DNA of 64,000 nt, taken from contig WOZJ01000066.1 in assembly GCA_011620345.1 (NCBI GenBank), positions 19,228 to 83,227 of the forward strand, in the 5' to 3' direction. This DNA is from Nitrospirota bacterium. Lineage in GTDB: Bacteria; UBA2233. The notes beneath the pieces were generated by a model. The model did not search any database, had not been told where the DNA came from, and saw only the letters and a list, made by a program, of their open reading frames with translations. Of this stretch, positions 1-64,000 are shown piece after piece (the stretch's first letter is position 1; the number at the start of each line of letters is the position of its first letter). A program made the position numbers and the translations under genes.

Positions 1-2105
1 TAGAGGTTCCGCCCTTCTTTTCTGAGGCCGGCCAGCTTTTTTAGCACCCCTAAAACCCTCGGGTCGGTTTTTATCTGCTCGAGGCTCAAGGCGGCTTTCC
101 TGCGCCAGTTGGGCCGTTCATCGCCCGTGCCCGGCATGTTCTGGAAGGCCCGCTCGAGCCAGAGGTCTTCTAGGTTGACCAACAGGATCCTGGCCTGGCT
201 TTGAGCCAAGAATTTGAGTGCGGCCAAAAGGAACGTTTCAAGGCCATCTCCTTGCAAAAGCCCTCTGGCCTCCAGAAAATTCCTTAGGGATTGCGTGAGC
301 CTTTGTCTCGATTCGAGCTCTTCGGGTGCTTTTTCTTTGGAGAGGTAGCCAAGTGCCACGCGCTCTTGGATGTCGAGCGCTTCGAGGAACGAAGCGAACG
401 TGGGCATGTCGTGTGTGCCCAGGCTGGCTAGGGCATCCTCGATCGGGTCGGGCAGTGCGTGTTCGGGGTCGGGCCGGATTTCGGCCAGGAGGCAGTACAT
501 CCGCTGGAGGCCCGTTCGTTCCATAGCCTTACGCATGTACCCGGACACCGTGCCCAGGTCTTCGCCCACCAGCATGGATTTTGCCCTGTGCGATTCGATC
601 GCCAAAATGGGGTATAGCTCTTCGTAAGGGTAGCGGAGGTACATCCCATCTTTGGCCTCGAACCCAGATGGAATCACGAAGAGCCGGTGCAAACCCATGA
701 CGTGGTCAAGCCTGAGCACGCCCGCGAGTTCGAGGTTTGTGCGAATCGTTTCGATGAAATCTAGATGGCCGAGCTCGCGGGTTTTTTCCGGGTGGGGCGG
801 CATGAACCCCCAGTTCTGGCCGAGCATAAAGAACGTATCGGGGGGGGCCCCGATAGAAAGCCCCTCGACAAAGCACCCTTGGTAGGCCCAGGCATCGAAC
901 CCGTCCGGGTTGACGCCGACGGGAAGGTCTAGGTAAATCGCCCCGTTTTTGGCCTTTGTTTGCTCGCAAAGCGCCCTCAACTGACGGAATGCTTGCCACT
1001 GGGAGAAAAGATGGTAGCGAAATGCCTTGGGCGGGACATCCCCGGGGCAAAGCCTTCCTGATTTCATCCGCTCCGGCCATCGTCGAAAGCCTAGCCCCAA
1101 TGCCTCGAGTGCAGCCATAAAAAGGGCGAACTCATTGGCCCTTGGGCGCTCCCTAAGGAACGTCTCGATGCCTGCTAAGTCGCCCCTTTGAAAGTATGCC
1201 TCGGCGAGCGGCTCCAAAACCGAGCGTTTGAGCGCCATGGCTCTTCTGTAGTCTACGAGAGGGTCTTCGTTTAGCGCTTGCACGCTCGCCCAGAAGGCCG
1301 GGTCTTGAAACCTCTTCATGGCCTCTTTGCTGGCGTTGAGCTCTTGGATTTGAGCGATATCGATGAAAGCTGGGTTCAAAAACTGCCGGCTTACGGGTGA
1401 GTAAGGGCTTGGGCTGAAAAGCGGCCCTTCGACAAAGCTCGATGTAAGGGGCAGCAACCCGATCACGTTTGCGCCGTGATCCATTGCAAATTGAACAAAT
1501 TGCTCGAGGTCTCCAAAATCACCCACGCCCATGCTCTTTTTGGAATGGAGCGCGTACAGCGGGAGAAACAGCCCGAGCTCTCGCCACGCCTCGTGGACAA
1601 ACGCCCTCTTTGGGCTGCAAAAAAGATGGGCGGTGTATTCTTGGTCGCCAAGCTCGAGCTTGAGTGTATGGTAGCCGGCTGAAAGCCTTAAGGGGAGCGT
1701 GATCGCATACAATGGAGGAGCGTAAGGAGTTTGCTCGGCACTAAGCGGCCTTAGGGCTTCATAGGAAAGCTCTATCTTTCTTGATGCGCCCGTTTCTTCT
1801 TGGACCTCGAACACCAAGGATCCCTTGGGGAGGCCTTTGGGCAGCCGAATCCGGATGCGGACGGACTCGTTCTCCAAGCAGGGGATTCCGGGTTCCAAGG
1901 GGCGGCCCCATAAGGCTTCTTGCTTAGCTTTGAGAGCGTTCGGCACATCCTCGATGCGTTCCAGCCCTGACCCCAGCGCCTTGAGGGTGGCGAGGATCGC
2001 CTCTTGGGAGGGCTCACGCCATACTCTTTGGATGTCGTAGTAACCGATTTGAAGCCCCCAGGCAGCGGCGAGACGTCTAAGCGGCCTTGGAATTGCTTGG
2101 TTCAT
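1..2105 (-). CDS. malQ: 4-alpha-glucanotransferase (amylomaltase), C-terminus truncated by window edge
   Basis: Open minus frame read by hand from ATG at 2103-2105 to the window edge (absent from ORF track because it has no stop). Contains MSLLPL/SPYSP..R..NP-type N-terminal segment, 'GVLRLDHVMGLHRLF' and 'MLVGEDLGTV' typical of GH77. ATGA overlap with treS stop. Confidence 0.88.
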   Translation of the reverse strand, partial: MNQAIPRPLRRLAAAWGLQIGYYDIQRVWREPSQEAILATLKALGSGLERIEDVPNALKAKQEALWGRPLEPGIPCLENESVRIRIRLPKGLPKGSLVFEVQEETGASRKIELSYEALRPLSAEQTPYAPPLYAITLPLRLSAGYHTLKLELGDQEYTAHLFCSPKRAFVHEAWRELGLFLPLYALHSKKSMGVGDFGDLEQFVQFAMDHGANVIGLLPLTSSFVEGPLFSPSPYSPVSRQFLNPAFIDIAQIQELNASKEAMKRFQDPAFWASVQALNEDPLVDYRRAMALKRSVLEPLAEAYFQRGDLAGIETFLRERPRANEFALFMAALEALGLGFRRWPERMKSGRLCPGDVPPKAFRYHLFSQWQAFRQLRALCEQTKAKNGAIYLDLPVGVNPDGFDAWAYQGCFVEGLSIGAPPDTFFMLGQNWGFMPPHPEKTRELGHLDFIETIRTNLELAGVLRLDHVMGLHRLFVIPSGFEAKDGMYLRYPYEELYPILAIESHRAKSMLVGEDLGTVSGYMRKAMERTGLQRMYCLLAEIRPDPEHALPDPIEDALASLGTHDMPTFASFLEALDIQERVALGYLSKEKAPEELESRQRLTQSLRNFLEARGLLQGDGLETFLLAALKFLAQSQARILLVNLEDLWLERAFQNMPGTGDERPNWRRKAALSLEQIKTDPRVLGVLKKLAGLRKEGRNL

Positions 2106-5100
2106 CCTTGGGGCTCCTGTTGCTTGAGGACCTCCAAAAGCCCGCTAAGGGGCACTCCAACCCAATCGGGACGGCTCATCAGCTCGTACTCGATCTCGTA
2201 CAGCGCCTTTTCGACGAGGAAAAAATTGAGGAGCTCCCGAAGGACCCCTTGGTCTTCCGGGACAAGCCGGGTTTGCGAGGCTTCAAGGAGGTGAAAGTAG
2301 GAATCGAGAAAGGTTTTGGCGACCACGAAATACCAAACCATGGCCCACCCGCGGGTCTTTTCGATGTCCTCCGACCTTAGCTCCGTAGGAATCCGGCCTC
2401 CGAGCCCAAAATGGACGGCGTAGTGAAAAGACCTGAGCATACCGGCCACGTCCCGCAAGCAGGAACGCTTGAGCCGCCTTTCGCCGAGCGGCCTTAAGGG
2501 TTCGCCCTCGAAATCGATGATAACGAAATCTTTGCCCGTGTAGAGCACCTGGCCTAAGTGGAAATCTCCGTGGATGCGGATCCGCATGGCCTGCATTTTT
2601 TTAGTAAACAGCGGTTGGAAGCGCGCCTCGATCTTGGCTTTCATGGATAGCAGCCGTTCGGCCTGGAGTTTTTCTTCTTGTGGTAGGTTCTTGAGGGAGC
2701 CTTTTAAAAGATCAAACGTGCGGGCTGAAAGGCTTCTGAAGGCGTGGTAGACGCCTCTTTGGTAGACGAGTGTGAAGGGTTCCGGAATGAAGGCCGGGTT
2801 CTCCTTCTCTACGCTAAGCGCGGTATGAAGCTCCGCCGTCCTTTGGCCAAGCAGTCTCGCGGATTCAAGATAGGGGCCGATCACGCTGGGGACTTCCTCA
2901 GGGAGAGAGGCTATATCCAAAAAGAGGGGGTCCTTTGGCATTCCAAGCTCGCCGGGGGCGGTATCGGCGGCCATGGCCCTCTCGAAGAACTGACCCAAGG
3001 AGTGGAGCGTATAGCTCCAGGCATCTCCTTGGTTGGGAACGTAATCGACAAGAACACCCACGGACCAAGGCTCTTCGCCTTTACCGCGCCGATACTCGAG
3101 CGAGCCCATCAAGGGCGGGGTTTTTGTGGGCATTCCTTTGCGCGTAAGAAAGCTCAAGACCTCGAGCTCTGGGTTGATCCCGTCTTCTACATGCCTGAAG
3201 AGCTTCAAAATCAGCTTGTCCCCGAACGCGGCGGAGGTGTTGCTCTGTTCGGCAGAAAGCACCCTTGGCTCCAAGCCGCCCGATACCTCCTCTTCGTAAA
3301 ACTTCCTCAATGTCCCCATCGGGAGGGCGAGCAGATTTCCGCGCTTGCCTTTGAAGCGCCTGCGTTTGGCGATTGCCTCGAGGAGGGAAGCGAGCACTTC
3401 TTTGAGCCCAGTGGCATCGCACAAAAGAAAGTCCTCTTTTGATCTTGTCTGGATCTTGGCCAGGACGGGGATTTTGGAGTTAGCCTCCTCGCCCGGAATG
3501 AGCCCAAGGGCCATCAGGTAAGTGTTCGGGGCTCCTTCGTTGAAATCAACCCGAAGGAGCGTAAGCCAGGTTAAAAAAGGCTCATGCCCCAAGGGGATCG
3601 TCTCGGTAAGGTTGACGCTACGGATTGTCCTTGCCTTGGCCGCAAACCACCGGCATGTTTTCAGGTAGTCAGGCAAAAGCTCTAAAAGCTTCGAAAGCGG
3701 CCTTGGTTTATCAAAGAGGTCGTCTGGGTTCCCCACGCCAATGACGGGGAAAGCGAAAAGCTTCGGGGCTACGCTAACGGCGGGTTCGGGTAGCTTTGCG
3801 GGCTCGAGCGTGAAGAAGTAAAAAGAATGAGGGCCTAACGTAAGCGCGTAGGGCTCTTGGGTGATTTCGGGGAACTCCACCTTGCCGAACATCTCGACAG
3901 GCCTTCTTCCGATGCAATCCGACAAATCGAGCCTGCAGTACTGGACGAATCTGGAGAGGTTGGATACGACAAGCACCTGCTGGCCTTCGTAGCCTCTAAG
4001 AAATGCAAAAATCTTGCTGTTTTCCGGCCTTAAGAAGGTTATATCCCCCCGGCTGAACGCCTTGCAGCCCTTCCTTAGCGCGATTAGGCGTTTCGTGAAC
4101 CAAAGAAGTGAACCCGGGTTCGCCTTCTGGGCCTCGACGTTGATCGTTTCATAGTGGTACTCGGGGTCCGTGATGGGGGGCAGGTAGAGCCTCTGGGGAT
4201 TGGCCTTCGAGAACCCCGCGTTCCTGTCAGGGCCCCATTGCATGGGGGTGCGTACGCCGTTCCTGTCGCCCAAGTAAATATTGTCGCCCATTCCAATCTC
4301 ATCGCCATAGTAAAGGATGGGAGTGCCGGGCAACGAGAACAAAAGCGCGTTCATCAACTCGATCCTTCGTCGGTTGTTGCCAAGGAGCGGGGCAAGCCTG
4401 CGGCGTATTCCTAAGTTGATACGGGCCTGAGGGTCCTTGGCGTAAACCCTGTACATGTAATCGCGCTCCTCGTCCGTCACCATCTCGAGCGTGAGTTCGT
4501 CGTGGTTCCGTAAAAACAGTCCCCACTGGCAGGTTTCTGGAATCTGTGGAGTTTGCACGAGGATGTCCACGATGGGAAATCGGTCTTCAGTGTATAGCGC
4601 CATGAAGAGCCTTGGCATCAAGGGAAAGTGGAATGCCATGTGGCATTCATCGCCGTCGCCAAAGTAGGCGACGGCGTCCTCCGGCCATTGGTTGGCCTCG
4701 GCCAAAAGCATTCGCGCGTGGAAGTGTTCGTCGATGTATCTCCTTAGCTCTTGCAAGAACGCGTGCGTCTCGGGGAGGTTCTCGCAGTTCGTCCCTTCGC
4801 GCTCGAAGAGATAGGGGACAGCATCCAGCCTCAACCCCGACACGCCCATGGCCAGCCAGAAATCCACCGCCTTGAGCATGGCAGCCCGGACGGCCGGGTT
4901 GTCGAAGTTTAAATCAGGCTGGTGGGAGTAGAACCGATGCCAGTAGTAGGCCCTGGCGATCGGGTCCCAAGCCCAGTTGGACGTCTCGAAGTCTTTGAAA
5001 ATGATCCTTGCGTCCTTGTAAGGCTCGGCCGTCTCGCTCCATACGTAGAAGTTTCTCTTCCTAGAGGCCGGGCTCGCCCTGCGCGCTTGCTGGAACCAAG

Positions 5101-5464
5101 GGTGCTGGTCGGAGGTATGGTTTAAAACGAGCTCCGTGATGACCCGAATCCCCCTCTTCGTCGCCTCCTTCATAAAATGCTCGAAGTCCTTGAGCGTCCC
5201 GTAGGAGGGATGAACCCCGGTATAATCCGCGATGTCGTAGCCGTCATCTTTCAATGGTGATGGGTAAAACGGCAAGAGCCAAACGGCGGTAACCCCCAGG
5301 TCTTCCAGGTAATCGAGCTTTTCGGCAAGCCCGCGGAAATCGCCGATCCCGTCGCCGTCGGAATCGTAAAAGGCGCGGACGTGCAATTCGTACAGGATGG
5401 CATCTTTGAACCATAAGGGGTCGTCGCCTTCGAGTACGCCTTGGAATTTACGTTTGACCGGCAT
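2102..5464 (-). CDS. treS: Trehalose synthase (maltose alpha-D-glucosyltransferase) fused to C-terminal maltokinase-like domain
   Basis: 1120 aa; N-term 'WFKDAILYELHVRAFYDSDGDGIGDFRGL', GH13 'GLRLDAVPYLFEREGT'; C-term kinase-like 'RIHGDFHLGQVLYTGKDFVIIDFEGEP'. Confidence 0.93.
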   Translation of the reverse strand: MPVKRKFQGVLEGDDPLWFKDAILYELHVRAFYDSDGDGIGDFRGLAEKLDYLEDLGVTAVWLLPFYPSPLKDDGYDIADYTGVHPSYGTLKDFEHFMKEATKRGIRVITELVLNHTSDQHPWFQQARRASPASRKRNFYVWSETAEPYKDARIIFKDFETSNWAWDPIARAYYWHRFYSHQPDLNFDNPAVRAAMLKAVDFWLAMGVSGLRLDAVPYLFEREGTNCENLPETHAFLQELRRYIDEHFHARMLLAEANQWPEDAVAYFGDGDECHMAFHFPLMPRLFMALYTEDRFPIVDILVQTPQIPETCQWGLFLRNHDELTLEMVTDEERDYMYRVYAKDPQARINLGIRRRLAPLLGNNRRRIELMNALLFSLPGTPILYYGDEIGMGDNIYLGDRNGVRTPMQWGPDRNAGFSKANPQRLYLPPITDPEYHYETINVEAQKANPGSLLWFTKRLIALRKGCKAFSRGDITFLRPENSKIFAFLRGYEGQQVLVVSNLSRFVQYCRLDLSDCIGRRPVEMFGKVEFPEITQEPYALTLGPHSFYFFTLEPAKLPEPAVSVAPKLFAFPVIGVGNPDDLFDKPRPLSKLLELLPDYLKTCRWFAAKARTIRSVNLTETIPLGHEPFLTWLTLLRVDFNEGAPNTYLMALGLIPGEEANSKIPVLAKIQTRSKEDFLLCDATGLKEVLASLLEAIAKRRRFKGKRGNLLALPMGTLRKFYEEEVSGGLEPRVLSAEQSNTSAAFGDKLILKLFRHVEDGINPELEVLSFLTRKGMPTKTPPLMGSLEYRRGKGEEPWSVGVLVDYVPNQGDAWSYTLHSLGQFFERAMAADTAPGELGMPKDPLFLDIASLPEEVPSVIGPYLESARLLGQRTAELHTALSVEKENPAFIPEPFTLVYQRGVYHAFRSLSARTFDLLKGSLKNLPQEEKLQAERLLSMKAKIEARFQPLFTKKMQAMRIRIHGDFHLGQVLYTGKDFVIIDFEGEPLRPLGERRLKRSCLRDVAGMLRSFHYAVHFGLGGRIPTELRSEDIEKTRGWAMVWYFVVAKTFLDSYFHLLEASQTRLVPEDQGVLRELLNFFLVEKALYEIEYELMSRPDWVGVPLSGLLEVLKQQEPQG

Positions 5465-5569
5465 GGTTCGCTCCTAATTCTGTGGCATCGTGTGGGGGGC
5501 CAGCGTGGCGCTCAAGGGCGGCTTTTTTGGAGAGCCCTTGCCCAAAATCAAAGAGTTGATCATGTGAAG

Positions 5570-5599
5570 AGTCTACAAAGCCAGAATACAGGGTGTCAA
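5570..5599 (-). promoter_or_regulatory. Candidate sigma70-like promoter for treS-malQ: TTGACA-18-TAGACT
   Basis: Minus strand: TTGACA (5594-5599), 18-nt spacer, TAGACT (5570-5575), about 100 nt upstream of the treS ATG. Confidence 0.5.
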
Positions 5600-5672
5600 C
5601 CGAAAGGGTTTGCGCAATTTTTGGTCCTCAATTAAGCTTGGAGGAAATAACGCAACTCATCCAAGGGGGCGT

Positions 5673-7106
5673 ATGGAGATCAAGGCCTATCGACGGAAAA
5701 CGAAGATCGTTTGCACGATCGGGCCGGGAAGCTCGAGTCAAAACATGGTTGAAAGGCTTCTCGATGCCGGGATGGACTTAGCAAGGCTCAACCTTTCGCA
5801 CGGAAGTCACGAAGAGCACGCAAAGACCATGCAGACGCTGCGCGAGACAGCGAAGGCGCGTCAGAAGAACTTGGCGATCCTTCTGGACCTGCCTGGGCCA
5901 AAGATCCGGACGGGGGACGTCAAAGACGACGGGGTTTTGCTCAAGGAAGGCGAGGCGTTCGTTTTGAAAACCGAGGATATGGTTGGCGACGAGAGGCGGG
6001 TTTCGGTAAGCCTAAAAACGCTCCCGGACGACGTCGAGCCCGGGGTTATGGTCCTTTTATCTGATGGGACGATCCGGCTTTTGGTCGAACGGGTCGAAAA
6101 AAGGGAGATCTTTTGCAGGGTCGTGTCCGGAGGGGTCCTGCGATCTAGGCAAGGCATCAACGTTCCAGGCGTAAGGCTTTCTGTCGAGGCGCTGACCGAG
6201 GATGACGAGAAACACCTTGCGTTCGGCCTACGAGAGGGCGTCGATTTCGTGGCCATGTCGTTCGTTCGCGACCAAGGCGACATTCTAAAGCTTAAGCGCC
6301 TTATCGGGGAGCGGGGGAAAGACGTGCCCGTCGTGGCAAAGATCGAAAAGCACGAGGCCGCGGAGGCGATTTTTGGCATTCTCGAAGCGACGGACGCCGT
6401 AATGGTCGCAAGGGGAGACTTAGGCCTGGAGACCCCATTAGAACGTGTTCCCGTCCTTCAGAAGGCCATCATCCAGGCGGCGAATCACCTGGGCAAGCCC
6501 GTGATCGTGGCTACCCAAATGCTCGAATCGATGGTTCAATCCCCCATGCCAACCCGGGCGGAGGTTTCGGACGTGGCAAACGCCATCTTCGACGGGGCCG
6601 ATGCGGTGATGCTCTCGGAAGAGACGGCCATCGGCCGTTACCCGGACTTGGCGGCCGCCATGATGGCCAAGATTGCCCATGAGGTCGAGCGGGCGCTGCC
6701 CTACGAGTCGCTCCTTGCTGCACGCGAGCATTTTCAGCTTCCCCAGGTGGACGATGCGATCGCACACCAGGCATGCCACGCGGCGCTGCAGTTGGGGGCT
6801 AAGGTGATCGTGGCCTACACCTCGACAGGCTCGACCGCAAGAAGGCTTGCAAAGTACCGCCCAAAGGCTCCCATCCTGGCCATCACTCCATCCATGCAAA
6901 CGGCCAGGGAGCTTTGCTTGAACTGGGGGGTTATTCCTTTCTTCGTCCCCGACCTTGGCCAGGTGGAAGAGGTCTTTACGATGGCGGAAGCGGTCTCGAA
7001 ACAAACGGGCCTGGCCAACTCGGGCGATTTGATCGTCATTACGGCGGGCCTGCCTTGGAAGGTGCCAGGCAACACGAACCTCATCAAGGTGCAGCAGCTT
7101 GTTTGA
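5673..7106 (+). CDS. pyk: Pyruvate kinase
   Basis: 'RRKTKIVCTIGPGSSSQNMVERLLDAGMDLARLNLSHG', 'MVARGDLGLE', 'ATQMLESM', 'DGADAVMLSEETAIG'. Start at ATG 5673 preceded by AAGGGGG rather than the upstream ORF start. Confidence 0.97.
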   Translation: MEIKAYRRKTKIVCTIGPGSSSQNMVERLLDAGMDLARLNLSHGSHEEHAKTMQTLRETAKARQKNLAILLDLPGPKIRTGDVKDDGVLLKEGEAFVLKTEDMVGDERRVSVSLKTLPDDVEPGVMVLLSDGTIRLLVERVEKREIFCRVVSGGVLRSRQGINVPGVRLSVEALTEDDEKHLAFGLREGVDFVAMSFVRDQGDILKLKRLIGERGKDVPVVAKIEKHEAAEAIFGILEATDAVMVARGDLGLETPLERVPVLQKAIIQAANHLGKPVIVATQMLESMVQSPMPTRAEVSDVANAIFDGADAVMLSEETAIGRYPDLAAAMMAKIAHEVERALPYESLLAAREHFQLPQVDDAIAHQACHAALQLGAKVIVAYTSTGSTARRLAKYRPKAPILAITPSMQTARELCLNWGVIPFFVPDLGQVEEVFTMAEAVSKQTGLANSGDLIVITAGLPWKVPGNTNLIKVQQLV

Positions 7107-7111
7107 AATAG

Positions 7112-7143
7112 AAGAGACCGTAACCCTAAGGTCACGGTCTCTT
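7112..7143. terminator. Inverted repeat between convergent pyk and trxA, candidate bidirectional terminator
   Basis: AAGAGACCGT-AACCCTAAGGTC-ACGGTCTCTT, perfect 10-bp stem; T-tracts are poor. Confidence 0.6.
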
Positions 7144-7165
7144 GATAAAGATGCCCGTAAATGTT

Positions 7166-7498
7166 TTAGGAGAGAACCTTCTGGATGACCTCCTCGATCT
7201 GAGCCTTGGGGACGGCACCCACGATTTGGTCGGCAACCTGGCCTTCTTTGAACAGAATCAGCGTAGGAATGCCCCGGATGCCGTACGTGGAAGGGGTTTT
7301 TGGGTTGTCGTCGACGTTCATCTTGGCCACTTTGAGCTTGCCCGTATGCTGGGCGGCCAGCTCTTCCACGATCGGCGAGACGATTCGGCAGGGGCCGCAC
7401 CAAGGGGCCCAAAAATCCACGAGGACGGGTACGCTGTTTTCTTGGAGCACCTCTTTGTCGAACGTATCGTCGGTTAGTTCAATCGGAGCTTGCGCCAT
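7166..7498 (-). CDS. trxA: Thioredoxin
   Basis: 'VLVDFWAPWCGPCRIVSPIVEELA', '..GIRGIPTLILFKEGQ'; start chosen at MAQAPIELTD preceded by GAGGG. Confidence 0.96.
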   Translation of the reverse strand: MAQAPIELTDDTFDKEVLQENSVPVLVDFWAPWCGPCRIVSPIVEELAAQHTGKLKVAKMNVDDNPKTPSTYGIRGIPTLILFKEGQVADQIVGAVPKAQIEEVIQKVLS

Positions 7499-7561
7499 TC
7501 TTTGACCCTCTTGTATAGTTAAAGGTTCATGGGGGTACTTCAACTATCCTAGGAGAACTCT

Positions 7562-8158
7562 TTGAGGGGTGTCAAGCGAACGCCTACGGCGGAAGAGCTT
7601 TGTGCTGCGCTGAAAATGAGCGTCCTGGCAAAAGAGCGTTTCGTCGAAACACACGGAACGGCGCTTCTTGAGCTGGGCGGAGGGCTCGCAAACCGGCTGG
7701 CGGACGGGGCCAAGCTGTTGGTTGCGGGCAACGGGGGCTCGGCCTCGGACGCCCAGCACTTCGCCGCCGAGCTTGTCGGCAGGTTTTCTAAGCCGCGAGG
7801 GCCGCTTCCCTGCCTTGCGCTTCCTGCCAACATAGGGCTATTAACGGCGATCGGCAATGATTTCGGGTTTGAGCGGGTGTTCGAGCGCCAAATCGAGGCG
7901 TTTGGCCGTAAGGGGGACGCTTTCCTTGCGATCAGCACGTCTGGCAATTCTCCCAACGTCGTGCTGGCAGCGAAAAAAGCAAAAGAGCTCGGCCTGTTCG
8001 TTATCGGCCTGACGGGCTTTGGCGGCGGCTCGCTCAAAGAGCACGTCCACGTGCTGCTGGATCTACCCTTCGAGGCCGAAACCCCAAGGGTACAGGAAGC
8101 CCACATCTTCGCCCTCCATGCGCTTGCCTGGATCATCGAAGAATCGCTCGCCACTTAA
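7562..8158 (+). CDS. gmhA: SIS-domain phosphoheptose isomerase (sedoheptulose 7-phosphate isomerase)
   Basis: 'LLVAGNGGSASDAQHFAAELVGRF', 'AISTSGNSPNVVLAAKKAKELGLFVIGLTG'; TTG start with AGGAG 6 nt upstream. Confidence 0.88.
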   Translation: MRGVKRTPTAEELCAALKMSVLAKERFVETHGTALLELGGGLANRLADGAKLLVAGNGGSASDAQHFAAELVGRFSKPRGPLPCLALPANIGLLTAIGNDFGFERVFERQIEAFGRKGDAFLAISTSGNSPNVVLAAKKAKELGLFVIGLTGFGGGSLKEHVHVLLDLPFEAETPRVQEAHIFALHALAWIIEESLAT

Positions 8159-8162
8159 GCCC

Positions 8163-9104
8163 ATGCCCATCTTGCCGCTCGACCCAAGAAAGGTCCATAC
8201 CCGGAGCATCTTCGAAAGGACCTCCAAGCTCAAAGAAGGCGAGATGGCCGCCACGTATGCCAGGGGCATGACGGTTTCGGATTTTTTTCAATGTCTGCCC
8301 GATCAGCTGAGCGCAAAGGGGTTGAAAGACCTGGCTTGCTCAATCCTCGAGGCCAAGAGGCGTGGGGCCCCCGTGCTTTTGGGGATCGGCGGCCACGTCA
8401 TCAAGGTGGGCCTTGCCCCTCTCCTTTGTCAATGGCTCGATTCTGGGCTTGTGGACGCCATCTTAGTGAACGGATCCGTAATCGTCCACGATACGGAGAT
8501 GGCGCTAATGGGGGCAACCTCCGAAGAGGTTCAGGCCGAGCTCGAGGCTGGGCTGTTCGGTATGGGCGCGGAGACAGCCGCTTTCGTCCACAGCGCCCTT
8601 TCTAGGCTCAAGGATCAAGACGTAGGGTTCGGAGAGGCCATCGGCGAAGGGCTCGTTACGCAAGCCCCCGCCCATTGTGACCTAAGCCTTGTTGCGAGGG
8701 CCTACAGGCGGCATGTCCCCGTTTTCGTGGCGCTAGCCGTAGGGACGGACATCTTGCACATGCATCCTAGCTTCGACCCGGCGCTCGCGGCAAAAAAATC
8801 CTACCAGGATTTCCTTACGTTTGCCGCCTACGTGGCAAGGCTTGAAGGCGGCGTATACATGAACGTCGGCTCTGCCGTAATTCTTCCCGAGGTGTTTCTC
8901 AAGGCGCTCGCGTTGGCCAGGAACTTAGGCGCGGAAATCAAGCACATCACGACGGCCAACCTGGATTTCTTGGAGCACTACAGGCCTAGGATGAACGTCC
9001 TTTCGAGGCCGACTTCCCAAGGGGGGCAGGCGATCTCGATAAGGGGCGCGCACGAGCTCACGATTCCGCTGCTGACGGCCCTATTGATCGAGGGGCTGAA
9101 ATGA
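8163..9104 (+). CDS. Conserved protein with deoxyhypusine-synthase-like segment, function unknown
   Basis: 'VLLGIGGHVIKVGLAPLLCQWLDSGLVDAILVNGSVIVHDTEMALMG' resembles the DHS-fold nucleotide-binding region. Start ATG 8163 (4 nt after the gmhA stop). Confidence 0.6.
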   Translation: MPILPLDPRKVHTRSIFERTSKLKEGEMAATYARGMTVSDFFQCLPDQLSAKGLKDLACSILEAKRRGAPVLLGIGGHVIKVGLAPLLCQWLDSGLVDAILVNGSVIVHDTEMALMGATSEEVQAELEAGLFGMGAETAAFVHSALSRLKDQDVGFGEAIGEGLVTQAPAHCDLSLVARAYRRHVPVFVALAVGTDILHMHPSFDPALAAKKSYQDFLTFAAYVARLEGGVYMNVGSAVILPEVFLKALALARNLGAEIKHITTANLDFLEHYRPRMNVLSRPTSQGGQAISIRGAHELTIPLLTALLIEGLK

Positions 9105-9820
9105 CGAAGGGCCTTACTCGAGACGGCTTAATGGCGCTCTACCGGGCGATGACGGCGCACTTTGGACCAAGCGGCTGGTGGCCCGCGAACAGCCCGTTCG
9201 AGGTGATGGTCGGTGCGATCCTTACCCAAAACACGGCCTGGGCAAACGCGGCCAAGGCCATCGAGAACCTAAAGGCCAACGGGCTTCTTTCGCTAGAGGC
9301 AATCGAGCGCTCGAGCGAAGAAGGGCTTGCCCGCGTGATCCGCTCCTCGGGGGCCTTCAACCAGAAGGCCAAAAGGCTCAAAACCTTCGTTTCTTACCTG
9401 ATCCAGCGCTTTGGCGGGAGCCTAGAGGAGATGAGGCAGGTAGAAACGGCGAAACTGCGAGAGGAACTGCTCAAAACCCACGGAATCGGGCCCGAGACGG
9501 CCGACACGATCTTGCTGTACGCCGTAGGCAAGCCCGTTTTTGTGATCGATGCCTACACCAAGCGAATCCTGGCCAACCATGGCCTCGTTACGCAGGATGT
9601 GCCATACGAAGCGCTCCGGGGGTGCTTCGAGTGCAACCTTGAGCCCGAAGTGGCACTCTTTCGGGAGTTCCATGCCCAGATCGTCTTGACGGGCAAGCAT
9701 TTTTGCAGGAAACGCCCGCTTTGCTTCTCTTGCCCCCTAGAGCCGTTCTTGGAGCAACGCAGGGCCGGCGTAGACGAACCAGAAACAAGGAAGCAGACAT
9801 GCCTTTCGTTGCCCTGTTGA
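9101..9820 (+). CDS. Endonuclease III-like HhH-GPD DNA glycosylase
   Basis: 'PFEVMVGAILTQNTAWANAAKAIENL', 'LLKTHGIGPETADTILLYAVGKPVFVIDAYTKRIL', cluster region 'CRKRPLCFSC'. Confidence 0.88.
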   Translation: MTKGLTRDGLMALYRAMTAHFGPSGWWPANSPFEVMVGAILTQNTAWANAAKAIENLKANGLLSLEAIERSSEEGLARVIRSSGAFNQKAKRLKTFVSYLIQRFGGSLEEMRQVETAKLREELLKTHGIGPETADTILLYAVGKPVFVIDAYTKRILANHGLVTQDVPYEALRGCFECNLEPEVALFREFHAQIVLTGKHFCRKRPLCFSCPLEPFLEQRRAGVDEPETRKQTCLSLPC

Positions 9821-10584
9821 GCGATTTCGGCTCGAAAGGGCCCTACGTTGGCCTCATGAAGGCCGAGGTGGTAAGGCGCGCCAAGGATGCATGCCTGATC
9901 GACATCACCCACGAGGTAAGCCCTTTTTGCATTCTCGAGGGGGCGTTCTTGCTGATGCGCGCAATGGAGTATTTCCCCCAAGGAACGGTGTTTTTGGCCG
10001 TTGTAGACCCAGGAGTCGGCACGCCAAGGCCCGCTTTGGTCCTCAAAGCCAACAAGAAGACCTTTATCGGACCGGACAACGGCCTGCTTGCCGGCGTGGC
10101 GCAAAAAGCCGGCTTGGAGGCGCTCTACGAAATCGATTTAGAGAAGCTCAAGGCCTACGGCCCCATTTCCAACACCTTCCACGGAAGGGACGTGTTTGCG
10201 AGGGTGGCGGGGCTTTTGTTGGCCGGGGAAGAGTCGTTCCTTACCCCCCGCAACGCCCCGCCCGAACCTTTGCCGGAGCTTTTCTGGATGGAAACCGAAG
10301 GAGGCATTGCGGGCAAGATCGCCCACATCGACCGTTTCGGTAACCTCGTTACGACGATCCCTTGGCCGTCCTCCGAAGACGAAGGCCGTTCTTTGGCCTG
10401 GGTCGTCCGGATGGGCGGCCATACCATAACTCAAAAGGTCGAAACCTACTTGCAAGGGAACGGGAGCTTTCCGTTCTTCTTGGAGTCCAGCTTCGGAACG
10501 CTCGAGATTGCCATGCGCGAGCGTTCCGCCAAGGATTTCTTGGGCGCGGACTTGGGCGAGGAGGTGACGCTTGCAAGCGCGTGA
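9799..10584 (+). CDS. S-adenosyl-L-methionine hydroxide adenosyltransferase (SAM hydrolase, DUF62 family)
   Basis: 'ALLSDFGSKGPYVGLMKAEV', 'GTVFLAVVDPGVGTPRPALVLKANKKTFIGPDNGLL', 'NTFHGRDVFARVAG', 'HIDRFGNLVTTI'. Confidence 0.88.
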   Translation: MPFVALLSDFGSKGPYVGLMKAEVVRRAKDACLIDITHEVSPFCILEGAFLLMRAMEYFPQGTVFLAVVDPGVGTPRPALVLKANKKTFIGPDNGLLAGVAQKAGLEALYEIDLEKLKAYGPISNTFHGRDVFARVAGLLLAGEESFLTPRNAPPEPLPELFWMETEGGIAGKIAHIDRFGNLVTTIPWPSSEDEGRSLAWVVRMGGHTITQKVETYLQGNGSFPFFLESSFGTLEIAMRERSAKDFLGADLGEEVTLASA

Positions 10585-11401
10585 GCGTACGCTAGCGCTT
10601 TCTTTGTTCGTGCTCACGCTTGTGACGACCACGCTCGCGGGGGCTATTCAGCAGGGCGTAAACCCTCTTTCCGACCCAAAGGGGGTGCTAGCCGGACTTC
10701 CCTTTGCGATTACGCTCATGGCCATACTGGGCTGCCACGAGATGGGGCATTTCTTGGCCTCCAAATGGCACAGGGTGAGTACCTCGTACCCCATGTTCAT
10801 CCCGGCCCCCACGCTTCTTGGGACCTTTGGGGCGTTCATCCGGATGCGTGGCATCCCCCCAAGCAGGTCTGCTCTCCTGGATATCGGCGCCGCCGGTCCT
10901 TTAAGCGGCCTTGCCGTCGCCTTGCCCATCTGGCTGGTCGAGCTTCATAAAGCCACCCCGCCCGCTTTGCTGGGCCGGCTTCCGGGGGGCTATGGAATCG
11001 AGCTGGGAAGCTCGCTTTTGGTTTGGATGACCTCACACAACGCCCATGGGTACTCGGGCGAGCTCGTCTTGACGAGCGTCGGGTTTGCCGCATGGATCGG
11101 GTTCTTCGTGACCTGCCTGAACCTCTTGCCCATCGGCCAGCTAGACGGCGGCCATATCCTCTATGCGCTCCTTGGGGGACGCGCACGGAAGCTTAGCCTC
11201 GTGTTCTGGGCGGGTCTTATCGGATGCGGGATGTTTTGGGATGGATGGTTGGTTTGGGCGTTCTTGTTGGCGATTCTTGGCATCCGTCACCCACAGAGCG
11301 TGTGGCTCGAGCAAAGCAGGCTTGGGACAGGACGCAAGCTTCTTGGCCTGTTTGTCCTTTTGGTGTTTGTCCTATGCTTTGTCCCCGTACCCTTCCGTTA
11401 G
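10571..11401 (+). CDS. Site-2 protease-like membrane metalloprotease (M50)
   Basis: 'LGCHEMGHFLASKWHRV' (HExxH) and 'NLLPIGQLDGGHILYAL', multiple hydrophobic segments. Confidence 0.9.
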   Translation: MQARERTLALSLFVLTLVTTTLAGAIQQGVNPLSDPKGVLAGLPFAITLMAILGCHEMGHFLASKWHRVSTSYPMFIPAPTLLGTFGAFIRMRGIPPSRSALLDIGAAGPLSGLAVALPIWLVELHKATPPALLGRLPGGYGIELGSSLLVWMTSHNAHGYSGELVLTSVGFAAWIGFFVTCLNLLPIGQLDGGHILYALLGGRARKLSLVFWAGLIGCGMFWDGWLVWAFLLAILGIRHPQSVWLEQSRLGTGRKLLGLFVLLVFVLCFVPVPFR

Positions 11402-12045
11402 GGCTCAAGCTCGCCAAGCTTAAGGCCGGCCTCTTGAAGCCTTTCGAAGAGCTCCGGTTGTTTCCCTCGGTCGATCTCCACCCGAAACTTGTAACTTGGC
11501 CTTTTTGCCCCTTCGAGCCCTTCAACGGCAACGCTCAATACCTTGCCTCCAAGGCCCGAAACGGCCCCGAAGGCGGTGGCGAGCGCCTTGTGGCCTTCGT
11601 CCTCTTCGAGGAGGAACGTCGTCCCTTCTTTTAGCATCCCTAAAATGCCGATCAAAAGGAGCAAAAGGTCCGAACGGGTGAGGATGCCCATGATTCTCCG
11701 GTCTTCGAGGACGACCAGCGCGCCAATCTTTTTGGTAAACATCAAATAAGCCGCCCGCTCTACGTCCGTATCCGGCCGGACGAACAAAGGCTCTTGCGTC
11801 ATGACGTCTTTGACAAACACGAGGTTCTTGAAGTAAAAGTAGCGTTTTTCCTCGCCCATCCGGTTGGCCGGAACGAGCGCTTGCCTTAGGTCTTTGTCCG
11901 AGATGATACCAATGAGGCGGTCCTGATCGTCGACGACTGGCAGGTGTCGGATGCCTTTTTTTCTTAGGATTTCGAAGGCCTCTTCGATGGGGAGGGCTGG
12001 CGTGACCGTAATGACGGGCGCCTTCATGATCTCTGAGACTTTCAT
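11398..12045 (-). CDS. CBS-domain pair protein (AcuB-like)
   Basis: 'MKVSEIMKAPVITVTPALPIEEAFEILRKKGIRHLPVVDDQDRLIGIISDKDL' plus second CBS 'VKDVMTQEPLFVRPDTDVERAAYLMFTKKIGALVVLEDRRIMGILTRSDLL'. Confidence 0.88.
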   Translation of the reverse strand: MKVSEIMKAPVITVTPALPIEEAFEILRKKGIRHLPVVDDQDRLIGIISDKDLRQALVPANRMGEEKRYFYFKNLVFVKDVMTQEPLFVRPDTDVERAAYLMFTKKIGALVVLEDRRIMGILTRSDLLLLLIGILGMLKEGTTFLLEEDEGHKALATAFGAVSGLGGKVLSVAVEGLEGAKRPSYKFRVEIDRGKQPELFERLQEAGLKLGELEP

Positions 12046-12088
12046 GGCCTTTCACCACACATTAAGTAAAGAATAAACTTTCATTCAT

Positions 12089-12118
12089 AGTATACGATAG
12101 GATGGCCTAAATCGGCAA
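12089..12118 (-). promoter_or_regulatory. Candidate promoter for CBS gene: TTGCCG-18-TATACT
   Basis: Minus strand hexamers at 12113-12118 and 12089-12094 with 18-nt spacer. Confidence 0.45.
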
Positions 12119-12126
12119 CATACAGG

Positions 12127-12155
12127 TTGACTTGAGGTTTAGCCGGGACTACCAT
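12127..12155 (+). promoter_or_regulatory. Candidate promoter for ssb / start of the long plus-strand gene run: TTGACT-17-TACCAT
   Basis: Plus strand hexamers 12127-12132 and 12150-12155, 17-nt spacer. Confidence 0.4.
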
Positions 12156-12199
12156 TAGGAGATGGACGGAGAGCAAACCTTCAAAAGAGCGGGAAGCCC

Positions 12200-12688
12200 A
12201 TGGGAAGCCTGAATAAAGTTCTTTTGATCGGGCGGCTGGGCGCCGACCCGGAAATTCGTTATGCCCAGGACGGTAGCCCGATTGCGACGCTGCGCCTGGC
12301 CACCTCCGAGTTCGGGCCGAGCAAGGACGGTAGGCGCGAAGAGCGCACCGAATGGCACCGGGTTGTATGCTTCGGAAGGCTGGCCAAGGTCTGCGAAGAT
12401 TACCTCCGGAAAGGCCGTCAAGCCTTTATCGAAGGCAGGATCCAAACCAGGCAGTGGGAATCTCCCCAAGGGAAACGCTTTATGACGGAGATCATCGCCT
12501 TGAACCTTCAGATGCTCGATTCCAGGACGGCTCACGAGGCCCCCAACGTTCAGCTTCCGGGCAAAGAAGGCCAGGAGGGGTCGTTTGCCGATTACGGGTT
12601 TGGGGCTCCAGTCGATGTCGATGAGCCGGCCACTAGCCTGGACAAGGGTTCGCCTTTGCAAAACCCGGATGACGAGCTCCCCTTTTAA
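12200..12688 (+). CDS. ssb: Single-stranded DNA-binding protein
   Basis: 'MGSLNKVLLIGRLGADPEIRYAQDGSPIATLRLAT', 'EWHRVVCFGRLAKVCEDYLRKG', acidic tip 'NPDDELPF'. Confidence 0.97.
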   Translation: MGSLNKVLLIGRLGADPEIRYAQDGSPIATLRLATSEFGPSKDGRREERTEWHRVVCFGRLAKVCEDYLRKGRQAFIEGRIQTRQWESPQGKRFMTEIIALNLQMLDSRTAHEAPNVQLPGKEGQEGSFADYGFGAPVDVDEPATSLDKGSPLQNPDDELPF

Positions 12689-12692
12689 GGGG

Positions 12693-13661
12693 ATGGATGC
12701 GCTCGCCCTTCCGATTCAGCACGACCTCGAGGCGTTGGAGGCGTGCCTTGATAGCCTGACGGAATCCAGGTTTCGGCAGGTTCCGGAGGTTAGCCGCTAC
12801 CTCATTCATGCAGGGGGTAAGCGCATTCGGCCCGTGGCGTGTTTTCTGGCCTGCAGGCTGTTCGACCCGCCCCATCCCGGGCGGATCCATGTGGCCGCCG
12901 CGATCGAGTTGCTGCACACGGCCACCCTTTTGCATGACGACATCGTCGATCAAGCGACGCTCAGGCGGGGAAGGCCCTCTGCCAACGCCCGGTTCGGAAA
13001 CCAACTTACCGTCCTGGTTGGAGACTACCTGCTTTCAAGGGCGACGCTTACGCTGATAGGGCTCAAAAACTTTCCCACTCTTGAGGTGTTTGCCCAAACG
13101 GCAAAGGCGATGGCCGAAGGAGAGGTTCTCCAGCTTGGCTATCAAGGGCTATCCAATTTGAGCCCTAAGGGTTATCTGACGCTGATTTTCAGAAAAACGG
13201 CCTCGCTTATGGGCACTTCTACCGGCGCCGCGGCCCTGTTGCACACCAGCGACCCCAAGGCCTTCAAGGCGCTGAAGGCTTACGGCGTGTACGTAGGATA
13301 TGCCTTTCAGATCATGGACGACGTGCTCGATTACGTAGCCAGGAGCGACGGGTTTGGAAAGGAGCGTTTCAAGGACATCAAAGAAGGCAAGGTTACACTC
13401 CCGTTGCTCTTAGCGCTCAAAAAGGCGAAGGCCTCCGAGAGGCGATTTTTGGAAAATCTGCTTGCCGAGCGTGCCGTCCCGGATGGGGCCGAGCAGGACT
13501 TGCTCGATGTTTTAGAGCGTACGAAGAGCATCTCCAGGGCCAAGCGTACGGCCGAGGCGTTTATCGAGAAGGCGTCGGATGCGCTCCTTCCTTTCGAGGG
13601 CCATTCCGCGGTATCCTCTCTAAAGGCGCTCGGCCGGTTCGTGATCGAGCGTACGCGCTAA
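12693..13661 (+). CDS. ispB: Polyprenyl diphosphate synthase
   Basis: 'HAGGKRIRPVACFLACRLF', 'LLHDDIVDQATLRRG', 'QIMDDVLDYV'. Confidence 0.9.
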   Translation: MDALALPIQHDLEALEACLDSLTESRFRQVPEVSRYLIHAGGKRIRPVACFLACRLFDPPHPGRIHVAAAIELLHTATLLHDDIVDQATLRRGRPSANARFGNQLTVLVGDYLLSRATLTLIGLKNFPTLEVFAQTAKAMAEGEVLQLGYQGLSNLSPKGYLTLIFRKTASLMGTSTGAAALLHTSDPKAFKALKAYGVYVGYAFQIMDDVLDYVARSDGFGKERFKDIKEGKVTLPLLLALKKAKASERRFLENLLAERAVPDGAEQDLLDVLERTKSISRAKRTAEAFIEKASDALLPFEGHSAVSSLKALGRFVIERTR

Positions 13662-13686
13662 TAGCAGGCGAATTTAGGATAGAACA

Positions 13687-15180
13687 ATGGGGACAATGGA
13701 ACAGACAGACCAAGTAGTCTCCAGGCTAAGCAAGCTTGAGGCGTTCAAGGAGCGTTTCGGGTTTGACTATCCTTCAGGGCCCAAGCCTGAAAGGACTGCC
13801 CGCCAGGCAGCCCTTTTTGCCCTCGAGCACGAGCAAGAGCTCAAAGAAAACCCGAGAGCCTTCGAACACGAGGTGTTTTCGTTGGCGGGCCGAATTCTTG
13901 GGATGCGCAGGTTCGGCAAGGCCGCCTTTTTCCACCTCCAGGACCAATCGGGCAAGTTACAAGCCTTCATCGAGTTTTCGGGCGTTGAGCCCGAAACGTT
14001 CGAGAAGTTCAAACTGCTCGATATCGGGGATATTGTCTGGGTCTTGGGCCCCCTTTTTTTTACTCGTACGGGAGAAATTACGCTTCGAGTATCGAAGGTT
14101 GAGCTGCTTTCCAAGGCGCTTCATCCGCTGCCCGAGAAATGGCACGGTCTTCAGGACAAAGAGCTACGGCTTCGAAAGCGCTACTTAGATTTCATCATCA
14201 ACAACGATGCCAAGGAGAGGGTACGGAAGCGTGCCCAGGCGCTTAGCTACCTCCGGGAATTCATGAACTCTAGGGGATTCCTGGAGGTCCAGACGCCTAT
14301 TTTCCATCCGATCCCCGGCGGAGCCGCCGCAAAGCCCTTTGAAACCCACCACAACGCCTTGGACAAGGACCTGTATTTGCGGGTGGCCCCGGAGCTTTAC
14401 CTGAAGCGCATGCTTGTGGGCGGGTTTGAGAGGATCTACGAGCTAGGGCCCTGTTTTCGGAACGAGGGGCTTTCAACAGAGCACAACCCAGAGTTCACGA
14501 TGCTCGAGAGCTACCAGGCCTACGCCACGTTTGAGGACGCGATGGAGCTTTTGGAGGCGCTGTTGCCTGGGCTGGCAAAAAGTCTTGGGCTAAGCCAAGA
14601 AGTCGTCTGGCAAGGGGAAACAGTAAGGCTCGAAGCACCCTTTCGGCGCCTTGCTTTCCACGATGCGCTCAAAACGGCAACGGGCCTGGACCAAAAGAGC
14701 CTTGAAAGCAAGGAAGCTCTCCTTAGGCTTATCAAAGAGCGGCTTGAGGCCAACGTGCCACAAGACTCTTCTGTGGTTGCCTTGCAGGTGGAGCTTTTTG
14801 AGGAGCTTGTCGAGCCAACCTTGACCCAGCCTACGTTCGTTACGCACTTTCCTGTCGAGGTATCCCCGCTTGCCAAACGCTCCAAAGAAAACCCGATGCT
14901 GACAGACCGCTTCGAGCTGTATTTGTTCGGCAAGGAGATCGCCAACGCCTTTAGTGAGTTGAACGACCCTGTAGACCAAAGAGGACGTTTCCAAAAAGAG
15001 ATGCAAAAACGGGATCTGGGCGACGAGGAAGCGCTTTATCTAGACGAAGATTTCCTCCATGCGCTCGAGTTCGGCATGCCTCCGGCTGCCGGGCTTGGCG
15101 TAGGGATCGATAGGCTCGTAATGCTCCTTACGGACACCCCTAGCATTCGTGACGTCATCGCATTCCCTACCCTAAGGTAA
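13687..15180 (+). CDS. lysS: Lysyl-tRNA synthetase, class II
   Basis: 'RILGMRRFGKAAFFHLQDQSGKLQ', 'FLEVQTPIFHPIPGGAAAKPFETHHNALD', 'GVGIDRLVMLLTD'. Confidence 0.96.
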   Translation: MGTMEQTDQVVSRLSKLEAFKERFGFDYPSGPKPERTARQAALFALEHEQELKENPRAFEHEVFSLAGRILGMRRFGKAAFFHLQDQSGKLQAFIEFSGVEPETFEKFKLLDIGDIVWVLGPLFFTRTGEITLRVSKVELLSKALHPLPEKWHGLQDKELRLRKRYLDFIINNDAKERVRKRAQALSYLREFMNSRGFLEVQTPIFHPIPGGAAAKPFETHHNALDKDLYLRVAPELYLKRMLVGGFERIYELGPCFRNEGLSTEHNPEFTMLESYQAYATFEDAMELLEALLPGLAKSLGLSQEVVWQGETVRLEAPFRRLAFHDALKTATGLDQKSLESKEALLRLIKERLEANVPQDSSVVALQVELFEELVEPTLTQPTFVTHFPVEVSPLAKRSKENPMLTDRFELYLFGKEIANAFSELNDPVDQRGRFQKEMQKRDLGDEEALYLDEDFLHALEFGMPPAAGLGVGIDRLVMLLTDTPSIRDVIAFPTLR

Positions 15181-15192
15181 AGACCCCGCACG

Positions 15193-16443
15193 ATGCCGCT
15201 TACACTCCTGATGGGCCTAAGGCACCTAAGGGCCCGTCGTCACCAGGCGTTTATCTCGTTCATCACGACCGTTTCCATCGCGGGGATTGCGATCGGTGTA
15301 ATGGCCATGATCGTCGTTCTTGCCGTGATGACGGGGTTCGAGGAGGACCTAAAAGAGAAGATTTTAGGCTTCAACGCGCACGTTCTAGTCCAGACGCCAG
15401 GGCCAAGTACGGTAGACCCTGCCGCGGCATTGTCGAAACTTGCTCAAGTCAAGGGCGTTACGTTTGCCGCCCCGTTTGTCCTTAGCCAGGTGATGGTCAG
15501 GGGAGGCGGGGAGAACGTCTCGGGCGTCGTGCTCAAAGGCATGGACCCAAAAGACTTAAAAAGGCTGCCCTCGCTCCAAAAAGCCCTCGCAGGCGGGGGA
15601 GTCGAAGGGCTCGAACCCGTGGGCGGCCCCCCTGGAGTGCTTCTCGGGAAGGAGCTTGCAGGCCAGCTAGGCGTGCTTCCGGGAGACGAGGTGGAGCTAA
15701 TCTCTCCTTTTGGAACCCCCACGCCGATGGGGATGGTTCCAAAGGTGCGGAAATTCCGTGTTGCGGGCGTTTTTGGACTCGGGCTCTACGAGGTGGATGC
15801 CGCTGTCGTGCTGGCGGGGCTTAAAACGGCCCAGGGCTTTTTGGACATGCAAGGCGAAATGACGGGTATCGAGCTCCGCATTTCCGATATTTACAGGGCA
15901 CGAACGATCGCGCGGCAAGTCCAGGAGACGCTCGGGTTTCCCTACCTCGTCCGGGACTGGATGGACATGAACCAAGGCATTCTAAGGGCGCTAAGGGTGG
16001 AAAAAACGGCGATGTTCGTCATTCTCATGCTGATCGTTCTTGTCGCTGCCTTCGACATCGTGACGACGCTCGTGATGGTGGTTATGGAAAAGCGCAAGGA
16101 TATCGCGATTCTCAAGGTGATGGGGGCAAGAGACGGCCAAATTCTGGGAGTGTTTATCTTCCAGGGGTTCGTGATCGGCCTAGCGGGTATTCTCTTGGGC
16201 GTAGCGGCCGGTATCTTGCTCGCGATGAACGTCGAGGTAGTCGTCCGGTTCTTTGAGCGCGTCTTTTCGCTCGAGCTGTTTCCCAAGGAGATCTACTCGC
16301 TCGATCGTTTTCCTTCGAAGCTGGAGGTAGGGGACATGCTCCGGGTATGCGCCATGACGGCGCTGGCTTGCCTTGCGGCAACGCTTTACCCTGCGCTTAT
16401 GGCTCTTAAGGTCGAGCCGACCGAGATTCTCAGGTATGAATAG
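15193..16443 (+). CDS. lolC: Lipoprotein-releasing ABC transporter permease (LolC/E family)
   Basis: 'LRHLRARRHQAFISFITTVSIAGIAIGVMAMIVVLAVMTGFEEDLKEKILGFNAHV', C-terminal FtsX-type TM region. Confidence 0.92.
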   Translation: MPLTLLMGLRHLRARRHQAFISFITTVSIAGIAIGVMAMIVVLAVMTGFEEDLKEKILGFNAHVLVQTPGPSTVDPAAALSKLAQVKGVTFAAPFVLSQVMVRGGGENVSGVVLKGMDPKDLKRLPSLQKALAGGGVEGLEPVGGPPGVLLGKELAGQLGVLPGDEVELISPFGTPTPMGMVPKVRKFRVAGVFGLGLYEVDAAVVLAGLKTAQGFLDMQGEMTGIELRISDIYRARTIARQVQETLGFPYLVRDWMDMNQGILRALRVEKTAMFVILMLIVLVAAFDIVTTLVMVVMEKRKDIAILKVMGARDGQILGVFIFQGFVIGLAGILLGVAAGILLAMNVEVVVRFFERVFSLELFPKEIYSLDRFPSKLEVGDMLRVCAMTALACLAATLYPALMALKVEPTEILRYE

Positions 16444-17131
16444 CGAGGAAACCCCCCGCTTCCTTTCGGTTGAGGGCTTGAGCAAACGCTTCAAAACGCC
16501 CGCAGGCGAGGTGAAGGTTCTAGAAGACGTCAGCTTTGAGGTGCAAAGGGGCGAGGCGCTGGCGATCGTCGGACCTTCGGGCGCGGGGAAGACCACGCTC
16601 TTGCATATCCTGGGGACTATTGAAAACCCAAGCGTGGGTCGTGTAAGATTTGGAGGTCTTGACCCTTTTTGCTTGAGCAGGAAGGCGCTCGCGCGGTTCC
16701 GGAATACGCGGATAGGGTTCGTGTTCCAAATGCACCACCTACTGCCGGAGTTTAGCGCCTTGGAGAACGTCATGATGCCGGCAGTCATTCAAGGAATGCC
16801 GGATAAAAGGGCAAGGCAGCGTGCGATGGAGCTTCTTTCGGAAGTAGGAATTGGACACAGGGCACGCCACAGGCCGGGCGAGCTCTCTGGCGGGGAGGCA
16901 CAAAGGGTGGCGATTGCCAGGGCTATCGTCAACGCGCCCGACCTCGTTTTGGCCGATGAGCCGACGGGCTCGTTGGACGAGGAAACGGGCGGGCGGGTTT
17001 TTGATCTTCTTTTGGGGCTCAACCGTGACAAGAACATGACGCTCGTCGTCGTGACGCACAACCATGAGTTTTGGGGCTTGATGGATCGTTGCCTTAAGCT
17101 AAGCCAAGGGAGAATCCGTGAAGAGGTCTAG
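16436..17131 (+). CDS. lolD: Lipoprotein-releasing system ATP-binding protein
   Basis: Walker A 'GPSGAGKTT', signature 'LSGGEAQRVAIARAI', Walker B 'LVLADEPTGSLD'; follows lolC. Confidence 0.92.
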   Translation: MNSEETPRFLSVEGLSKRFKTPAGEVKVLEDVSFEVQRGEALAIVGPSGAGKTTLLHILGTIENPSVGRVRFGGLDPFCLSRKALARFRNTRIGFVFQMHHLLPEFSALENVMMPAVIQGMPDKRARQRAMELLSEVGIGHRARHRPGELSGGEAQRVAIARAIVNAPDLVLADEPTGSLDEETGGRVFDLLLGLNRDKNMTLVVVTHNHEFWGLMDRCLKLSQGRIREEV

Positions 17132-19478
17132 GCCTTGGACGCTCGGGCTTGTTTTGGGATGGCTGGGTTGTTTGGTTGTCCTGCCTTTGGGGGGCGCGCT
17201 GGATACGCTTGCCGAGCAGACGCCGCTCGAGGGCGAGCCGATTCAGGAGGTTCGGGTCGAAGGCAACCAGCGGATTGACGCCGCGGCCATCCTAGAGAAC
17301 CTGGAGACGAAGACCAAAGGGCAGCTTCGGTCGTCTTCGATCGATCAGGACATCCGTTCGATCTATGCCATGGGGTACTTTGACGACGTTCGGGTCTACA
17401 CAGAAGCCGCACCCCAGGGCGTACGGGTGACGTTCCAGGTCAAAGAACGACCCATGATCCTATCCATCCGCTTTGAGGGCAACAAGAAGCTCAAAGAGGA
17501 CAAACTTAAAGAAGCCCTTCTCGTGAAAGAGCACACGATCCTTGACCCCGCCAAGGTTCAAGAGGGCATTACGGCGATTCGAAAGCGTTACCGGGAAGAG
17601 GGTTACTTCTTCGCGACGGTGAGCTCCAGGATTGAACCCAAAGAGGGCAACACGGCCGATGTCGTGTACAAAATCAACGAGAACAAGGCCGTGAAGGTCG
17701 TCGAGATCACGTTCCAAGGCAACGAGCACTTTAAGGAAAAAGAGCTGAAATCTGCGCTGGCCATCAAGGAGAAAGGGTTTTTTTCTTGGATTACGAGCTC
17801 GGGCAAATTTACGGAGGAGATGCTTGAGACCGAACCCATGCGCTTGAGCAGCTTTTACATGGACCACGGGTTCATTAACGTTCAAGTGAGCCGTCCCGAA
17901 GTCAAGCTTACCGAAGAAGGCGTAACACTGCATTTTAGCGTTCGGGAGGGGGATCGCTACAATGTGGGCAGTCTCGACATTGAAGGAGACCTGATCGAGC
18001 CCAAAGAAAAACTGATGTCCCTTCTGACGCTCAAAACGGGGAACGTGTTCTCGGCCTCCGAACTCAGAGCCAACATTGCCAAGCTTTCGGATGCCTACGC
18101 AGACAAGGGCTACGCTTACGTCAACGTTGACCCGGGTACCCAAGTGGACGACCAAAACAAGCTTGTTCATGTTCGCTTTATCATCGACAAGGGCAACCTC
18201 GTCCAAATCCGGCGGATCGACATCACGGGCAACTCCAAGACCCTAGACAAGGTCATAAGGAGGGAGCTCAAGGTTGAGGAAGGCGATACCTATTCGCGTT
18301 CTTTGATCGAACGGTCCCGTGAACGGGTCAACTTCTTAGGCTTTTTTGATGACGTGAAGGTCGCGACGAAGCGTGTCGACGAGACCCACTCCGACGTCGA
18401 TGTCCAGGTAAAGGAGGGGCAGACGGGGACGATTTCCGCGGGCGCAGGCTATTCGAGCTACGATAAAATGGTGTTCCAAGGGCAGGTCACCGAGCGTAAC
18501 TTCAGGGGACGGGGAGAAATCCTTTCGTTCGCTACGGCGATCGGCTCTAGACGCGAAGAGTTTGATATTGGTTTTACCGAACCCTATTTTCTCGACACGA
18601 ACTTGTCGCTCGGCGTCAACCTATTCATCAACGAGCGTGAGTTTGATGAGTATGGAAGAAGGGACATGGGGGGGTCTGTCCGGGTTGGGATGCCGGTCGG
18701 TGAGTACACGCGGATCGGGCTCGGCTATACCTACCAAGACGTCAAGATTTCGGACATCCCGTACTTTTTCGGGCGCTACCTGGTCGATTCTGGTATTCGG
18801 GACTGGGGGGACCAGTACCGGACGAAAGTCGACCAGCCGGACAAGTCCTCTACGAGCTCCGTAGCGTTTACGATCTCCCGAAACACTACCGACCATCCGA
18901 TCGATCCCACAAGGGGCAACGTCCAAGGGGTGGCGATCGAGTACGCGGGAGATTTTATGGGCGGAACGAACGATTTTGTCCGCTACATGGGGCAGAGCGC
19001 TTGGTTTTGGCCTACGTTCATCAAAAACGTGGTCTTCTCGCTCAGGGGTCAGATGGGCTTCATCCAGTCGAACTCGGACGATCCTTTACCCTACTATGAA
19101 CGATTCTGGGCGGGCGGGATTGACACGCTTAGGGGATTCGACTATAGGGCCGTTTCTCCTAGGGACAGGGCCGGCCACAACGTGCATATCGGGGGCGATA
19201 AGCTGCTCGTGTTCAACGCAGAGGTCATTTTCCCCTTGATCAAGCGGATGGGGATCAAGGGGGTAGTGTTTGGAGACGCGGGGAACGTGTATTCCTACGG
19301 CAACAGCTTCGACCCCGGCAACATGCGCAAGGATGTGGGGTTCGGAATTCGGTGGCGATCGCCTCTTGGGCCGTTGCGCGTGGAGATCGGCTTCCCGATC
19401 GACAAGCGTTACTCGAACGACGACTCGTTCAAGGTCAACTTCTCGATGGGCGCCCCGTACAGAGGGTTCGGGTTTTAA
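17118..19478 (+). CDS. bamA: Outer membrane protein assembly factor BamA
   Basis: Repeated POTRA segments ('IQEVRVEGNQRIDAAAILENL', 'ILSIRFEGNKKLKE', 'VVEITFQGNEHFKEKEL'), C-terminal barrel 'LRVEIGFPIDKRYSNDD'. Confidence 0.95.
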   Translation: MKRSRPWTLGLVLGWLGCLVVLPLGGALDTLAEQTPLEGEPIQEVRVEGNQRIDAAAILENLETKTKGQLRSSSIDQDIRSIYAMGYFDDVRVYTEAAPQGVRVTFQVKERPMILSIRFEGNKKLKEDKLKEALLVKEHTILDPAKVQEGITAIRKRYREEGYFFATVSSRIEPKEGNTADVVYKINENKAVKVVEITFQGNEHFKEKELKSALAIKEKGFFSWITSSGKFTEEMLETEPMRLSSFYMDHGFINVQVSRPEVKLTEEGVTLHFSVREGDRYNVGSLDIEGDLIEPKEKLMSLLTLKTGNVFSASELRANIAKLSDAYADKGYAYVNVDPGTQVDDQNKLVHVRFIIDKGNLVQIRRIDITGNSKTLDKVIRRELKVEEGDTYSRSLIERSRERVNFLGFFDDVKVATKRVDETHSDVDVQVKEGQTGTISAGAGYSSYDKMVFQGQVTERNFRGRGEILSFATAIGSRREEFDIGFTEPYFLDTNLSLGVNLFINEREFDEYGRRDMGGSVRVGMPVGEYTRIGLGYTYQDVKISDIPYFFGRYLVDSGIRDWGDQYRTKVDQPDKSSTSSVAFTISRNTTDHPIDPTRGNVQGVAIEYAGDFMGGTNDFVRYMGQSAWFWPTFIKNVVFSLRGQMGFIQSNSDDPLPYYERFWAGGIDTLRGFDYRAVSPRDRAGHNVHIGGDKLLVFNAEVIFPLIKRMGIKGVVFGDAGNVYSYGNSFDPGNMRKDVGFGIRWRSPLGPLRVEIGFPIDKRYSNDDSFKVNFSMGAPYRGFGF

Positions 19479-19505
19479 CATTTCAAACGCGATGAAGGTG
19501 GTTCC

Positions 19506-20051
19506 ATGAAAGCCAGAAGGCTCGAAGGTCGAGTGTTTGTTTTTTTGATGATGCTGGTGTTCCTGTCGGCAGGACTTTTTCCTAAGGGCGCATCGGCCAA
19601 GGAGGTCCGTATCGGCGTGGTGGACCTGCAAAAAGCGCTCAACGAATCTACAAGAGGGGCGCAGGCGAGGGCCACATTCTCAAAGAGGGCTACCGAGCTC
19701 CAAAAACAGATTGAGCAGCGGCAAAAGGAGCTCGAGACGATGAAAAACGAGCTGGCCAGCAAAGCGAGCGTCCTTTCTGAAAAGGCGCGTGCGGAGAAAG
19801 AGCGGGTTTACCAAGAAAAACTCAAGGATTTTCAGCGGTTCTACAGGGATGCTCAGGACGAACTCCGGAGTAAGGATCAGGAGCTTACGAGCGGGCTTTT
19901 AAGGGAGATTCAGTCGATCATCGCCTCGATCGGGCAAAAGGGCGGGTACAGCGTGATCCTTGAGAGGGGGGAAAGTTCTGTTCTTTTTGCGGACAAAGAG
20001 GTCGACATCACGCAGGCAGTCATCGACGCCTTTAACAAGTCTCCCAAATAA
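19506..20051 (+). CDS. OmpH/Skp family periplasmic chaperone
   Basis: Signal peptide, 'IGVVDLQKALNESTRGAQARATF', coiled-coil, position between bamA and lpxD. Confidence 0.9.
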   Translation: MKARRLEGRVFVFLMMLVFLSAGLFPKGASAKEVRIGVVDLQKALNESTRGAQARATFSKRATELQKQIEQRQKELETMKNELASKASVLSEKARAEKERVYQEKLKDFQRFYRDAQDELRSKDQELTSGLLREIQSIIASIGQKGGYSVILERGESSVLFADKEVDITQAVIDAFNKSPK

Positions 20052-20054
20052 AGC

Positions 20055-21140
20055 ATGCCCGAACAAGCCCGGCCTATCCTAGCCCATGACCTGGCAAGGA
20101 GCCTAGGCGGAGTATACCAGGGGCCGGAAGGACTTGTGCTGAGTGGGGTTGCAACGCTCGAGGAGGCTTCGAAAGAAGACCTATCGTTTCTGACGAACGC
20201 AAAGTACATAGGCCTTGCGAAGGAATCCAAGACGGGCTGCCTGTTGATTGCGCCCGAGCATAGGGATACCTTTGAAGGTCCGAAGATCGTCGTTCAAACA
20301 CCCTATCTTGCGCTTGCGAGGGCTGTCAGGCTGTTTTATCCAGGCCAGGAGTCCGAAGCCGGCGTGTCTTCGCTGGCCTTTGTTCATCCTAAGGCTTGGG
20401 TGGCGCCGAGCGCCTCTGTCGGGCCGTTTTGTGTCATCGAAGAAGGGGCCAGGGTTCTCGAGAGGGCCAGGCTCGTGGCTCAGGTCTTTGTGGGCCGGAA
20501 CGTTATCGTTGGGAAGGCATGCCTAATCTATCCGCACGTGAGCCTTTTGGATGGGACGATTCTGGGTGACAGGGTGATCGTCCAGGCGGGCTGCGTCGTC
20601 GGCTCGGACGGGTTTGGGTTTGCCTTTGACCCGGATTCCAAGGCCTACGAGAAGATTCCGCAGGTAGGACACGTCGAGGTCGGGCCTGATGCCGAGCTTG
20701 GTGCATGCACCACGATTGACAGGGCGTTTATGGGTAGGACGTTGATCGGAGAGGGGACGAAAGTGGACAACCTCGTGCAGGTTGGCCACAACGTTCAAAT
20801 AGGGAAACACTGCATATTGGTATCCCAGGTAGGCATCTCTGGCTCGACCAAGATCGGCGATCACGTAACGCTTGCGGGTCAGGTGGGCGTGGTGGGCCAT
20901 ATCCGTATCGAGGAAGGTGTCGTCGTGGGCGCTGGTTCCGGGGTGCATGGCGACCTCAAGGCCCACAGGACCTACTGGGGGTTCCCGGCCGTAGAATACA
21001 AACGGGCGCTCGTGCGCCACGGTGCCCTCGAGCGGCTGCCGGAGCTGCGGAAACGGGTCTTTTCGCTCAAGCAGCGCCTGGAGGCGCTCGAAAGGAGGCT
21101 TGAAGAGGGTGGGTGCGGACATTCAGAAGATCCTGGCTAG
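20055..21140 (+). CDS. lpxD: UDP-3-O-(3-hydroxyacyl)glucosamine N-acyltransferase
   Basis: Hexapeptide repeats, 'VIVQAGCVVGSDGFGFAFD', 'DNLVQVGHNVQIGKHCILVSQVGISGSTKIGDHVTLAGQVGVVGH'. Confidence 0.96.
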   Translation: MPEQARPILAHDLARSLGGVYQGPEGLVLSGVATLEEASKEDLSFLTNAKYIGLAKESKTGCLLIAPEHRDTFEGPKIVVQTPYLALARAVRLFYPGQESEAGVSSLAFVHPKAWVAPSASVGPFCVIEEGARVLERARLVAQVFVGRNVIVGKACLIYPHVSLLDGTILGDRVIVQAGCVVGSDGFGFAFDPDSKAYEKIPQVGHVEVGPDAELGACTTIDRAFMGRTLIGEGTKVDNLVQVGHNVQIGKHCILVSQVGISGSTKIGDHVTLAGQVGVVGHIRIEEGVVVGAGSGVHGDLKAHRTYWGFPAVEYKRALVRHGALERLPELRKRVFSLKQRLEALERRLEEGGCGHSEDPG

Positions 21141-21543
21141 GCTTCCCCATCGTTACCCCTTCCTGTTGGTTGACAAGGTTCTAAAGATAGACAAAGATGG
21201 CGTCGTGGCATTGAAATGCGTAACGATCAACGAGCCCTACTTTGTCGGCCATTTTGAAGATTATCCCGTCATGCCTGGGGTACTGATCCTAGAGGCCGCA
21301 GCGCAGGCGGGCGCGTACTTTCTGCTTGAGACGATCGAAACGAAGCCCGACGAGATCGTGTATTTGGCCGGCGTGGACGGAGTAAGGTTCAGAAGGCCCG
21401 TGAGGCCTGGCGACCGGCTGATTTTGACTCTTAAGGTGCTCGCTCACAAAAGGAAGGTATTTAAGATGTATGCTCAAGTGAGCTGCGAAAATGAACGCGT
21501 CATGGAGGGGAAGCTGACGGCGGTTTTAGGGAAGAAGGGCTGA
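21100..21543 (+). CDS. fabZ: 3-hydroxyacyl-ACP dehydratase FabZ
   Basis: 'LPHRYPFLLVDKVLKID', 'NEPYFVGHFEDYPVMPGVLILEAAAQAG'; TTG 21100 or GTG 21109 start overlapping the lpxD 3' end. Confidence 0.95.
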   Translation: MKRVGADIQKILARLPHRYPFLLVDKVLKIDKDGVVALKCVTINEPYFVGHFEDYPVMPGVLILEAAAQAGAYFLLETIETKPDEIVYLAGVDGVRFRRPVRPGDRLILTLKVLAHKRKVFKMYAQVSCENERVMEGKLTAVLGKKG

Positions 21544-21546
21544 GGT

Positions 21547-22332
21547 ATGGGGATTCATCCGAGTGCCGTTGTTGCCGAGGGGGCCAGGGTTGCAGAAGAT
21601 GCCAGCGTTGGACCCTACTGTTGCGTAGGGCCCAACGTCGTGCTTGAGAGAGGCGTGCGGCTCGTAAGCCACGTCGTAATCGAGGGCGCGGCCCGAATCG
21701 GCGAAGGCACCGTCGTCTACCCGTTCGCTACGATCGGCCTGCCACCGCAGGATCTAAAATACCAAGGGGAAGAAACGGCCGTCGAGATCGGGAAGAACAA
21801 CACGATTCGAGAGTGCGTGACAATCCACCGGGGAACGGGTGCTGGAGGGGTGACAAAGTTAGGAGACGGTGGCTTGATCATGGTAGGGGCGCATATCGCG
21901 CACGACTGCCGGGTCGGCAACGGGACGATTCTCGCGAACGTCGTCACGCTTGCAGGCCACGTCGATATTGGAGACCACGTCATCTTGGGAGGCCAGGTGG
22001 GCGTCCATCAGTTTGTCCGCGTGGGCGCGTACGCCATGATCGGGGCAGGCTCGATGGTTTCGCAGGACATCGTCCCGTTTTCCTTGGCCGTAGGAGATCG
22101 CTGCAAGCTCAAGGGGTTGAACCTCGTGGGCCTGAAACGAAGAGGGTTTTCTCCCAAAGAGATTCGCGCGCTCGAGCGGGTCTTTTATGCCTTGTTTCTT
22201 TCTAAGCGGCCTCTTAAAGAAGCCCTTCGTGAGCTAGAAGAGAGCCCGGATGTTGTCGAAACCCCCAGTGTTCAGCGGCTCGTTCGGTTTGTCCAGGACT
22301 CCAAACGAGGGATAGCCCGTGTACGGGATTGA
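21547..22332 (+). CDS. lpxA: UDP-N-acetylglucosamine acyltransferase family LpxA
   Basis: Hexapeptide repeats, 'MVGAHIAHDCRVGNGTILANVVTLAGHVDIGDHVILGGQVGVHQFVRVGAYAMIGAGSMV', 'GLNLVGLKRRGFS'. Confidence 0.96.
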   Translation: MGIHPSAVVAEGARVAEDASVGPYCCVGPNVVLERGVRLVSHVVIEGAARIGEGTVVYPFATIGLPPQDLKYQGEETAVEIGKNNTIRECVTIHRGTGAGGVTKLGDGGLIMVGAHIAHDCRVGNGTILANVVTLAGHVDIGDHVILGGQVGVHQFVRVGAYAMIGAGSMVSQDIVPFSLAVGDRCKLKGLNLVGLKRRGFSPKEIRALERVFYALFLSKRPLKEALRELEESPDVVETPSVQRLVRFVQDSKRGIARVRD

Positions 22333-23149
22333 GACGGAAGTGCTCGGAGTGATCGCCGGGAACGGCCCTTTGCCCGGCATCGTGTTAAAAAACTTGAAAG
22401 CCAAGGGTTTGAGGCTTTTCGTAGCCGCACATGTAGGCGAAACGCCTCAAGAGGCCGTTGCGTTGGCCGATGCCGCATGCTGGGTCAAGCCCGGACAGCT
22501 AGGCACGTTGCTTGATTTCTTCAATGCGCACGGCGTTCATCAGGCGTTGTTTGCGGGGGGCATGAAGAAGGCTGCGCTCGTTCGTACGTTCGAGCCGGAC
22601 AAGGATGCGCTCGAGTTCATCGAAACCCTTCCCAACCTTCACGACGACACGATTTTGCGGGCTTTGGCCGTTTGGCTCGAACAAAAAGGCGTGCACGTGC
22701 TCGATACAAGGCTAGGGATGGGGGGCCTTTTGGGCCCAGAAGGGGTCCTCACGAAATTGGGGCCGAGCCTCAAGCACCAAAAGGACATTGCGCTTGGGAT
22801 TCAAGCGGCAAGGGCGCTTGGTGGGCTGGACATCGGCCAGGCCGTAGTCGTGGAGGACCAGCTCGTGCTGGCGCTAGAGGCGATCGAGGGAACGGATGCG
22901 ATGATCCAAAGGGCCGGAGCCTTCAGCAAGGGGGACGGTGTCTTGGCCAAGGCAAAAAAGCCCTCCCAGGACCCTAGGTTTGATTTGCCCTCCATAGGGC
23001 CGGGAACGATTGCGAACATGGCGAAGGCAGGGCTGAAGGTGCTTGCCTTTGAGGCGGGATGGACGGTCTTGTTCGAGCAAGAAAGGCTTATTGCGGAGGC
23101 GGATGCCTTAGGGATGGTCGTTGTAGGGGTGGGGCCGAATGGAAGTTAG
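22319..23149 (+). CDS. lpxI: UDP-2,3-diacylglucosamine diphosphatase LpxI
   Basis: 'LGVIAGNGPLPGIVLKNLKAKG', 'AALVRTFEPDKDALEFIETLPNLHDDTILRALA', 'GAFSKGDGVLAKAKKPSQDPRFDLPSIGPGTI'; position after lpxA; GTG start. Confidence 0.92.
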   Translation: MYGIETEVLGVIAGNGPLPGIVLKNLKAKGLRLFVAAHVGETPQEAVALADAACWVKPGQLGTLLDFFNAHGVHQALFAGGMKKAALVRTFEPDKDALEFIETLPNLHDDTILRALAVWLEQKGVHVLDTRLGMGGLLGPEGVLTKLGPSLKHQKDIALGIQAARALGGLDIGQAVVVEDQLVLALEAIEGTDAMIQRAGAFSKGDGVLAKAKKPSQDPRFDLPSIGPGTIANMAKAGLKVLAFEAGWTVLFEQERLIAEADALGMVVVGVGPNGS

Positions 23150-24113
23150 GCCTTCTGGCGCCGCCCCGTTGAGGGCGGGGGTCGTCGGGCTCGGCTACCT
23201 AGGAAGCTTCCACGCCAAGAAGTACGTCCAGCTTGGCATGGAAGGTCTTGTGGATTTAAGGTTCCTCGTTGACACGAAGAAAGAAGCCTTCGACTCCAAG
23301 GGATGGCCCGGATCCGTCCGCTTTTCGGATAGGCTCGAGGACATGATCGGGCAAGTAGACGTTGCAAGCGTTGCGACGCCGACACTGGCGCATTTCGAGG
23401 TCGCGAAAACGTTGCTCGAGCACGGAATCCACGTGCTTATCGAAAAACCCGTTACCAAAAGCATCGAGGAGGCCTTAGAGCTCGAGCGCCTGGCCAAGGC
23501 CAAGGGCCTTGTCGTCGCAATAGGGCATATCGAGCGGTTCAACGGGGCCATCGTCGCCGTTCGAGATAGGGTGTCCGGCCCTAGGTTTATCGAGTCCTTA
23601 AGGCTTTCGCCCTTCCAGGTGCGCGGGACGGACGTAGACGTGTTGATGGACCTGATGATCCATGACCTCGATTTGTTGGGGCTGTTCGTTCAAGAGCCTT
23701 TGGAAAGCCTGGAAGCGATAGGCGTGCCCGTCCTTAGCCAAAATATCGACATCGCCAACGTTCGGCTTCGGTTTGGCTCGGGGCTTATCACCCAGTTAAC
23801 GGCAAGCCGTGTTTCTCGAGAGCGTCACCGAAAAATGCGCATCTTCACCCCGGACGGGTATTATTCGATCGATTTCTTGAACCAGAGCGTCGAGATCATC
23901 GAGCGCGGGAGGCTCGAGACGACGCACGAAATACGGGCGGAACAGCTCTTGTTTCCCAAAACGGACGCGCTTTTGGCGGAAATCGAAGATTTTCTGCTGG
24001 CGGTTCTTCAAAAAAGCCCCCCAAGGGCGACGATCGAGGACGCTACCCGGACGCTCAAGCTGGTGCAAGCAATCCAATCCTACCTCGAAAACCATCCTAC
24101 CTTTCCCGTATGA
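23139..24113 (+). CDS. gnnA: Gfo/Idh/MocA family oxidoreductase, candidate UDP-GlcNAc 3-dehydrogenase (GnnA-like)
   Basis: 'AGVVGLGYLGSFHAKKYVQLG', 'VLIEKPVTKSIEEALEL', 'GHIERFNGAIVA'; located between lpxI and lpxB next to a DegT aminotransferase. Confidence 0.7.
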   Translation: MEVRPSGAAPLRAGVVGLGYLGSFHAKKYVQLGMEGLVDLRFLVDTKKEAFDSKGWPGSVRFSDRLEDMIGQVDVASVATPTLAHFEVAKTLLEHGIHVLIEKPVTKSIEEALELERLAKAKGLVVAIGHIERFNGAIVAVRDRVSGPRFIESLRLSPFQVRGTDVDVLMDLMIHDLDLLGLFVQEPLESLEAIGVPVLSQNIDIANVRLRFGSGLITQLTASRVSRERHRKMRIFTPDGYYSIDFLNQSVEIIERGRLETTHEIRAEQLLFPKTDALLAEIEDFLLAVLQKSPPRATIEDATRTLKLVQAIQSYLENHPTFPV

Positions 24114-25219
24114 ACGCACAGAAGACGCTTACATTGTTCGACGTCCAGGGCTCCTGGCGTCCGCTCGTCAACAAGGCAAAAGCCCGTATCGAAACGATCC
24201 TGCAAGAGGGCCGGTTTGTGCTCGGCCCATTTACCCAAGAGCTCGAGGAGGGGTTTGCTCGCTCGCTGGACGTAGGTCATGCAAGCGCCGTCAGCTCCGG
24301 AACCAGCGGGCTGTACTTAGCGCTCAAGGCGCTCGATATCGGCCCAGGAGACGAGGTCATCACAACCCCCATGAGCTTCATCGCGACCGTCCACGCGATC
24401 CTTTTGGCCGGTGCCAGGCCCGTGCTGGCCGACATTGACCCGAAGCACTTCGGCCTTAGCCCCGAGACCATCGCCCCAAAGATCACTCAAAGAACCCGAG
24501 CGGTCATCTTGGTTCACCTGTTCGGCAATCCCGCTCCGGCCGAGGAAATTGTGGAGCTTCTTGCCCCAAAAGGAATCGCACTCATCGAGGACGCCTGCCA
24601 AGCCTTCGGGGCCAAGCGAAACGGTAAAAGCCTCGGTTCGATCGGGACGCTGGGCGTGTTCAGCTTCTACCCGACGAAGAACTTGGGAGGGGCCGGAGAC
24701 GGGGGGATGGTTGTAACTTCCGACGAGATTCTTCATTCGCGCATCCGAAGCTTGAAGCTGCACGGGGAGGCGGCCGAGAGGAGCTTTGGGGCGTTGGGAA
24801 TCAACGGAAGAATGGACGAAATTCAGGCCGCGCTCATCCTTCTTCGCTTGGAAGAGTTCGAAAGCGAAGCAAAAAAAAGGGTAACGCTAGGAAGGTTATA
24901 CCGAGAAATGCTCGAAGGTCTCGTTGGCTTGCAAACGCCGATAGAAGGGGCCGAGCCGCTCTGGCACCTTTTTAGCGTGCGGCTCCAAGAAAGAGAGCGC
25001 ATTCGGGATGCGCTTGCCCTCCGGGGCATCCAAACGGGCGTGTACTACCCCTTGCCTTTCCACAAGGTTCCGCACTTGATGCCCTATTTTCCGGATGAGA
25101 GGCTTGAGACGGCAGAGGCGCTCGCAAGTTCCGTCCTCCAAATTCCCCTTCATCCGGGGATGGAGGAGGCCGATGCCGTATTTGCAGCGAGCGCGCTCCT
25201 GGCTACGCTTCGTTCATGA
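24110..25219 (+). CDS. gnnB: DegT/DnrJ/EryC1/StrS aminotransferase, candidate GnnB-like
   Basis: 'ASAVSSGTSGLYLALKALDIGPGDEVITTPMSFIATVHAILLAGARPVLADID', PLP-Lys 'FSFYPTKNLGGAGDGGMVVT'; ATGA-coupled to the oxidoreductase. Confidence 0.72.
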   Translation: MNAQKTLTLFDVQGSWRPLVNKAKARIETILQEGRFVLGPFTQELEEGFARSLDVGHASAVSSGTSGLYLALKALDIGPGDEVITTPMSFIATVHAILLAGARPVLADIDPKHFGLSPETIAPKITQRTRAVILVHLFGNPAPAEEIVELLAPKGIALIEDACQAFGAKRNGKSLGSIGTLGVFSFYPTKNLGGAGDGGMVVTSDEILHSRIRSLKLHGEAAERSFGALGINGRMDEIQAALILLRLEEFESEAKKRVTLGRLYREMLEGLVGLQTPIEGAEPLWHLFSVRLQERERIRDALALRGIQTGVYYPLPFHKVPHLMPYFPDERLETAEALASSVLQIPLHPGMEEADAVFAASALLATLRS

Positions 25220-26343
25220 GCGCCGTTCTCGTTTGCGCCGGAGAGCCATCCTCCGACGCCCACGCCGCGGGAGTGATCGAACGAGTGCTTGCCAAAAGGC
25301 CCGGGCTGAACGTCGTGGGCGTCGGAGGGCGGGGGCTTAAGGCGGTTTGTGATGGCCCGATTTTGGATAACGCCCCGCTCGCCCATACCGGGCTGACCGA
25401 GGTGATCGTGCACCTTCCGGACGCCATTCGGCTTCTAAGGGGGGTTAAAAAGCTTGCTTTGGCCTACAAGCCAAGCTTTGCCCTGCTCGTGGACACACCG
25501 GACTTTAACATGCGATTGCTAAAGCCCCTTAAGCGCATTGGCGTTCCAATCGTCTACTTCATCGCTCCTCAAGCCTGGGCATGGCGAAAGGGGCGTGCAA
25601 GGACGCTAGCAAAGACGATTGATCGGTTGTTCGTCATTTTCCCCTTCGAAGAAGATTTTTTTTCACAATTAGGGGTCGAAACGCGCTACGTCGGCCACCC
25701 TGCGCCCTTAAGGCTCGAAGGCCTCCCAAGAAAAGAAGAAATCCTAGCTCGGTTGGGGTTAAACGGCGATACGCCGGTCGTGGCGCTCCTTCCTGGTTCG
25801 CGGTATAATGAGCTAAGAAAGCACTGGCCATTGTTCGCAGAGTCATTCCAGGCGCTAAAGCGCGCTTTTCCGAAGATTCAAGGGGTTTTGGCGCTTGCTC
25901 CGGGTATCGAGCGCTCCAGGCTCGAGGCCATAAGGCCGGTACCTTACGGGGTTGTGACGAGCAAGGCCGGGTCGGGAGAGGTTCTGAAGGCGGCGACGCT
26001 TGCCTTGATGAGCTCGGGTACGGTTACGCTCGAAGCCGGACTTCTTGAGTTGCCCGGTGTGATCGTGTACCGCATGTCTGGCCTGACATACCGGATTGCC
26101 AGATCGCTCGTTTCAACGGAGCATATCGGTATGGCCAACATTCTTTTGGGAGAACGGGTGTTGCCCGAACTTATCCAGCACGAGGCGAGCCCGAATCGTG
26201 TCGTGGGGGAGCTTGCAAAATTTCTAGGGGATGCCGAGCGTATGGCGCAAACGAAGGCAAAGCTCTCACGGCTTAAGGACATCTTAGGCGTCAAGGACGC
26301 CTACGGCCACGTGGCCCAAAACCTTCTCGAGGCCTACCTATGA
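25216..26343 (+). CDS. lpxB: Lipid-A-disaccharide synthase
   Basis: 'VCAGEPSSDAHAAGVIERVL', 'VYFIAPQAWAWRKGRARTLAKTIDRLFVIFPFEEDFF', 'LLPGSRYNEL'. Confidence 0.96.
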   Translation: MSAVLVCAGEPSSDAHAAGVIERVLAKRPGLNVVGVGGRGLKAVCDGPILDNAPLAHTGLTEVIVHLPDAIRLLRGVKKLALAYKPSFALLVDTPDFNMRLLKPLKRIGVPIVYFIAPQAWAWRKGRARTLAKTIDRLFVIFPFEEDFFSQLGVETRYVGHPAPLRLEGLPRKEEILARLGLNGDTPVVALLPGSRYNELRKHWPLFAESFQALKRAFPKIQGVLALAPGIERSRLEAIRPVPYGVVTSKAGSGEVLKAATLALMSSGTVTLEAGLLELPGVIVYRMSGLTYRIARSLVSTEHIGMANILLGERVLPELIQHEASPNRVVGELAKFLGDAERMAQTKAKLSRLKDILGVKDAYGHVAQNLLEAYL

Positions 26344-28088
26344 GCCCATCGAGCACGAAGCAGGATTTTTTCAAACTGCTGAACTATGTCAAGCCCTATA
26401 AGCTCAGGCTTCTAGGGGCGCTCCTTTGCATGGTTGTCGTCGGGGGGCTAACATCGGCGTCTGCTTTCATCGTTAAACCCACGTTCGACAACATCTTCTT
26501 GAACCGGGATGCATTCATGCTGAAGCTTATCCCGCTGTTGATCGTCGGAATTTTCGCATTTAAGGGGGTCTTCTTCTACTTCAACCAGTACCTGACTGGC
26601 TACGTCGGCCACAAGATCATGATGGACATAAGGAGCGACCTGATCACCAAGCTCCTTAGCCTCTCGGCATCGTTTTTCCAGCGTGACCAGTCGGGCGTTA
26701 TGATCTCCCGGGTGACCAACGACGTCAATTTGCTCAAAGATACCGTATCCGTCGTGCTTACCAGGATCGTCAAGGACAGCTTTACCGTGGTGGGGCTGCT
26801 TTTTGTAGCGCTCTACAGGGATCCAATGCTTTCGCTTATCTCGTTTACCGTGTTCCCGGCGTTTGTGTTTCCGATCGTCCAGTTTGGCAGGCGATTGAAG
26901 AGGGTGTCCCACCAAAGCCAGTATACGATCGGAGAAATCACCTCCTTTTTGCAAGAAATGCTCCTTAGCTACCCCGTCATTGCGGCATTCAGGCTTGAAG
27001 AGGTACAAAAGGCGAGGTTCAAGCAGAAAAATGAGCGCCTCTTCAAGCTGGCCCTCAAGCAAATCCGGATCTCTGGCATCTCCACGCCGATCGTGGAGGT
27101 CGTAGCGGCCACGGGAATCGCCTTTACTGTCGCCTACGGCGGCTATGTAGTCTTCAAGGGGGAGAGCACGCCGGGCAACTTCTTCTCGTTCATTGCGGCC
27201 GTTGCGATGATGTACGACCCCTTCAAGAAGCTCTCGGACGTGAACAACGTCATCCAGCAAGGCCTTGCGGCGGCAAACCGCATCTTTTCCGTTCTTGACG
27301 AGAAGCCAGACATCCAAGACGCCCCAGGCGCGGCGGCGCTCGAAACCTTTCAGGACGGGATCGAGCTCGAGAACGTATGGTTCTCTTACCAAGGGCCTGA
27401 GGGGCCGTTTGCCCTTCGGGGGGTCAGCCTGGCAATCCCGAAAGGGGCGGTTACGGCGATCGTAGGCGAGTCCGGAGCCGGCAAGTCCAGCCTAATAAGC
27501 CTTCTTCTCAGGTTTTGGGACCCTACCAAGGGCCGTATTCTTCTTGACGGGCATGATTTGCGAAGCATTACGCTCGCCTCGCTCCGCGACAAGTTTGCCA
27601 TCGTTACGCAGCATACAATGCTGTTCGACGACACGATAATCAACAACATCCGCTACGGGAGACTAGGTGCATCGGACGAGGAGATTGAGCGGGCGGCCAA
27701 GGCGGCCTTTGCGCACGAGTTTATCCAGAAGCTCCCTGGAGGCTACCAAACGAATTTGGGCGAGCTAGGCATGAAGCTCTCGGGCGGCCAGCGACAAAGG
27801 ATCGCGATTGCAAGGGCCCTCCTCAAAGACGCCCCCATCCTCATCCTGGACGAGGCGATGTCCTCGCTCGACGCGGAATCCGAGCACTCCATTCAGCTTG
27901 CGATGAAGAACCTGATGGCCGGCCGGACGACCATCGTCATTGCCCACAGGCTCTCGACTGTAAAGAATGCCAAAGCGATCGTGGTAATGGAGCAGGGCCG
28001 GATTATCGAGATGGGCAACCATGAATCGCTCCTTGCAAAGGAGGAGCGTTACGCCAGGCTCTTCAAGCTCCAACTTCTTGGCACCTGA
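26340..28088 (+). CDS. msbA: Lipid A export ABC transporter, MsbA-type
   Basis: 6-TM exporter domain plus 'VGESGAGKSSLISLLLRFWDPTKGRILLDGHD', 'LSGGQRQRIAIARALLKDAPILILDEAMSSLD'. Confidence 0.95.
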   Translation: MSPSSTKQDFFKLLNYVKPYKLRLLGALLCMVVVGGLTSASAFIVKPTFDNIFLNRDAFMLKLIPLLIVGIFAFKGVFFYFNQYLTGYVGHKIMMDIRSDLITKLLSLSASFFQRDQSGVMISRVTNDVNLLKDTVSVVLTRIVKDSFTVVGLLFVALYRDPMLSLISFTVFPAFVFPIVQFGRRLKRVSHQSQYTIGEITSFLQEMLLSYPVIAAFRLEEVQKARFKQKNERLFKLALKQIRISGISTPIVEVVAATGIAFTVAYGGYVVFKGESTPGNFFSFIAAVAMMYDPFKKLSDVNNVIQQGLAAANRIFSVLDEKPDIQDAPGAAALETFQDGIELENVWFSYQGPEGPFALRGVSLAIPKGAVTAIVGESGAGKSSLISLLLRFWDPTKGRILLDGHDLRSITLASLRDKFAIVTQHTMLFDDTIINNIRYGRLGASDEEIERAAKAAFAHEFIQKLPGGYQTNLGELGMKLSGGQRQRIAIARALLKDAPILILDEAMSSLDAESEHSIQLAMKNLMAGRTTIVIAHRLSTVKNAKAIVVMEQGRIIEMGNHESLLAKEERYARLFKLQLLGT

Positions 28089-28107
28089 CCGAAGGGGACA
28101 AAGTTCC

Positions 28108-29478
28108 TTGCAGCGCGTATTCGAGTGGGCCTGGCTTTCGCTCTACACGCTCTTCGGCTTGATGTTCTACGCGATGTACGCTCCTTGGCTTCTTTTGAGG
28201 CATACCGTGGTGGGTCATGCGAAGGCCCAGATGTCCAACGGGTTTTTGTTTAGGCTAGGCCTGGTTCCAGGCGCTATCGGGAAGGTTGAATCGCCCGTTT
28301 GGTTCCATGCCGTTTCCGTCGGCGAAATGTTGACGATTGTCCCGCTAATCAAGGCTTTTCGATCTAGGCATCCAGGCATCCCTGCCCTCGTGACCACCGT
28401 GACCGAGGCCGGACAAAGGGCCGCAATCCAGGCGCTTGAGGGTACGGGTTGCATCGTGGCCTACTTCCCGTTGGACGTGCTGCCCGTTGTTTCCCGTGTC
28501 CTTTCCAGGGTCAACCCGAGGCTTTTTGTGTTTAGTGAAAACGAGATCTGGCCGGCGTTTCTGTTCGTGCTCGAGAAAAGGGGCGTTCCGGCCGTTATGG
28601 TCAACGGCCGGGTATCCGAGAGGTCCCTTAGGCGGTTTTCAAGGGTTCCTTTGTTTCGGCATGCGTTCAAGAGGGTAAGCGTGTTCTCTCTCCAGTCGAG
28701 GAAAGATTACGACAGGCTCGTCGGTTTTGGCATTGACCCTTCGAGGCTGCGGTTCTTCGGAAATCTAAAAGTGGACAGGGCGCTTCTTGCGGCCGCCCAG
28801 CTTCTTACACCTCCAGAGGTCTTTTCGTTGAAAGCGTGGAAGGCCAAGAAGGGGGGACTCTGGATCGTCGGCGGTTCGACCCACAAAGGGGAAGAAGAGG
28901 CCCTTCTGCGCGCCCTTGGGGTGCTTTTGGACGCCGGAGTCCAAGCCACGCTTCTCTTGGCGCCAAGGCACTTAGAGCGGCTCGCTTCGATAGAGTCTCT
29001 TTTGAAAGAAAAGCGTGCAAGATACACCCGTTTAGGCACGATTGGAGATACAGAACGTTTCGACAAGGATGTTGTGCTCATCGACAGGATGGGTACGTTA
29101 TTTTCTGTGTACAGCTTGGCGGACGTCGCCTTCGTTGGTGGCTCGCTCGTTCCAAAAGGCGGGCATAACATCCTGGAGCCTCTGATGCTTGGCGTTCCGG
29201 TGCTGTTTGGAGAGCACACGGAGAACATCGGCGAGCTCGCCCAGGGTGTCTTAGAGCTTGGCCTCGGCAAGAGGCTCAAGGATACATCGGCGCTCGAAGA
29301 AGAGCTTTTGTCTTTGGCAAGACGGCCGGAATCGCTCAAGGAGGCGGCCAGCCGATGCAGGGCGTTCATCTTGGAGCACAAAGGGGCGCTGGAAGCAACG
29401 GCCGAGCTCCTTTTTGAGCTTGTACATGAGGCCGGTGGAGTGCGCATCAAGCCCGGGTCTTCTTTGGATGTTCGCTAG
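28108..29478 (+). CDS. waaA: 3-deoxy-D-manno-octulosonic acid transferase
   Basis: 'VWFHAVSVGEMLTIVPLIKAF', 'VFSENEIWPAFLFVLEKRGVPAVMVNGRVSERS', 'FVGGSLVPKGGHNILEPLMLGVPVLFGEH'. Confidence 0.95.
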   Translation: MQRVFEWAWLSLYTLFGLMFYAMYAPWLLLRHTVVGHAKAQMSNGFLFRLGLVPGAIGKVESPVWFHAVSVGEMLTIVPLIKAFRSRHPGIPALVTTVTEAGQRAAIQALEGTGCIVAYFPLDVLPVVSRVLSRVNPRLFVFSENEIWPAFLFVLEKRGVPAVMVNGRVSERSLRRFSRVPLFRHAFKRVSVFSLQSRKDYDRLVGFGIDPSRLRFFGNLKVDRALLAAAQLLTPPEVFSLKAWKAKKGGLWIVGGSTHKGEEEALLRALGVLLDAGVQATLLLAPRHLERLASIESLLKEKRARYTRLGTIGDTERFDKDVVLIDRMGTLFSVYSLADVAFVGGSLVPKGGHNILEPLMLGVPVLFGEHTENIGELAQGVLELGLGKRLKDTSALEEELLSLARRPESLKEAASRCRAFILEHKGALEATAELLFELVHEAGGVRIKPGSSLDVR

Positions 29479-30499
29479 GCCTCTTTTTGGAATGCTGGGG
29501 CTCGGGCTGGAAAAGGCGTATTTTAGCGCGGGGATTTTAAGGCGCGCGTTCATCCACACAAAGCGCGTGGACGCATGCGTCCTTAGCGTGGGCAATCTCG
29601 TGTTCGGAGGCTCGGGCAAGACTCCGCTCGTAGGATTTCTTGCAAGGGCTCTCAAGGAGCGGGGAGAGGCCGTAGGGGTCGTTCTCAAGGGCTATAAAGG
29701 AAAACGGAGCCGAGACCCGCTGATCGTATCGGACGGCAAAAACCTCCTTGCAAGAGTTGCGGAATCGGGGGATGAGGCCTTTGCGCTCGCTTTGAGTCTC
29801 CCCGGCGTGCCTGTTGTGGTGGGAAAAAACAGGTTTCAAGCCGCGCTTGTCCTGACAGAGCGCTTTTTACCCGGGTGGGTGCTTTTAGACGACGGCTTCT
29901 CTCAACCCTACCTTGCAAAAGACCTCGAGCTTGTCTTGTTGACCGGAGAGGAGTTTGACAGAAGGCTTGCCGGAATAGGAGTTAAGTCTCTCCTTCGGGA
30001 GCCGATTGGGGCGCTCAAGCGGGCGAATGCGTTGATCGTGCCGGAGTGCCTTCCCCCCAAAGGACAGGAGGCGATCGAAGCTTTTGTTGCCAACGAGGGT
30101 GTTGCCGCGCCCATTCTTCGACTCGTTCGCTCCCCTAGGGCGCTTTTGGACCTAGTCACGGGAAAGGAGCTGCCCTTGGATGTCGTTGAGGGCAAAAAAA
30201 TTGTCGGGCTGGCGGGGATCGCAAGGCCAGAGCGATTTTTTCGCCTCCTAGATGGGTTATACGGTCCTATCGCTGGACGGTTGGCCTTCGAAGACCACGC
30301 ACCGTATACTGCAAATAGGGTTCGGGGTCTGATGGAAGCCGTCAAAGGGGCGAGCGTGGTTTGTACGTTCAAAGATTACGTAAAGCTCGTGGCGTTCCGT
30401 GCCTCTTTTTCGGAAAAGGACGTGCTCGCCTTGATGGAAGACGTTCGGCTTGAGCCTAGAGAAACGCTCGAGCGGCTGCTCTTTGGGGGGGGTGAGTGA
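29468..30499 (+). CDS. lpxK: Tetraacyldisaccharide 4'-kinase
   Basis: 'VLSVGNLVFGGSGKTPLVGFLARALKERGE', 'LLDDGFSQPYLAKDLELVLL'. Confidence 0.93.
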   Translation: MFARPLFGMLGLGLEKAYFSAGILRRAFIHTKRVDACVLSVGNLVFGGSGKTPLVGFLARALKERGEAVGVVLKGYKGKRSRDPLIVSDGKNLLARVAESGDEAFALALSLPGVPVVVGKNRFQAALVLTERFLPGWVLLDDGFSQPYLAKDLELVLLTGEEFDRRLAGIGVKSLLREPIGALKRANALIVPECLPPKGQEAIEAFVANEGVAAPILRLVRSPRALLDLVTGKELPLDVVEGKKIVGLAGIARPERFFRLLDGLYGPIAGRLAFEDHAPYTANRVRGLMEAVKGASVVCTFKDYVKLVAFRASFSEKDVLALMEDVRLEPRETLERLLFGGGE

Positions 30500-31056
30500 A
30501 TCATCCCGCGGTGTTCCTGGATCGTGACGGGACGCTGTCCGAAGAGATTGGCTACATGACAGACCCAAGCAAGCTTGTGCTTATCCAAGGTGCGGCAGAG
30601 GCGCTTAAGCGACTGGCCGATGCAGGGTTTAGGCTGGTCGTCGTAACGAACCAGTCTGGGGTATCGAGGGGCTACTTTGGGCTAAAGGATCTCCTTTTGG
30701 CCAACGAGCGCCTTGAGAGGCTTTTTTTTGAGCATGGCGTCGCGCTCGATGGGATCTATGCCTGTCCGCATGTCCCTGCGTTTGGTTGTTCGTGCAGAAA
30801 GCCCATGCCCGCGCTCTTGATAGAGGCGGCCATAGAGCACGGGCTCGATCTTCGAAGGAGTTTTGTCGTGGGCGATAAGCTTACCGACGTAGAGCTTGGA
30901 AAGCGCCTTGCGATCCCCTCCGTTCTTCTTTTGACAGGGTTTGGAAGGGCTGAGCTCGTCAAAATGCAAACGGACGGCCCGATACGCTTCAAGCCAGACC
31001 TGGTGGCGGCCGATATCCTCGAGGCAAGCAAGTGGATCTTGAGCCGAGGCATTTAG
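30496..31056 (+). CDS. gmhB: D-glycero-D-manno-heptose 1,7-bisphosphate phosphatase (HAD)
   Basis: 'AVFLDRDGTLSEEIGYMTDP', 'VTNQSGVSRGYF', 'CPHVPAFGCSCRKPMPALL'; GTG start. Confidence 0.92.
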   Translation: MNHPAVFLDRDGTLSEEIGYMTDPSKLVLIQGAAEALKRLADAGFRLVVVTNQSGVSRGYFGLKDLLLANERLERLFFEHGVALDGIYACPHVPAFGCSCRKPMPALLIEAAIEHGLDLRRSFVVGDKLTDVELGKRLAIPSVLLLTGFGRAELVKMQTDGPIRFKPDLVAADILEASKWILSRGI

Positions 31057-32060
31057 AAGAGTGCCTTTTAGCCGTTCGCCGGTTTAGCTCACTCAGGTTA
31101 GCCGTCGTGGGCGACCTGGTGGTGGACGAGCACGTCTACGGCCAGACCTCTAGGGTCTCCAGGGAGGCGCCCGTTTTGATCCTGAAGGAAACGAAGCGTT
31201 TGCTTGCCGCAGGCGGAGCAGGCAACGCCTTCCTCAACGCCAAGGAGCTAGGGGCGTCGGCAAAGCTGTTTGGGGCGGTAGGGGCCGATTGGGAGGCTAA
31301 AGCGCTCGTTGAGTCGTTTGCGGGGAAGGGGTTTGAAGTGGACGGGATCGTCTCTTGCCAGTCCTACCTTACCCCTCGCCTTACGAGAATCTGGGCAGGG
31401 TCACACCATACGAGCCATCAGCAGGTCATCCGTCTGGATCGGGAAGGACAGGAGCATATCGATCGTGCCGCATTCGATGCGCTTCTAGAGGCCCTTTGCA
31501 AGGATTTTGAGAAGGGCTTCGATGGCGTTCTTCTCTCGGATTACGCAAGGGGCTCGATCCCAAAGGCTTGGAGGGGGGACCTTATTTCTTTGTTGATAAA
31601 AGCCAAGGTCCCAGTGTTCGTCGATGCCAGAAAGGCGTTTACGGAATACAAAGGGGCATCCTATTTCTTACCTTCCGAGTCGGAAGTCGAGGAGTGCTTA
31701 GGGGTCAGGCTAAACAGCGACCCTGCCGCCATCGAGCAGGCGGGGTTTACGCTGCTCCGAGCGCTAGGCAAAAAGACCAAGGCGCTCGTCATGACGCTTG
31801 GGTCGATGGGAATGGCCGTCTTCGAGCCCGGAAACAAAGCGGTTTTCCTAAAGGCCGTCGGGGCGACAGAGGTGACCGACGTGACTGGGGCCGGCGATAC
31901 GGTGACGGCCGTGTTTTCCCTGGCGTGCTTGGCGGGGTTAGCCCCCGTGAAGGCCGCCATTCTGGCCAATATCGCGGGCGGGATCGTGGTGATGAAGCGC
32001 GGATGCGCCCAAGTTACCCAAGAGGAGCTCGCCCAAGGGATGATCCATGCGTTTGCCTAG
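31032..32060 (+). CDS. PfkB-family carbohydrate kinase, HldA/RfaE1-like (divergent copy)
   Basis: 'LAVVGDLVVDEHVYGQTSRVSREAPVLILKET...GGAGNAFLNAKELGA', 'VTDVTGAGDTVTAVF'; directly upstream of hldC. Confidence 0.82.
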   Translation: MDLEPRHLEECLLAVRRFSSLRLAVVGDLVVDEHVYGQTSRVSREAPVLILKETKRLLAAGGAGNAFLNAKELGASAKLFGAVGADWEAKALVESFAGKGFEVDGIVSCQSYLTPRLTRIWAGSHHTSHQQVIRLDREGQEHIDRAAFDALLEALCKDFEKGFDGVLLSDYARGSIPKAWRGDLISLLIKAKVPVFVDARKAFTEYKGASYFLPSESEVEECLGVRLNSDPAAIEQAGFTLLRALGKKTKALVMTLGSMGMAVFEPGNKAVFLKAVGATEVTDVTGAGDTVTAVFSLACLAGLAPVKAAILANIAGGIVVMKRGCAQVTQEELAQGMIHAFA

Positions 32061-32538
32061 CGCGCCCATCGTTTCGTTGGATGAGCTCAAGGCCCTGCTT
32101 GAAGGCCTTAACCCAAGGCCTAAGACCGTCCTTACGAACGGCGTGTTCGATATTCTGCATGCGGGACATGCAAGCTACCTGGAGGCCGCCTCGAACCTCG
32201 GCGACATCCTGATCGTCGCCTTGAACGATGATGCCTCTGCTTTGGCGCTCAAAGGAAAGGATAGGCCCGTGCTCAAGCTTGAAGACCGTCTACGGCTCGT
32301 TGCATCTTTTCGGTGGGTCGATTACGTGACTTGGTTTTCCGAGCTCAAACTGGATCGTGTCCTTGAGGCGCTTAGGCCGGATATCCATGCCAAAGGAGTG
32401 GATTACGGAGGGACCGGCGTTCCTGAGGCCCGCCTTGCCAAGTCTTTAGGGGTTCAAGTGGCGCTTGTAGGAGAGCCAAAGAGGCTATCCACAACGGGCT
32501 TGATTGCGCATATTCGAAATACCGACCAAACGTCTTGA
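32047..32538 (+). CDS. hldC: D-glycero-beta-D-manno-heptose 1-phosphate adenylyltransferase
   Basis: 'VLTNGVFDILHAGHASYLEAASNLGDILIVALNDDASALALKGKDRPV', C-term 'STTGLIAHIRNT'. Confidence 0.92.
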   Translation: MRLPSAPIVSLDELKALLEGLNPRPKTVLTNGVFDILHAGHASYLEAASNLGDILIVALNDDASALALKGKDRPVLKLEDRLRLVASFRWVDYVTWFSELKLDRVLEALRPDIHAKGVDYGGTGVPEARLAKSLGVQVALVGEPKRLSTTGLIAHIRNTDQTS

Positions 32539-32548
32539 AAGGGAACCC

Positions 32549-32728
32549 ATGGGAATCCAAAAAGACCTTCTCGAGATCCTTGCATGTCCCAAATGCAAAG
32601 GAGGGCTGACGCTCACCCCGCAAGAAGACGGGTTTATTTGCGAGGCTTGTCAAATTCTCTACCCGATCGAAGACGACATTCCAGTCTTGCTCGAAGAAGA
32701 GGCAAAGCCCCTTAAGAAAACGAGCTGA
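32549..32728 (+). CDS. Trm112/YcaR-family small zinc-ribbon-like protein
   Basis: 'LLEILACPKCKGGLTLTPQEDGFICEACQILYPIEDDIPVLL', two CxxC pairs. Confidence 0.9.
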   Translation: MGIQKDLLEILACPKCKGGLTLTPQEDGFICEACQILYPIEDDIPVLLEEEAKPLKKTS

Positions 32729-32739
32729 TTCGCCTCGTC

Positions 32740-33777
32740 ATGGAGCGCCTGCTCTTTCTCGATACGGCCTACTTGGGGGATTGTCTTCTTAGTCTGCCGC
32801 TCCTCGAGGCGTTGGCCCAATCTGGGAAAAACTTCGAAATCGGGGTGGTCACCACTCCTTTGGCCCAAGACCTGTTTGCGCGAAGGCCTGGCGTTGTAGA
32901 GGTGTTTGTCTGGGACAAAAGGAAGGACAAAACCCCTTGGGGGCTCTACAAGACGGCCAAAAGGCTCGAGGGCTTCGGGGCGGCCCTTGCCGTATCTGCC
33001 CATAAATCGGCACGCTCTGCCGTATTGCTCGCGCTTGCCAGGGTGCCTTTACGCGTGGGGTTCTCTACGGCCAAGCTTTCTTTCCTCTACCATGCGCTGG
33101 TGCCAGAGGATACGACCCTGCCTGTGGTAAAAAGAAAGCTTCGGCTCCTTTCGGCGCTCGGGCTGCCGGTGCCCGAAAGGTGCGTTCCCTTGAGCGATCC
33201 TGGCGTTGACCCGGCACAGAAGGCGCGCGTGCAGGCGATGCTGGTCCAAGTGTTCGGCTATTTGCCCTTCGAGCTCGTGGGCCTGGCGCCGGGTTCCGTC
33301 TGGCAGACAAAACGCTGGCCGGCGGGGCACTTCATCGAGCTCATCAAGATGTTCAAAGTACGGCTCGGGATGGAGTGTGTCCTCATTGGAGGACAGGAAG
33401 ATCGCACGATTGCCAGGGAAATCCAAAAGGGCCTTCCTTTTCCATTGGCGGACTTTACAGGAAGGACTACGATCGCCGACCTGTTTGCAGCGATACAAGC
33501 CTTAAAACTGCTCGTTAGCAATGATTCCGCCCCGATGCACGTTGCATTCCTGTTAGGCGTCCCGGTCGTAGGAATATTTGGCCCGACAACCGCGCGGTTT
33601 GGGTTCGTCCCGTTCGGAGAAAACACGCGCGTGGCCGAAATCGAGCTGTCTTGCAGGCCGTGCGCGCGCCACGGCGGAAGGCACTGCCCAAAGGGGCACT
33701 TTCTTTGCATGCGTGGGCTTGACCCTGAGAAGGTGTTTGAGATGGGTGGTTCGCTCCTTGCCCGTCCCAGGCAGTGA
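32740..33777 (+). CDS. waaF: Lipopolysaccharide heptosyltransferase (GT9)
   Basis: 'LLFLDTAYLGDCLLSLPLLEAL', 'VGLAPGSVWQTKRWPAGHFIELI', 'LVSNDSAPMHVAFLLGVPVVGIFGPT'. Confidence 0.9.
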   Translation: MERLLFLDTAYLGDCLLSLPLLEALAQSGKNFEIGVVTTPLAQDLFARRPGVVEVFVWDKRKDKTPWGLYKTAKRLEGFGAALAVSAHKSARSAVLLALARVPLRVGFSTAKLSFLYHALVPEDTTLPVVKRKLRLLSALGLPVPERCVPLSDPGVDPAQKARVQAMLVQVFGYLPFELVGLAPGSVWQTKRWPAGHFIELIKMFKVRLGMECVLIGGQEDRTIAREIQKGLPFPLADFTGRTTIADLFAAIQALKLLVSNDSAPMHVAFLLGVPVVGIFGPTTARFGFVPFGENTRVAEIELSCRPCARHGGRHCPKGHFLCMRGLDPEKVFEMGGSLLARPRQ

Positions 33778-33798
33778 TCGGTAAAAGGGCTTAGCCGG

Positions 33799-34596
33799 AT
33801 GGTCCAAGGGGTTTCATTGATCATCATTACGCGAAACGAAGAGGCCAACATCGAGGCCTGCTTAAAAAGCGCCGGTTTTGCGAGCGAAACGATCGTCGTG
33901 GATGCCCTAAGCGAGGATGCGACGGCAGAAATCGCGGGAAGGCTTGGAGCCAGGGTGGTTTCGCAACCCTGGATGGGTTATGCCTATGCCAAGAGCCTGG
34001 CGCTAGATTTGGCGGCCGGTCCCTGGGTCTTGAGCCTCGATGCCGACGAGCGCGTCAGCAGTGCGCTCAAAGAGGAGATACTTAAGGTGTTCGAGCGGCC
34101 CATGCCCGGCGTAGCGGGCTATTTTATCCCTAGGCGCAGCCTTTTTTTGGGCCGGTGGATGAGAGCATCGGGCTTTTGGCCCGATTACCAGCTTAGGCTC
34201 TTTTTGAAGGCTAAGGCCCGCTTTGAAGACGTTCCCGTGCACGAGTCCGCCGTAATCGAGGGGAAAACGGCAAGGCTTTTTTCGCCGATCGAGCACTTTG
34301 CCTACGCCTCGCTCGATATGTACTTCGAAAAAATGCTCCGGTATGCAAGGCTATCATCGGGGATGATCGCCAAAAAAAAGAAGAAAGTCGGGATGGGCTC
34401 GGTCTTTGGCCATGGATTGGCCATGTTCCTTAAACGCTACCTCTTGAAGCGGGGTTTCCTGGACGGCCAGCAAGGGTTTGCGGTAGCGCTCCTTAGCGCC
34501 TTCCACGAATCTGCCAAGTACCTCTACGCTTGGGAAAAGCAAAAGAACCGCTGCGAGAATCATCCGGACGCCTTGCCAAAGCGTTTCTTACAGTGA
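33799..34596 (+). CDS. Glycosyltransferase family 2 (WaaE/KdtX-like)
   Basis: 'VSLIIITRNEEANIEACLKSAGFASETIVVDALSEDATAEIA', 'WVLSLDADERVS'. Confidence 0.9.
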   Translation: MVQGVSLIIITRNEEANIEACLKSAGFASETIVVDALSEDATAEIAGRLGARVVSQPWMGYAYAKSLALDLAAGPWVLSLDADERVSSALKEEILKVFERPMPGVAGYFIPRRSLFLGRWMRASGFWPDYQLRLFLKAKARFEDVPVHESAVIEGKTARLFSPIEHFAYASLDMYFEKMLRYARLSSGMIAKKKKKVGMGSVFGHGLAMFLKRYLLKRGFLDGQQGFAVALLSAFHESAKYLYAWEKQKNRCENHPDALPKRFLQ

Positions 34597-34609
34597 AAGG
34601 AAAAAACGG

Positions 34610-35749
34610 TTGCAGAAGGATGAATCGAGGCTTAGGGTGATCCATATAGGCTCTTCCTTTGCCAAAGGCGGGCTTGAACGTTTCCCGGTACGTCTTGCTA
34701 AGGCCCAAGCGCGCCTAGGGGTTGAAACAAGCGTGCTGACGCACAAAGAGGCCTACATCTACCAATGTGCAAGAAAGTTGGGCGTCGATGTGTTCGGGGC
34801 GGAATCGAGAGCCCAGATGTTTTCCTGGCTTTGGCGCCAAAGAAAGCATGATGGCCCAACGGTGCTCCAGGTCAATGCCAACAAGGACCTTCCGATGGCC
34901 GTTCTAGCCAAGCGGTTCTTCGCAAAAGACAAGGTCAGGCTTATCTACAGGCGGGGAACCAGGGCAATGAAACCAAAAACCGACCCCTACCACAGGCTGC
35001 TCTTTCGCGAGGTTGACTTGTTCATCGTCGTTTCGAGGTTCATTCATGACAACACGCTTCAAACCTACAAGGTTCCAGAGTCTCGCGTGCTATGCATCCA
35101 TAACGGTGTGGATCCTGATTTTTTCGGAACAAAATCTGAGGGGAAGGCCTCTCTGCGTCAAGAGCTTGGCATTCCTGAAGAGGCGTTTGTCTTCGGCCAG
35201 GTTGCCAATTACGGGACTGGCAAATGCCCCGATGTATTCTTGAAGGGCGCGGAGCGGTTGGTCCTTCAGCAAGCCCAGGCCCTCCCGGTGTTTTTTTTGC
35301 TGGCCGGAGACGGGCCCCAGGACTACAGGCGTGAGCTCGATCGTCTCGCTAAAGACTTAAAGGTCTCCCCTTACGTACGCTTTCTTGACTATCAAGAAGA
35401 CTTAAGGCGTCTGTACGACGCCATTGATTGCGTGGTGCTTTGCTCGAGGGCCGAGCCCTTTGGCAACGTCCTTTTGGAGGCCATGTCCCTTAAGAAGCCC
35501 ATCATTGCGGCAAGGAGCGGGGGGAACCCCGAAATCGTCGAAGAAGGGGTTACTGGGCTTCTCTTCGATCCTTTCGATGTTGAGGCCCTTGCCGAAGCGA
35601 TGCGGCGCCTTCTTGAGGAAGAAGGCCATGCCCAGAGGTTTGGCGAGGCCGGTTTTCGGCGCTACTTGGAGCATTTTAGGATGGATTCCTGTACGCGCTC
35701 TTATCTTGAGGCCTACAAAAGGCTCTTTCAAAAAGAGCCGTATCTTTAG
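34610..35749 (+). CDS. Glycosyltransferase family 4
   Basis: 'GGLERFPVRLAKAQ', 'CIHNGVDPDFF', 'EPFGNVLLEAMSLKKPIIAARSGGNPEIVEEGVTGLLFDP'. Confidence 0.9.
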   Translation: MQKDESRLRVIHIGSSFAKGGLERFPVRLAKAQARLGVETSVLTHKEAYIYQCARKLGVDVFGAESRAQMFSWLWRQRKHDGPTVLQVNANKDLPMAVLAKRFFAKDKVRLIYRRGTRAMKPKTDPYHRLLFREVDLFIVVSRFIHDNTLQTYKVPESRVLCIHNGVDPDFFGTKSEGKASLRQELGIPEEAFVFGQVANYGTGKCPDVFLKGAERLVLQQAQALPVFFLLAGDGPQDYRRELDRLAKDLKVSPYVRFLDYQEDLRRLYDAIDCVVLCSRAEPFGNVLLEAMSLKKPIIAARSGGNPEIVEEGVTGLLFDPFDVEALAEAMRRLLEEEGHAQRFGEAGFRRYLEHFRMDSCTRSYLEAYKRLFQKEPYL

Positions 35750-35758
35750 GAGTTCAAA

Positions 35759-36877
35759 ATGAGATCCAACGAGACCCCCAAAGTATTCCACGTCCTTAGT
35801 TCTGTATCCAAGGGGGGGATGGAGCTTTTTCCCGTGATGCTGGCCAAAGCCCAGATTGCCTCCAAGATACATGCGAGCCTCGTGGCCCATGAATCCGGGT
35901 TTGTCCTTAAGCACGCCAGAGAATCTCACGTGCCCGTCTTTGACATTAAAGGCCAGGGCTCGCTCTTTAAGCGGCTTTTTGAGCTCTCAGGCCCATGCAC
36001 GGTGTTCCATGTCCACTACCCCAAGGATCTCTTTGTCGCATCGCTCGTAAGGCGACTTAAGCCCCAAGTTCGGCTTGTGTTCACCAAACACAGCGCCTCC
36101 AAGGGAACAAAGACGGACCCTTACCACAGGTTTTTGGTTTCCTCGATCGATGCCTTCGTGGCGAACTCTCGGTTCCTTGCCCAAAACTCCGCCGCGGTTT
36201 ATGGGATCCCTGAAGAACGCATCCCGGTCGTGTATTACGGATTAGACGAAGGAAGAATTCCTAAAAGGCCTGACGAGGCCAGGGTGGCCTTTCGCGCCAA
36301 GCATGCCATTCCTCAAGAGGCGTTTGTGTTCGGGCTCGTCGCGCAGTACTCTAGGTCCAAATGTCAAGATGTTTTTCTCAAGGCCATCGCCCTTTTGCTT
36401 TCTTCGCTTCCCAAAGGCCGTCCCCTTCCCCACTTCCTCATGGCCGGACCCGAGGCCGATGCGGGCTTCTTGGACGAACTCAAGGCGCTCGCGGCCTCCT
36501 TGGGGATCCAGGACCAAGTTCGCTTCCTGGACTTTCAGCCCAACGTGGGCCCGGTGTTTGCCTCGCTCGATTGCCTTGTGTTGCCGAGCAAAGAGGAGGC
36601 GTTCGGAATCGTGCTCTTGGAGGCGATGGCGCTCGGAAAGCCTTGCATCGTCACCCGGGCGGGCGGTGCGATCGAGGCCGTCGAGGATGGTAAGGCAGGC
36701 CTCTGGGTGGAGCCCATGGACAAGAAAGGCCTGGCGGGGGCGATGCTTCGCTTGCTTCAAGAACCAAAGCTTTCAGAAAGCCTGGGCGCTTTTGCTACAC
36801 TATGGGTACGCGAACGTTTCTCGATGGCACGCTGCGTTGAGGAGTATCAAAGGGTATATGAAAACCTCTTTGCCTGA
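35759..36877 (+). CDS. Glycosyltransferase family 4, tandem paralog of upstream gene
   Basis: 'GGMELFPVMLAKAQ', 'KEEAFGIVLLEAMALGKPCIVTRAGGAIEAVEDGKAGLWVEP'; shares 'KTDPYHR' and 'KC.DVFLK' with the upstream protein. Confidence 0.9.
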   Translation: MRSNETPKVFHVLSSVSKGGMELFPVMLAKAQIASKIHASLVAHESGFVLKHARESHVPVFDIKGQGSLFKRLFELSGPCTVFHVHYPKDLFVASLVRRLKPQVRLVFTKHSASKGTKTDPYHRFLVSSIDAFVANSRFLAQNSAAVYGIPEERIPVVYYGLDEGRIPKRPDEARVAFRAKHAIPQEAFVFGLVAQYSRSKCQDVFLKAIALLLSSLPKGRPLPHFLMAGPEADAGFLDELKALAASLGIQDQVRFLDFQPNVGPVFASLDCLVLPSKEEAFGIVLLEAMALGKPCIVTRAGGAIEAVEDGKAGLWVEPMDKKGLAGAMLRLLQEPKLSESLGAFATLWVRERFSMARCVEEYQRVYENLFA

Positions 36878-37937
36878 TCAGGCTAATGATGGTTCGGCTC
36901 AGACGAAGGCCGAAGCGCTCAAGGAGCGGCTTCGGGCGATCGCCCGCGGTCTGGGGCGCGCGAGCGTCTTGGTTGTCGGCGATGTCATGCTCGACCGCTA
37001 CCTGATGGGTGCAATCCAACGGATCTCGCCGGAAGCGCCCGTTCCCATCCTGGAGGTTGGACAGGAGACGCTCAAGCTTGGCGGAGCGGGCAACGTGGCC
37101 AAGAACATCCGCAGCCTTGGCGGAAACGTGCGCGTCTTCGGCATTATCGGCCAGGACGAAACGGGCGTCCGGCTTAAAGAGCTGGCCTCTTCGCTCGGGA
37201 TCGACCCGGAAGGGTTGATTTTTGAGCCAGGCCGGCCGACTACGCTCAAAACCAGGCTGATCGCCCACAACCAACAGCTCGTCCGGTTCGACATCGAGAC
37301 CAGGAGACCGATCGCGAAGCGCGCGGAGGAAAGGCTCAAAGGTCTTGTCGAAAAGGCGCTTCGCTCGGCGGACGCGGTGGTCCTATCGGATTACCGCAAA
37401 GGGACCCTGACACTCAAGATTTGCAGGTTTGTGCTGGAAATGGCCAAGGTTTTTGGTGTTCCCGTGTTCGTTGACCCCAAGCTAAGGTCGCCCGCGTTTT
37501 ACAAAGGGGCGTTTTGCATTACCCCCAACATCAAGGAGGCCCTCGAGCTTGCGAGGGTAGCGCCAGGCTTGAACGGGACGCAACGCTCGCTCGAGCTTGC
37601 GGGCAGAGGGCTTCTTAAGAGGTTTGCCTGCGAGTATGCGCTCGTGACCCGCTCGGAGGAGGGCATGAGCCTTTTTTCCAAGGAGGGGGGCCATTACCAT
37701 ATCCCCACGCAAGCAAGGGCGGTGCACGACGTAACGGGTGCGGGCGATACGGCCGTGGCCACGCTTGCCTTGAGCGTAGCCGCCGGCGCCGGCATGCTCG
37801 AAGCGACGCTCATGGCCAACCTAGCCGCCGGGGCCGTGGTCGGCAAGCTAGGGACGGAAGCGGTATCCCTTGAGGAATTGGCCGGGTTGATCGAAGGGGG
37901 GCGCTTCTTGGACGACGCCCCCTCGGTGATATTTTAA
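36858..37937 (+). CDS. hldA: D-glycero-beta-D-manno-heptose-7-phosphate kinase (canonical HldE-N/RfaE1-like copy)
   Basis: 'VLVVGDVMLDRYLMGAIQRISPEAPVPILEVGQE', 'TPNIKEALELA', 'ALVTRSEEGMSLF', 'VHDVTGAGDTAVATLAL', 'AGAVVGKLGTEAVSLEEL'. Start ATG 36858. Confidence 0.92.
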   Translation: MKTSLPDQANDGSAQTKAEALKERLRAIARGLGRASVLVVGDVMLDRYLMGAIQRISPEAPVPILEVGQETLKLGGAGNVAKNIRSLGGNVRVFGIIGQDETGVRLKELASSLGIDPEGLIFEPGRPTTLKTRLIAHNQQLVRFDIETRRPIAKRAEERLKGLVEKALRSADAVVLSDYRKGTLTLKICRFVLEMAKVFGVPVFVDPKLRSPAFYKGAFCITPNIKEALELARVAPGLNGTQRSLELAGRGLLKRFACEYALVTRSEEGMSLFSKEGGHYHIPTQARAVHDVTGAGDTAVATLALSVAAGAGMLEATLMANLAAGAVVGKLGTEAVSLEELAGLIEGGRFLDDAPSVIF

Positions 37938-37946
37938 GTAGGATTT

Positions 37947-38810
37947 ATGGCCTGGCATTCGATGACCGGCTTCGGGACAGCCTTTAAGAATCTTCCTCGG
38001 GGGAGGCTTGCGATTTCCTTGAAATCCCTCAACCTCAAAGGCTTGAGCGTGGTGTGTAGGGGGAATGTCCGCGACCTTGGCTTAGAGGCCGAGCTGGAGA
38101 AGCGCATCCGGCAAAAGATCCTCCGTGGCCGTGTCGAAGTGGAGATTATCGAAGAGCGATTGGGGGTGCTTGGGAATTTCGATGAAGAAAGGCTAAAAGA
38201 GCTGCATGCCGGCTTGGAACCCCTTTCTTTCAAGCTTGGGCTTCCGTTGGCGCTGTCGCTGGCCGAGTTGCTTACGTTTGGCATTAAGTCTGCGCAAGCC
38301 GACGGCAAGGGATTTTTTTCCAAGGAAGAGGTCATGGATGTGTTTGAGCGGGCGCTCGAAGCGCTCGTTGCCTCCCAACAGGCCGAGGGCCGTTCGCTTC
38401 TAAACGAGATAGGCCCAGCGCTCGAGGACATTCGATCCAGGCTGGAAGGCATCCTCAGGCTTTACGAAGCCGGCAGGGAGCATCTTGCCAAACAGCTTGT
38501 CCAGAAAATTCAAGAGCTCTTACGACCGGACGTTTCAAGAAACGAAATGCTGACCTTGGCGCTCGGCTACGTAGACCGCCATGCGATCGAAGAGGAGCTA
38601 GCCCGCGCTAAGGCTCACACCCTGCGAATCGCCCAAATCCTTCAATCGGAAAGCTCCCAGGGCTTGGCGCTGGGCTTTTTTTGTCAAGAGCTTTTGAGGG
38701 AGGCAAACACGATGGCTGCAAAGTCTGTATCGGCCGAGATCACCGAGCATGTTGTGGCCATAAAGTGTCGAATCGAACAGATAAAGGAGCAGGCCCAAAA
38801 CCTGGCCTAA
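37947..38810 (+). CDS. yicC: YicC family protein (putative endoribonuclease)
   Basis: 'MTGFGTAFKNLPRGRLAISLKSLNLKGL', C-term 'LGFFCQELLREANTMAAKSVSAEITEHVVAIKCRIEQIKEQAQN'; upstream of gmk. Confidence 0.94.
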   Translation: MAWHSMTGFGTAFKNLPRGRLAISLKSLNLKGLSVVCRGNVRDLGLEAELEKRIRQKILRGRVEVEIIEERLGVLGNFDEERLKELHAGLEPLSFKLGLPLALSLAELLTFGIKSAQADGKGFFSKEEVMDVFERALEALVASQQAEGRSLLNEIGPALEDIRSRLEGILRLYEAGREHLAKQLVQKIQELLRPDVSRNEMLTLALGYVDRHAIEEELARAKAHTLRIAQILQSESSQGLALGFFCQELLREANTMAAKSVSAEITEHVVAIKCRIEQIKEQAQNLA

Positions 38811-38820
38811 GGAGGTATCG

Positions 38821-39450
38821 ATGCTGTTTGTCCTGTCCGGCCCTTCGGGAACGGGAAAGACCACGCTCTGCAGAATGCTGACCCAAGCCTGCCCAAAAGA
38901 GTTCTGGTTCTCTGTTTCCCATACGACCCGCCCGAGACGGCATATGGAGGAAGACGGGAAAGACTACCATTTTGCTTCCGAAGAGGCATTCCAGGACATG
39001 ATCGCCAAGGACGCGTTCCTCGAATGGGCGAAAGTTTACGACGCTTACTACGGGACAGCCTTGTTTCCGGTGGAAGAAGCCCTGGAAAGGGGCTATAATG
39101 TTTTATTGGATATCGACGTACAAGGGGGCCTGGCCGTAAAAAAGGGGCGTGATGATGTTACGCTTATTTTTATCGTGCCTCCCTCGCTTGCAGCGCTCGA
39201 AGCAAGGCTCAAGGGCCGTGGTCGGGACGAGCCGGATGCGCTACGCAAGCGGCTTCAGGCCGTGATGGGCGAGATAGAGCGGGCCTTTGCCGCGTATGAG
39301 TACATCGTCGTGAACGACGAGCTTGGAAAGGCCCTTCAAGACGTGCTCGCCATCACTCAAAGCGCCCCGCTTAAGCTCAACAAGCGCAAGCAGGCCGTTT
39401 TAGAGGGCTTTCGGCAAGAGTGGGACCAAAAACAACCACGCTTAAAATAA
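38821..39450 (+). CDS. gmk: Guanylate kinase
   Basis: 'LFVLSGPSGTGKTTLCRML', 'VSHTTRPRRHMEEDGKDYHF', 'LLDIDVQGGLAVKKG'. Confidence 0.96.
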   Translation: MLFVLSGPSGTGKTTLCRMLTQACPKEFWFSVSHTTRPRRHMEEDGKDYHFASEEAFQDMIAKDAFLEWAKVYDAYYGTALFPVEEALERGYNVLLDIDVQGGLAVKKGRDDVTLIFIVPPSLAALEARLKGRGRDEPDALRKRLQAVMGEIERAFAAYEYIVVNDELGKALQDVLAITQSAPLKLNKRKQAVLEGFRQEWDQKQPRLK

Positions 39451-39469
39451 TTAAGACGAGGCAAAACCT

Positions 39470-39658
39470 ATGGCCCGTATTACCGTTGAGGATTGTTTGG
39501 CGAGAGAGCCTTCGATCTACGCGCTCGTCCACCTTACGATCAGGCGCGCAAGGCAGCTTCAAGAGGGCGATACGAGCGTCGTTCCTTCCCCTCACAAGCC
39601 GGTTGTTACCGCCTTGAGGGAGATCGCGGCAGGAAAGGTTCGTTTTCGTACCGCGTAA
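39470..39658 (+). CDS. rpoZ: DNA-directed RNA polymerase omega subunit
   Basis: 'MARITVEDCLAREPSIYALVHLTIRRARQLQEG', 'KPVVTALREIAAGKV'; between gmk and spoT. Confidence 0.9.
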   Translation: MARITVEDCLAREPSIYALVHLTIRRARQLQEGDTSVVPSPHKPVVTALREIAAGKVRFRTA

Positions 39659-39676
39659 GGTTCGAAAGTTTTCGCC

Positions 39677-41860
39677 ATGGTCCGCCTAGACGACATTATC
39701 GAATTGGCCAAGGCCAACAGCAAATCGATCGACGTCGACTTGATCAGGAAGGCTTACGTCTTCTCGGCCAAGGTGCACAGGAACCAACTCAGACTTTCGG
39801 GTGAACCCTACCTAGTCCATCCGCTGGACGTGGCCTATATCTTGGCGCACTTGCGTGGCGATGCCGCGACGATTGCAGCGGGTCTTCTTCACGACACGGT
39901 CGAGGACACGCTCACTACGCTAAGCGAAGTGGAGACGATCTTCGGCGAGGATGTCGCCCATCTCGTGGACGGCGTGACGAAACTTTCCAAAATCTCCTTT
40001 TCATCAAAGCAGCAAGGCCAGCTCGAGAGCCTAAGAAAGCTGGTCCTTGCCATGGCCAAGGATATCCGGGTCGTGCTCATCAAGCTGGCCGATAGGCTGC
40101 ACAACATGAGGACGCTGGGTTTTCTTCCCGGGGAGCGTCAATTGGCCATTGCACAGGAGACGCTCGACATCTACGCGCCTCTTGCGAACCGGCTCGGGAT
40201 TTATTGGGTCAAGGCCGAGCTTGAAGATTTGGCTCTACGCTACCTGGACCCGGAGGCTTACTACGAGTTGGCCATGCAGGTCGGCAAAAAGCGTGGAGAG
40301 CGGGAGGAGTATATCGCCAAGGTGTGCAAGGTCTTGAAGGATGAACTGACCAAGAACGGCATTCTTTGCGAGGTGATGGGGAGGCCCAAGCATTTCTACT
40401 CGATTTACAACAAGATGACCGCGAGGAATGTAGGGTTCGACCAGGTTTACGACGCGTTTGCCTTCAGGGTGATCGTCCCGACGATCAAAGATTGCTACGC
40501 GGCAATCGGGATCACCCACGCCATGTGGAAGCCTATACCCGGCCGGTTCAAAGACTACATCGCGTTCCCGAAGGCCAACGGATACCAATCGCTCCACACC
40601 ACCGTGTTCGGCCCCGAAAAAGACCGGATCGAGATCCAGGTTCGGACTGAGCAGATGCACCAGGTCGCGGAGGAAGGGATCGCCGCACACTGGCAGTACA
40701 AAGAGGGTCAGCCAGAGCTTGCCGAAGAAGAGCGCAGGCAGTTTACCTGGCTTCGTCAAACGCTCGAGAACTACCAAGACTTAAAAGACCCGGCCGATTT
40801 TTTGGAGAACCTAAAGTTAGACCTCTTCCCGGAAGAGGTCTACGTATTCACGCCCAAAGGGGACATCAAAGAATTGCCCAAAGGCGCTTGCCCGATCGAT
40901 TTCGCGTTTGCCGTCCATACCGAGGTAGGCATGCATTGCATCGGGGCAAAGGTAGACGGCCGGCTCGTTCCTTTGGACTATCCCCTCAAAAACGGCGACG
41001 TCGTCGACATCATGACCTCCACGCACGCCCACCCGAGCAGGGACTGGCTTACCTACGTAAAAACCTCCAAGGCGAAGTCCAAGGTCAAGGCGTTCGTAAA
41101 CCTCCAGCAGCTTGCCCGTCAGGCGGGCCTAGGAAGGGAAATTCTCGAAAAAGAGATGCGAAAGCTTGGGTTTGCCTTGAGCCTGCTTTCCAACTCGGAC
41201 GTGATCGAACAGGTTCTTTCGTCGTTTCGCATCAAGGAGCTCGATACGCTGTTCGCCCAAATTGCCCAAGGCAATGTCTCCGTCCGGGCCGTGATCGAGA
41301 AGATCGCGGAGATCAAGAAGCTGGAGATCGCGCCTTCCAAAGAAGAGGGAGTCCAAGGCAGACAAAGCCCCGTCGTAAAGCCTTCGTTGAGGCAAGGCTC
41401 TCCTGTGAGGGTTGACGGGATCGACAACGTCCTGGTTCGTTTTGGGAGTTGCTGCGGGCCCGTCGTGGGCGATACGATCGTCGGGTTTGTCACGCGAGGC
41501 CGCGGGGTTACGATTCACGCGCACGATTGTTCAAGGATTGCCGGCGCCGACCCCTCCAGGCTGATTCAGGCGAACTGGAGCCTTGCCGGGCCGCTCAGGA
41601 CGTCCGTTGAGGTCCGAGTGACTTCCAAGGACAAGCAAGGCCTTTTGGCCGAAATCTCCAAAACGATCTCGCTTGCCAAGGTGAACATCTCCAAGGCCCA
41701 AGTCTACACCACCCCACAAAAGGTTGCGGTCCAGCATTTTACGCTGGACGTCGAAAGCCTAGATCAGCTCAACCGCGTTCTAGAGGCCATCCGCCAGGTA
41801 AAAGGAGTGATTGAGGTCGAGCGTCTCAAGCGTGGATACGCCCAGGCGCTGAACCGATGA
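39677..41860 (+). CDS. spoT: Bifunctional (p)ppGpp synthetase/hydrolase (RelA/SpoT)
   Basis: HD 'AAGLLHDTVEDTLTTLSEVETIFGEDVAHLVDGVTKL', synthetase 'RNVGFDQVYDAFAFRVIV' and 'GIAAHWQYKEG', TGS and ACT regions. Confidence 0.96.
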   Translation: MVRLDDIIELAKANSKSIDVDLIRKAYVFSAKVHRNQLRLSGEPYLVHPLDVAYILAHLRGDAATIAAGLLHDTVEDTLTTLSEVETIFGEDVAHLVDGVTKLSKISFSSKQQGQLESLRKLVLAMAKDIRVVLIKLADRLHNMRTLGFLPGERQLAIAQETLDIYAPLANRLGIYWVKAELEDLALRYLDPEAYYELAMQVGKKRGEREEYIAKVCKVLKDELTKNGILCEVMGRPKHFYSIYNKMTARNVGFDQVYDAFAFRVIVPTIKDCYAAIGITHAMWKPIPGRFKDYIAFPKANGYQSLHTTVFGPEKDRIEIQVRTEQMHQVAEEGIAAHWQYKEGQPELAEEERRQFTWLRQTLENYQDLKDPADFLENLKLDLFPEEVYVFTPKGDIKELPKGACPIDFAFAVHTEVGMHCIGAKVDGRLVPLDYPLKNGDVVDIMTSTHAHPSRDWLTYVKTSKAKSKVKAFVNLQQLARQAGLGREILEKEMRKLGFALSLLSNSDVIEQVLSSFRIKELDTLFAQIAQGNVSVRAVIEKIAEIKKLEIAPSKEEGVQGRQSPVVKPSLRQGSPVRVDGIDNVLVRFGSCCGPVVGDTIVGFVTRGRGVTIHAHDCSRIAGADPSRLIQANWSLAGPLRTSVEVRVTSKDKQGLLAEISKTISLAKVNISKAQVYTTPQKVAVQHFTLDVESLDQLNRVLEAIRQVKGVIEVERLKRGYAQALNR

Positions 41861-43590
41861 GCGTCGCGTGGCGCAAGGCGTTTCTCGCTCCTGTATCGGC
41901 GTTTTTTCTGACCTGGATGCTTGCCTTGAGCTCAGCCAACGCCCAAGCCCCGGAGGATCCCGCCAACAAGGAGGCGGTGGCCTGCGGGGCGATGGTGGCC
42001 AGCTCTCATTCCTTGGCTACCCAAGCCGGGCTCGAAATTCTCAAGGCCGGCGGGAACGCCTTTGACGCGGCCGTAGCCGTCCAGTTTGCGTTGAACGTCG
42101 TCGAGCCGATGATGTCTGGCATCGGCGGCGGAGCTTTTTTTCTTGCCTACGAGGCAAAAACGAGGAAGGTGTTCGTGATCGATGCCAGAGAGCTTGCCCC
42201 GAAGAGCGCCCTTCCTCGCATGTTCTTGGATAAGGCAAAAAAACCCATTCCGTTTGCAACGCGCCATACATTGGGGACCGCCGTGGGCGTTCCCGGGACA
42301 CTCAAAGGCCTTGCCCTGCTGCACTCCAAGCTTGGCTCCATGCCATGGGCCGAACTGCTTACCCCCGCCCTTAGGCTTAGCCAAGAAGGCTTTGCAGCGG
42401 GAAGGACTCTAGGCAGGTATGCTGCGCTGTCGCGGGAGAAGGTCTGCTCCAAAGAGGCGGGCGGGGTCTTTTGCCCGGGCGATAGCCCCCTGAAGGCCGG
42501 AGGCTGGCTCGTTTTGCCCGCGCTCACCAAGACGCTCGAGGCCATCCAACGAAAGAAAGACGCCGCCCTTTACGAAGGCGAAATCGCTCGTGCGATCGTG
42601 GAGGCCGTACAAGCGAAGGGCGGAAGCATGACTCTAGAAGACTTAAAGGCATATAAACCAGAGGTTCGGCCCCCTTTGTGGGGGCGCTACAGGAATTACA
42701 GGGTTGCAAGCGTCGGCCCCCCGGGGGGCGGGCTTGCCGTCCTCGAGGCGCTCGGCATCTTGGAGGGCACGGATTTTCATGCAACACCCATCCGCTCGGC
42801 CAAAAAATATCACCTGCTTTTGGAGGCGATGCGTCTCGTGTTCGCCGACCGCTCCGCTTTCATGGGCGACCCTGCCTTTGTCGATGTGCCCGTGCGTGGG
42901 CTTTTGGACGAGAATTACCTTGCCGGCCGGCGTGCTTTGATCCGTATGGACAAAGCAAACGACAACGTGCATCCCGGAAAGCCTGCGTATTTTGGCGAGA
43001 CAACCCACTTCGTCGTGGCTGACGCGTGCGGCAACATCGCTTGCGTGACGTCTACGATCGAACAGCCGTTTGGGTCTGGAATTTACCTGAAGGAGCACGG
43101 CTTTTTCTTGAATAACGAGCTGACCGACTTCGATGCCACACCGGGAGGTCCCAACGAGCCAGGGCCATTTAAGCGCCCGATGAGCGCGATGGCCCCGACG
43201 CTTGTGCTTGAGCGCGGCGTTCCCGTCTTGGCGCTCGGTTCCCCCGGCGGGCCGACGATTATCGCGAGCGTCCTTCAGGTACTCATCCATCGGCTCGATT
43301 ACGGGCTCGGGCTCAAAGATGCGATCGAGGAGCCAAGGGTGTTCACTAGCGCCTACCCGTCGTTTGCCTATGAAAGAGGGGTTCCCAAGGACGCGATGGA
43401 AAGACTCCGTGCTCTCGGCCATGCCCCAAACCCACTCCCTACGGAGATCGGAAACGTCCAGGCGATTGAGCGCGACCCAAAATGGCATCGCTATACCGGG
43501 GCTTGCGATTCTACGCGCGAGGGCATGGCCGCAGGGCTCTCGAGACTTGACGATGCCCTTCCGGACGCCAAAGAAAGAAGGGGGCGTTGA
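41857..43590 (+). CDS. ggt: Gamma-glutamyltranspeptidase
   Basis: 'GGNAFDAAVAVQFALNVVEPMMSGIGGGAFFLAYEAKT', processing site region 'GETTHFVVADACGN', 'FGSGIYLKEHGFFLNNELTDFD'. Confidence 0.95.
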   Translation: MSVAWRKAFLAPVSAFFLTWMLALSSANAQAPEDPANKEAVACGAMVASSHSLATQAGLEILKAGGNAFDAAVAVQFALNVVEPMMSGIGGGAFFLAYEAKTRKVFVIDARELAPKSALPRMFLDKAKKPIPFATRHTLGTAVGVPGTLKGLALLHSKLGSMPWAELLTPALRLSQEGFAAGRTLGRYAALSREKVCSKEAGGVFCPGDSPLKAGGWLVLPALTKTLEAIQRKKDAALYEGEIARAIVEAVQAKGGSMTLEDLKAYKPEVRPPLWGRYRNYRVASVGPPGGGLAVLEALGILEGTDFHATPIRSAKKYHLLLEAMRLVFADRSAFMGDPAFVDVPVRGLLDENYLAGRRALIRMDKANDNVHPGKPAYFGETTHFVVADACGNIACVTSTIEQPFGSGIYLKEHGFFLNNELTDFDATPGGPNEPGPFKRPMSAMAPTLVLERGVPVLALGSPGGPTIIASVLQVLIHRLDYGLGLKDAIEEPRVFTSAYPSFAYERGVPKDAMERLRALGHAPNPLPTEIGNVQAIERDPKWHRYTGACDSTREGMAAGLSRLDDALPDAKERRGR

Positions 43591-43623
43591 AAATGACTCT
43601 AAGATCGTCTAAGCTTCCCTCGT

Positions 43624-44502
43624 ATGGCGCTTAGAGGGTCGCTCGAGGAAATGTCGTTTGGTGAATTGCTCGGCTGGATCTCCCTGGCTGGAAGGACGGG
43701 GACGCTTGTCGTTCGCGAAGGAAAGGCCGAAAAGCTCTTCACGTTCGAAAAGAAGCGCCTGATCGCCGCCACTTCCAACCTTGAGTGGGAACGTCTTGGT
43801 TCAATTCTGGTTCGAAAGAGGCTTGCCGACCCTCCAAGGCTCAAAGAAGCGCTCGCGTCCTCCGGCAAGCGGGGGGTGCGGCTAGGCAAGGCGCTGGTGG
43901 ACCTCGGGGTGCTCAGCGGAGAAGAGCTCTACTACCTTTTGATTCTCCAGGCGGACACGGTTGTTTTCGATATGTTCTTTTGGGAAACAGGACGTTTTGT
44001 GTTTTATTCAGAGATCAAAGCGTTCGAGCACCTGCACGACCTCCCCTTTACCCTAGACTATCTTCTGCTTGAAGGTGCCAGAAGGATGGACGAGGCTTTG
44101 GTGATCCGCAGCATGCTACCCTCTCCGTTTGTTACATTTCGAGTCGATCCCGCTCGTGTCGCCGATGATCCCTTCAAGCGGCGCATTCTCCTTGCTGCCA
44201 AGGAAGGGCTTTCGTTGGTCGAGATGATGGTTTCGATACCTCAGGCGGAGTTCTCCGTCCTAAGGGCCGCGTTTGAGCTCTTTAAAGAAGGAGCGGTTGT
44301 TCCCGGGCCGGAAAAAACGTTAGCCAACCTCCGAGACCCCCAGTTTTTCCTGGAGTTTTTAGAGCACGGCTGCAACGTGTGGAGGGCCAAGCGCCCCGAA
44401 GCGCCTTTCTTAAGGCCTCAAGAGGGGGGAGAGGTTCCGGACGACATCAAGCGCTACCAAAATTACTACGCAAGGCTTGCCTTAGAAGGGGCCAACGACT
44501 AA
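43624..44502 (+). CDS. DUF4388 (PATAN-like) domain protein
   Basis: 'LRGSLEEMSFGELLGWISLAGRTGTLVVREGKAEKLFTFEKKRLIAATS'. Confidence 0.8.
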   Translation: MALRGSLEEMSFGELLGWISLAGRTGTLVVREGKAEKLFTFEKKRLIAATSNLEWERLGSILVRKRLADPPRLKEALASSGKRGVRLGKALVDLGVLSGEELYYLLILQADTVVFDMFFWETGRFVFYSEIKAFEHLHDLPFTLDYLLLEGARRMDEALVIRSMLPSPFVTFRVDPARVADDPFKRRILLAAKEGLSLVEMMVSIPQAEFSVLRAAFELFKEGAVVPGPEKTLANLRDPQFFLEFLEHGCNVWRAKRPEAPFLRPQEGGEVPDDIKRYQNYYARLALEGAND

Positions 44503-44511
44503 GGAGGTCGC

Positions 44512-45120
44512 ATGCGGAAAAAGGGCAAAGAGATTGTTTTTGGGGTGCTATTTCTTGTTGTGTTTGGGGTCCGGGCCTTCGGGATGCAAACGCTTGGCCT
44601 CGAGACGACCCCCGTCTCTGTCCCATGGCCGACGTACGTGGGCTACTTAAACCAGGACGTCCAGAATGAGCAGGGTGCCTACTGGGGGTTTGTATGGCTT
44701 AGCCGGGTCTATTCCGATCCTGACCTTAGGCCCTCGATCGACCCAAACTTCGACCCTAATTTCCAAATGGTCGTTAATGCCTGCCTGGATATCCTAAGGG
44801 TGAACACGGCGACGATTGAAGCGGCGCTCGTGGCTGCGGGGCTCGAGCCCCCTGCAAGGGGCGATGCTATAGCGCCATGCACGAGCAACCCAAGGCCGGT
44901 GGATTGTCTGTATAGGTTCGCGCGCTCGAGCATCGGCAGGTACCGGGACAGGAGGCTGCTGCTCGAACAAAACGTCGACAAGGCCGCCGTTGACGGTGCA
45001 ACGCGGCAAACGCTCCTTCAGGCGTGGGAAACGCTCATGAAGAACTGGACGGACATCTCGGACCTCCTGTTCGAGTATACGGACGTTGGAAGGCCGGGAA
45101 GGCCGGGTGTTAGCGACTGA
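44512..45120 (+). CDS. Secreted hypothetical protein A
   Basis: 202 aa, N-terminal signal-like 'IVFGVLFLVVFGVRAFG', RBS AAGGAGG; no family recognised. Confidence 0.7.
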   Translation: MRKKGKEIVFGVLFLVVFGVRAFGMQTLGLETTPVSVPWPTYVGYLNQDVQNEQGAYWGFVWLSRVYSDPDLRPSIDPNFDPNFQMVVNACLDILRVNTATIEAALVAAGLEPPARGDAIAPCTSNPRPVDCLYRFARSSIGRYRDRRLLLEQNVDKAAVDGATRQTLLQAWETLMKNWTDISDLLFEYTDVGRPGRPGVSD

Positions 45121-45153
45121 CGGCCAGTAACCCTAAAGAAAGGCTAATTAAGC

Positions 45154-46020
45154 ATGGGTCATCGTTTCCGAAAGGGCTCTAAGCGGGTTCTCCCAGGAAT
45201 TCCGGCAATTTGGCTCCTGGCATCCATGGCCTTTGCCCAGGCATCCCTCGGTCCGCTCGATGGCGGCCTGCAAGGGTTGGGGGCGACGTTCCAGGGGGCG
45301 TTCGGCCAGAGCTCGCAAACCATCGAAGTCTTGCTCGGCCAAAGCGAGGGGCTGTTGGGGGTTGGGGGCAACCCTGCGGCTGAGGCTCAAACCCAGGGTA
45401 CGCCCCCACCCGAACAACAAGAAGCCTTGGACCAGATTGCCCAAGGGATTGCACACGCGAACGCCTGGGACAGGACTCTATTGGAGCAACTCCCAGGGAT
45501 AGTTGGCAAGCTCGAGGGCCGCTCGAGCCCGGGCGTGGAAGATTACTGGTTTTTTGTGGCGCTTGATGATCAACTCTCGGTCCTTATGCAAAGGCTCTCT
45601 GCGCTTGCATCTGTCCTAGGGGTAGAGACGGGTGAAGTATCTACGTGCGAGCTAAACCCCGCTTCGCGCTTTTTGTGCGACGAGGCGGCATGGAAGGATT
45701 TTCGCCGGTCGTTCACTCTGGAAAACTACGGTGCGCCCGCGCTCAATGACCCCAAAGTGAACGACGATTATGCCTGGGAGCTTGTCTACCTCTCGGGCGT
45801 GGTCCTACGCCAGGCGCTGGGTGACTTGCAGCGTGTTGCAAGCAGCTTGCCCTCGGGCAGCCCCTTATTGCCGCTCCTTACAGAAAACCTTTCGGTTTTA
45901 AATTCTGCAGATGCGTTCGTTTCTGGAAGGCTGAAGGGATACCGCTACATTCCGGCCAACAAAGCCATCGAACGGGCAGATACGCCTTTAGGCGACCAAG
46001 GGGGCGGCGATGGCGCCTAG
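45154..46020 (+). CDS. Secreted hypothetical protein B
   Basis: 288 aa, signal-like 'VLPGIPAIWLLASMAFAQA'; no family recognised. Confidence 0.7.
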   Translation: MGHRFRKGSKRVLPGIPAIWLLASMAFAQASLGPLDGGLQGLGATFQGAFGQSSQTIEVLLGQSEGLLGVGGNPAAEAQTQGTPPPEQQEALDQIAQGIAHANAWDRTLLEQLPGIVGKLEGRSSPGVEDYWFFVALDDQLSVLMQRLSALASVLGVETGEVSTCELNPASRFLCDEAAWKDFRRSFTLENYGAPALNDPKVNDDYAWELVYLSGVVLRQALGDLQRVASSLPSGSPLLPLLTENLSVLNSADAFVSGRLKGYRYIPANKAIERADTPLGDQGGGDGA

Positions 46021-46852
46021 GGAGGGCTGGCCCAAATGGTTCAATCAAAGCGTCCACTTCATCAAGGAACGCGTCGAAATCCCCAAAGTCGCGATCGTAG
46101 CCGGCTCCGGGCTTGGGTCTACGTTTCAAGGGGCAAGGTTTCTCCGCTCGCTTTCGTTTAGCGCTATTCCTCATTTTCCCGTTCCGAGCGTCGAGGGGCA
46201 TAAGGGCGTTCTCCATGCCGCCTTATGGGAGGGCGTGCCCTGCTTGCTACTTGAGGGTCGGCTGCACCTGTACGAAGGCTACAGTCCGGCAGAGGTTGTC
46301 TACCCCATCCGCGTTGCGGTGGGAATGGGGGCAAAGATTGTCGTTTTGACGAACGCGGCGGGCTCGCTAGAGCTGGAGCGTAAGCCCGGTTCTTTTATGG
46401 CCCTTTCCGACCACATCAACTTAACTGGCCATAACCCGCTCGCCAACCCTGATGCGCTTTTCTTCGGCGAGCGGTTCCTCGACCTAAATGGCTTGTATGA
46501 CCCCCTGCTCCGTGGGCTGTTCCTTGGGCAGGCTCAAGCGCTCGGTATTCCAGCTTGCGAGGGCATCTATGCTGGCCTTCTTGGCCCTTCGCTCGAGACA
46601 CCGGCGGAGATTCGTATGCTTCAAGGCATGGGCGCTTCTGCGGTCGGGATGAGTACCGTGCTCGAGGCGATTGCTGCAAGGCAGATGGGGGCCAGTGTCC
46701 TCGGGGTTTCTTGCCTGACCAACTACGGCTGCGGGCTTGCCGATGAGCCGCTATCCCACGAAGACGTCCTAAAGGCGGCCAAGGAGGGCGCGGTAGCGCT
46801 CTCTAGCCTGCTTACGGGCTGGCTTGGCTCGCTAGGGGCTAAGGCGGCATGA
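46010..46852 (+). CDS. Purine nucleoside phosphorylase family (possible MTA/MTI phosphorylase)
   Basis: 'VAIVAGSGLGSTFQGARF', 'LLEGRLHLYEGYSPAEVVYPIRVAVGMGAKIVVLTNAAGSL', 'GMSTVLEAIAARQMGASVLGVSCLTN'. Confidence 0.9.
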   Translation: MAPREGWPKWFNQSVHFIKERVEIPKVAIVAGSGLGSTFQGARFLRSLSFSAIPHFPVPSVEGHKGVLHAALWEGVPCLLLEGRLHLYEGYSPAEVVYPIRVAVGMGAKIVVLTNAAGSLELERKPGSFMALSDHINLTGHNPLANPDALFFGERFLDLNGLYDPLLRGLFLGQAQALGIPACEGIYAGLLGPSLETPAEIRMLQGMGASAVGMSTVLEAIAARQMGASVLGVSCLTNYGCGLADEPLSHEDVLKAAKEGAVALSSLLTGWLGSLGAKAA

Positions 46853-48195
46853 ACCAAGAGCCCTTGGACCTCGCCCTTAGGGCTTCCCACGTGTTGACGA
46901 TGAATGCATCCGGCAGGTGCCTGACACCCGGGTTTGTCGGCATCCGTGATGGAAGAATTGTATCCGTGGAGCCCTACAAGCAGGGCATGGAGGCTGCATG
47001 GAACCCGAAGCATTTCCTCGCGCTAGACCGCCATATCGTTTTTCCAGGGCTGATCAACGCGCACACGCACCTTGGGATGGGCTTTTTTCGCGGAATCGAA
47101 GACGACCTTCCTTTGGAGACATGGCTAAAACAACGGGTCTTTCCGCTGGAGGCCGCGCTCGTCACCGAAGAGCTCGTGTATGCGGCAAGCCTGCTTGGCA
47201 TGGTTCAGATGCTGCTTTCTGGTACGACCACGTTCGTGGATATGTACTACTTCGAGGAAGCGGCCGCGCGTGCTGCGGAAAGGCTCGGGGTTCGGGCCTT
47301 TTTGGGCCCTGGCGTGCTGGACATGCCGACTCCAGGCGTCCCCGACGCTGAAACGGGCCTTCGAAGGCTCGAGGCGTTCATCGAGCGCTACTTGGGCCAT
47401 CCGCGCATTACCCCTATTCTTGCCCCGCATGCTCCCTACACCTGCTCAGACAGGACGCTGAAGGCCTTAAGGGCCCTAAAGGAGCGTTTCGGCCTAAGGG
47501 CCACCATCCACGTCCAGGAAACCAGCGGCGAGCTTCAGGAAAGCCTGCGGCGTTTTGGCAAGACCCCGCTTGAGAGACTTGAATCGCTAGGGTTTTTGGA
47601 CTCTAACGTCCTGTGTGCCCACATGGTATGGCTCGGGGCTGGGGATAGAGAAGTTCTTGAGCGTGCTAGACCAGGCGTGGCTCACTGTCCAAACAGCAAC
47701 CTCAAGCTTGGGTCCGGGGTTTGCAATGTGGCAGAGCTTCGCGACATGGGGCTCCTTGTCGGCATCGGGACGGACAGCGTGGCCAGCAACGACAGCCTTG
47801 ATATGGTCCGCGAGATGAAGACGGCCGCGTTGCTCCAGAAGGCGCTCCATGCAGACCCAAGCCGGATGGGCGCCAAAGAAACGCTTGGCCTTGCCACGTC
47901 CGAGGCGGCCAAGGCGCTAGGGATGGGTGACCAGCTTGGATCTATAGAGGCGTGCAAGAGGGCGGACCTCGTTGCCGCAGAGATTAATACGGTACGGGAC
48001 TTCCCCTGCCACGACCCCTACGCCCACCTTGTGTATACGCTTACGGGGAGCCACGTGTCTACGGTCATCCTCGCGGGTGAGGTGGCCGTTTTCGAAGGGC
48101 GCCTTGTGAACGATCCGACGGAAGAAGCGTTGGATACCTGGCAAGAGACCGCCTCGAGGGTAGGTAAGGAGCTAGAAAGGCTCAAAAAGGGCTAG
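46849..48195 (+). CDS. mtaD: Amidohydrolase, 5-methylthioadenosine/S-adenosylhomocysteine deaminase-like
   Basis: 'LVFPGLINAHTHLGM'-type metal site ('VFPGLINAHTHLGMGFFRGIEDDLPLETWL'), 'HVQETSGELQE', 'AHCPNSNLKLGSGVCNVAELRDMGLLVGIGTDSVASNDSLDM'. Confidence 0.9.
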   Translation: MNQEPLDLALRASHVLTMNASGRCLTPGFVGIRDGRIVSVEPYKQGMEAAWNPKHFLALDRHIVFPGLINAHTHLGMGFFRGIEDDLPLETWLKQRVFPLEAALVTEELVYAASLLGMVQMLLSGTTTFVDMYYFEEAAARAAERLGVRAFLGPGVLDMPTPGVPDAETGLRRLEAFIERYLGHPRITPILAPHAPYTCSDRTLKALRALKERFGLRATIHVQETSGELQESLRRFGKTPLERLESLGFLDSNVLCAHMVWLGAGDREVLERARPGVAHCPNSNLKLGSGVCNVAELRDMGLLVGIGTDSVASNDSLDMVREMKTAALLQKALHADPSRMGAKETLGLATSEAAKALGMGDQLGSIEACKRADLVAAEINTVRDFPCHDPYAHLVYTLTGSHVSTVILAGEVAVFEGRLVNDPTEEALDTWQETASRVGKELERLKKG

Positions 48196-51143
48196 CTGGC
48201 GACGGATCCCCATTGCTTGAGGAGCTCCAATAAGCCTTTGATTGGCAAAGGCTTGCTAAAGACATACCCCTGCACGCCAAAGCACGTTTGCGTCTTCAAA
48301 AAATCGAGCTGTTCGTTTGTCTCTACGCCTTCTGCGATCACTTTCAGGTTCAACGCCTGGGCAATTTGAATAATTGCCTTGACGATAGCGGCAGACGATG
48401 AGTTATCGAGCATTTGGACGATGAAGGCCCTGTCAATCTTGATCGTATCGATGGGAAAACGGTGGATGTAGCTGAGCGAGGAGTAGTCCACGCCGAAATC
48501 GTCCAAGGCGATCCGCACGCCCATTGATTTGAGCGATTGAAGGACCTTGAGCGCGTACTCCAGGTTTTTCATGGCGGTAGATTCTGTGATCTCGATCTCG
48601 AGCTCGTGCGGATCGAGGTTCGTATGCGTTAGGGCTTCTTCGACGAGCCGAACGAGATTGGCGTCCATGAATTGCCTTGGCGAGAGGTTGATGGATACGT
48701 AGAGGTGGTTTAGGCCGGCTTCCTTCTTGATAGAGCGGAGGTTGGCCAACGATTCTTTGAGCACCCACTCGCCGATGTCGATGATCAGCCCGCTCTGTTC
48801 GGCTACGGGGATAAACTCTCCGGGAGAAATGATGCCGCCCTGCGTGGGAAGCCATCGAATGAGCGCTTCCATCCCGACGATCTTTTTCTCCTGGATGGCG
48901 ACCTGAGGCTGGTAGAACAGCGCGAGCTCTTTTCCTTTCATGGCGGCCCGAAGCTTGTTTTCGAGAATGAGAAAATTCGCCATCCGCATCCCGAGGTCCG
49001 AGCTGAACCGCTGAGCGGTGTTGCCGCCCAACTCTTTGGCCCGTAACATCGCAAGTTCCGCGTTTTTAAGGAGCGTTTCCGAGTCCTTCCCGTCCGTCGG
49101 GAAAAGCGCAAAGCCTATGCTTACCGCGAGGTGCACCTCTTGTTCTCCGACGCGAAAAGGTTGGAAGAAGGCATCCAAGACCTTCTTTACAACGACCTGG
49201 GCATCGTCCGGCTGCCTTAGGCCTGATAACACCAGGACGAACGTATCTTCGGGGAGCTTTGCAAGCGTGTCCGTAGGCCTCAATGATCCCTTGATGCGTT
49301 GTGCGACGGCATTGAGAAGGCCGCCGCCCGCATCAAACCCGAACACGTCCACGACGCGCTTGAACTTGTCGATGTCCATATGGACGACGGCCGCGTAGCT
49401 CGAGGCCTTGAGCGCTTGGGTAAGCCTATCGAGCAGCAGGATGCGGTTTGGGAGCCCAGTCGTCGGGTCGTAGTTGAGCAGTTTTTGAATCTCTTCCTTG
49501 GCCTTCTTCTCCCGAGTCACGTCTCTCCACACATCGACTAAGAACCGCACCTGGCCCTGCTCGTCGAGCAGCGGGATTTTGTTCACGGCGTAGCAGCGCT
49601 GGACGCCATCCGTATGCAGAATTTCGGTTTCGTAGGCGATGGGGGTTTCGTTCTTTATGGCTCGGGAATCTGCGTACCTGGATTCCAAAAAGGCCGTTTC
49701 ATAAAATGGCAGAACCAAGGCCAGATCCTCGTCGGTCTTTCTGTACCATTCGACGCCTTCGAGGCTGAAGCGCTCAGTCGCGGTTTTGTTGACCACGAGC
49801 CAGTGTGCCCGTTCATCTTTTAGGACGATGGGGTCAGGCAGGGCGTTCAGGAGCGTTTTGAGCCGATCCTCGCTTTCCTTGGAGGCCTTTTGTGCCTCCT
49901 GCTCCTTGAGTCTTTCGAGCGCTCCCTTTAGGGCGCCACGCATCATGGAGAAATTCTCCTCAAGCCTCCTTAGCTCCTCGATATGGCTTTTCGGACCGGC
50001 GGGCTCGAAGTCGGCGAGCAGCTCTTCAATAGGCTTGCTAGTCAGGTCGGAGAGCCTTTCGAGCGGTCGGCCCAGCATGTTCGCCGCCAAAGAGGACAAC
50101 AGTATCCCGCCGAGCGCCATAAGCGTTCCGACCCCCATCCACAAGAGGAACACACGGTAGGCCTGGTTGCTGAAAGGAGCGTTGGGCATAAAAAGGATTA
50201 ACGAAAGGCCTTCTTTGGTCTTGAGTGGTTTGCGAAGGGTGTACCAGGAGCTCTCCCACTGGAAGGAGGCTTTTTTGCCCATGGCCCTTAACGCGCTCTC
50301 GTTGGGGACGAGCATACACACGGCATTCTGGAGTGGCTTGAGCTTAAACGACCCTGCACCTTGCAGGCTTGGGGCCATGGGATCATCCGGCTTGAAGGAC
50401 TCGAGTAAGACCTTGCCTAAGTCATTATCGAGCTGAAACTCGACCCCTTGCGCTTTAGCCTGAAGCAAAAGCTCCCGGGCTTCCGGGATGCTGCGTGGGT
50501 TCAGAAACTCCAAGCGATACTCGAGCTTCTCGGCCTCTGCCTCGAGCTGAGATTCCGCCCTCGTTTCGATCCCTTTGACCACGGCCCGAAGGTTTACGGT
50601 AGAGCCGATGCCTATCAGTAAGAGCCAAAAGAAGCACCCTCCGACGAAATAAATTTCGCTTAGCGTGTACCGAAGGGTCAGCGCGCTCTTTCTTTGGACC
50701 TTGGCTGGAAGGGTAAGGTACAAAAGGTCGGCTAGAGAGGCATTGAACACACCGTTGAGGATCCGCTTAAACGTGTAGGCCCAAACGAGCTCGGATATGG
50801 GAAACGGCCCTACGAGCAGCGATAGGAGCGAACCAAGCGTGAGCCAGTACAGGGCGGCCGGAATGATCAAGCTTCTCTGTAAGCGCTTTGCTATCATGCC
50901 GACGATGAGCGGCTCGAGCATGAAGGCGAAGAAATCCAGTGGTTGTCCAAAGTGGAACGCCAGGTAGGTGCCTGAAACGGCCCCTATCAGCGTTGCCGGC
51001 CAAAGCCCAAACAGCCGCAAGCCGATAAGGGCGGGAATACTGCCGAAAACGATTGTAACGGCCTTGAGCGGCAGGATGTCGATGGAGGCCAAGTTGCCGA
51101 CAAGGCTAAGTCCGGTAAGCGCGATGAACAACGAGACCTGCAT
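48192..51143 (-). CDS. Membrane-anchored PAS-GGDEF(degenerate)-EAL protein
   Basis: N-terminal multi-TM region, PAS 'WYRKTDEDLALVLPFYETAF', degenerate GGDEF 'AKLPEDTFVLVLSG', intact EAL 'GMEALIRWL', 'DDFGVDYSSLSYIHRFPIDTIKIDRAFI', 'VIAEGVET'. Confidence 0.93.
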   Translation of the reverse strand: MQVSLFIALTGLSLVGNLASIDILPLKAVTIVFGSIPALIGLRLFGLWPATLIGAVSGTYLAFHFGQPLDFFAFMLEPLIVGMIAKRLQRSLIIPAALYWLTLGSLLSLLVGPFPISELVWAYTFKRILNGVFNASLADLLYLTLPAKVQRKSALTLRYTLSEIYFVGGCFFWLLLIGIGSTVNLRAVVKGIETRAESQLEAEAEKLEYRLEFLNPRSIPEARELLLQAKAQGVEFQLDNDLGKVLLESFKPDDPMAPSLQGAGSFKLKPLQNAVCMLVPNESALRAMGKKASFQWESSWYTLRKPLKTKEGLSLILFMPNAPFSNQAYRVFLLWMGVGTLMALGGILLSSLAANMLGRPLERLSDLTSKPIEELLADFEPAGPKSHIEELRRLEENFSMMRGALKGALERLKEQEAQKASKESEDRLKTLLNALPDPIVLKDERAHWLVVNKTATERFSLEGVEWYRKTDEDLALVLPFYETAFLESRYADSRAIKNETPIAYETEILHTDGVQRCYAVNKIPLLDEQGQVRFLVDVWRDVTREKKAKEEIQKLLNYDPTTGLPNRILLLDRLTQALKASSYAAVVHMDIDKFKRVVDVFGFDAGGGLLNAVAQRIKGSLRPTDTLAKLPEDTFVLVLSGLRQPDDAQVVVKKVLDAFFQPFRVGEQEVHLAVSIGFALFPTDGKDSETLLKNAELAMLRAKELGGNTAQRFSSDLGMRMANFLILENKLRAAMKGKELALFYQPQVAIQEKKIVGMEALIRWLPTQGGIISPGEFIPVAEQSGLIIDIGEWVLKESLANLRSIKKEAGLNHLYVSINLSPRQFMDANLVRLVEEALTHTNLDPHELEIEITESTAMKNLEYALKVLQSLKSMGVRIALDDFGVDYSSLSYIHRFPIDTIKIDRAFIVQMLDNSSSAAIVKAIIQIAQALNLKVIAEGVETNEQLDFLKTQTCFGVQGYVFSKPLPIKGLLELLKQWGSVAS

Positions 51144-51267
51144 GCGATACCCTTGTTAGCCGATTTGTTTTGCCGATTGCGTTTATCGTATCATACCGCC
51201 GGCAATGGGGCATCTCAGGATAGGCGTGCTAGAATATCACAATTTAAGAAAGCTACGAGGAGGGCGC

Positions 51268-52314
51268 ATGAAGAACGCCGTAAAACGTCGAGAAAGACGG
51301 TTTTTTTTCACTCTTGTCTTGTTGCTAGCAGGATACGGTGCGGGGTTTTGCGGCGATTTTACGGGGAACCCTCGGATGGAAGGTTTTGTCCGCATGATGA
51401 CGGATACACAAGGGGCCGACCCAGAAGAGCTCCGCGGTATTCTTGAGCAGGCAAGGAAGAAGCAGAGTATCCTTCGCGCGATGGAGGCGCCGGCCGAGGC
51501 CAAGCCTTGGTGGGCATACAAGCCCATCCTGGTCAACGCACGAAACGTTCAAGAAGGCAGGGCATTCCTTAAAAGGCACGTTAGAGCGCTCAAGCGTGCA
51601 GAGTCTATTTACGGCGTACCGGGTGCGCTCATAACGGCCATATTAGGAGTAGAGACCAGGTATGGCAAGAACATGGGCACCTTTCGCGTGCTGGATTCGC
51701 TGGCTACGCTTGCGTTTGATTACCCAAGGAGGGCGGATTTCTTCGCAAACGAGCTTAAGGAATTCTTCTTGATGACTAAAGACGACGGGCTTGCCCCGCT
51801 TTCTTTAAAGGGATCGTACGCGGGGGCTATGGGCTACCCCCAGTTCATGCCGAGCAGCTTTCGGCGCTATGCCGTCGATTTCGACAAGGACGGGAAGAAA
51901 GACATCTGGAACAGCGTAGAGGATGCCATCGGCAGCGTCGGCAATTACCTGGCAAGCTTTGGGTACAACCCGACGCAGCCGGTCTGCCTAAGGGCGGTTC
52001 CTGGTCCAAGCGAGAGCGCATTAAAAGACAAAGTGCTTGCAAATGGCGTGGAGCCTGCCTTTTCCTTTGTCATGCTGAAGGAGGCAGGGTTTGAGTTCCA
52101 GCACGACGGGCTCGATGCGAACACAACGGGCGGGGTCTTCAGCCTGGAAGGGTTTGAAGGGCCCGAGTACTGGGTGGCCCTTCCCAACTTCTGGGTAATA
52201 ACCCAATATAACAAAAGTCGGCTTTATGCGATGGCCGTGTTCGAGCTTGCCCGCCATATCCAGGGGACAAAAGGCTGGACAATCCCCATGCTATCTCAGC
52301 AAGACCCCCGATAA
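51268..52314 (+). CDS. mltB: Lytic murein transglycosylase, MltB-like
   Basis: 'YGVPGALITAILGVETRYGKNMGTFRVLDSLATLAFDYPRR', 'LKGSYAGAMGYPQFMPSSFRRYAVDFDKDGKKDIWNSVEDAIGSVGNYL'; ATG 51268 preceded by GAGGAGG. Confidence 0.93.
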   Translation: MKNAVKRRERRFFFTLVLLLAGYGAGFCGDFTGNPRMEGFVRMMTDTQGADPEELRGILEQARKKQSILRAMEAPAEAKPWWAYKPILVNARNVQEGRAFLKRHVRALKRAESIYGVPGALITAILGVETRYGKNMGTFRVLDSLATLAFDYPRRADFFANELKEFFLMTKDDGLAPLSLKGSYAGAMGYPQFMPSSFRRYAVDFDKDGKKDIWNSVEDAIGSVGNYLASFGYNPTQPVCLRAVPGPSESALKDKVLANGVEPAFSFVMLKEAGFEFQHDGLDANTTGGVFSLEGFEGPEYWVALPNFWVITQYNKSRLYAMAVFELARHIQGTKGWTIPMLSQQDPR

Positions 52315-52345
52315 GTGGGCTATTCCTGATGTTTTATGGGCTTGC

Positions 52346-53002
52346 CTAAGGTCCAGAGGGCAGCATGGCGGCCTTGTCCGTATGGCAGGTCGCGCAAAGC
52401 TTCCCATTGCTTGCGCTTTCCCATAAAAGCGGCGTCTCGGTCGAACGAAGCTTGAAGGCGATCGTCTTGTCGTCCTTTGGAAGGCCGAGCTTTTTGGCCG
52501 TGATTTCGCGCCTTTCTTCCGTCAGCCCTTGCATAAGCGCCATGTTTGGGGCTGCAGGTATGTTCGTCTCTACGGTCCGTGCGGGTCCGGTGATGCCCCA
52601 TGCCGGCGAGTGGGGGTCGTGGCATGTGCCACAGGTGATCTTGCCGGAGGCATCCAAAGGAAACGCGTTTGCCCTTTTCTTTCTTGCCTGCTCGATTCCT
52701 GCCTTGGCCTCACGTGTCGGAAGGGTCAGGTGGCGCTTGGCACCGATATGCGGGCTTTCCCCGTGGCAGCCGAAACACGCCCTGAAAGGCGCGGGATGGA
52801 ATCCGGAGAACTTCTCTTTTGGCATTTCCTCGGGTGTCGGCTCGAGGCTGTGGCAGACGTCACACTGCTCGCCCATAGGCCCACCGTGCGGGAAGGGGAG
52901 GTCTTTCCCGTCGTTCTGTGCAAGGCCTGCTTGAATATGAATAAGGCCAATCGTTAGAGCTCCTGCAATCAGGACGCTGAGGCGGTAAGAGCGCATTCCC
53001 AT
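52346..53002 (-). CDS. Secreted tetraheme c-type cytochrome
   Basis: Signal peptide plus CDVCH, CFGCH, CGTCH, CATCH. Confidence 0.9.
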   Translation of the reverse strand: MGMRSYRLSVLIAGALTIGLIHIQAGLAQNDGKDLPFPHGGPMGEQCDVCHSLEPTPEEMPKEKFSGFHPAPFRACFGCHGESPHIGAKRHLTLPTREAKAGIEQARKKRANAFPLDASGKITCGTCHDPHSPAWGITGPARTVETNIPAAPNMALMQGLTEERREITAKKLGLPKDDKTIAFKLRSTETPLLWESASNGKLCATCHTDKAAMLPSGP

Positions 53003-53005
53003 CGG

Positions 53006-53332
53006 CTATTCCTCCTGCGTAGAAGATCCGGTTCCGTTGTCGCCGTGGCAGAGTATGCAGCTTGCCTCACCGCGGCGCTCGACGACACCACGGACCCAAC
53101 CCATATCCCAGCCCGTGAGAAACGCGCTATCATCGTCGCAATGGATGGCCCTGATAGGATGACAGGAAACGCACTGCCGCCTTCTCCAGCCCGAAGGGTG
53201 TTCTTCTTGCGTAAGCCGTACTCCTTGAGGAGAGCCGGCGAGTGGGCCGTAGTCCTGGCATTGGTAGCCGTGGGCGAAAGAGGCGAGCGCTACAAAGACG
53301 CCCCCTAAAAGGACGAACGTTTTTGTTCGCAT
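53006..53332 (-). CDS. Small secreted diheme c-type cytochrome
   Basis: 108 aa, signal peptide, CVSCH and CILCH. Confidence 0.85.
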   Translation of the reverse strand: MRTKTFVLLGGVFVALASFAHGYQCQDYGPLAGSPQGVRLTQEEHPSGWRRRQCVSCHPIRAIHCDDDSAFLTGWDMGWVRGVVERRGEASCILCHGDNGTGSSTQEE

Positions 53333-53347
53333 CGTCTTTTGCTCCTT

Positions 53348-53956
53348 TTAGCGCCGAAGCAGTTGCCTGTGACAGCCAAGGCAGAAGTTTTGCCTGTGGC
53401 AGCTCGAGCATTTCATCGGGTTTGCCCTGGCTTCGATCGCGTGGTAGAAGAGATAATTTCCCTCGTGGACCTTGTTTTGCATCGTATCCCTGCGCATGTG
53501 GCAATCTACGCAGAACGACTGGGCATGGCAGAGCTGGCATTCCTCGCCGGAGGTCTGTGCAAGAATACGATGGTCTTTCTTGAAGCTCAACGTGTGCGTT
53601 TTCGGCTTGATCGCGGCCATGTTGTCTTTATGGCAGCTTGTGCACTTCAGGGGCCGCTTTGCCTTTCGTTCTTCGTTGTTATGGCATGCATGACAGGTCT
53701 CTTGGCCCGGTTTCAGGTAACGCGCTTCGATCTCGTCGTCAAGCTTTTCGTGCTGGCTTTCGAGCGTGGCGTTGAACGGGTGGCAGGAGATGCAGTTAAA
53801 CCCATCTTTTTCGAGCAAGACGCGGTGCTTGCCGTGATCGAAGACGGAGGCCGCGGATTTAGGGGGGGCAGGGGGCTCTTCTTTGGCCATTCCGGAAAGG
53901 GCAACGCCAGCCAAGCCTGCCGCAAAGATTAAACTAAAAACGGGTATTCTTTTCAT
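53348..53956 (-). CDS. Secreted heptaheme c-type cytochrome
   Basis: Signal peptide plus CISCH, CHACH, CTSCH, CQLCH, CVDCH, CSSCH, CLGCH. Confidence 0.92.
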   Translation of the reverse strand: MKRIPVFSLIFAAGLAGVALSGMAKEEPPAPPKSAASVFDHGKHRVLLEKDGFNCISCHPFNATLESQHEKLDDEIEARYLKPGQETCHACHNNEERKAKRPLKCTSCHKDNMAAIKPKTHTLSFKKDHRILAQTSGEECQLCHAQSFCVDCHMRRDTMQNKVHEGNYLFYHAIEARANPMKCSSCHRQNFCLGCHRQLLRR

Positions 53957-53973
53957 GGCAAGGTCCTTTTGCC

Positions 53974-55329
53974 CTAGAATTTGGTGTCGAAGTTGTAGAA
54001 GGCCATCAGGCCGCCCCGGATGTCGTCATGGTAAAAGTCGTTCGAGTTGGCCTCGAAGAAGCCCTGGAGCTTGCAGTCTCGAAACAAAAGGTAGCTGACC
54101 ATCGTGCGGAAGTTGAAGGCCTGATCGCTCTGGTTGGTGGTTTTGTCGTAATGGACCATGTTAAACCAGTTTTCCCACTCGAGCCTTTGGGTGAGCTTTA
54201 GGCTATACTCTGCTCTGGGGCCTACGGCTTCCCCGCCGTAGCTCTTCAAGTAGAACATGCCTAAAGAAAGGGCATGTTCGTTCCTTTCTCCGAACGTCTT
54301 GCGAAGTCCAGGCTCGAACGAGTAGCCTTTTGTCCGTTCGCCCGGGAACGTCTCGTAGGTCTGGTAGGCGAAGTCTGTATAAACGCTCAAGCCAGGGTTT
54401 AAGGCGTAATCAAACCCAACCTTGGATTGCCAAAGCGAGCTTGCCGAAAACAGCCCGAAGATGAGGTCGTCCATCGTGTTCAGCGTGAACATGTCTGTCG
54501 TGTAGGCCTCTCGCTCCCACAGGTTGGTGTCGTAGTAGGTGCCCTCGAGCTTCATGCTGAACTTCTGCGTCAGGAACATCTGCGTTCCAAAAACGACGTC
54601 CTCGAAGCCCCCTTGAGAGTTGTTGTAGACCATCTCTTGGTAAAGGAGGCTATCGATCGGGAAGCTTAGCGGCTTTTGCCAGGTGAGGTGCAAGAGCTCG
54701 TCGTGCTCGTCTGGATAATCTAGGTCGCGCTCCATGTAGCCTACCTCGCCCGAAATTTGGAAAGGCAGGCTGAACTTTGCCGAAATGCCCCAGATTTTTT
54801 CGTCAATGTTCTCGTCTTGGTTGTACCATTCCGAAAATGTCTCGAGGTCTCTGGGTTTGCCGTAGAAGAAGTTGAGCGCAAGGCTCTTCGTAATCTCGAG
54901 GTCGCCCTGAATGGCATCGGCCAGGAAGACGTTCCCCGCCTTGTGGATAAACTGCCTTCCAAGGACCAGGCTCAACCTGTCCGCGATCCTTGGGATCTCT
55001 ACGTAGCCCAAGAAGACGTCTACCTGGCCGCTTTCGTCCGGATAGCCGTTGTAGGCAAAATCGTCGCGGTAGCGAAAGTAGGCTACTGCCGAAGCGCCCT
55101 GAGGCAGGTCCTCGAGCGTGAAGCGGCTGTATAGGCTAAAGGGCATCTCGTTGCCGCCGAAGCGGTGCCCCCCGTAGACGAGCGAGCCCTTATGGTAGCG
55201 GTTCTTCCTTCCCTCGAAAAGCGCCTCGAAGTTCCCGGAGAGCGTTTCGGCAATCGCCCGGGTTTCTTGGACGAAGAAGACCCCTACAAGGCAGGCCGTG
55301 GCTAGCGCTTTGAGTGTCGTTCCCCTCAT
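53974..55329 (-). CDS. Outer-membrane beta-barrel-like protein, candidate porin of a porin-cytochrome conduit
   Basis: Signal peptide; alternating amphipathic strands ('LSLVLGRQFIHKAGNVF', 'GLSVYTDFAYQTYET', 'LMAFYNFDTKF' with terminal Phe); embedded in the multiheme cytochrome operon. Confidence 0.75.
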   Translation of the reverse strand: MRGTTLKALATACLVGVFFVQETRAIAETLSGNFEALFEGRKNRYHKGSLVYGGHRFGGNEMPFSLYSRFTLEDLPQGASAVAYFRYRDDFAYNGYPDESGQVDVFLGYVEIPRIADRLSLVLGRQFIHKAGNVFLADAIQGDLEITKSLALNFFYGKPRDLETFSEWYNQDENIDEKIWGISAKFSLPFQISGEVGYMERDLDYPDEHDELLHLTWQKPLSFPIDSLLYQEMVYNNSQGGFEDVVFGTQMFLTQKFSMKLEGTYYDTNLWEREAYTTDMFTLNTMDDLIFGLFSASSLWQSKVGFDYALNPGLSVYTDFAYQTYETFPGERTKGYSFEPGLRKTFGERNEHALSLGMFYLKSYGGEAVGPRAEYSLKLTQRLEWENWFNMVHYDKTTNQSDQAFNFRTMVSYLLFRDCKLQGFFEANSNDFYHDDIRGGLMAFYNFDTKF

Positions 55330-55356
55330 TGCCGACCCCTGCTGTTTTTTTGGTGG

Positions 55357-56010
55357 TTACATGCCAGGAGGCGCAAAGCTCTTCGTGTGCTCGTGACAAA
55401 GCACGCAGTTCGAGGTGAAGTGGGCCTCGCCCGTCCCATCCCGGCGGTAATGGTTCGTTTGCGTATGGCATACCTCGCAAAGCCCTTGTCCCGGCTCTTT
55501 GCCGTTCTGGCCTCCGGATGCGCTTGGGAGCTCCACGAAGCTGTCGTCCGCCTGTCCGTCCTCGTTAAGGAAGCGAATCTCTACGGGTGTGCCGTCGAGC
55601 GTCGTCAGCAGATCCCGGACCATCGAGAGGTTGGGCGTTCCGTGTGGGTTGTGGCACGCGGCGCAGTTGGCCGTTCGCTCTTCTGGCGTCCCTAACGTGG
55701 CCCAGAGTGCGGGCGGGTGGCCATGGGGCTGGCCCGTGGGCCAGGTTTCGTTGTGGCAGGTCTCGCAGTTTGCCTTGGTCATGTGGCCCGTGCCAAACCC
55801 GGTCCTTGCCCGCGTATGGCACATGAAGCAGGCCGTGCCGTGGCCCTGGAAGGTTCTTGCACGTTCTACGTACTCCGAGTGGCAAAACTCGCAGTCATCC
55901 GGGGCCTGGAAGTACTCCGGGGGAGCGGTGTATTTCTTCGCTCCAAGGAGCGCGACGCTCGCGATCAAGACCATCCCGGCCCCTAGACTCAACAGCCTTC
56001 TTCTTTGCAT
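55357..56010 (-). CDS. Secreted or membrane-anchored hexaheme c-type cytochrome
   Basis: CEFCH, CFMCH, CETCH, CAACH, CEVCH, CVLCH; start taken at ATG 56010 (MQRRRLLSLGAGMVL), preceded by GGGAGGAG. Confidence 0.92.
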   Translation of the reverse strand: MQRRRLLSLGAGMVLIASVALLGAKKYTAPPEYFQAPDDCEFCHSEYVERARTFQGHGTACFMCHTRARTGFGTGHMTKANCETCHNETWPTGQPHGHPPALWATLGTPEERTANCAACHNPHGTPNLSMVRDLLTTLDGTPVEIRFLNEDGQADDSFVELPSASGGQNGKEPGQGLCEVCHTQTNHYRRDGTGEAHFTSNCVLCHEHTKSFAPPGM

Positions 56011-56051
56011 GGGCTCCTCCCTCGATGTTAGCTTTCCCTCTAACCCCATGC

Positions 56052-56081
56052 ACTATACTCGATCATTTTTGTGATTTGCAA
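56052..56081 (-). promoter_or_regulatory. Candidate promoter of cytochrome operon: TTGCAA-18-TATAGT with internal ATCA-N6-TGAT inverted repeat
   Basis: Minus strand -35 at 56076-56081, -10 at 56052-56057, about 35-40 nt upstream of ATG 56010. Confidence 0.55.
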
Positions 56082-56129
56082 GGCTTGCGCCTAGGGCGAA
56101 CGATTTCCCGCATCCTGGCAGGCGCCCAA

Positions 56130-56143
56130 AGCCCTTCCGGGCT
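56130..56143 (-). terminator. Small hairpin downstream of alcohol dehydrogenase, weak terminator candidate
   Basis: Minus strand AGCCC-GGAA-GGGCT followed by TTT. Confidence 0.3.
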
Positions 56144-56171
56144 GAACGTCAGCTGCTTTCTTGTTGGCGGT

Positions 56172-57221
56172 CTAGGCCTTGAGGCTTTTCATGTCGATGA
56201 CGAAACGGTACTTGACATCGCTCTTTAGCATTCGCTCGTAGGCCTCGTTGATCGCCTGGATCGGAATCAACTCGATGTCCGAAACAATGCCATGTTTGGC
56301 GCAGAAATCGAGCATTTCTTGCGTTTCTTGAATACCGCCGATTAGCGACCCGGCAATCTGGCGCCGCTTAAAAACCAGGCTGAACACGTCGGGCGAAGGG
56401 TGGGGTTCGGACGGCGCGCCCACGAGTACCAGCGTGCCATCTCGCTTGAGGAGGTTTAGGTAATCGTCTAGCCGGTGTGGGGCGGACACGGTATTCAGCA
56501 TGAAATGGAAGCTGTTCTTGTGGGCCGCCATTTCGTTTTGGTTCTTGGAAACGACCACCTCGTCTGCGCCAAGACGGCGAGCGTCTTCAGCCTTGCCTGG
56601 CGAGGTCGTGAACAGCACGACGTGGGCGCCCATCGCATGGGCAAGCTTTATCGCCATATGGCCCAAGCCACCCAAGCCTACGACCCCCACCTTCTTGCCA
56701 GGGCCGATGCTCCAGTGCCGAAGCGGGGAGTAGGTGGTGATGCCGGCGCAAACGAGCGGGGCCACCGCCGCCAAGTTCTCGGTATGGGCAACCTTGAGCA
56801 CGAAGGATTCCTTGACGACGATCGTTTCGGAGTAGCCGCCGAAGGTGTTCTCGCTCCCCGGCCCACGCCCGTTGTAGGTCGCCACGAAGCCTTCCTCGCA
56901 GTACTGCTCTAGCCCGTTGAGGCAGGATTCGCAGCGCCCGCAGCTATCTACCATGCAACCGACGGCCGCGATGTCGCCCTCCTTAAATTTGTTTGCCTTG
57001 CTTCCGACGGCCACCACGCGCCCTACTATCTCGTGGCCAGGTACGCAGGGATAGATCGTATTCTTCCATTCATCGCGAGCGGTGTGGAGGTCCGAATGGC
57101 ACACGCCGCAAAAGAGTACATCGATCTGCACGTCTTCCGGTCCTGGGCTACGCCGCTTGACCTGAAAAGGTCCCAAGGGGTTTGTCGGGCCGTGCGTAGC
57201 GTAGGCTTTGGCGTTGATCAT
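56172..57221 (-). CDS. Zinc-dependent NAD(P) alcohol dehydrogenase (cinnamyl-alcohol dehydrogenase/YahK-like)
   Basis: 'CGVCHSDLHTARDEW', 'PCVPGHEIVGRVVAVG', 'VDSCGRCESCLNGLEQYC', 'VGVVGLGGLGHMAIKLAHAMGA'. Confidence 0.93.
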   Translation of the reverse strand: MINAKAYATHGPTNPLGPFQVKRRSPGPEDVQIDVLFCGVCHSDLHTARDEWKNTIYPCVPGHEIVGRVVAVGSKANKFKEGDIAAVGCMVDSCGRCESCLNGLEQYCEEGFVATYNGRGPGSENTFGGYSETIVVKESFVLKVAHTENLAAVAPLVCAGITTYSPLRHWSIGPGKKVGVVGLGGLGHMAIKLAHAMGAHVVLFTTSPGKAEDARRLGADEVVVSKNQNEMAAHKNSFHFMLNTVSAPHRLDDYLNLLKRDGTLVLVGAPSEPHPSPDVFSLVFKRRQIAGSLIGGIQETQEMLDFCAKHGIVSDIELIPIQAINEAYERMLKSDVKYRFVIDMKSLKA

Positions 57222-57283
57222 CGCCTTTCCTCCTTGATTCGTGACTTGGGCTTTTTATAGGAAAGAGGCCTAACGGCTTGTCC

Positions 57284-58438
57284 TTAGGCCTCGAGCAGTA
57301 GGCTTTTTTCGGGCGCCAGATGTGCCATGCCCGCGTACTCGGTATAGAGTGCGAATAGCTTCAAGAAAACTTCCTGCCAGTCGAGCGCCTTCGAGTTTGC
57401 ACGCATGCTTATAGGTGGAACCTCCAAGGCATCCTCTAGGCATTGGGGGGAGGGGATGAACACGGTCGTTTTGGGGTCTAGGTTTTCTCGAAGGATGGGA
57501 GAATCCACGCAGAGTACGGGAAGGCCGCAACATTGGGCCTCCATCAATGAAAGCCCGTATGTTTCCGAGGTACATGCCGTAACGTAGTAGTCTGCAAAGC
57601 TGAACAATTCGGCCAGCAGGTCTTGGTTTTCTACGAAGCCTAAGTAGAAGACGTTACGGCGCTTGGCTTGAAGTTCGAGGAGTCGCTCTTTGAGCTTGCC
57701 ATCGCCCACGATAAGGAAACTCCCGGGGCTTTTGCTCGCCTCCATCGCATCCAGCAAAAGATGCACGTTTTTGTCCGAAGAAAGCCTTCCTGCATACACC
57801 CCGATAGGCCTTTTGAGTGCTTTGGGCAGCAACGGAGAAAGAGCCGAGAAGGTGCTCCTGGGGTAGAAGACGCGCTTGTTTACACCCAGTGGAATGTGGA
57901 CTAGCCGCTTAACGCCCAACCCTTCGAGTTGTCTTAGGAAGGTTTGCGAGGCGACGATCGTGGACTTGCAGCGGTTGTAGAGCTTTGGGATGTAGGTACG
58001 GCTTACCCGTTCTGCAAGGGCGGACCATCGAAATAGGAGCCGGAAGCTCGAAACCAGGTCGGTATGGTAGACGCTAAGTAAAGGAATACCCTTTTGCTTA
58101 GCGTAAACGCTCGCCGCGTAGGCCATCGTCGTGGTAGAGTTAATTTCGACGATATCGGGCTGAAACTCGTCGATGGCGCGGTAGAGCTTTCGAAAGTGGG
58201 TATGGAGGAAGTAGTTGGGGGCCAACCTCTGGACGTTCATCGACTTGATCGATACGAACGTACTTCCGAACCGTTGGTGAACGCCGTCGTAGTGGGATGG
58301 AAAAACTACTCGGTGCTCGACAGGAAGGCCAAGCTCTTGGAAGATGCGGGCCTTGTTGTTGATGAAGGTGGCGATTCCGCCCGTGTGGAAGCCGTAGAAG
58401 TCGGAAATGTCGAGAAGACGAACCTTGTCCTTGTTCAT
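57284..58438 (-). CDS. Glycosyltransferase family 4
   Basis: 'FYGFHTGGIATFINNKARIF', 'IGVYAGRLSSDKNVHLLLDAME', 'ETYGLSLMEAQCCGLPVLCVDSP'. Confidence 0.9.
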   Translation of the reverse strand: MNKDKVRLLDISDFYGFHTGGIATFINNKARIFQELGLPVEHRVVFPSHYDGVHQRFGSTFVSIKSMNVQRLAPNYFLHTHFRKLYRAIDEFQPDIVEINSTTTMAYAASVYAKQKGIPLLSVYHTDLVSSFRLLFRWSALAERVSRTYIPKLYNRCKSTIVASQTFLRQLEGLGVKRLVHIPLGVNKRVFYPRSTFSALSPLLPKALKRPIGVYAGRLSSDKNVHLLLDAMEASKSPGSFLIVGDGKLKERLLELQAKRRNVFYLGFVENQDLLAELFSFADYYVTACTSETYGLSLMEAQCCGLPVLCVDSPILRENLDPKTTVFIPSPQCLEDALEVPPISMRANSKALDWQEVFLKLFALYTEYAGMAHLAPEKSLLLEA

Positions 58439-58548
58439 GGAGCTCCAGACCTGTTTGGCTGGTTTGTTCGGTTGAGTGCAATAGCGCTTCAACGCCTTGA
58501 TCTATTTATTGTAAGCGTTCGGCCCCTTGCGGGTCAATCAAGACACGC

Positions 58549-59205
58549 TTAAGGCCTGCAACTGCCGCAGGGGGCAAACCCTAGCTCTAGCGCCCTTTTG
58601 CGGGTCTCGAACACGATGCGTTTATCCTGATCAAGGCGTTTTGCATACACGCAGCTTGGCCTGTGAAACACCCTAGACGATAGGTTGCCAGCGTAGAAGC
58701 GCTCGTAGGCGAAATCCCTCCAGAGTCCCTTTTTGGCCTCCCTCGCCTCGGCCTCGAATGCCTTAAGCCTCTCAATCCCTGGGAACGGGTATTTGACGAA
58801 GGCGTAGCCGTAGCCTTCCTTGACGATGAGGTCGTTGACGCACCGGCCGTCCGGAAGGTAGACAAACGCGAGCGTTCTCGTGTAGGCATCCTTTTCGACG
58901 CGCTCGAGCCTTAGCGTCTTGCCCTTGATCGTTTTCCGTAAGAACGTGGAGGACTCCTTGCCGAAACGTTGGACCTTTCGCCTAGGATCTTTCGTCTCGG
59001 GAGTATCCACGCCGATGAGCCTGATTCGCTCGATCTTTTCGCCCGTCCAGACGTCCAACGTGTCGCCGTCGATCACCTTGATGCAGTAAGGAGGCTCGAT
59101 GCGAGCGCAACCGAGGACCAAGACAACGGCGACAACCAATAACCGGGCCCAACCGAGGGCCTTCAGGGCGCTGTGTACGGCGTTCGTCCGTCCTGCATAG
59201 GGCAT
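58549..59205 (-). CDS. Thermonuclease (SNase) family lipoprotein with C-terminal Ada-like Cys segment
   Basis: 'VLVLGCARIEPPYCIKVIDGDTLDVWTGEKIERIRLIGVDTPETKDP'; lipobox-like LGCA; C-term 'HRPSCVYAKRL...LELGFAPCGSCRP'. Confidence 0.88.
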   Translation of the reverse strand: MPYAGRTNAVHSALKALGWARLLVVAVVLVLGCARIEPPYCIKVIDGDTLDVWTGEKIERIRLIGVDTPETKDPRRKVQRFGKESSTFLRKTIKGKTLRLERVEKDAYTRTLAFVYLPDGRCVNDLIVKEGYGYAFVKYPFPGIERLKAFEAEAREAKKGLWRDFAYERFYAGNLSSRVFHRPSCVYAKRLDQDKRIVFETRKRALELGFAPCGSCRP

Positions 59206-59282
59206 GATAAACTGGCTCTTTCAAGGGACTTTTCTTGTAAAGAGTAAAGATTAGAGCAATTCGACGGCGATTGGAAGCAGCC

Positions 59283-61487
59283 ATGGTGATTGATCCGGAA
59301 TCGCTAGCAGGCCGAATTATAGGGCTTTTGACCAAGGAGGCGGAAAGCCCAAAAACAGCCTCCCAAATCGGGCATGCGCTCGGCCTTGTCCCAAAGGAAG
59401 GCTTCATATTGAGGCGAACGCTGAAAGGCCTCGCCCAATCGGGAAAGCTCGTCCGGCTGAAAGGAGGGAGGTTTGCCCCGCCTTCCAACCTTCACCTTTC
59501 TGTCGGGACGTTCGAGCTCGCAAAGGGCAAAGGCGGCGTTGTCTTACCGGATAGCATAAAAGACCCTATCGTCGTCGTAGCGCCCAATGCACGCCAAGGC
59601 GCGTTGGACGGCGACAGGGTTGTCGTTAGGGTAGAAGGCCGGCTCGAGGCCGGGCGTTGCTTTGGAAGCATCGTAAGAATCCTGGAGCGTAGGCTTAAGG
59701 AGGCCGTCGGCACTTACCACGAGCGCGGCAGGGTTGCCTACGTGGAAGCGGTCGGGCTCAAGGAGGGGTTCGAGGTTATCATTGAGGAGCCTCCCTCAAT
59801 GCATGTGCCGTTGCAGGCCATGGTGCGCGTCCGGATTACGGGCTACCCGAAAGCGGATTTCTGGGCAACAGGCGTCGTTACGGAAGTTTTAGGGGACAAG
59901 GATTCGCTCGAGCCCTACATCGAAGCGATCCTCGTAAACTCGGCCATCCCGATAGATTTCCAAGCCGGGGCGCTCGAAGAGGCCAAGGCCCTCCCAAGGA
60001 CTATTCCTGGCTCCGAGCTACAAACAAGGCGAGATTTACGCTCGCTTTCGTTCGTTACGATCGACGGAGAGACGGCGAAAGATTTTGACGACGCCGTCTG
60101 TCTCGTCCAAGGCAAGGACGAATCGAGCACGCTCTACGTGGCGATTGCAGACGTGGCCCACTACGTCTCCCAAGGCGGCGCGATCGATACGGAGGCACAA
60201 GACCGCGGAACGAGCGTGTACTACCCCTCCAAGGTCGTTCCGATGCTTCCTTTTGAGCTCTCTTGGGGGCTTTGTTCGCTCAACCCAAACGAAGACCGGC
60301 TCGTCATGGTGGCGGAGCTTTGCTATGGCCCCAAAGGCGGGCTCAAGAAGGCCGATTTCTACCCTGCCGTTATCAAGAGCCGTGCAAGGCTGACCTACAC
60401 GCAGGTGAACGAGCTTTTGCATGGGGATGCCTCCCCGCTTCAAGGCGACCCCGTTTTGGCGGCCATGCTCCTTGCCATGGAGCGGCTCGCCAAGATCCTC
60501 CACGGAGCGCGCGTAAGGAAAGGAAGCCTGGATTTCGACCTTCCCGAAACGCTCGTCATGCTCTCCCAAGAGGGTGCGATCGAGGGCATTCTAAGGGGGG
60601 AGCGCGGCTGGGGGGAGCGGCTGATCGAAGAGTTTATGATCGCGGCCAACGTTGCCGTTGCGCGGTTTTTGTTTAAGACGAAGACGCCATGCCTATTCAG
60701 GATCCATGAGCCCCCCGATCCCGTGAAGCTTCGGGGGTTTCTCACGTTCGTCAAGCGTCGCGGCGTGCACTTCGAGATTGACCCAAAAAAGAAGGTCTCG
60801 CCAAAAGACCTTGCCCGTTTTTTGGATGTCATCCAAGGCAGGTCCGATGCCCGCGTCCTCCACTACATGCTGTTGCGCTCGCTTATGCGCGCGCAGTATC
60901 ACCCCGCCCCAAAGGGCCATTTTGGCCTGGCGCTAGGGGCCTACGCGCATTTTACCTCGCCCATCAGGCGCTATCCGGACCTATTTGTCCATAGGATGCT
61001 CAAGGCGAGACTCTCGGACGATGAGGCGAAGGTTCGCGATCAAACCCAAGAAAGGGTCCTGGAGCTTGCCCAAAAGACCTCCAAGGCCGAACAGCGGGCC
61101 ACAGAGGTCGAGCGGGCGATGGTAGACCTTTACCGGGTTTATTACGGAAAAGGCAGGGTGGGCGAGACGTTCACGGGCTACATCAGCTCGGTCTTGCCCT
61201 TCGGGTTTTTCGTGGAGTTAGACGAGGCGTTCCTAGAGGGGCTCGTCCATATCTCGCAGATCGGAGATGACTACTACCTCTTTGACGAACAAAGGGCAAG
61301 GCTGATCGGCCAGCATAGAGGTAGGATCTTTGGGCTGGGCGACCGCGTGAGCGTGAAGATCGCCAGGGCCGACCTCAAAGAGCGAAAGATTGATTTTGTC
61401 CTGGCCGAAGAGCCGGAAATCCTGGCCAGGTCGAAGCGGCGAAAAAGACCCGGAATAAGAGGCCAAAAGAGAGGAAAGACGGCATGA
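59283..61487 (+). CDS. rnr: Ribonuclease R
   Basis: 'VTIDGETAKDFDDAVCLVQ', 'TSVYYPSKVVPMLPFELSWGLCSLNPNEDRLVM', 'YAHFTSPIRRYPDLFVHRML', C-terminal S1 and basic tail. Confidence 0.95.
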   Translation: MVIDPESLAGRIIGLLTKEAESPKTASQIGHALGLVPKEGFILRRTLKGLAQSGKLVRLKGGRFAPPSNLHLSVGTFELAKGKGGVVLPDSIKDPIVVVAPNARQGALDGDRVVVRVEGRLEAGRCFGSIVRILERRLKEAVGTYHERGRVAYVEAVGLKEGFEVIIEEPPSMHVPLQAMVRVRITGYPKADFWATGVVTEVLGDKDSLEPYIEAILVNSAIPIDFQAGALEEAKALPRTIPGSELQTRRDLRSLSFVTIDGETAKDFDDAVCLVQGKDESSTLYVAIADVAHYVSQGGAIDTEAQDRGTSVYYPSKVVPMLPFELSWGLCSLNPNEDRLVMVAELCYGPKGGLKKADFYPAVIKSRARLTYTQVNELLHGDASPLQGDPVLAAMLLAMERLAKILHGARVRKGSLDFDLPETLVMLSQEGAIEGILRGERGWGERLIEEFMIAANVAVARFLFKTKTPCLFRIHEPPDPVKLRGFLTFVKRRGVHFEIDPKKKVSPKDLARFLDVIQGRSDARVLHYMLLRSLMRAQYHPAPKGHFGLALGAYAHFTSPIRRYPDLFVHRMLKARLSDDEAKVRDQTQERVLELAQKTSKAEQRATEVERAMVDLYRVYYGKGRVGETFTGYISSVLPFGFFVELDEAFLEGLVHISQIGDDYYLFDEQRARLIGQHRGRIFGLGDRVSVKIARADLKERKIDFVLAEEPEILARSKRRKRPGIRGQKRGKTA

Positions 61488-61795
61488 TCCTTTTGCTCGC
61501 TACGCTGAAGGCAAAGAAGGGCCAAGCGCAAGAAACACTTGAAGCGCTCGGGGCGTTTTCGGACGTCGTTAAAAGTGAGCCGGGCACGCTTGCCTGGAGG
61601 CTCTGCCAGAGCCTGACAGAGCCAGAGCAGTTTTTTGTGTTCGAGACCTACAAAGACCAAGAGGCCTTCGAGGCGCATGCACGTTCCGAAGCGTTTCAAT
61701 CGCTCGTGGCGAGCCTTGCAGACCGGCTAGAAGCCCCGCTCGAGGTGACGTTTTTAAATGAAGCCGTTGCGGTCGGTCAAGGGATAAATAGATGA
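61484..61795 (+). CDS. Antibiotic biosynthesis monooxygenase (ABM) domain protein
   Basis: 'LLLATLKAKKGQAQETLEALGAFSDVVKSEPGTLAWRLCQSLTEPEQFFVFETYKDQEAFEAHARSEAFQ'. Confidence 0.85.
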   Translation: MILLLATLKAKKGQAQETLEALGAFSDVVKSEPGTLAWRLCQSLTEPEQFFVFETYKDQEAFEAHARSEAFQSLVASLADRLEAPLEVTFLNEAVAVGQGINR

Positions 61796-62180
61796 ACCTA
61801 CCCCGATAGGCGGGACATTCTTGTCTAGAATTCGCAGGGCTACTCCTGACGGGGTTAGAAAGCCTTGGGCTTCTGGATAGGTTCTAGGCTCAATCCTCGA
61901 GTGCCGAGGTATCGCCCAATGGATTTGTGGTCTCCGTCTGCTACCAGTTGTCCAAAAGCGGTATCCGGCCCTTGCCCACGTGCTCAACCATTCCCAGTCC
62001 TGTGGTTCAAGACTTCGCCCGGGCACCATTGGCATGTGTATGCAAACCCGCTCGCCTTTTTGAACGCCAAGGCCTTTGAGCCCGGCACCGAAGCGACCTA
62101 CGGCATTAAAAACTAGGGTTGCACAAGTGGGCCAAGTCCGTCAAGGAGAAGCGTGCCCCTGGGGCGCCCATACCTCGGCA

Positions 62181-64000
62181 TCAAGCCTGCCGTGCGGAGC
62201 CGAGGACGGCCTTAAGCCCTTGCGCAAGCGTGGCATGGGAAGGCGCTCCCTTTAAGTCGATTCCTAACCTTACGAGACCTTGGGCTACCCGAGGTTGGAT
62301 GCCGACGAGTAACGTTATCGTGCCCAGAAGCCTAAGGGCATCGATGAGGTGGACGATTTCCGAGATCACCTGAGTGTCTACGTAGACCAATCCGGATAAA
62401 TCCAAAAGCACGGCCTTTGGCTTTTGCTCGGCCGTTGCTTGGAGCAGGTTCTCGTGCAAGCGTTGCATGCGCATGCTGTCGAAATTTCCAATTAGAGGGG
62501 CAAGCAGAATCCCGCCCCATACCGGAAGGATTGGGGTGGAAAGCTCGAGGATCGTCCTTTTTTGCTCTTGGGTGACCTCGATCATTCGTTTTTGTTCCTC
62601 GATGAGTCCTTCGAGTTTCCTTTCGTACTCCACAAAAGGGGTCAAGTCTTGGACATAGCTTATGTAATGACTCAAAGTCCCGTCCTTATCGAAGATGGGC
62701 TCGGTTACAAGATAAATAGGCACCCTGTGGCCGTCTTTGTGGATGTACTCTTTTCGGTAGGTCTTGTCGGTTCCCTTGAGGGCGTTTTCTTCGTGGAGCC
62801 TGTCGGGGTCCCCTTGGTACTCGGGAGCCGTCAAGTTTTTCCAGCCCATAGCATAGACTTCCTCTACGGTGTAGCCGACCATCCTGGCATACTGCTCGTT
62901 GATGCTCAAAAGCTCTCCTCCCGGCCTCCACTCGCAGATCCCCAAAGGCGAGAGCTTCAATAGGAGCTCCGCTTTCTCCTTGGCTGCCTTGAGCTCGGTG
63001 ATGTCTTTCACGTAGAAGATCACGCAAGGCGTATTGTCGTCCGGGAAACGGCTAAGTCCGTGATTGAGGACCACGTTGAATACGCGACCGTTTTTAGCAT
63101 GAACGGTCGTGTCGTGACCCAAGCAAGTCCCATGGCCTTTTTGGAGGATATTCTCAATCCACTGCCTATGCTCTTGGTGTTGTTCGGGATTTATCCAGTC
63201 GAACACCGAGCCTAACTCTCGGTCGGGGAGGCCAAGCAGGTCTCGTAAAGCCCTGTTGGCCGTTCGAATGCGTCCGTCGGGCGAGGCCGTTGCTATGCCG
63301 TCTGCGCTAAGCTCGGTTATGACTTCGTAGAACGCCTGGAGCCGCTCGGCGGTTTCTTGGGCGCGCTTGATTTCGGTGATGTCGCTTAAAGTTACTAGGA
63401 CCCTCCGTTTCCCCTCCCAGACGATCGGACGAAGCGTGCGCTTGGTAACGCGTCGTTGACCATCAGGCAAAAGATACACCCCCCCCGATACGACATCCTC
63501 GTCCGAGCCTTCTTCGTCTTCGAGCTTCGCAAGTTCCCTGGCGACCTTCTCCCTTTCTTCTTGGGGATAGAGCCCATGCCATCCCCCTTGAAGTAGCACT
63601 TCTTTGGGTTTATCCACGAGGGTTGCATAGCAGGGGTTGGCGTAGTGGATGCCTCCTGACGAATCGGCAACGCACACTCCCTCCGCCAAGCCGTTCAGCA
63701 GCACCTCCAGTCGGTTCTTCTGGGCGCTGATGTCGGCCGCGGAGTAAAGGATGGCACTGGGGTCGCCCCGTTCGTCCCGGATCAAAGAGGTATGGATCTG
63801 AACATGCACCCTCTCGCCGTTCTTTTTGAACCAGGTCTCAAAATTGGATATGCCTCCGCTTTGAAGCGTTTCTTGGGTAAGTGCCCTCTTGACCCGCTCT
63901 TGTTCTTCTAGGGGATAAGCAAGCTCCACGGATACGCCCAAGAGTGCCTCAAGGGGCTTGCCTAGAAGTTGGCAGAAGGCCTTGTTTGCCCACAAACGCT
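62181..64000 (-). CDS. Multi-PAS protein with C-terminal STAS (RsbR-like) domain, N-terminus truncated by window edge
   Basis: Several PAS/PAC units ('SAILYSAADISAQKNRLE', 'RRVLVTLSDITEIKRAQE', 'CVIFYVKDITELKAAKE'), STAS 'KAVLLDLSGLVYVDTQVISEIVHLIDALRLLGTITLLVG'. Frame remains open to position 64000. Confidence 0.88.
   Translation of the reverse strand, partial: RLWANKAFCQLLGKPLEALLGVSVELAYPLEEQERVKRALTQETLQSGGISNFETWFKKNGERVHVQIHTSLIRDERGDPSAILYSAADISAQKNRLEVLLNGLAEGVCVADSSGGIHYANPCYATLVDKPKEVLLQGGWHGLYPQEEREKVARELAKLEDEEGSDEDVVSGGVYLLPDGQRRVTKRTLRPIVWEGKRRVLVTLSDITEIKRAQETAERLQAFYEVITELSADGIATASPDGRIRTANRALRDLLGLPDRELGSVFDWINPEQHQEHRQWIENILQKGHGTCLGHDTTVHAKNGRVFNVVLNHGLSRFPDDNTPCVIFYVKDITELKAAKEKAELLLKLSPLGICEWRPGGELLSINEQYARMVGYTVEEVYAMGWKNLTAPEYQGDPDRLHEENALKGTDKTYRKEYIHKDGHRVPIYLVTEPIFDKDGTLSHYISYVQDLTPFVEYERKLEGLIEEQKRMIEVTQEQKRTILELSTPILPVWGGILLAPLIGNFDSMRMQRLHENLLQATAEQKPKAVLLDLSGLVYVDTQVISEIVHLIDALRLLGTITLLVGIQPRVAQGLVRLGIDLKGAPSHATLAQGLKAVLGSARQA

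Follow-up and report, generated by a model that had tools for sequence, protein, structure and literature searches.

A five-gene operon on the minus strand of the window (that is, the whole stretch of 64 kb that was analysed) most likely encodes a porin-cytochrome (Pcc) conduit, which would carry electrons across the outer membrane. Judging from the encoded proteins and their homologs, we put the probability of this reading at about 0.8. The sequence-only reading had suggested such a conduit, and it gains support from the occurrence of an operon of barrel, 7-heme and 2-heme genes (the trio) in other phyla, from natural fusions of barrels with multiheme cytochromes, and from cytochromes with a bis-His pattern.

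The first gene encodes a 6-heme cytochrome c (P0001, 55357..56010) and is followed by the gene of a barrel-like protein of 451 aa without any CXXCH motif (P0002, 53974..55329), the predicted outer-membrane beta-barrel and conduit porin. Then come the genes of a 7-heme cytochrome c (P0003, 53348..53956), the proposed trans-membrane wire, of a 2-heme cytochrome c (P0004, 53006..53332), the conserved third core subunit, and of a 4-heme cytochrome c (P0005, 52346..53002), a proposed periplasmic partner. The gaps along the operon are 27, 17, 15 and 3 bp, and the cytochromes contain 19 CXXCH motifs in total (6, 7, 2 and 4); gene order, gaps and motif number are all as the sequence-only reading had given them. 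After shuffling of the residues, the mean number of motifs per cytochrome is 0.01-0.07, compared with the 2-7 observed. The window holds no multiheme ORFs besides these four, and the four match generic Pfam models alone (c3/c7/Paired_CXXCH). On inspection, the N-termini look export-like, as had also been claimed, that of P0001 being either a signal-anchor or a signal peptide. The same kind of inspection found no canonical lipobox in P0001, P0003, P0004 or P0005, which counts against the conduit reading.

The annotated ORF of P0001 extends to 56049. Its start is probably the internal ATG at 56010 (giving a protein of ~217 aa), because this codon is preceded by a strong Shine-Dalgarno sequence, GGGAGGAG, and because a TATAGT that resembles a promoter element is located near 56052-56057. 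The latter belongs to a promoter-like site (TTGCAA-18-TATAGT, minus strand, 56052..56081) 5' of the operon, and the number of such sites is at chance level (1 found, 1.5 expected). The operon boundary proposed earlier, 56081, is upstream of the likely start codon. At the other end, the operon meets a lytic transglycosylase gene (51205-52314) tail-to-tail.

We infer that P0002 is a barrel from its hydrophobic alternation, its aromatic content, its C-terminal Phe (...FYNFDTKF) and its homologs. By alternation, it ranks second among the window proteins, after BamA (17118-19478). The same measure separates the barrel family from controls with an AUC of 0.93, and P0002 taken alone is equalled by 35 of 261 controls. 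Aromatic residues make up 17% of the protein, compared with 9%; there is no transmembrane helix past the signal peptide, and a crude alternation score gives ~21 amphipathic segments, which is a rough figure. The similarity to the Pfam family OMP_b-brl is weak (E=3.4e-4) and under the cut-off of the model. For the 34-member family of P0002 we found no Pfam or NCBIfam model, and current annotation therefore misses it. The source genome encodes one barrel of this family.

P0003 has seven CXXCH motifs and seven invariant histidines outside them (H41, 44, 89, 121, 129, 164 and 172), which are kept across 23 homologs. Likewise, P0004 has two CXXCH motifs and two invariant non-motif histidines (H45 and H64). 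This pattern predicts bis-His ligation for every heme of both proteins, and since each heme has its invariant extra histidine, P0003 and P0004 seem to be wires, not enzymes. Compared with chains of known structure, the P0003 profile matches 3ov0, which we take to be the 12-heme GSU1996 (E=1e-17), and weakly 6r2q_A, presumably MtrA (E=2e-6). P0004 used as a single phmmer query finds proteins in the same position in ~20 clusters (E 1e-9 to 1e-18). The 2-heme HMM was built with some of the 2-heme proteins from the loci found with the barrel profile (below), and these are also found with P0004 alone. Most relatives of P0004 are lipoproteins; P0004 itself is not, by motif. In one family (f109) the 2-heme domain forms the N-terminus of an 8-heme lipoprotein.

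From the phylum of the window two genomes were compared, the source genome and Nitrospirae bacterium UBA2233 (L009), and in the latter the five genes are all present, with gene order and flanking neighbours unchanged. Distant homologs of P0002 were found in three genomes of other groups, each adjoining the gene of a 7-heme protein, and a search with a 7-heme profile (383 genomes) gave more such pairs. With the barrel profile alone, we found the family in 21 of 47 genomes of one phylum (that of G130) and in 8 of the 186 from the phylum of G129. Among the loci found in this way in those 21 + 8 genomes, 20 were examined; the 7-heme gene lies directly 3' of the barrel gene in all 20, and the 2-heme gene comes next in 19 of them, the other locus being cut off by a contig edge. 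The barrel and 7-heme genes are adjacent in all 34 loci examined, and a search of 381 genomes around G109 found the 7-heme type in 19. Co-occurrence in relatives, on which the earlier proposal had been made to depend, thus covers the whole operon in the sister genome and three of its five genes at 19 loci in other genomes. Furthermore, the distances of the barrel, 7-heme and 2-heme proteins are correlated (Mantel r 0.95, 0.90 and 0.90), which is what a co-inherited unit would give. In the barrel tree, the window is placed on the side of the clusters that carry the 2-heme gene (trio-type), apart from f11 and f109, with a support of 93, which is less than the mark of 95, and on a tree with long branches. 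No relatives of the 7-heme alignment were found among viral contigs, and tblastn of P0003 against plasmids gave no match.

These data bear on the idea of a periplasmic respiratory module that happens to stand beside a functionally unrelated general porin. AlphaFold, run on two-row alignments, confirmed neither the barrel nor the 7-heme fold (pLDDT 26 for P0002 and 32 for P0003), which counts against the conduit and would leave room for such an arrangement. However, the linkage over several phyla, the correlated divergence and the natural fusions argue against it, as does an operon in which Pfam and NCBIfam models show no catalytic subunit, and we regard it as highly improbable. Nor do the cytochromes match a soluble nitrite, sulfite or Hdr pathway, which had been named as the alternative to a conduit.

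Many sister clusters have the gene of an 11-28-heme lipoprotein 5' of the barrel gene, where the window has that of the 6-heme P0001. The only clear homolog of P0001 is in the sister genome UBA2233, and its matches to the giant multihemes encoded upstream in sister clusters are weak and generic; as no homology was detected, we liken P0001 to these lipoproteins by its slot alone. The earlier remark that a large extracellular multiheme is missing holds for the operon, which has no large lipoprotein cytochrome, but not for its relatives, since most sister clusters have one.

A 6-heme cytochrome was also seen in a different setting. Locus L094 (G374:C1:2235000-2245000) contains a barrel-type ORF of 479 aa, a 6-heme cytochrome of 154 aa and a protein of 953 aa whose N-terminus is twin-arginine-like. 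There are five such 6-heme matches in this genome, G374, which suggests a repeated extracellular-enzyme module.

Two single ORFs join a multiheme domain N-terminally to a conduit barrel, one with 12 CXXCH motifs (L126:320-2497, genome G422) and one with four (L046:7382-9040, genome G130). Homologs of the fused domain are encoded directly 5' of the barrels in sister clusters; they are proteins with 11-28 hemes and mostly lipoproteins. Together with the strict linkage of the barrel, 7-heme and 2-heme genes, the fusions suggest that barrel and multihemes are physically coupled. The N-termini of barrels usually face the periplasm, and for this reason the large multiheme partners may be located in the periplasm and not outside the cell. 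A barrel-multiheme protein of a different sort, GM18_3465, has been described (PMC4245776).

Physical coupling is not what one would expect if the barrel were a pore through which a small acceptor enters, to be reduced by the multihemes in the periplasm with no electrons crossing the membrane. A precedent comes from ExtI, for which such a role has been proposed, which is encoded in a multiheme operon and whose loss impairs the reduction of selenite and tellurite (PMC5877670), and a pore would also agree with an operon that encodes no surface lipoprotein. On the other hand, the fusions and the strict linkage of the trio suggest a coupling of the barrel to its cytochromes, the extra histidines of P0003 and P0004 leave no obvious open catalytic heme, and P0002 has no NCBIfam Ext match at E<=1. 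We therefore consider a substrate pore quite unlikely. The ExtHIJKL selenite/tellurite operon was also rejected as an assignment for the locus as a whole, as there is no rhodanese among the five genes and no NCBIfam Ext model matches the window proteins.

How does the proposed conduit relate to known ones? The window 7-heme protein is 34-38% identical to its counterparts at two loci (L047/L048) of genome G011, and the barrel is 20-21% identical. We take this genome to be Desulfurobacterium thermolithotrophum, with which its gene set agrees. This species forms Pcc Group III with Thermovibrio ammonificans and Denitrovibrio acetiphilus (PMC4245776). Sequence comparison makes the homology of both window proteins to Group III clear, but the barrel tree sets trio-type clusters apart from f11 and f109 (support 93). 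In Group III as in the window, a small porin-like protein adjoins a heptaheme-type cytochrome and is accompanied by further multihemes. The window differs in having separate 2-heme and 4-heme genes and in lacking 24-28-heme and NHL-repeat genes. P0005 resembles the 7-heme protein encoded downstream of the barrel/7-heme pair at L047/L048 (E about 1e-9). We do not regard P0004 and P0005 as a split version of the L048 protein, which matches P0005 modestly at its C-terminus and P0004 very weakly at its N-terminus.

The Pcc clusters of Shi et al. 2014 combine porins of 18-22 predicted strands with periplasmic cytochromes of 5-14 hemes; the porin-like gene always adjoins a periplasmic c-cytochrome gene, and an outer-membrane cytochrome, usually a lipoprotein, is present in most but not all of them (PMC4245776). 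In the window, the genes of P0002 and P0003 are adjacent (17 bp apart), and the seven hemes of P0003 lie inside the range of 5-14. Given these clusters, including Group III, the kind of conduit is known and its small size is normal. Size had been taken as a mark of distinctness, which does not hold, as small barrels with 5-14-heme partners are typical (PMC4245776). The claim of a distinct conduit stands in two respects: the third subunit, small and conserved, with its two hemes, and an operon that has no large lipoprotein cytochrome. The conduit is not of a wholly new kind.

The similarity to other systems is more general. Compared by description, the Geobacter systems OmbB-OmaB-OmcB, ExtABCD and OetABI also combine a barrel, a periplasmic multiheme and other proteins, but their partners have 8 or 12 hemes and they include large surface lipoproteins, unlike the window. 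The published components have little sequence in common (PMC6148476). Clusters with a similar arrangement in genome G306 (L078-L080) are picked up by the barrel profile with E values of 1e-11 to 1e-21. With MtrCAB, MtoAB and PioAB the window would share the layout of a heme wire through a barrel, and it shares the weak profile similarity of the 7-heme protein to MtrA; it has no decaheme, however, and its barrel is far smaller. Membership in MtrAB/PioAB was rejected, as there is no match to MtrB_PioB (PF11854) at E<=1; the P0002 profile also has no detectable similarity to the MtrB chain of 6r2q, and this counts against a conduit. An MtrA/DmsE-type decaheme was rejected as well: P0003 has seven hemes and does not match TIGR03508, and P0001 and P0005 are far under the cut-off of that model. 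Finally, PCC3 and PCC4 of iron oxidisers have a porin and periplasmic multihemes, and PCC4 is also without a surface cytochrome, but PCC4 includes an inner-membrane protein and cytochromes with 4, 5 and 10 hemes, and PCC3 has very large barrels and cytochromes (PMC5566968). Heme counts and models speak against both, and we rejected these assignments.

The bacterium is uncultured and looks like an anaerobe. Its outer membrane contains LPS, as shown by a run of bamA, skp, lpxD and lpxA-like acyltransferase genes in the window (17118-22332). Elsewhere in its genome (G000:C50:172000-181500), genes for a 12-heme NapC-type, an 11-heme/cytochrome b561 and a 13-heme/cytochrome b protein lie close together. 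By domains only, the 12-heme and 11-heme/b561 proteins are ImcH- and CbcL-like, and these multihemes are candidate quinol oxidases that could feed the conduit. A second cluster (G000:C42:1-7755) with cytochrome b-like, Rieske-like, 3-heme and 7-heme genes possibly encodes a multiheme bc-type complex. The genome also encodes two molybdopterin enzymes. This gene setting is compatible with a chain from quinol to the outside, though short of proof.

For the conduit itself, we envisage that P0002 forms the outer-membrane barrel, that P0003, placed inside the lumen or below it, conducts electrons through the barrel, and that P0004 extends or caps this wire. P0001 and P0005 would relay electrons to the conduit from the quinol-oxidising multihemes of the inner membrane; alternatively, P0001 might be an onward carrier at the cell surface. 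We give this detailed arrangement roughly even chances. Net flow would most likely be outward, to an extracellular acceptor. An inward conduit, supplied with electrons from outside the cell (for instance by Fe(II), by Mn(II) or by a partner cell), has parallels in the Mto/Pio-type porin-cytochrome pairs that oxidise Fe(II), where clusters typically comprise two genes and lack a surface cytochrome (PMC4245776, PMC5566968). Sequence by itself gives no reading of direction, either way. Yet a haem-copper oxidase (COX1) was not found in the 97%-complete genome, the CbcL-like and NapC-type modules look like an outward pathway, and at the time of PMC4245776 no pcc cluster had been reported from a known Fe(II) oxidiser, which makes the inward direction unlikely.

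Three features appear to be undescribed so far, namely the fusions with the barrel, the occurrence over several phyla and the 2-heme protein as a conserved third subunit; for the 2-heme component and these fusions we found no description in the literature searched, with most subscription papers outside its scope. We would suggest, tentatively, that the trio is a distinct class of conduit over several phyla, in which the 2-heme protein completes a nine-heme wire through a small barrel. The large multiheme would be an exchangeable partner, in some cases joined N-terminally to the barrel (possibly in the periplasm) and in others absent, as here. If this is true, it would add a compact conduit core that is found in little-studied phyla, and the fusions and the invariant nine-heme pattern would offer a small target for the structure of a Pcc conduit. 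It would also raise the structural question of how a chain of hemes passes through a barrel that is so much smaller than MtrB.
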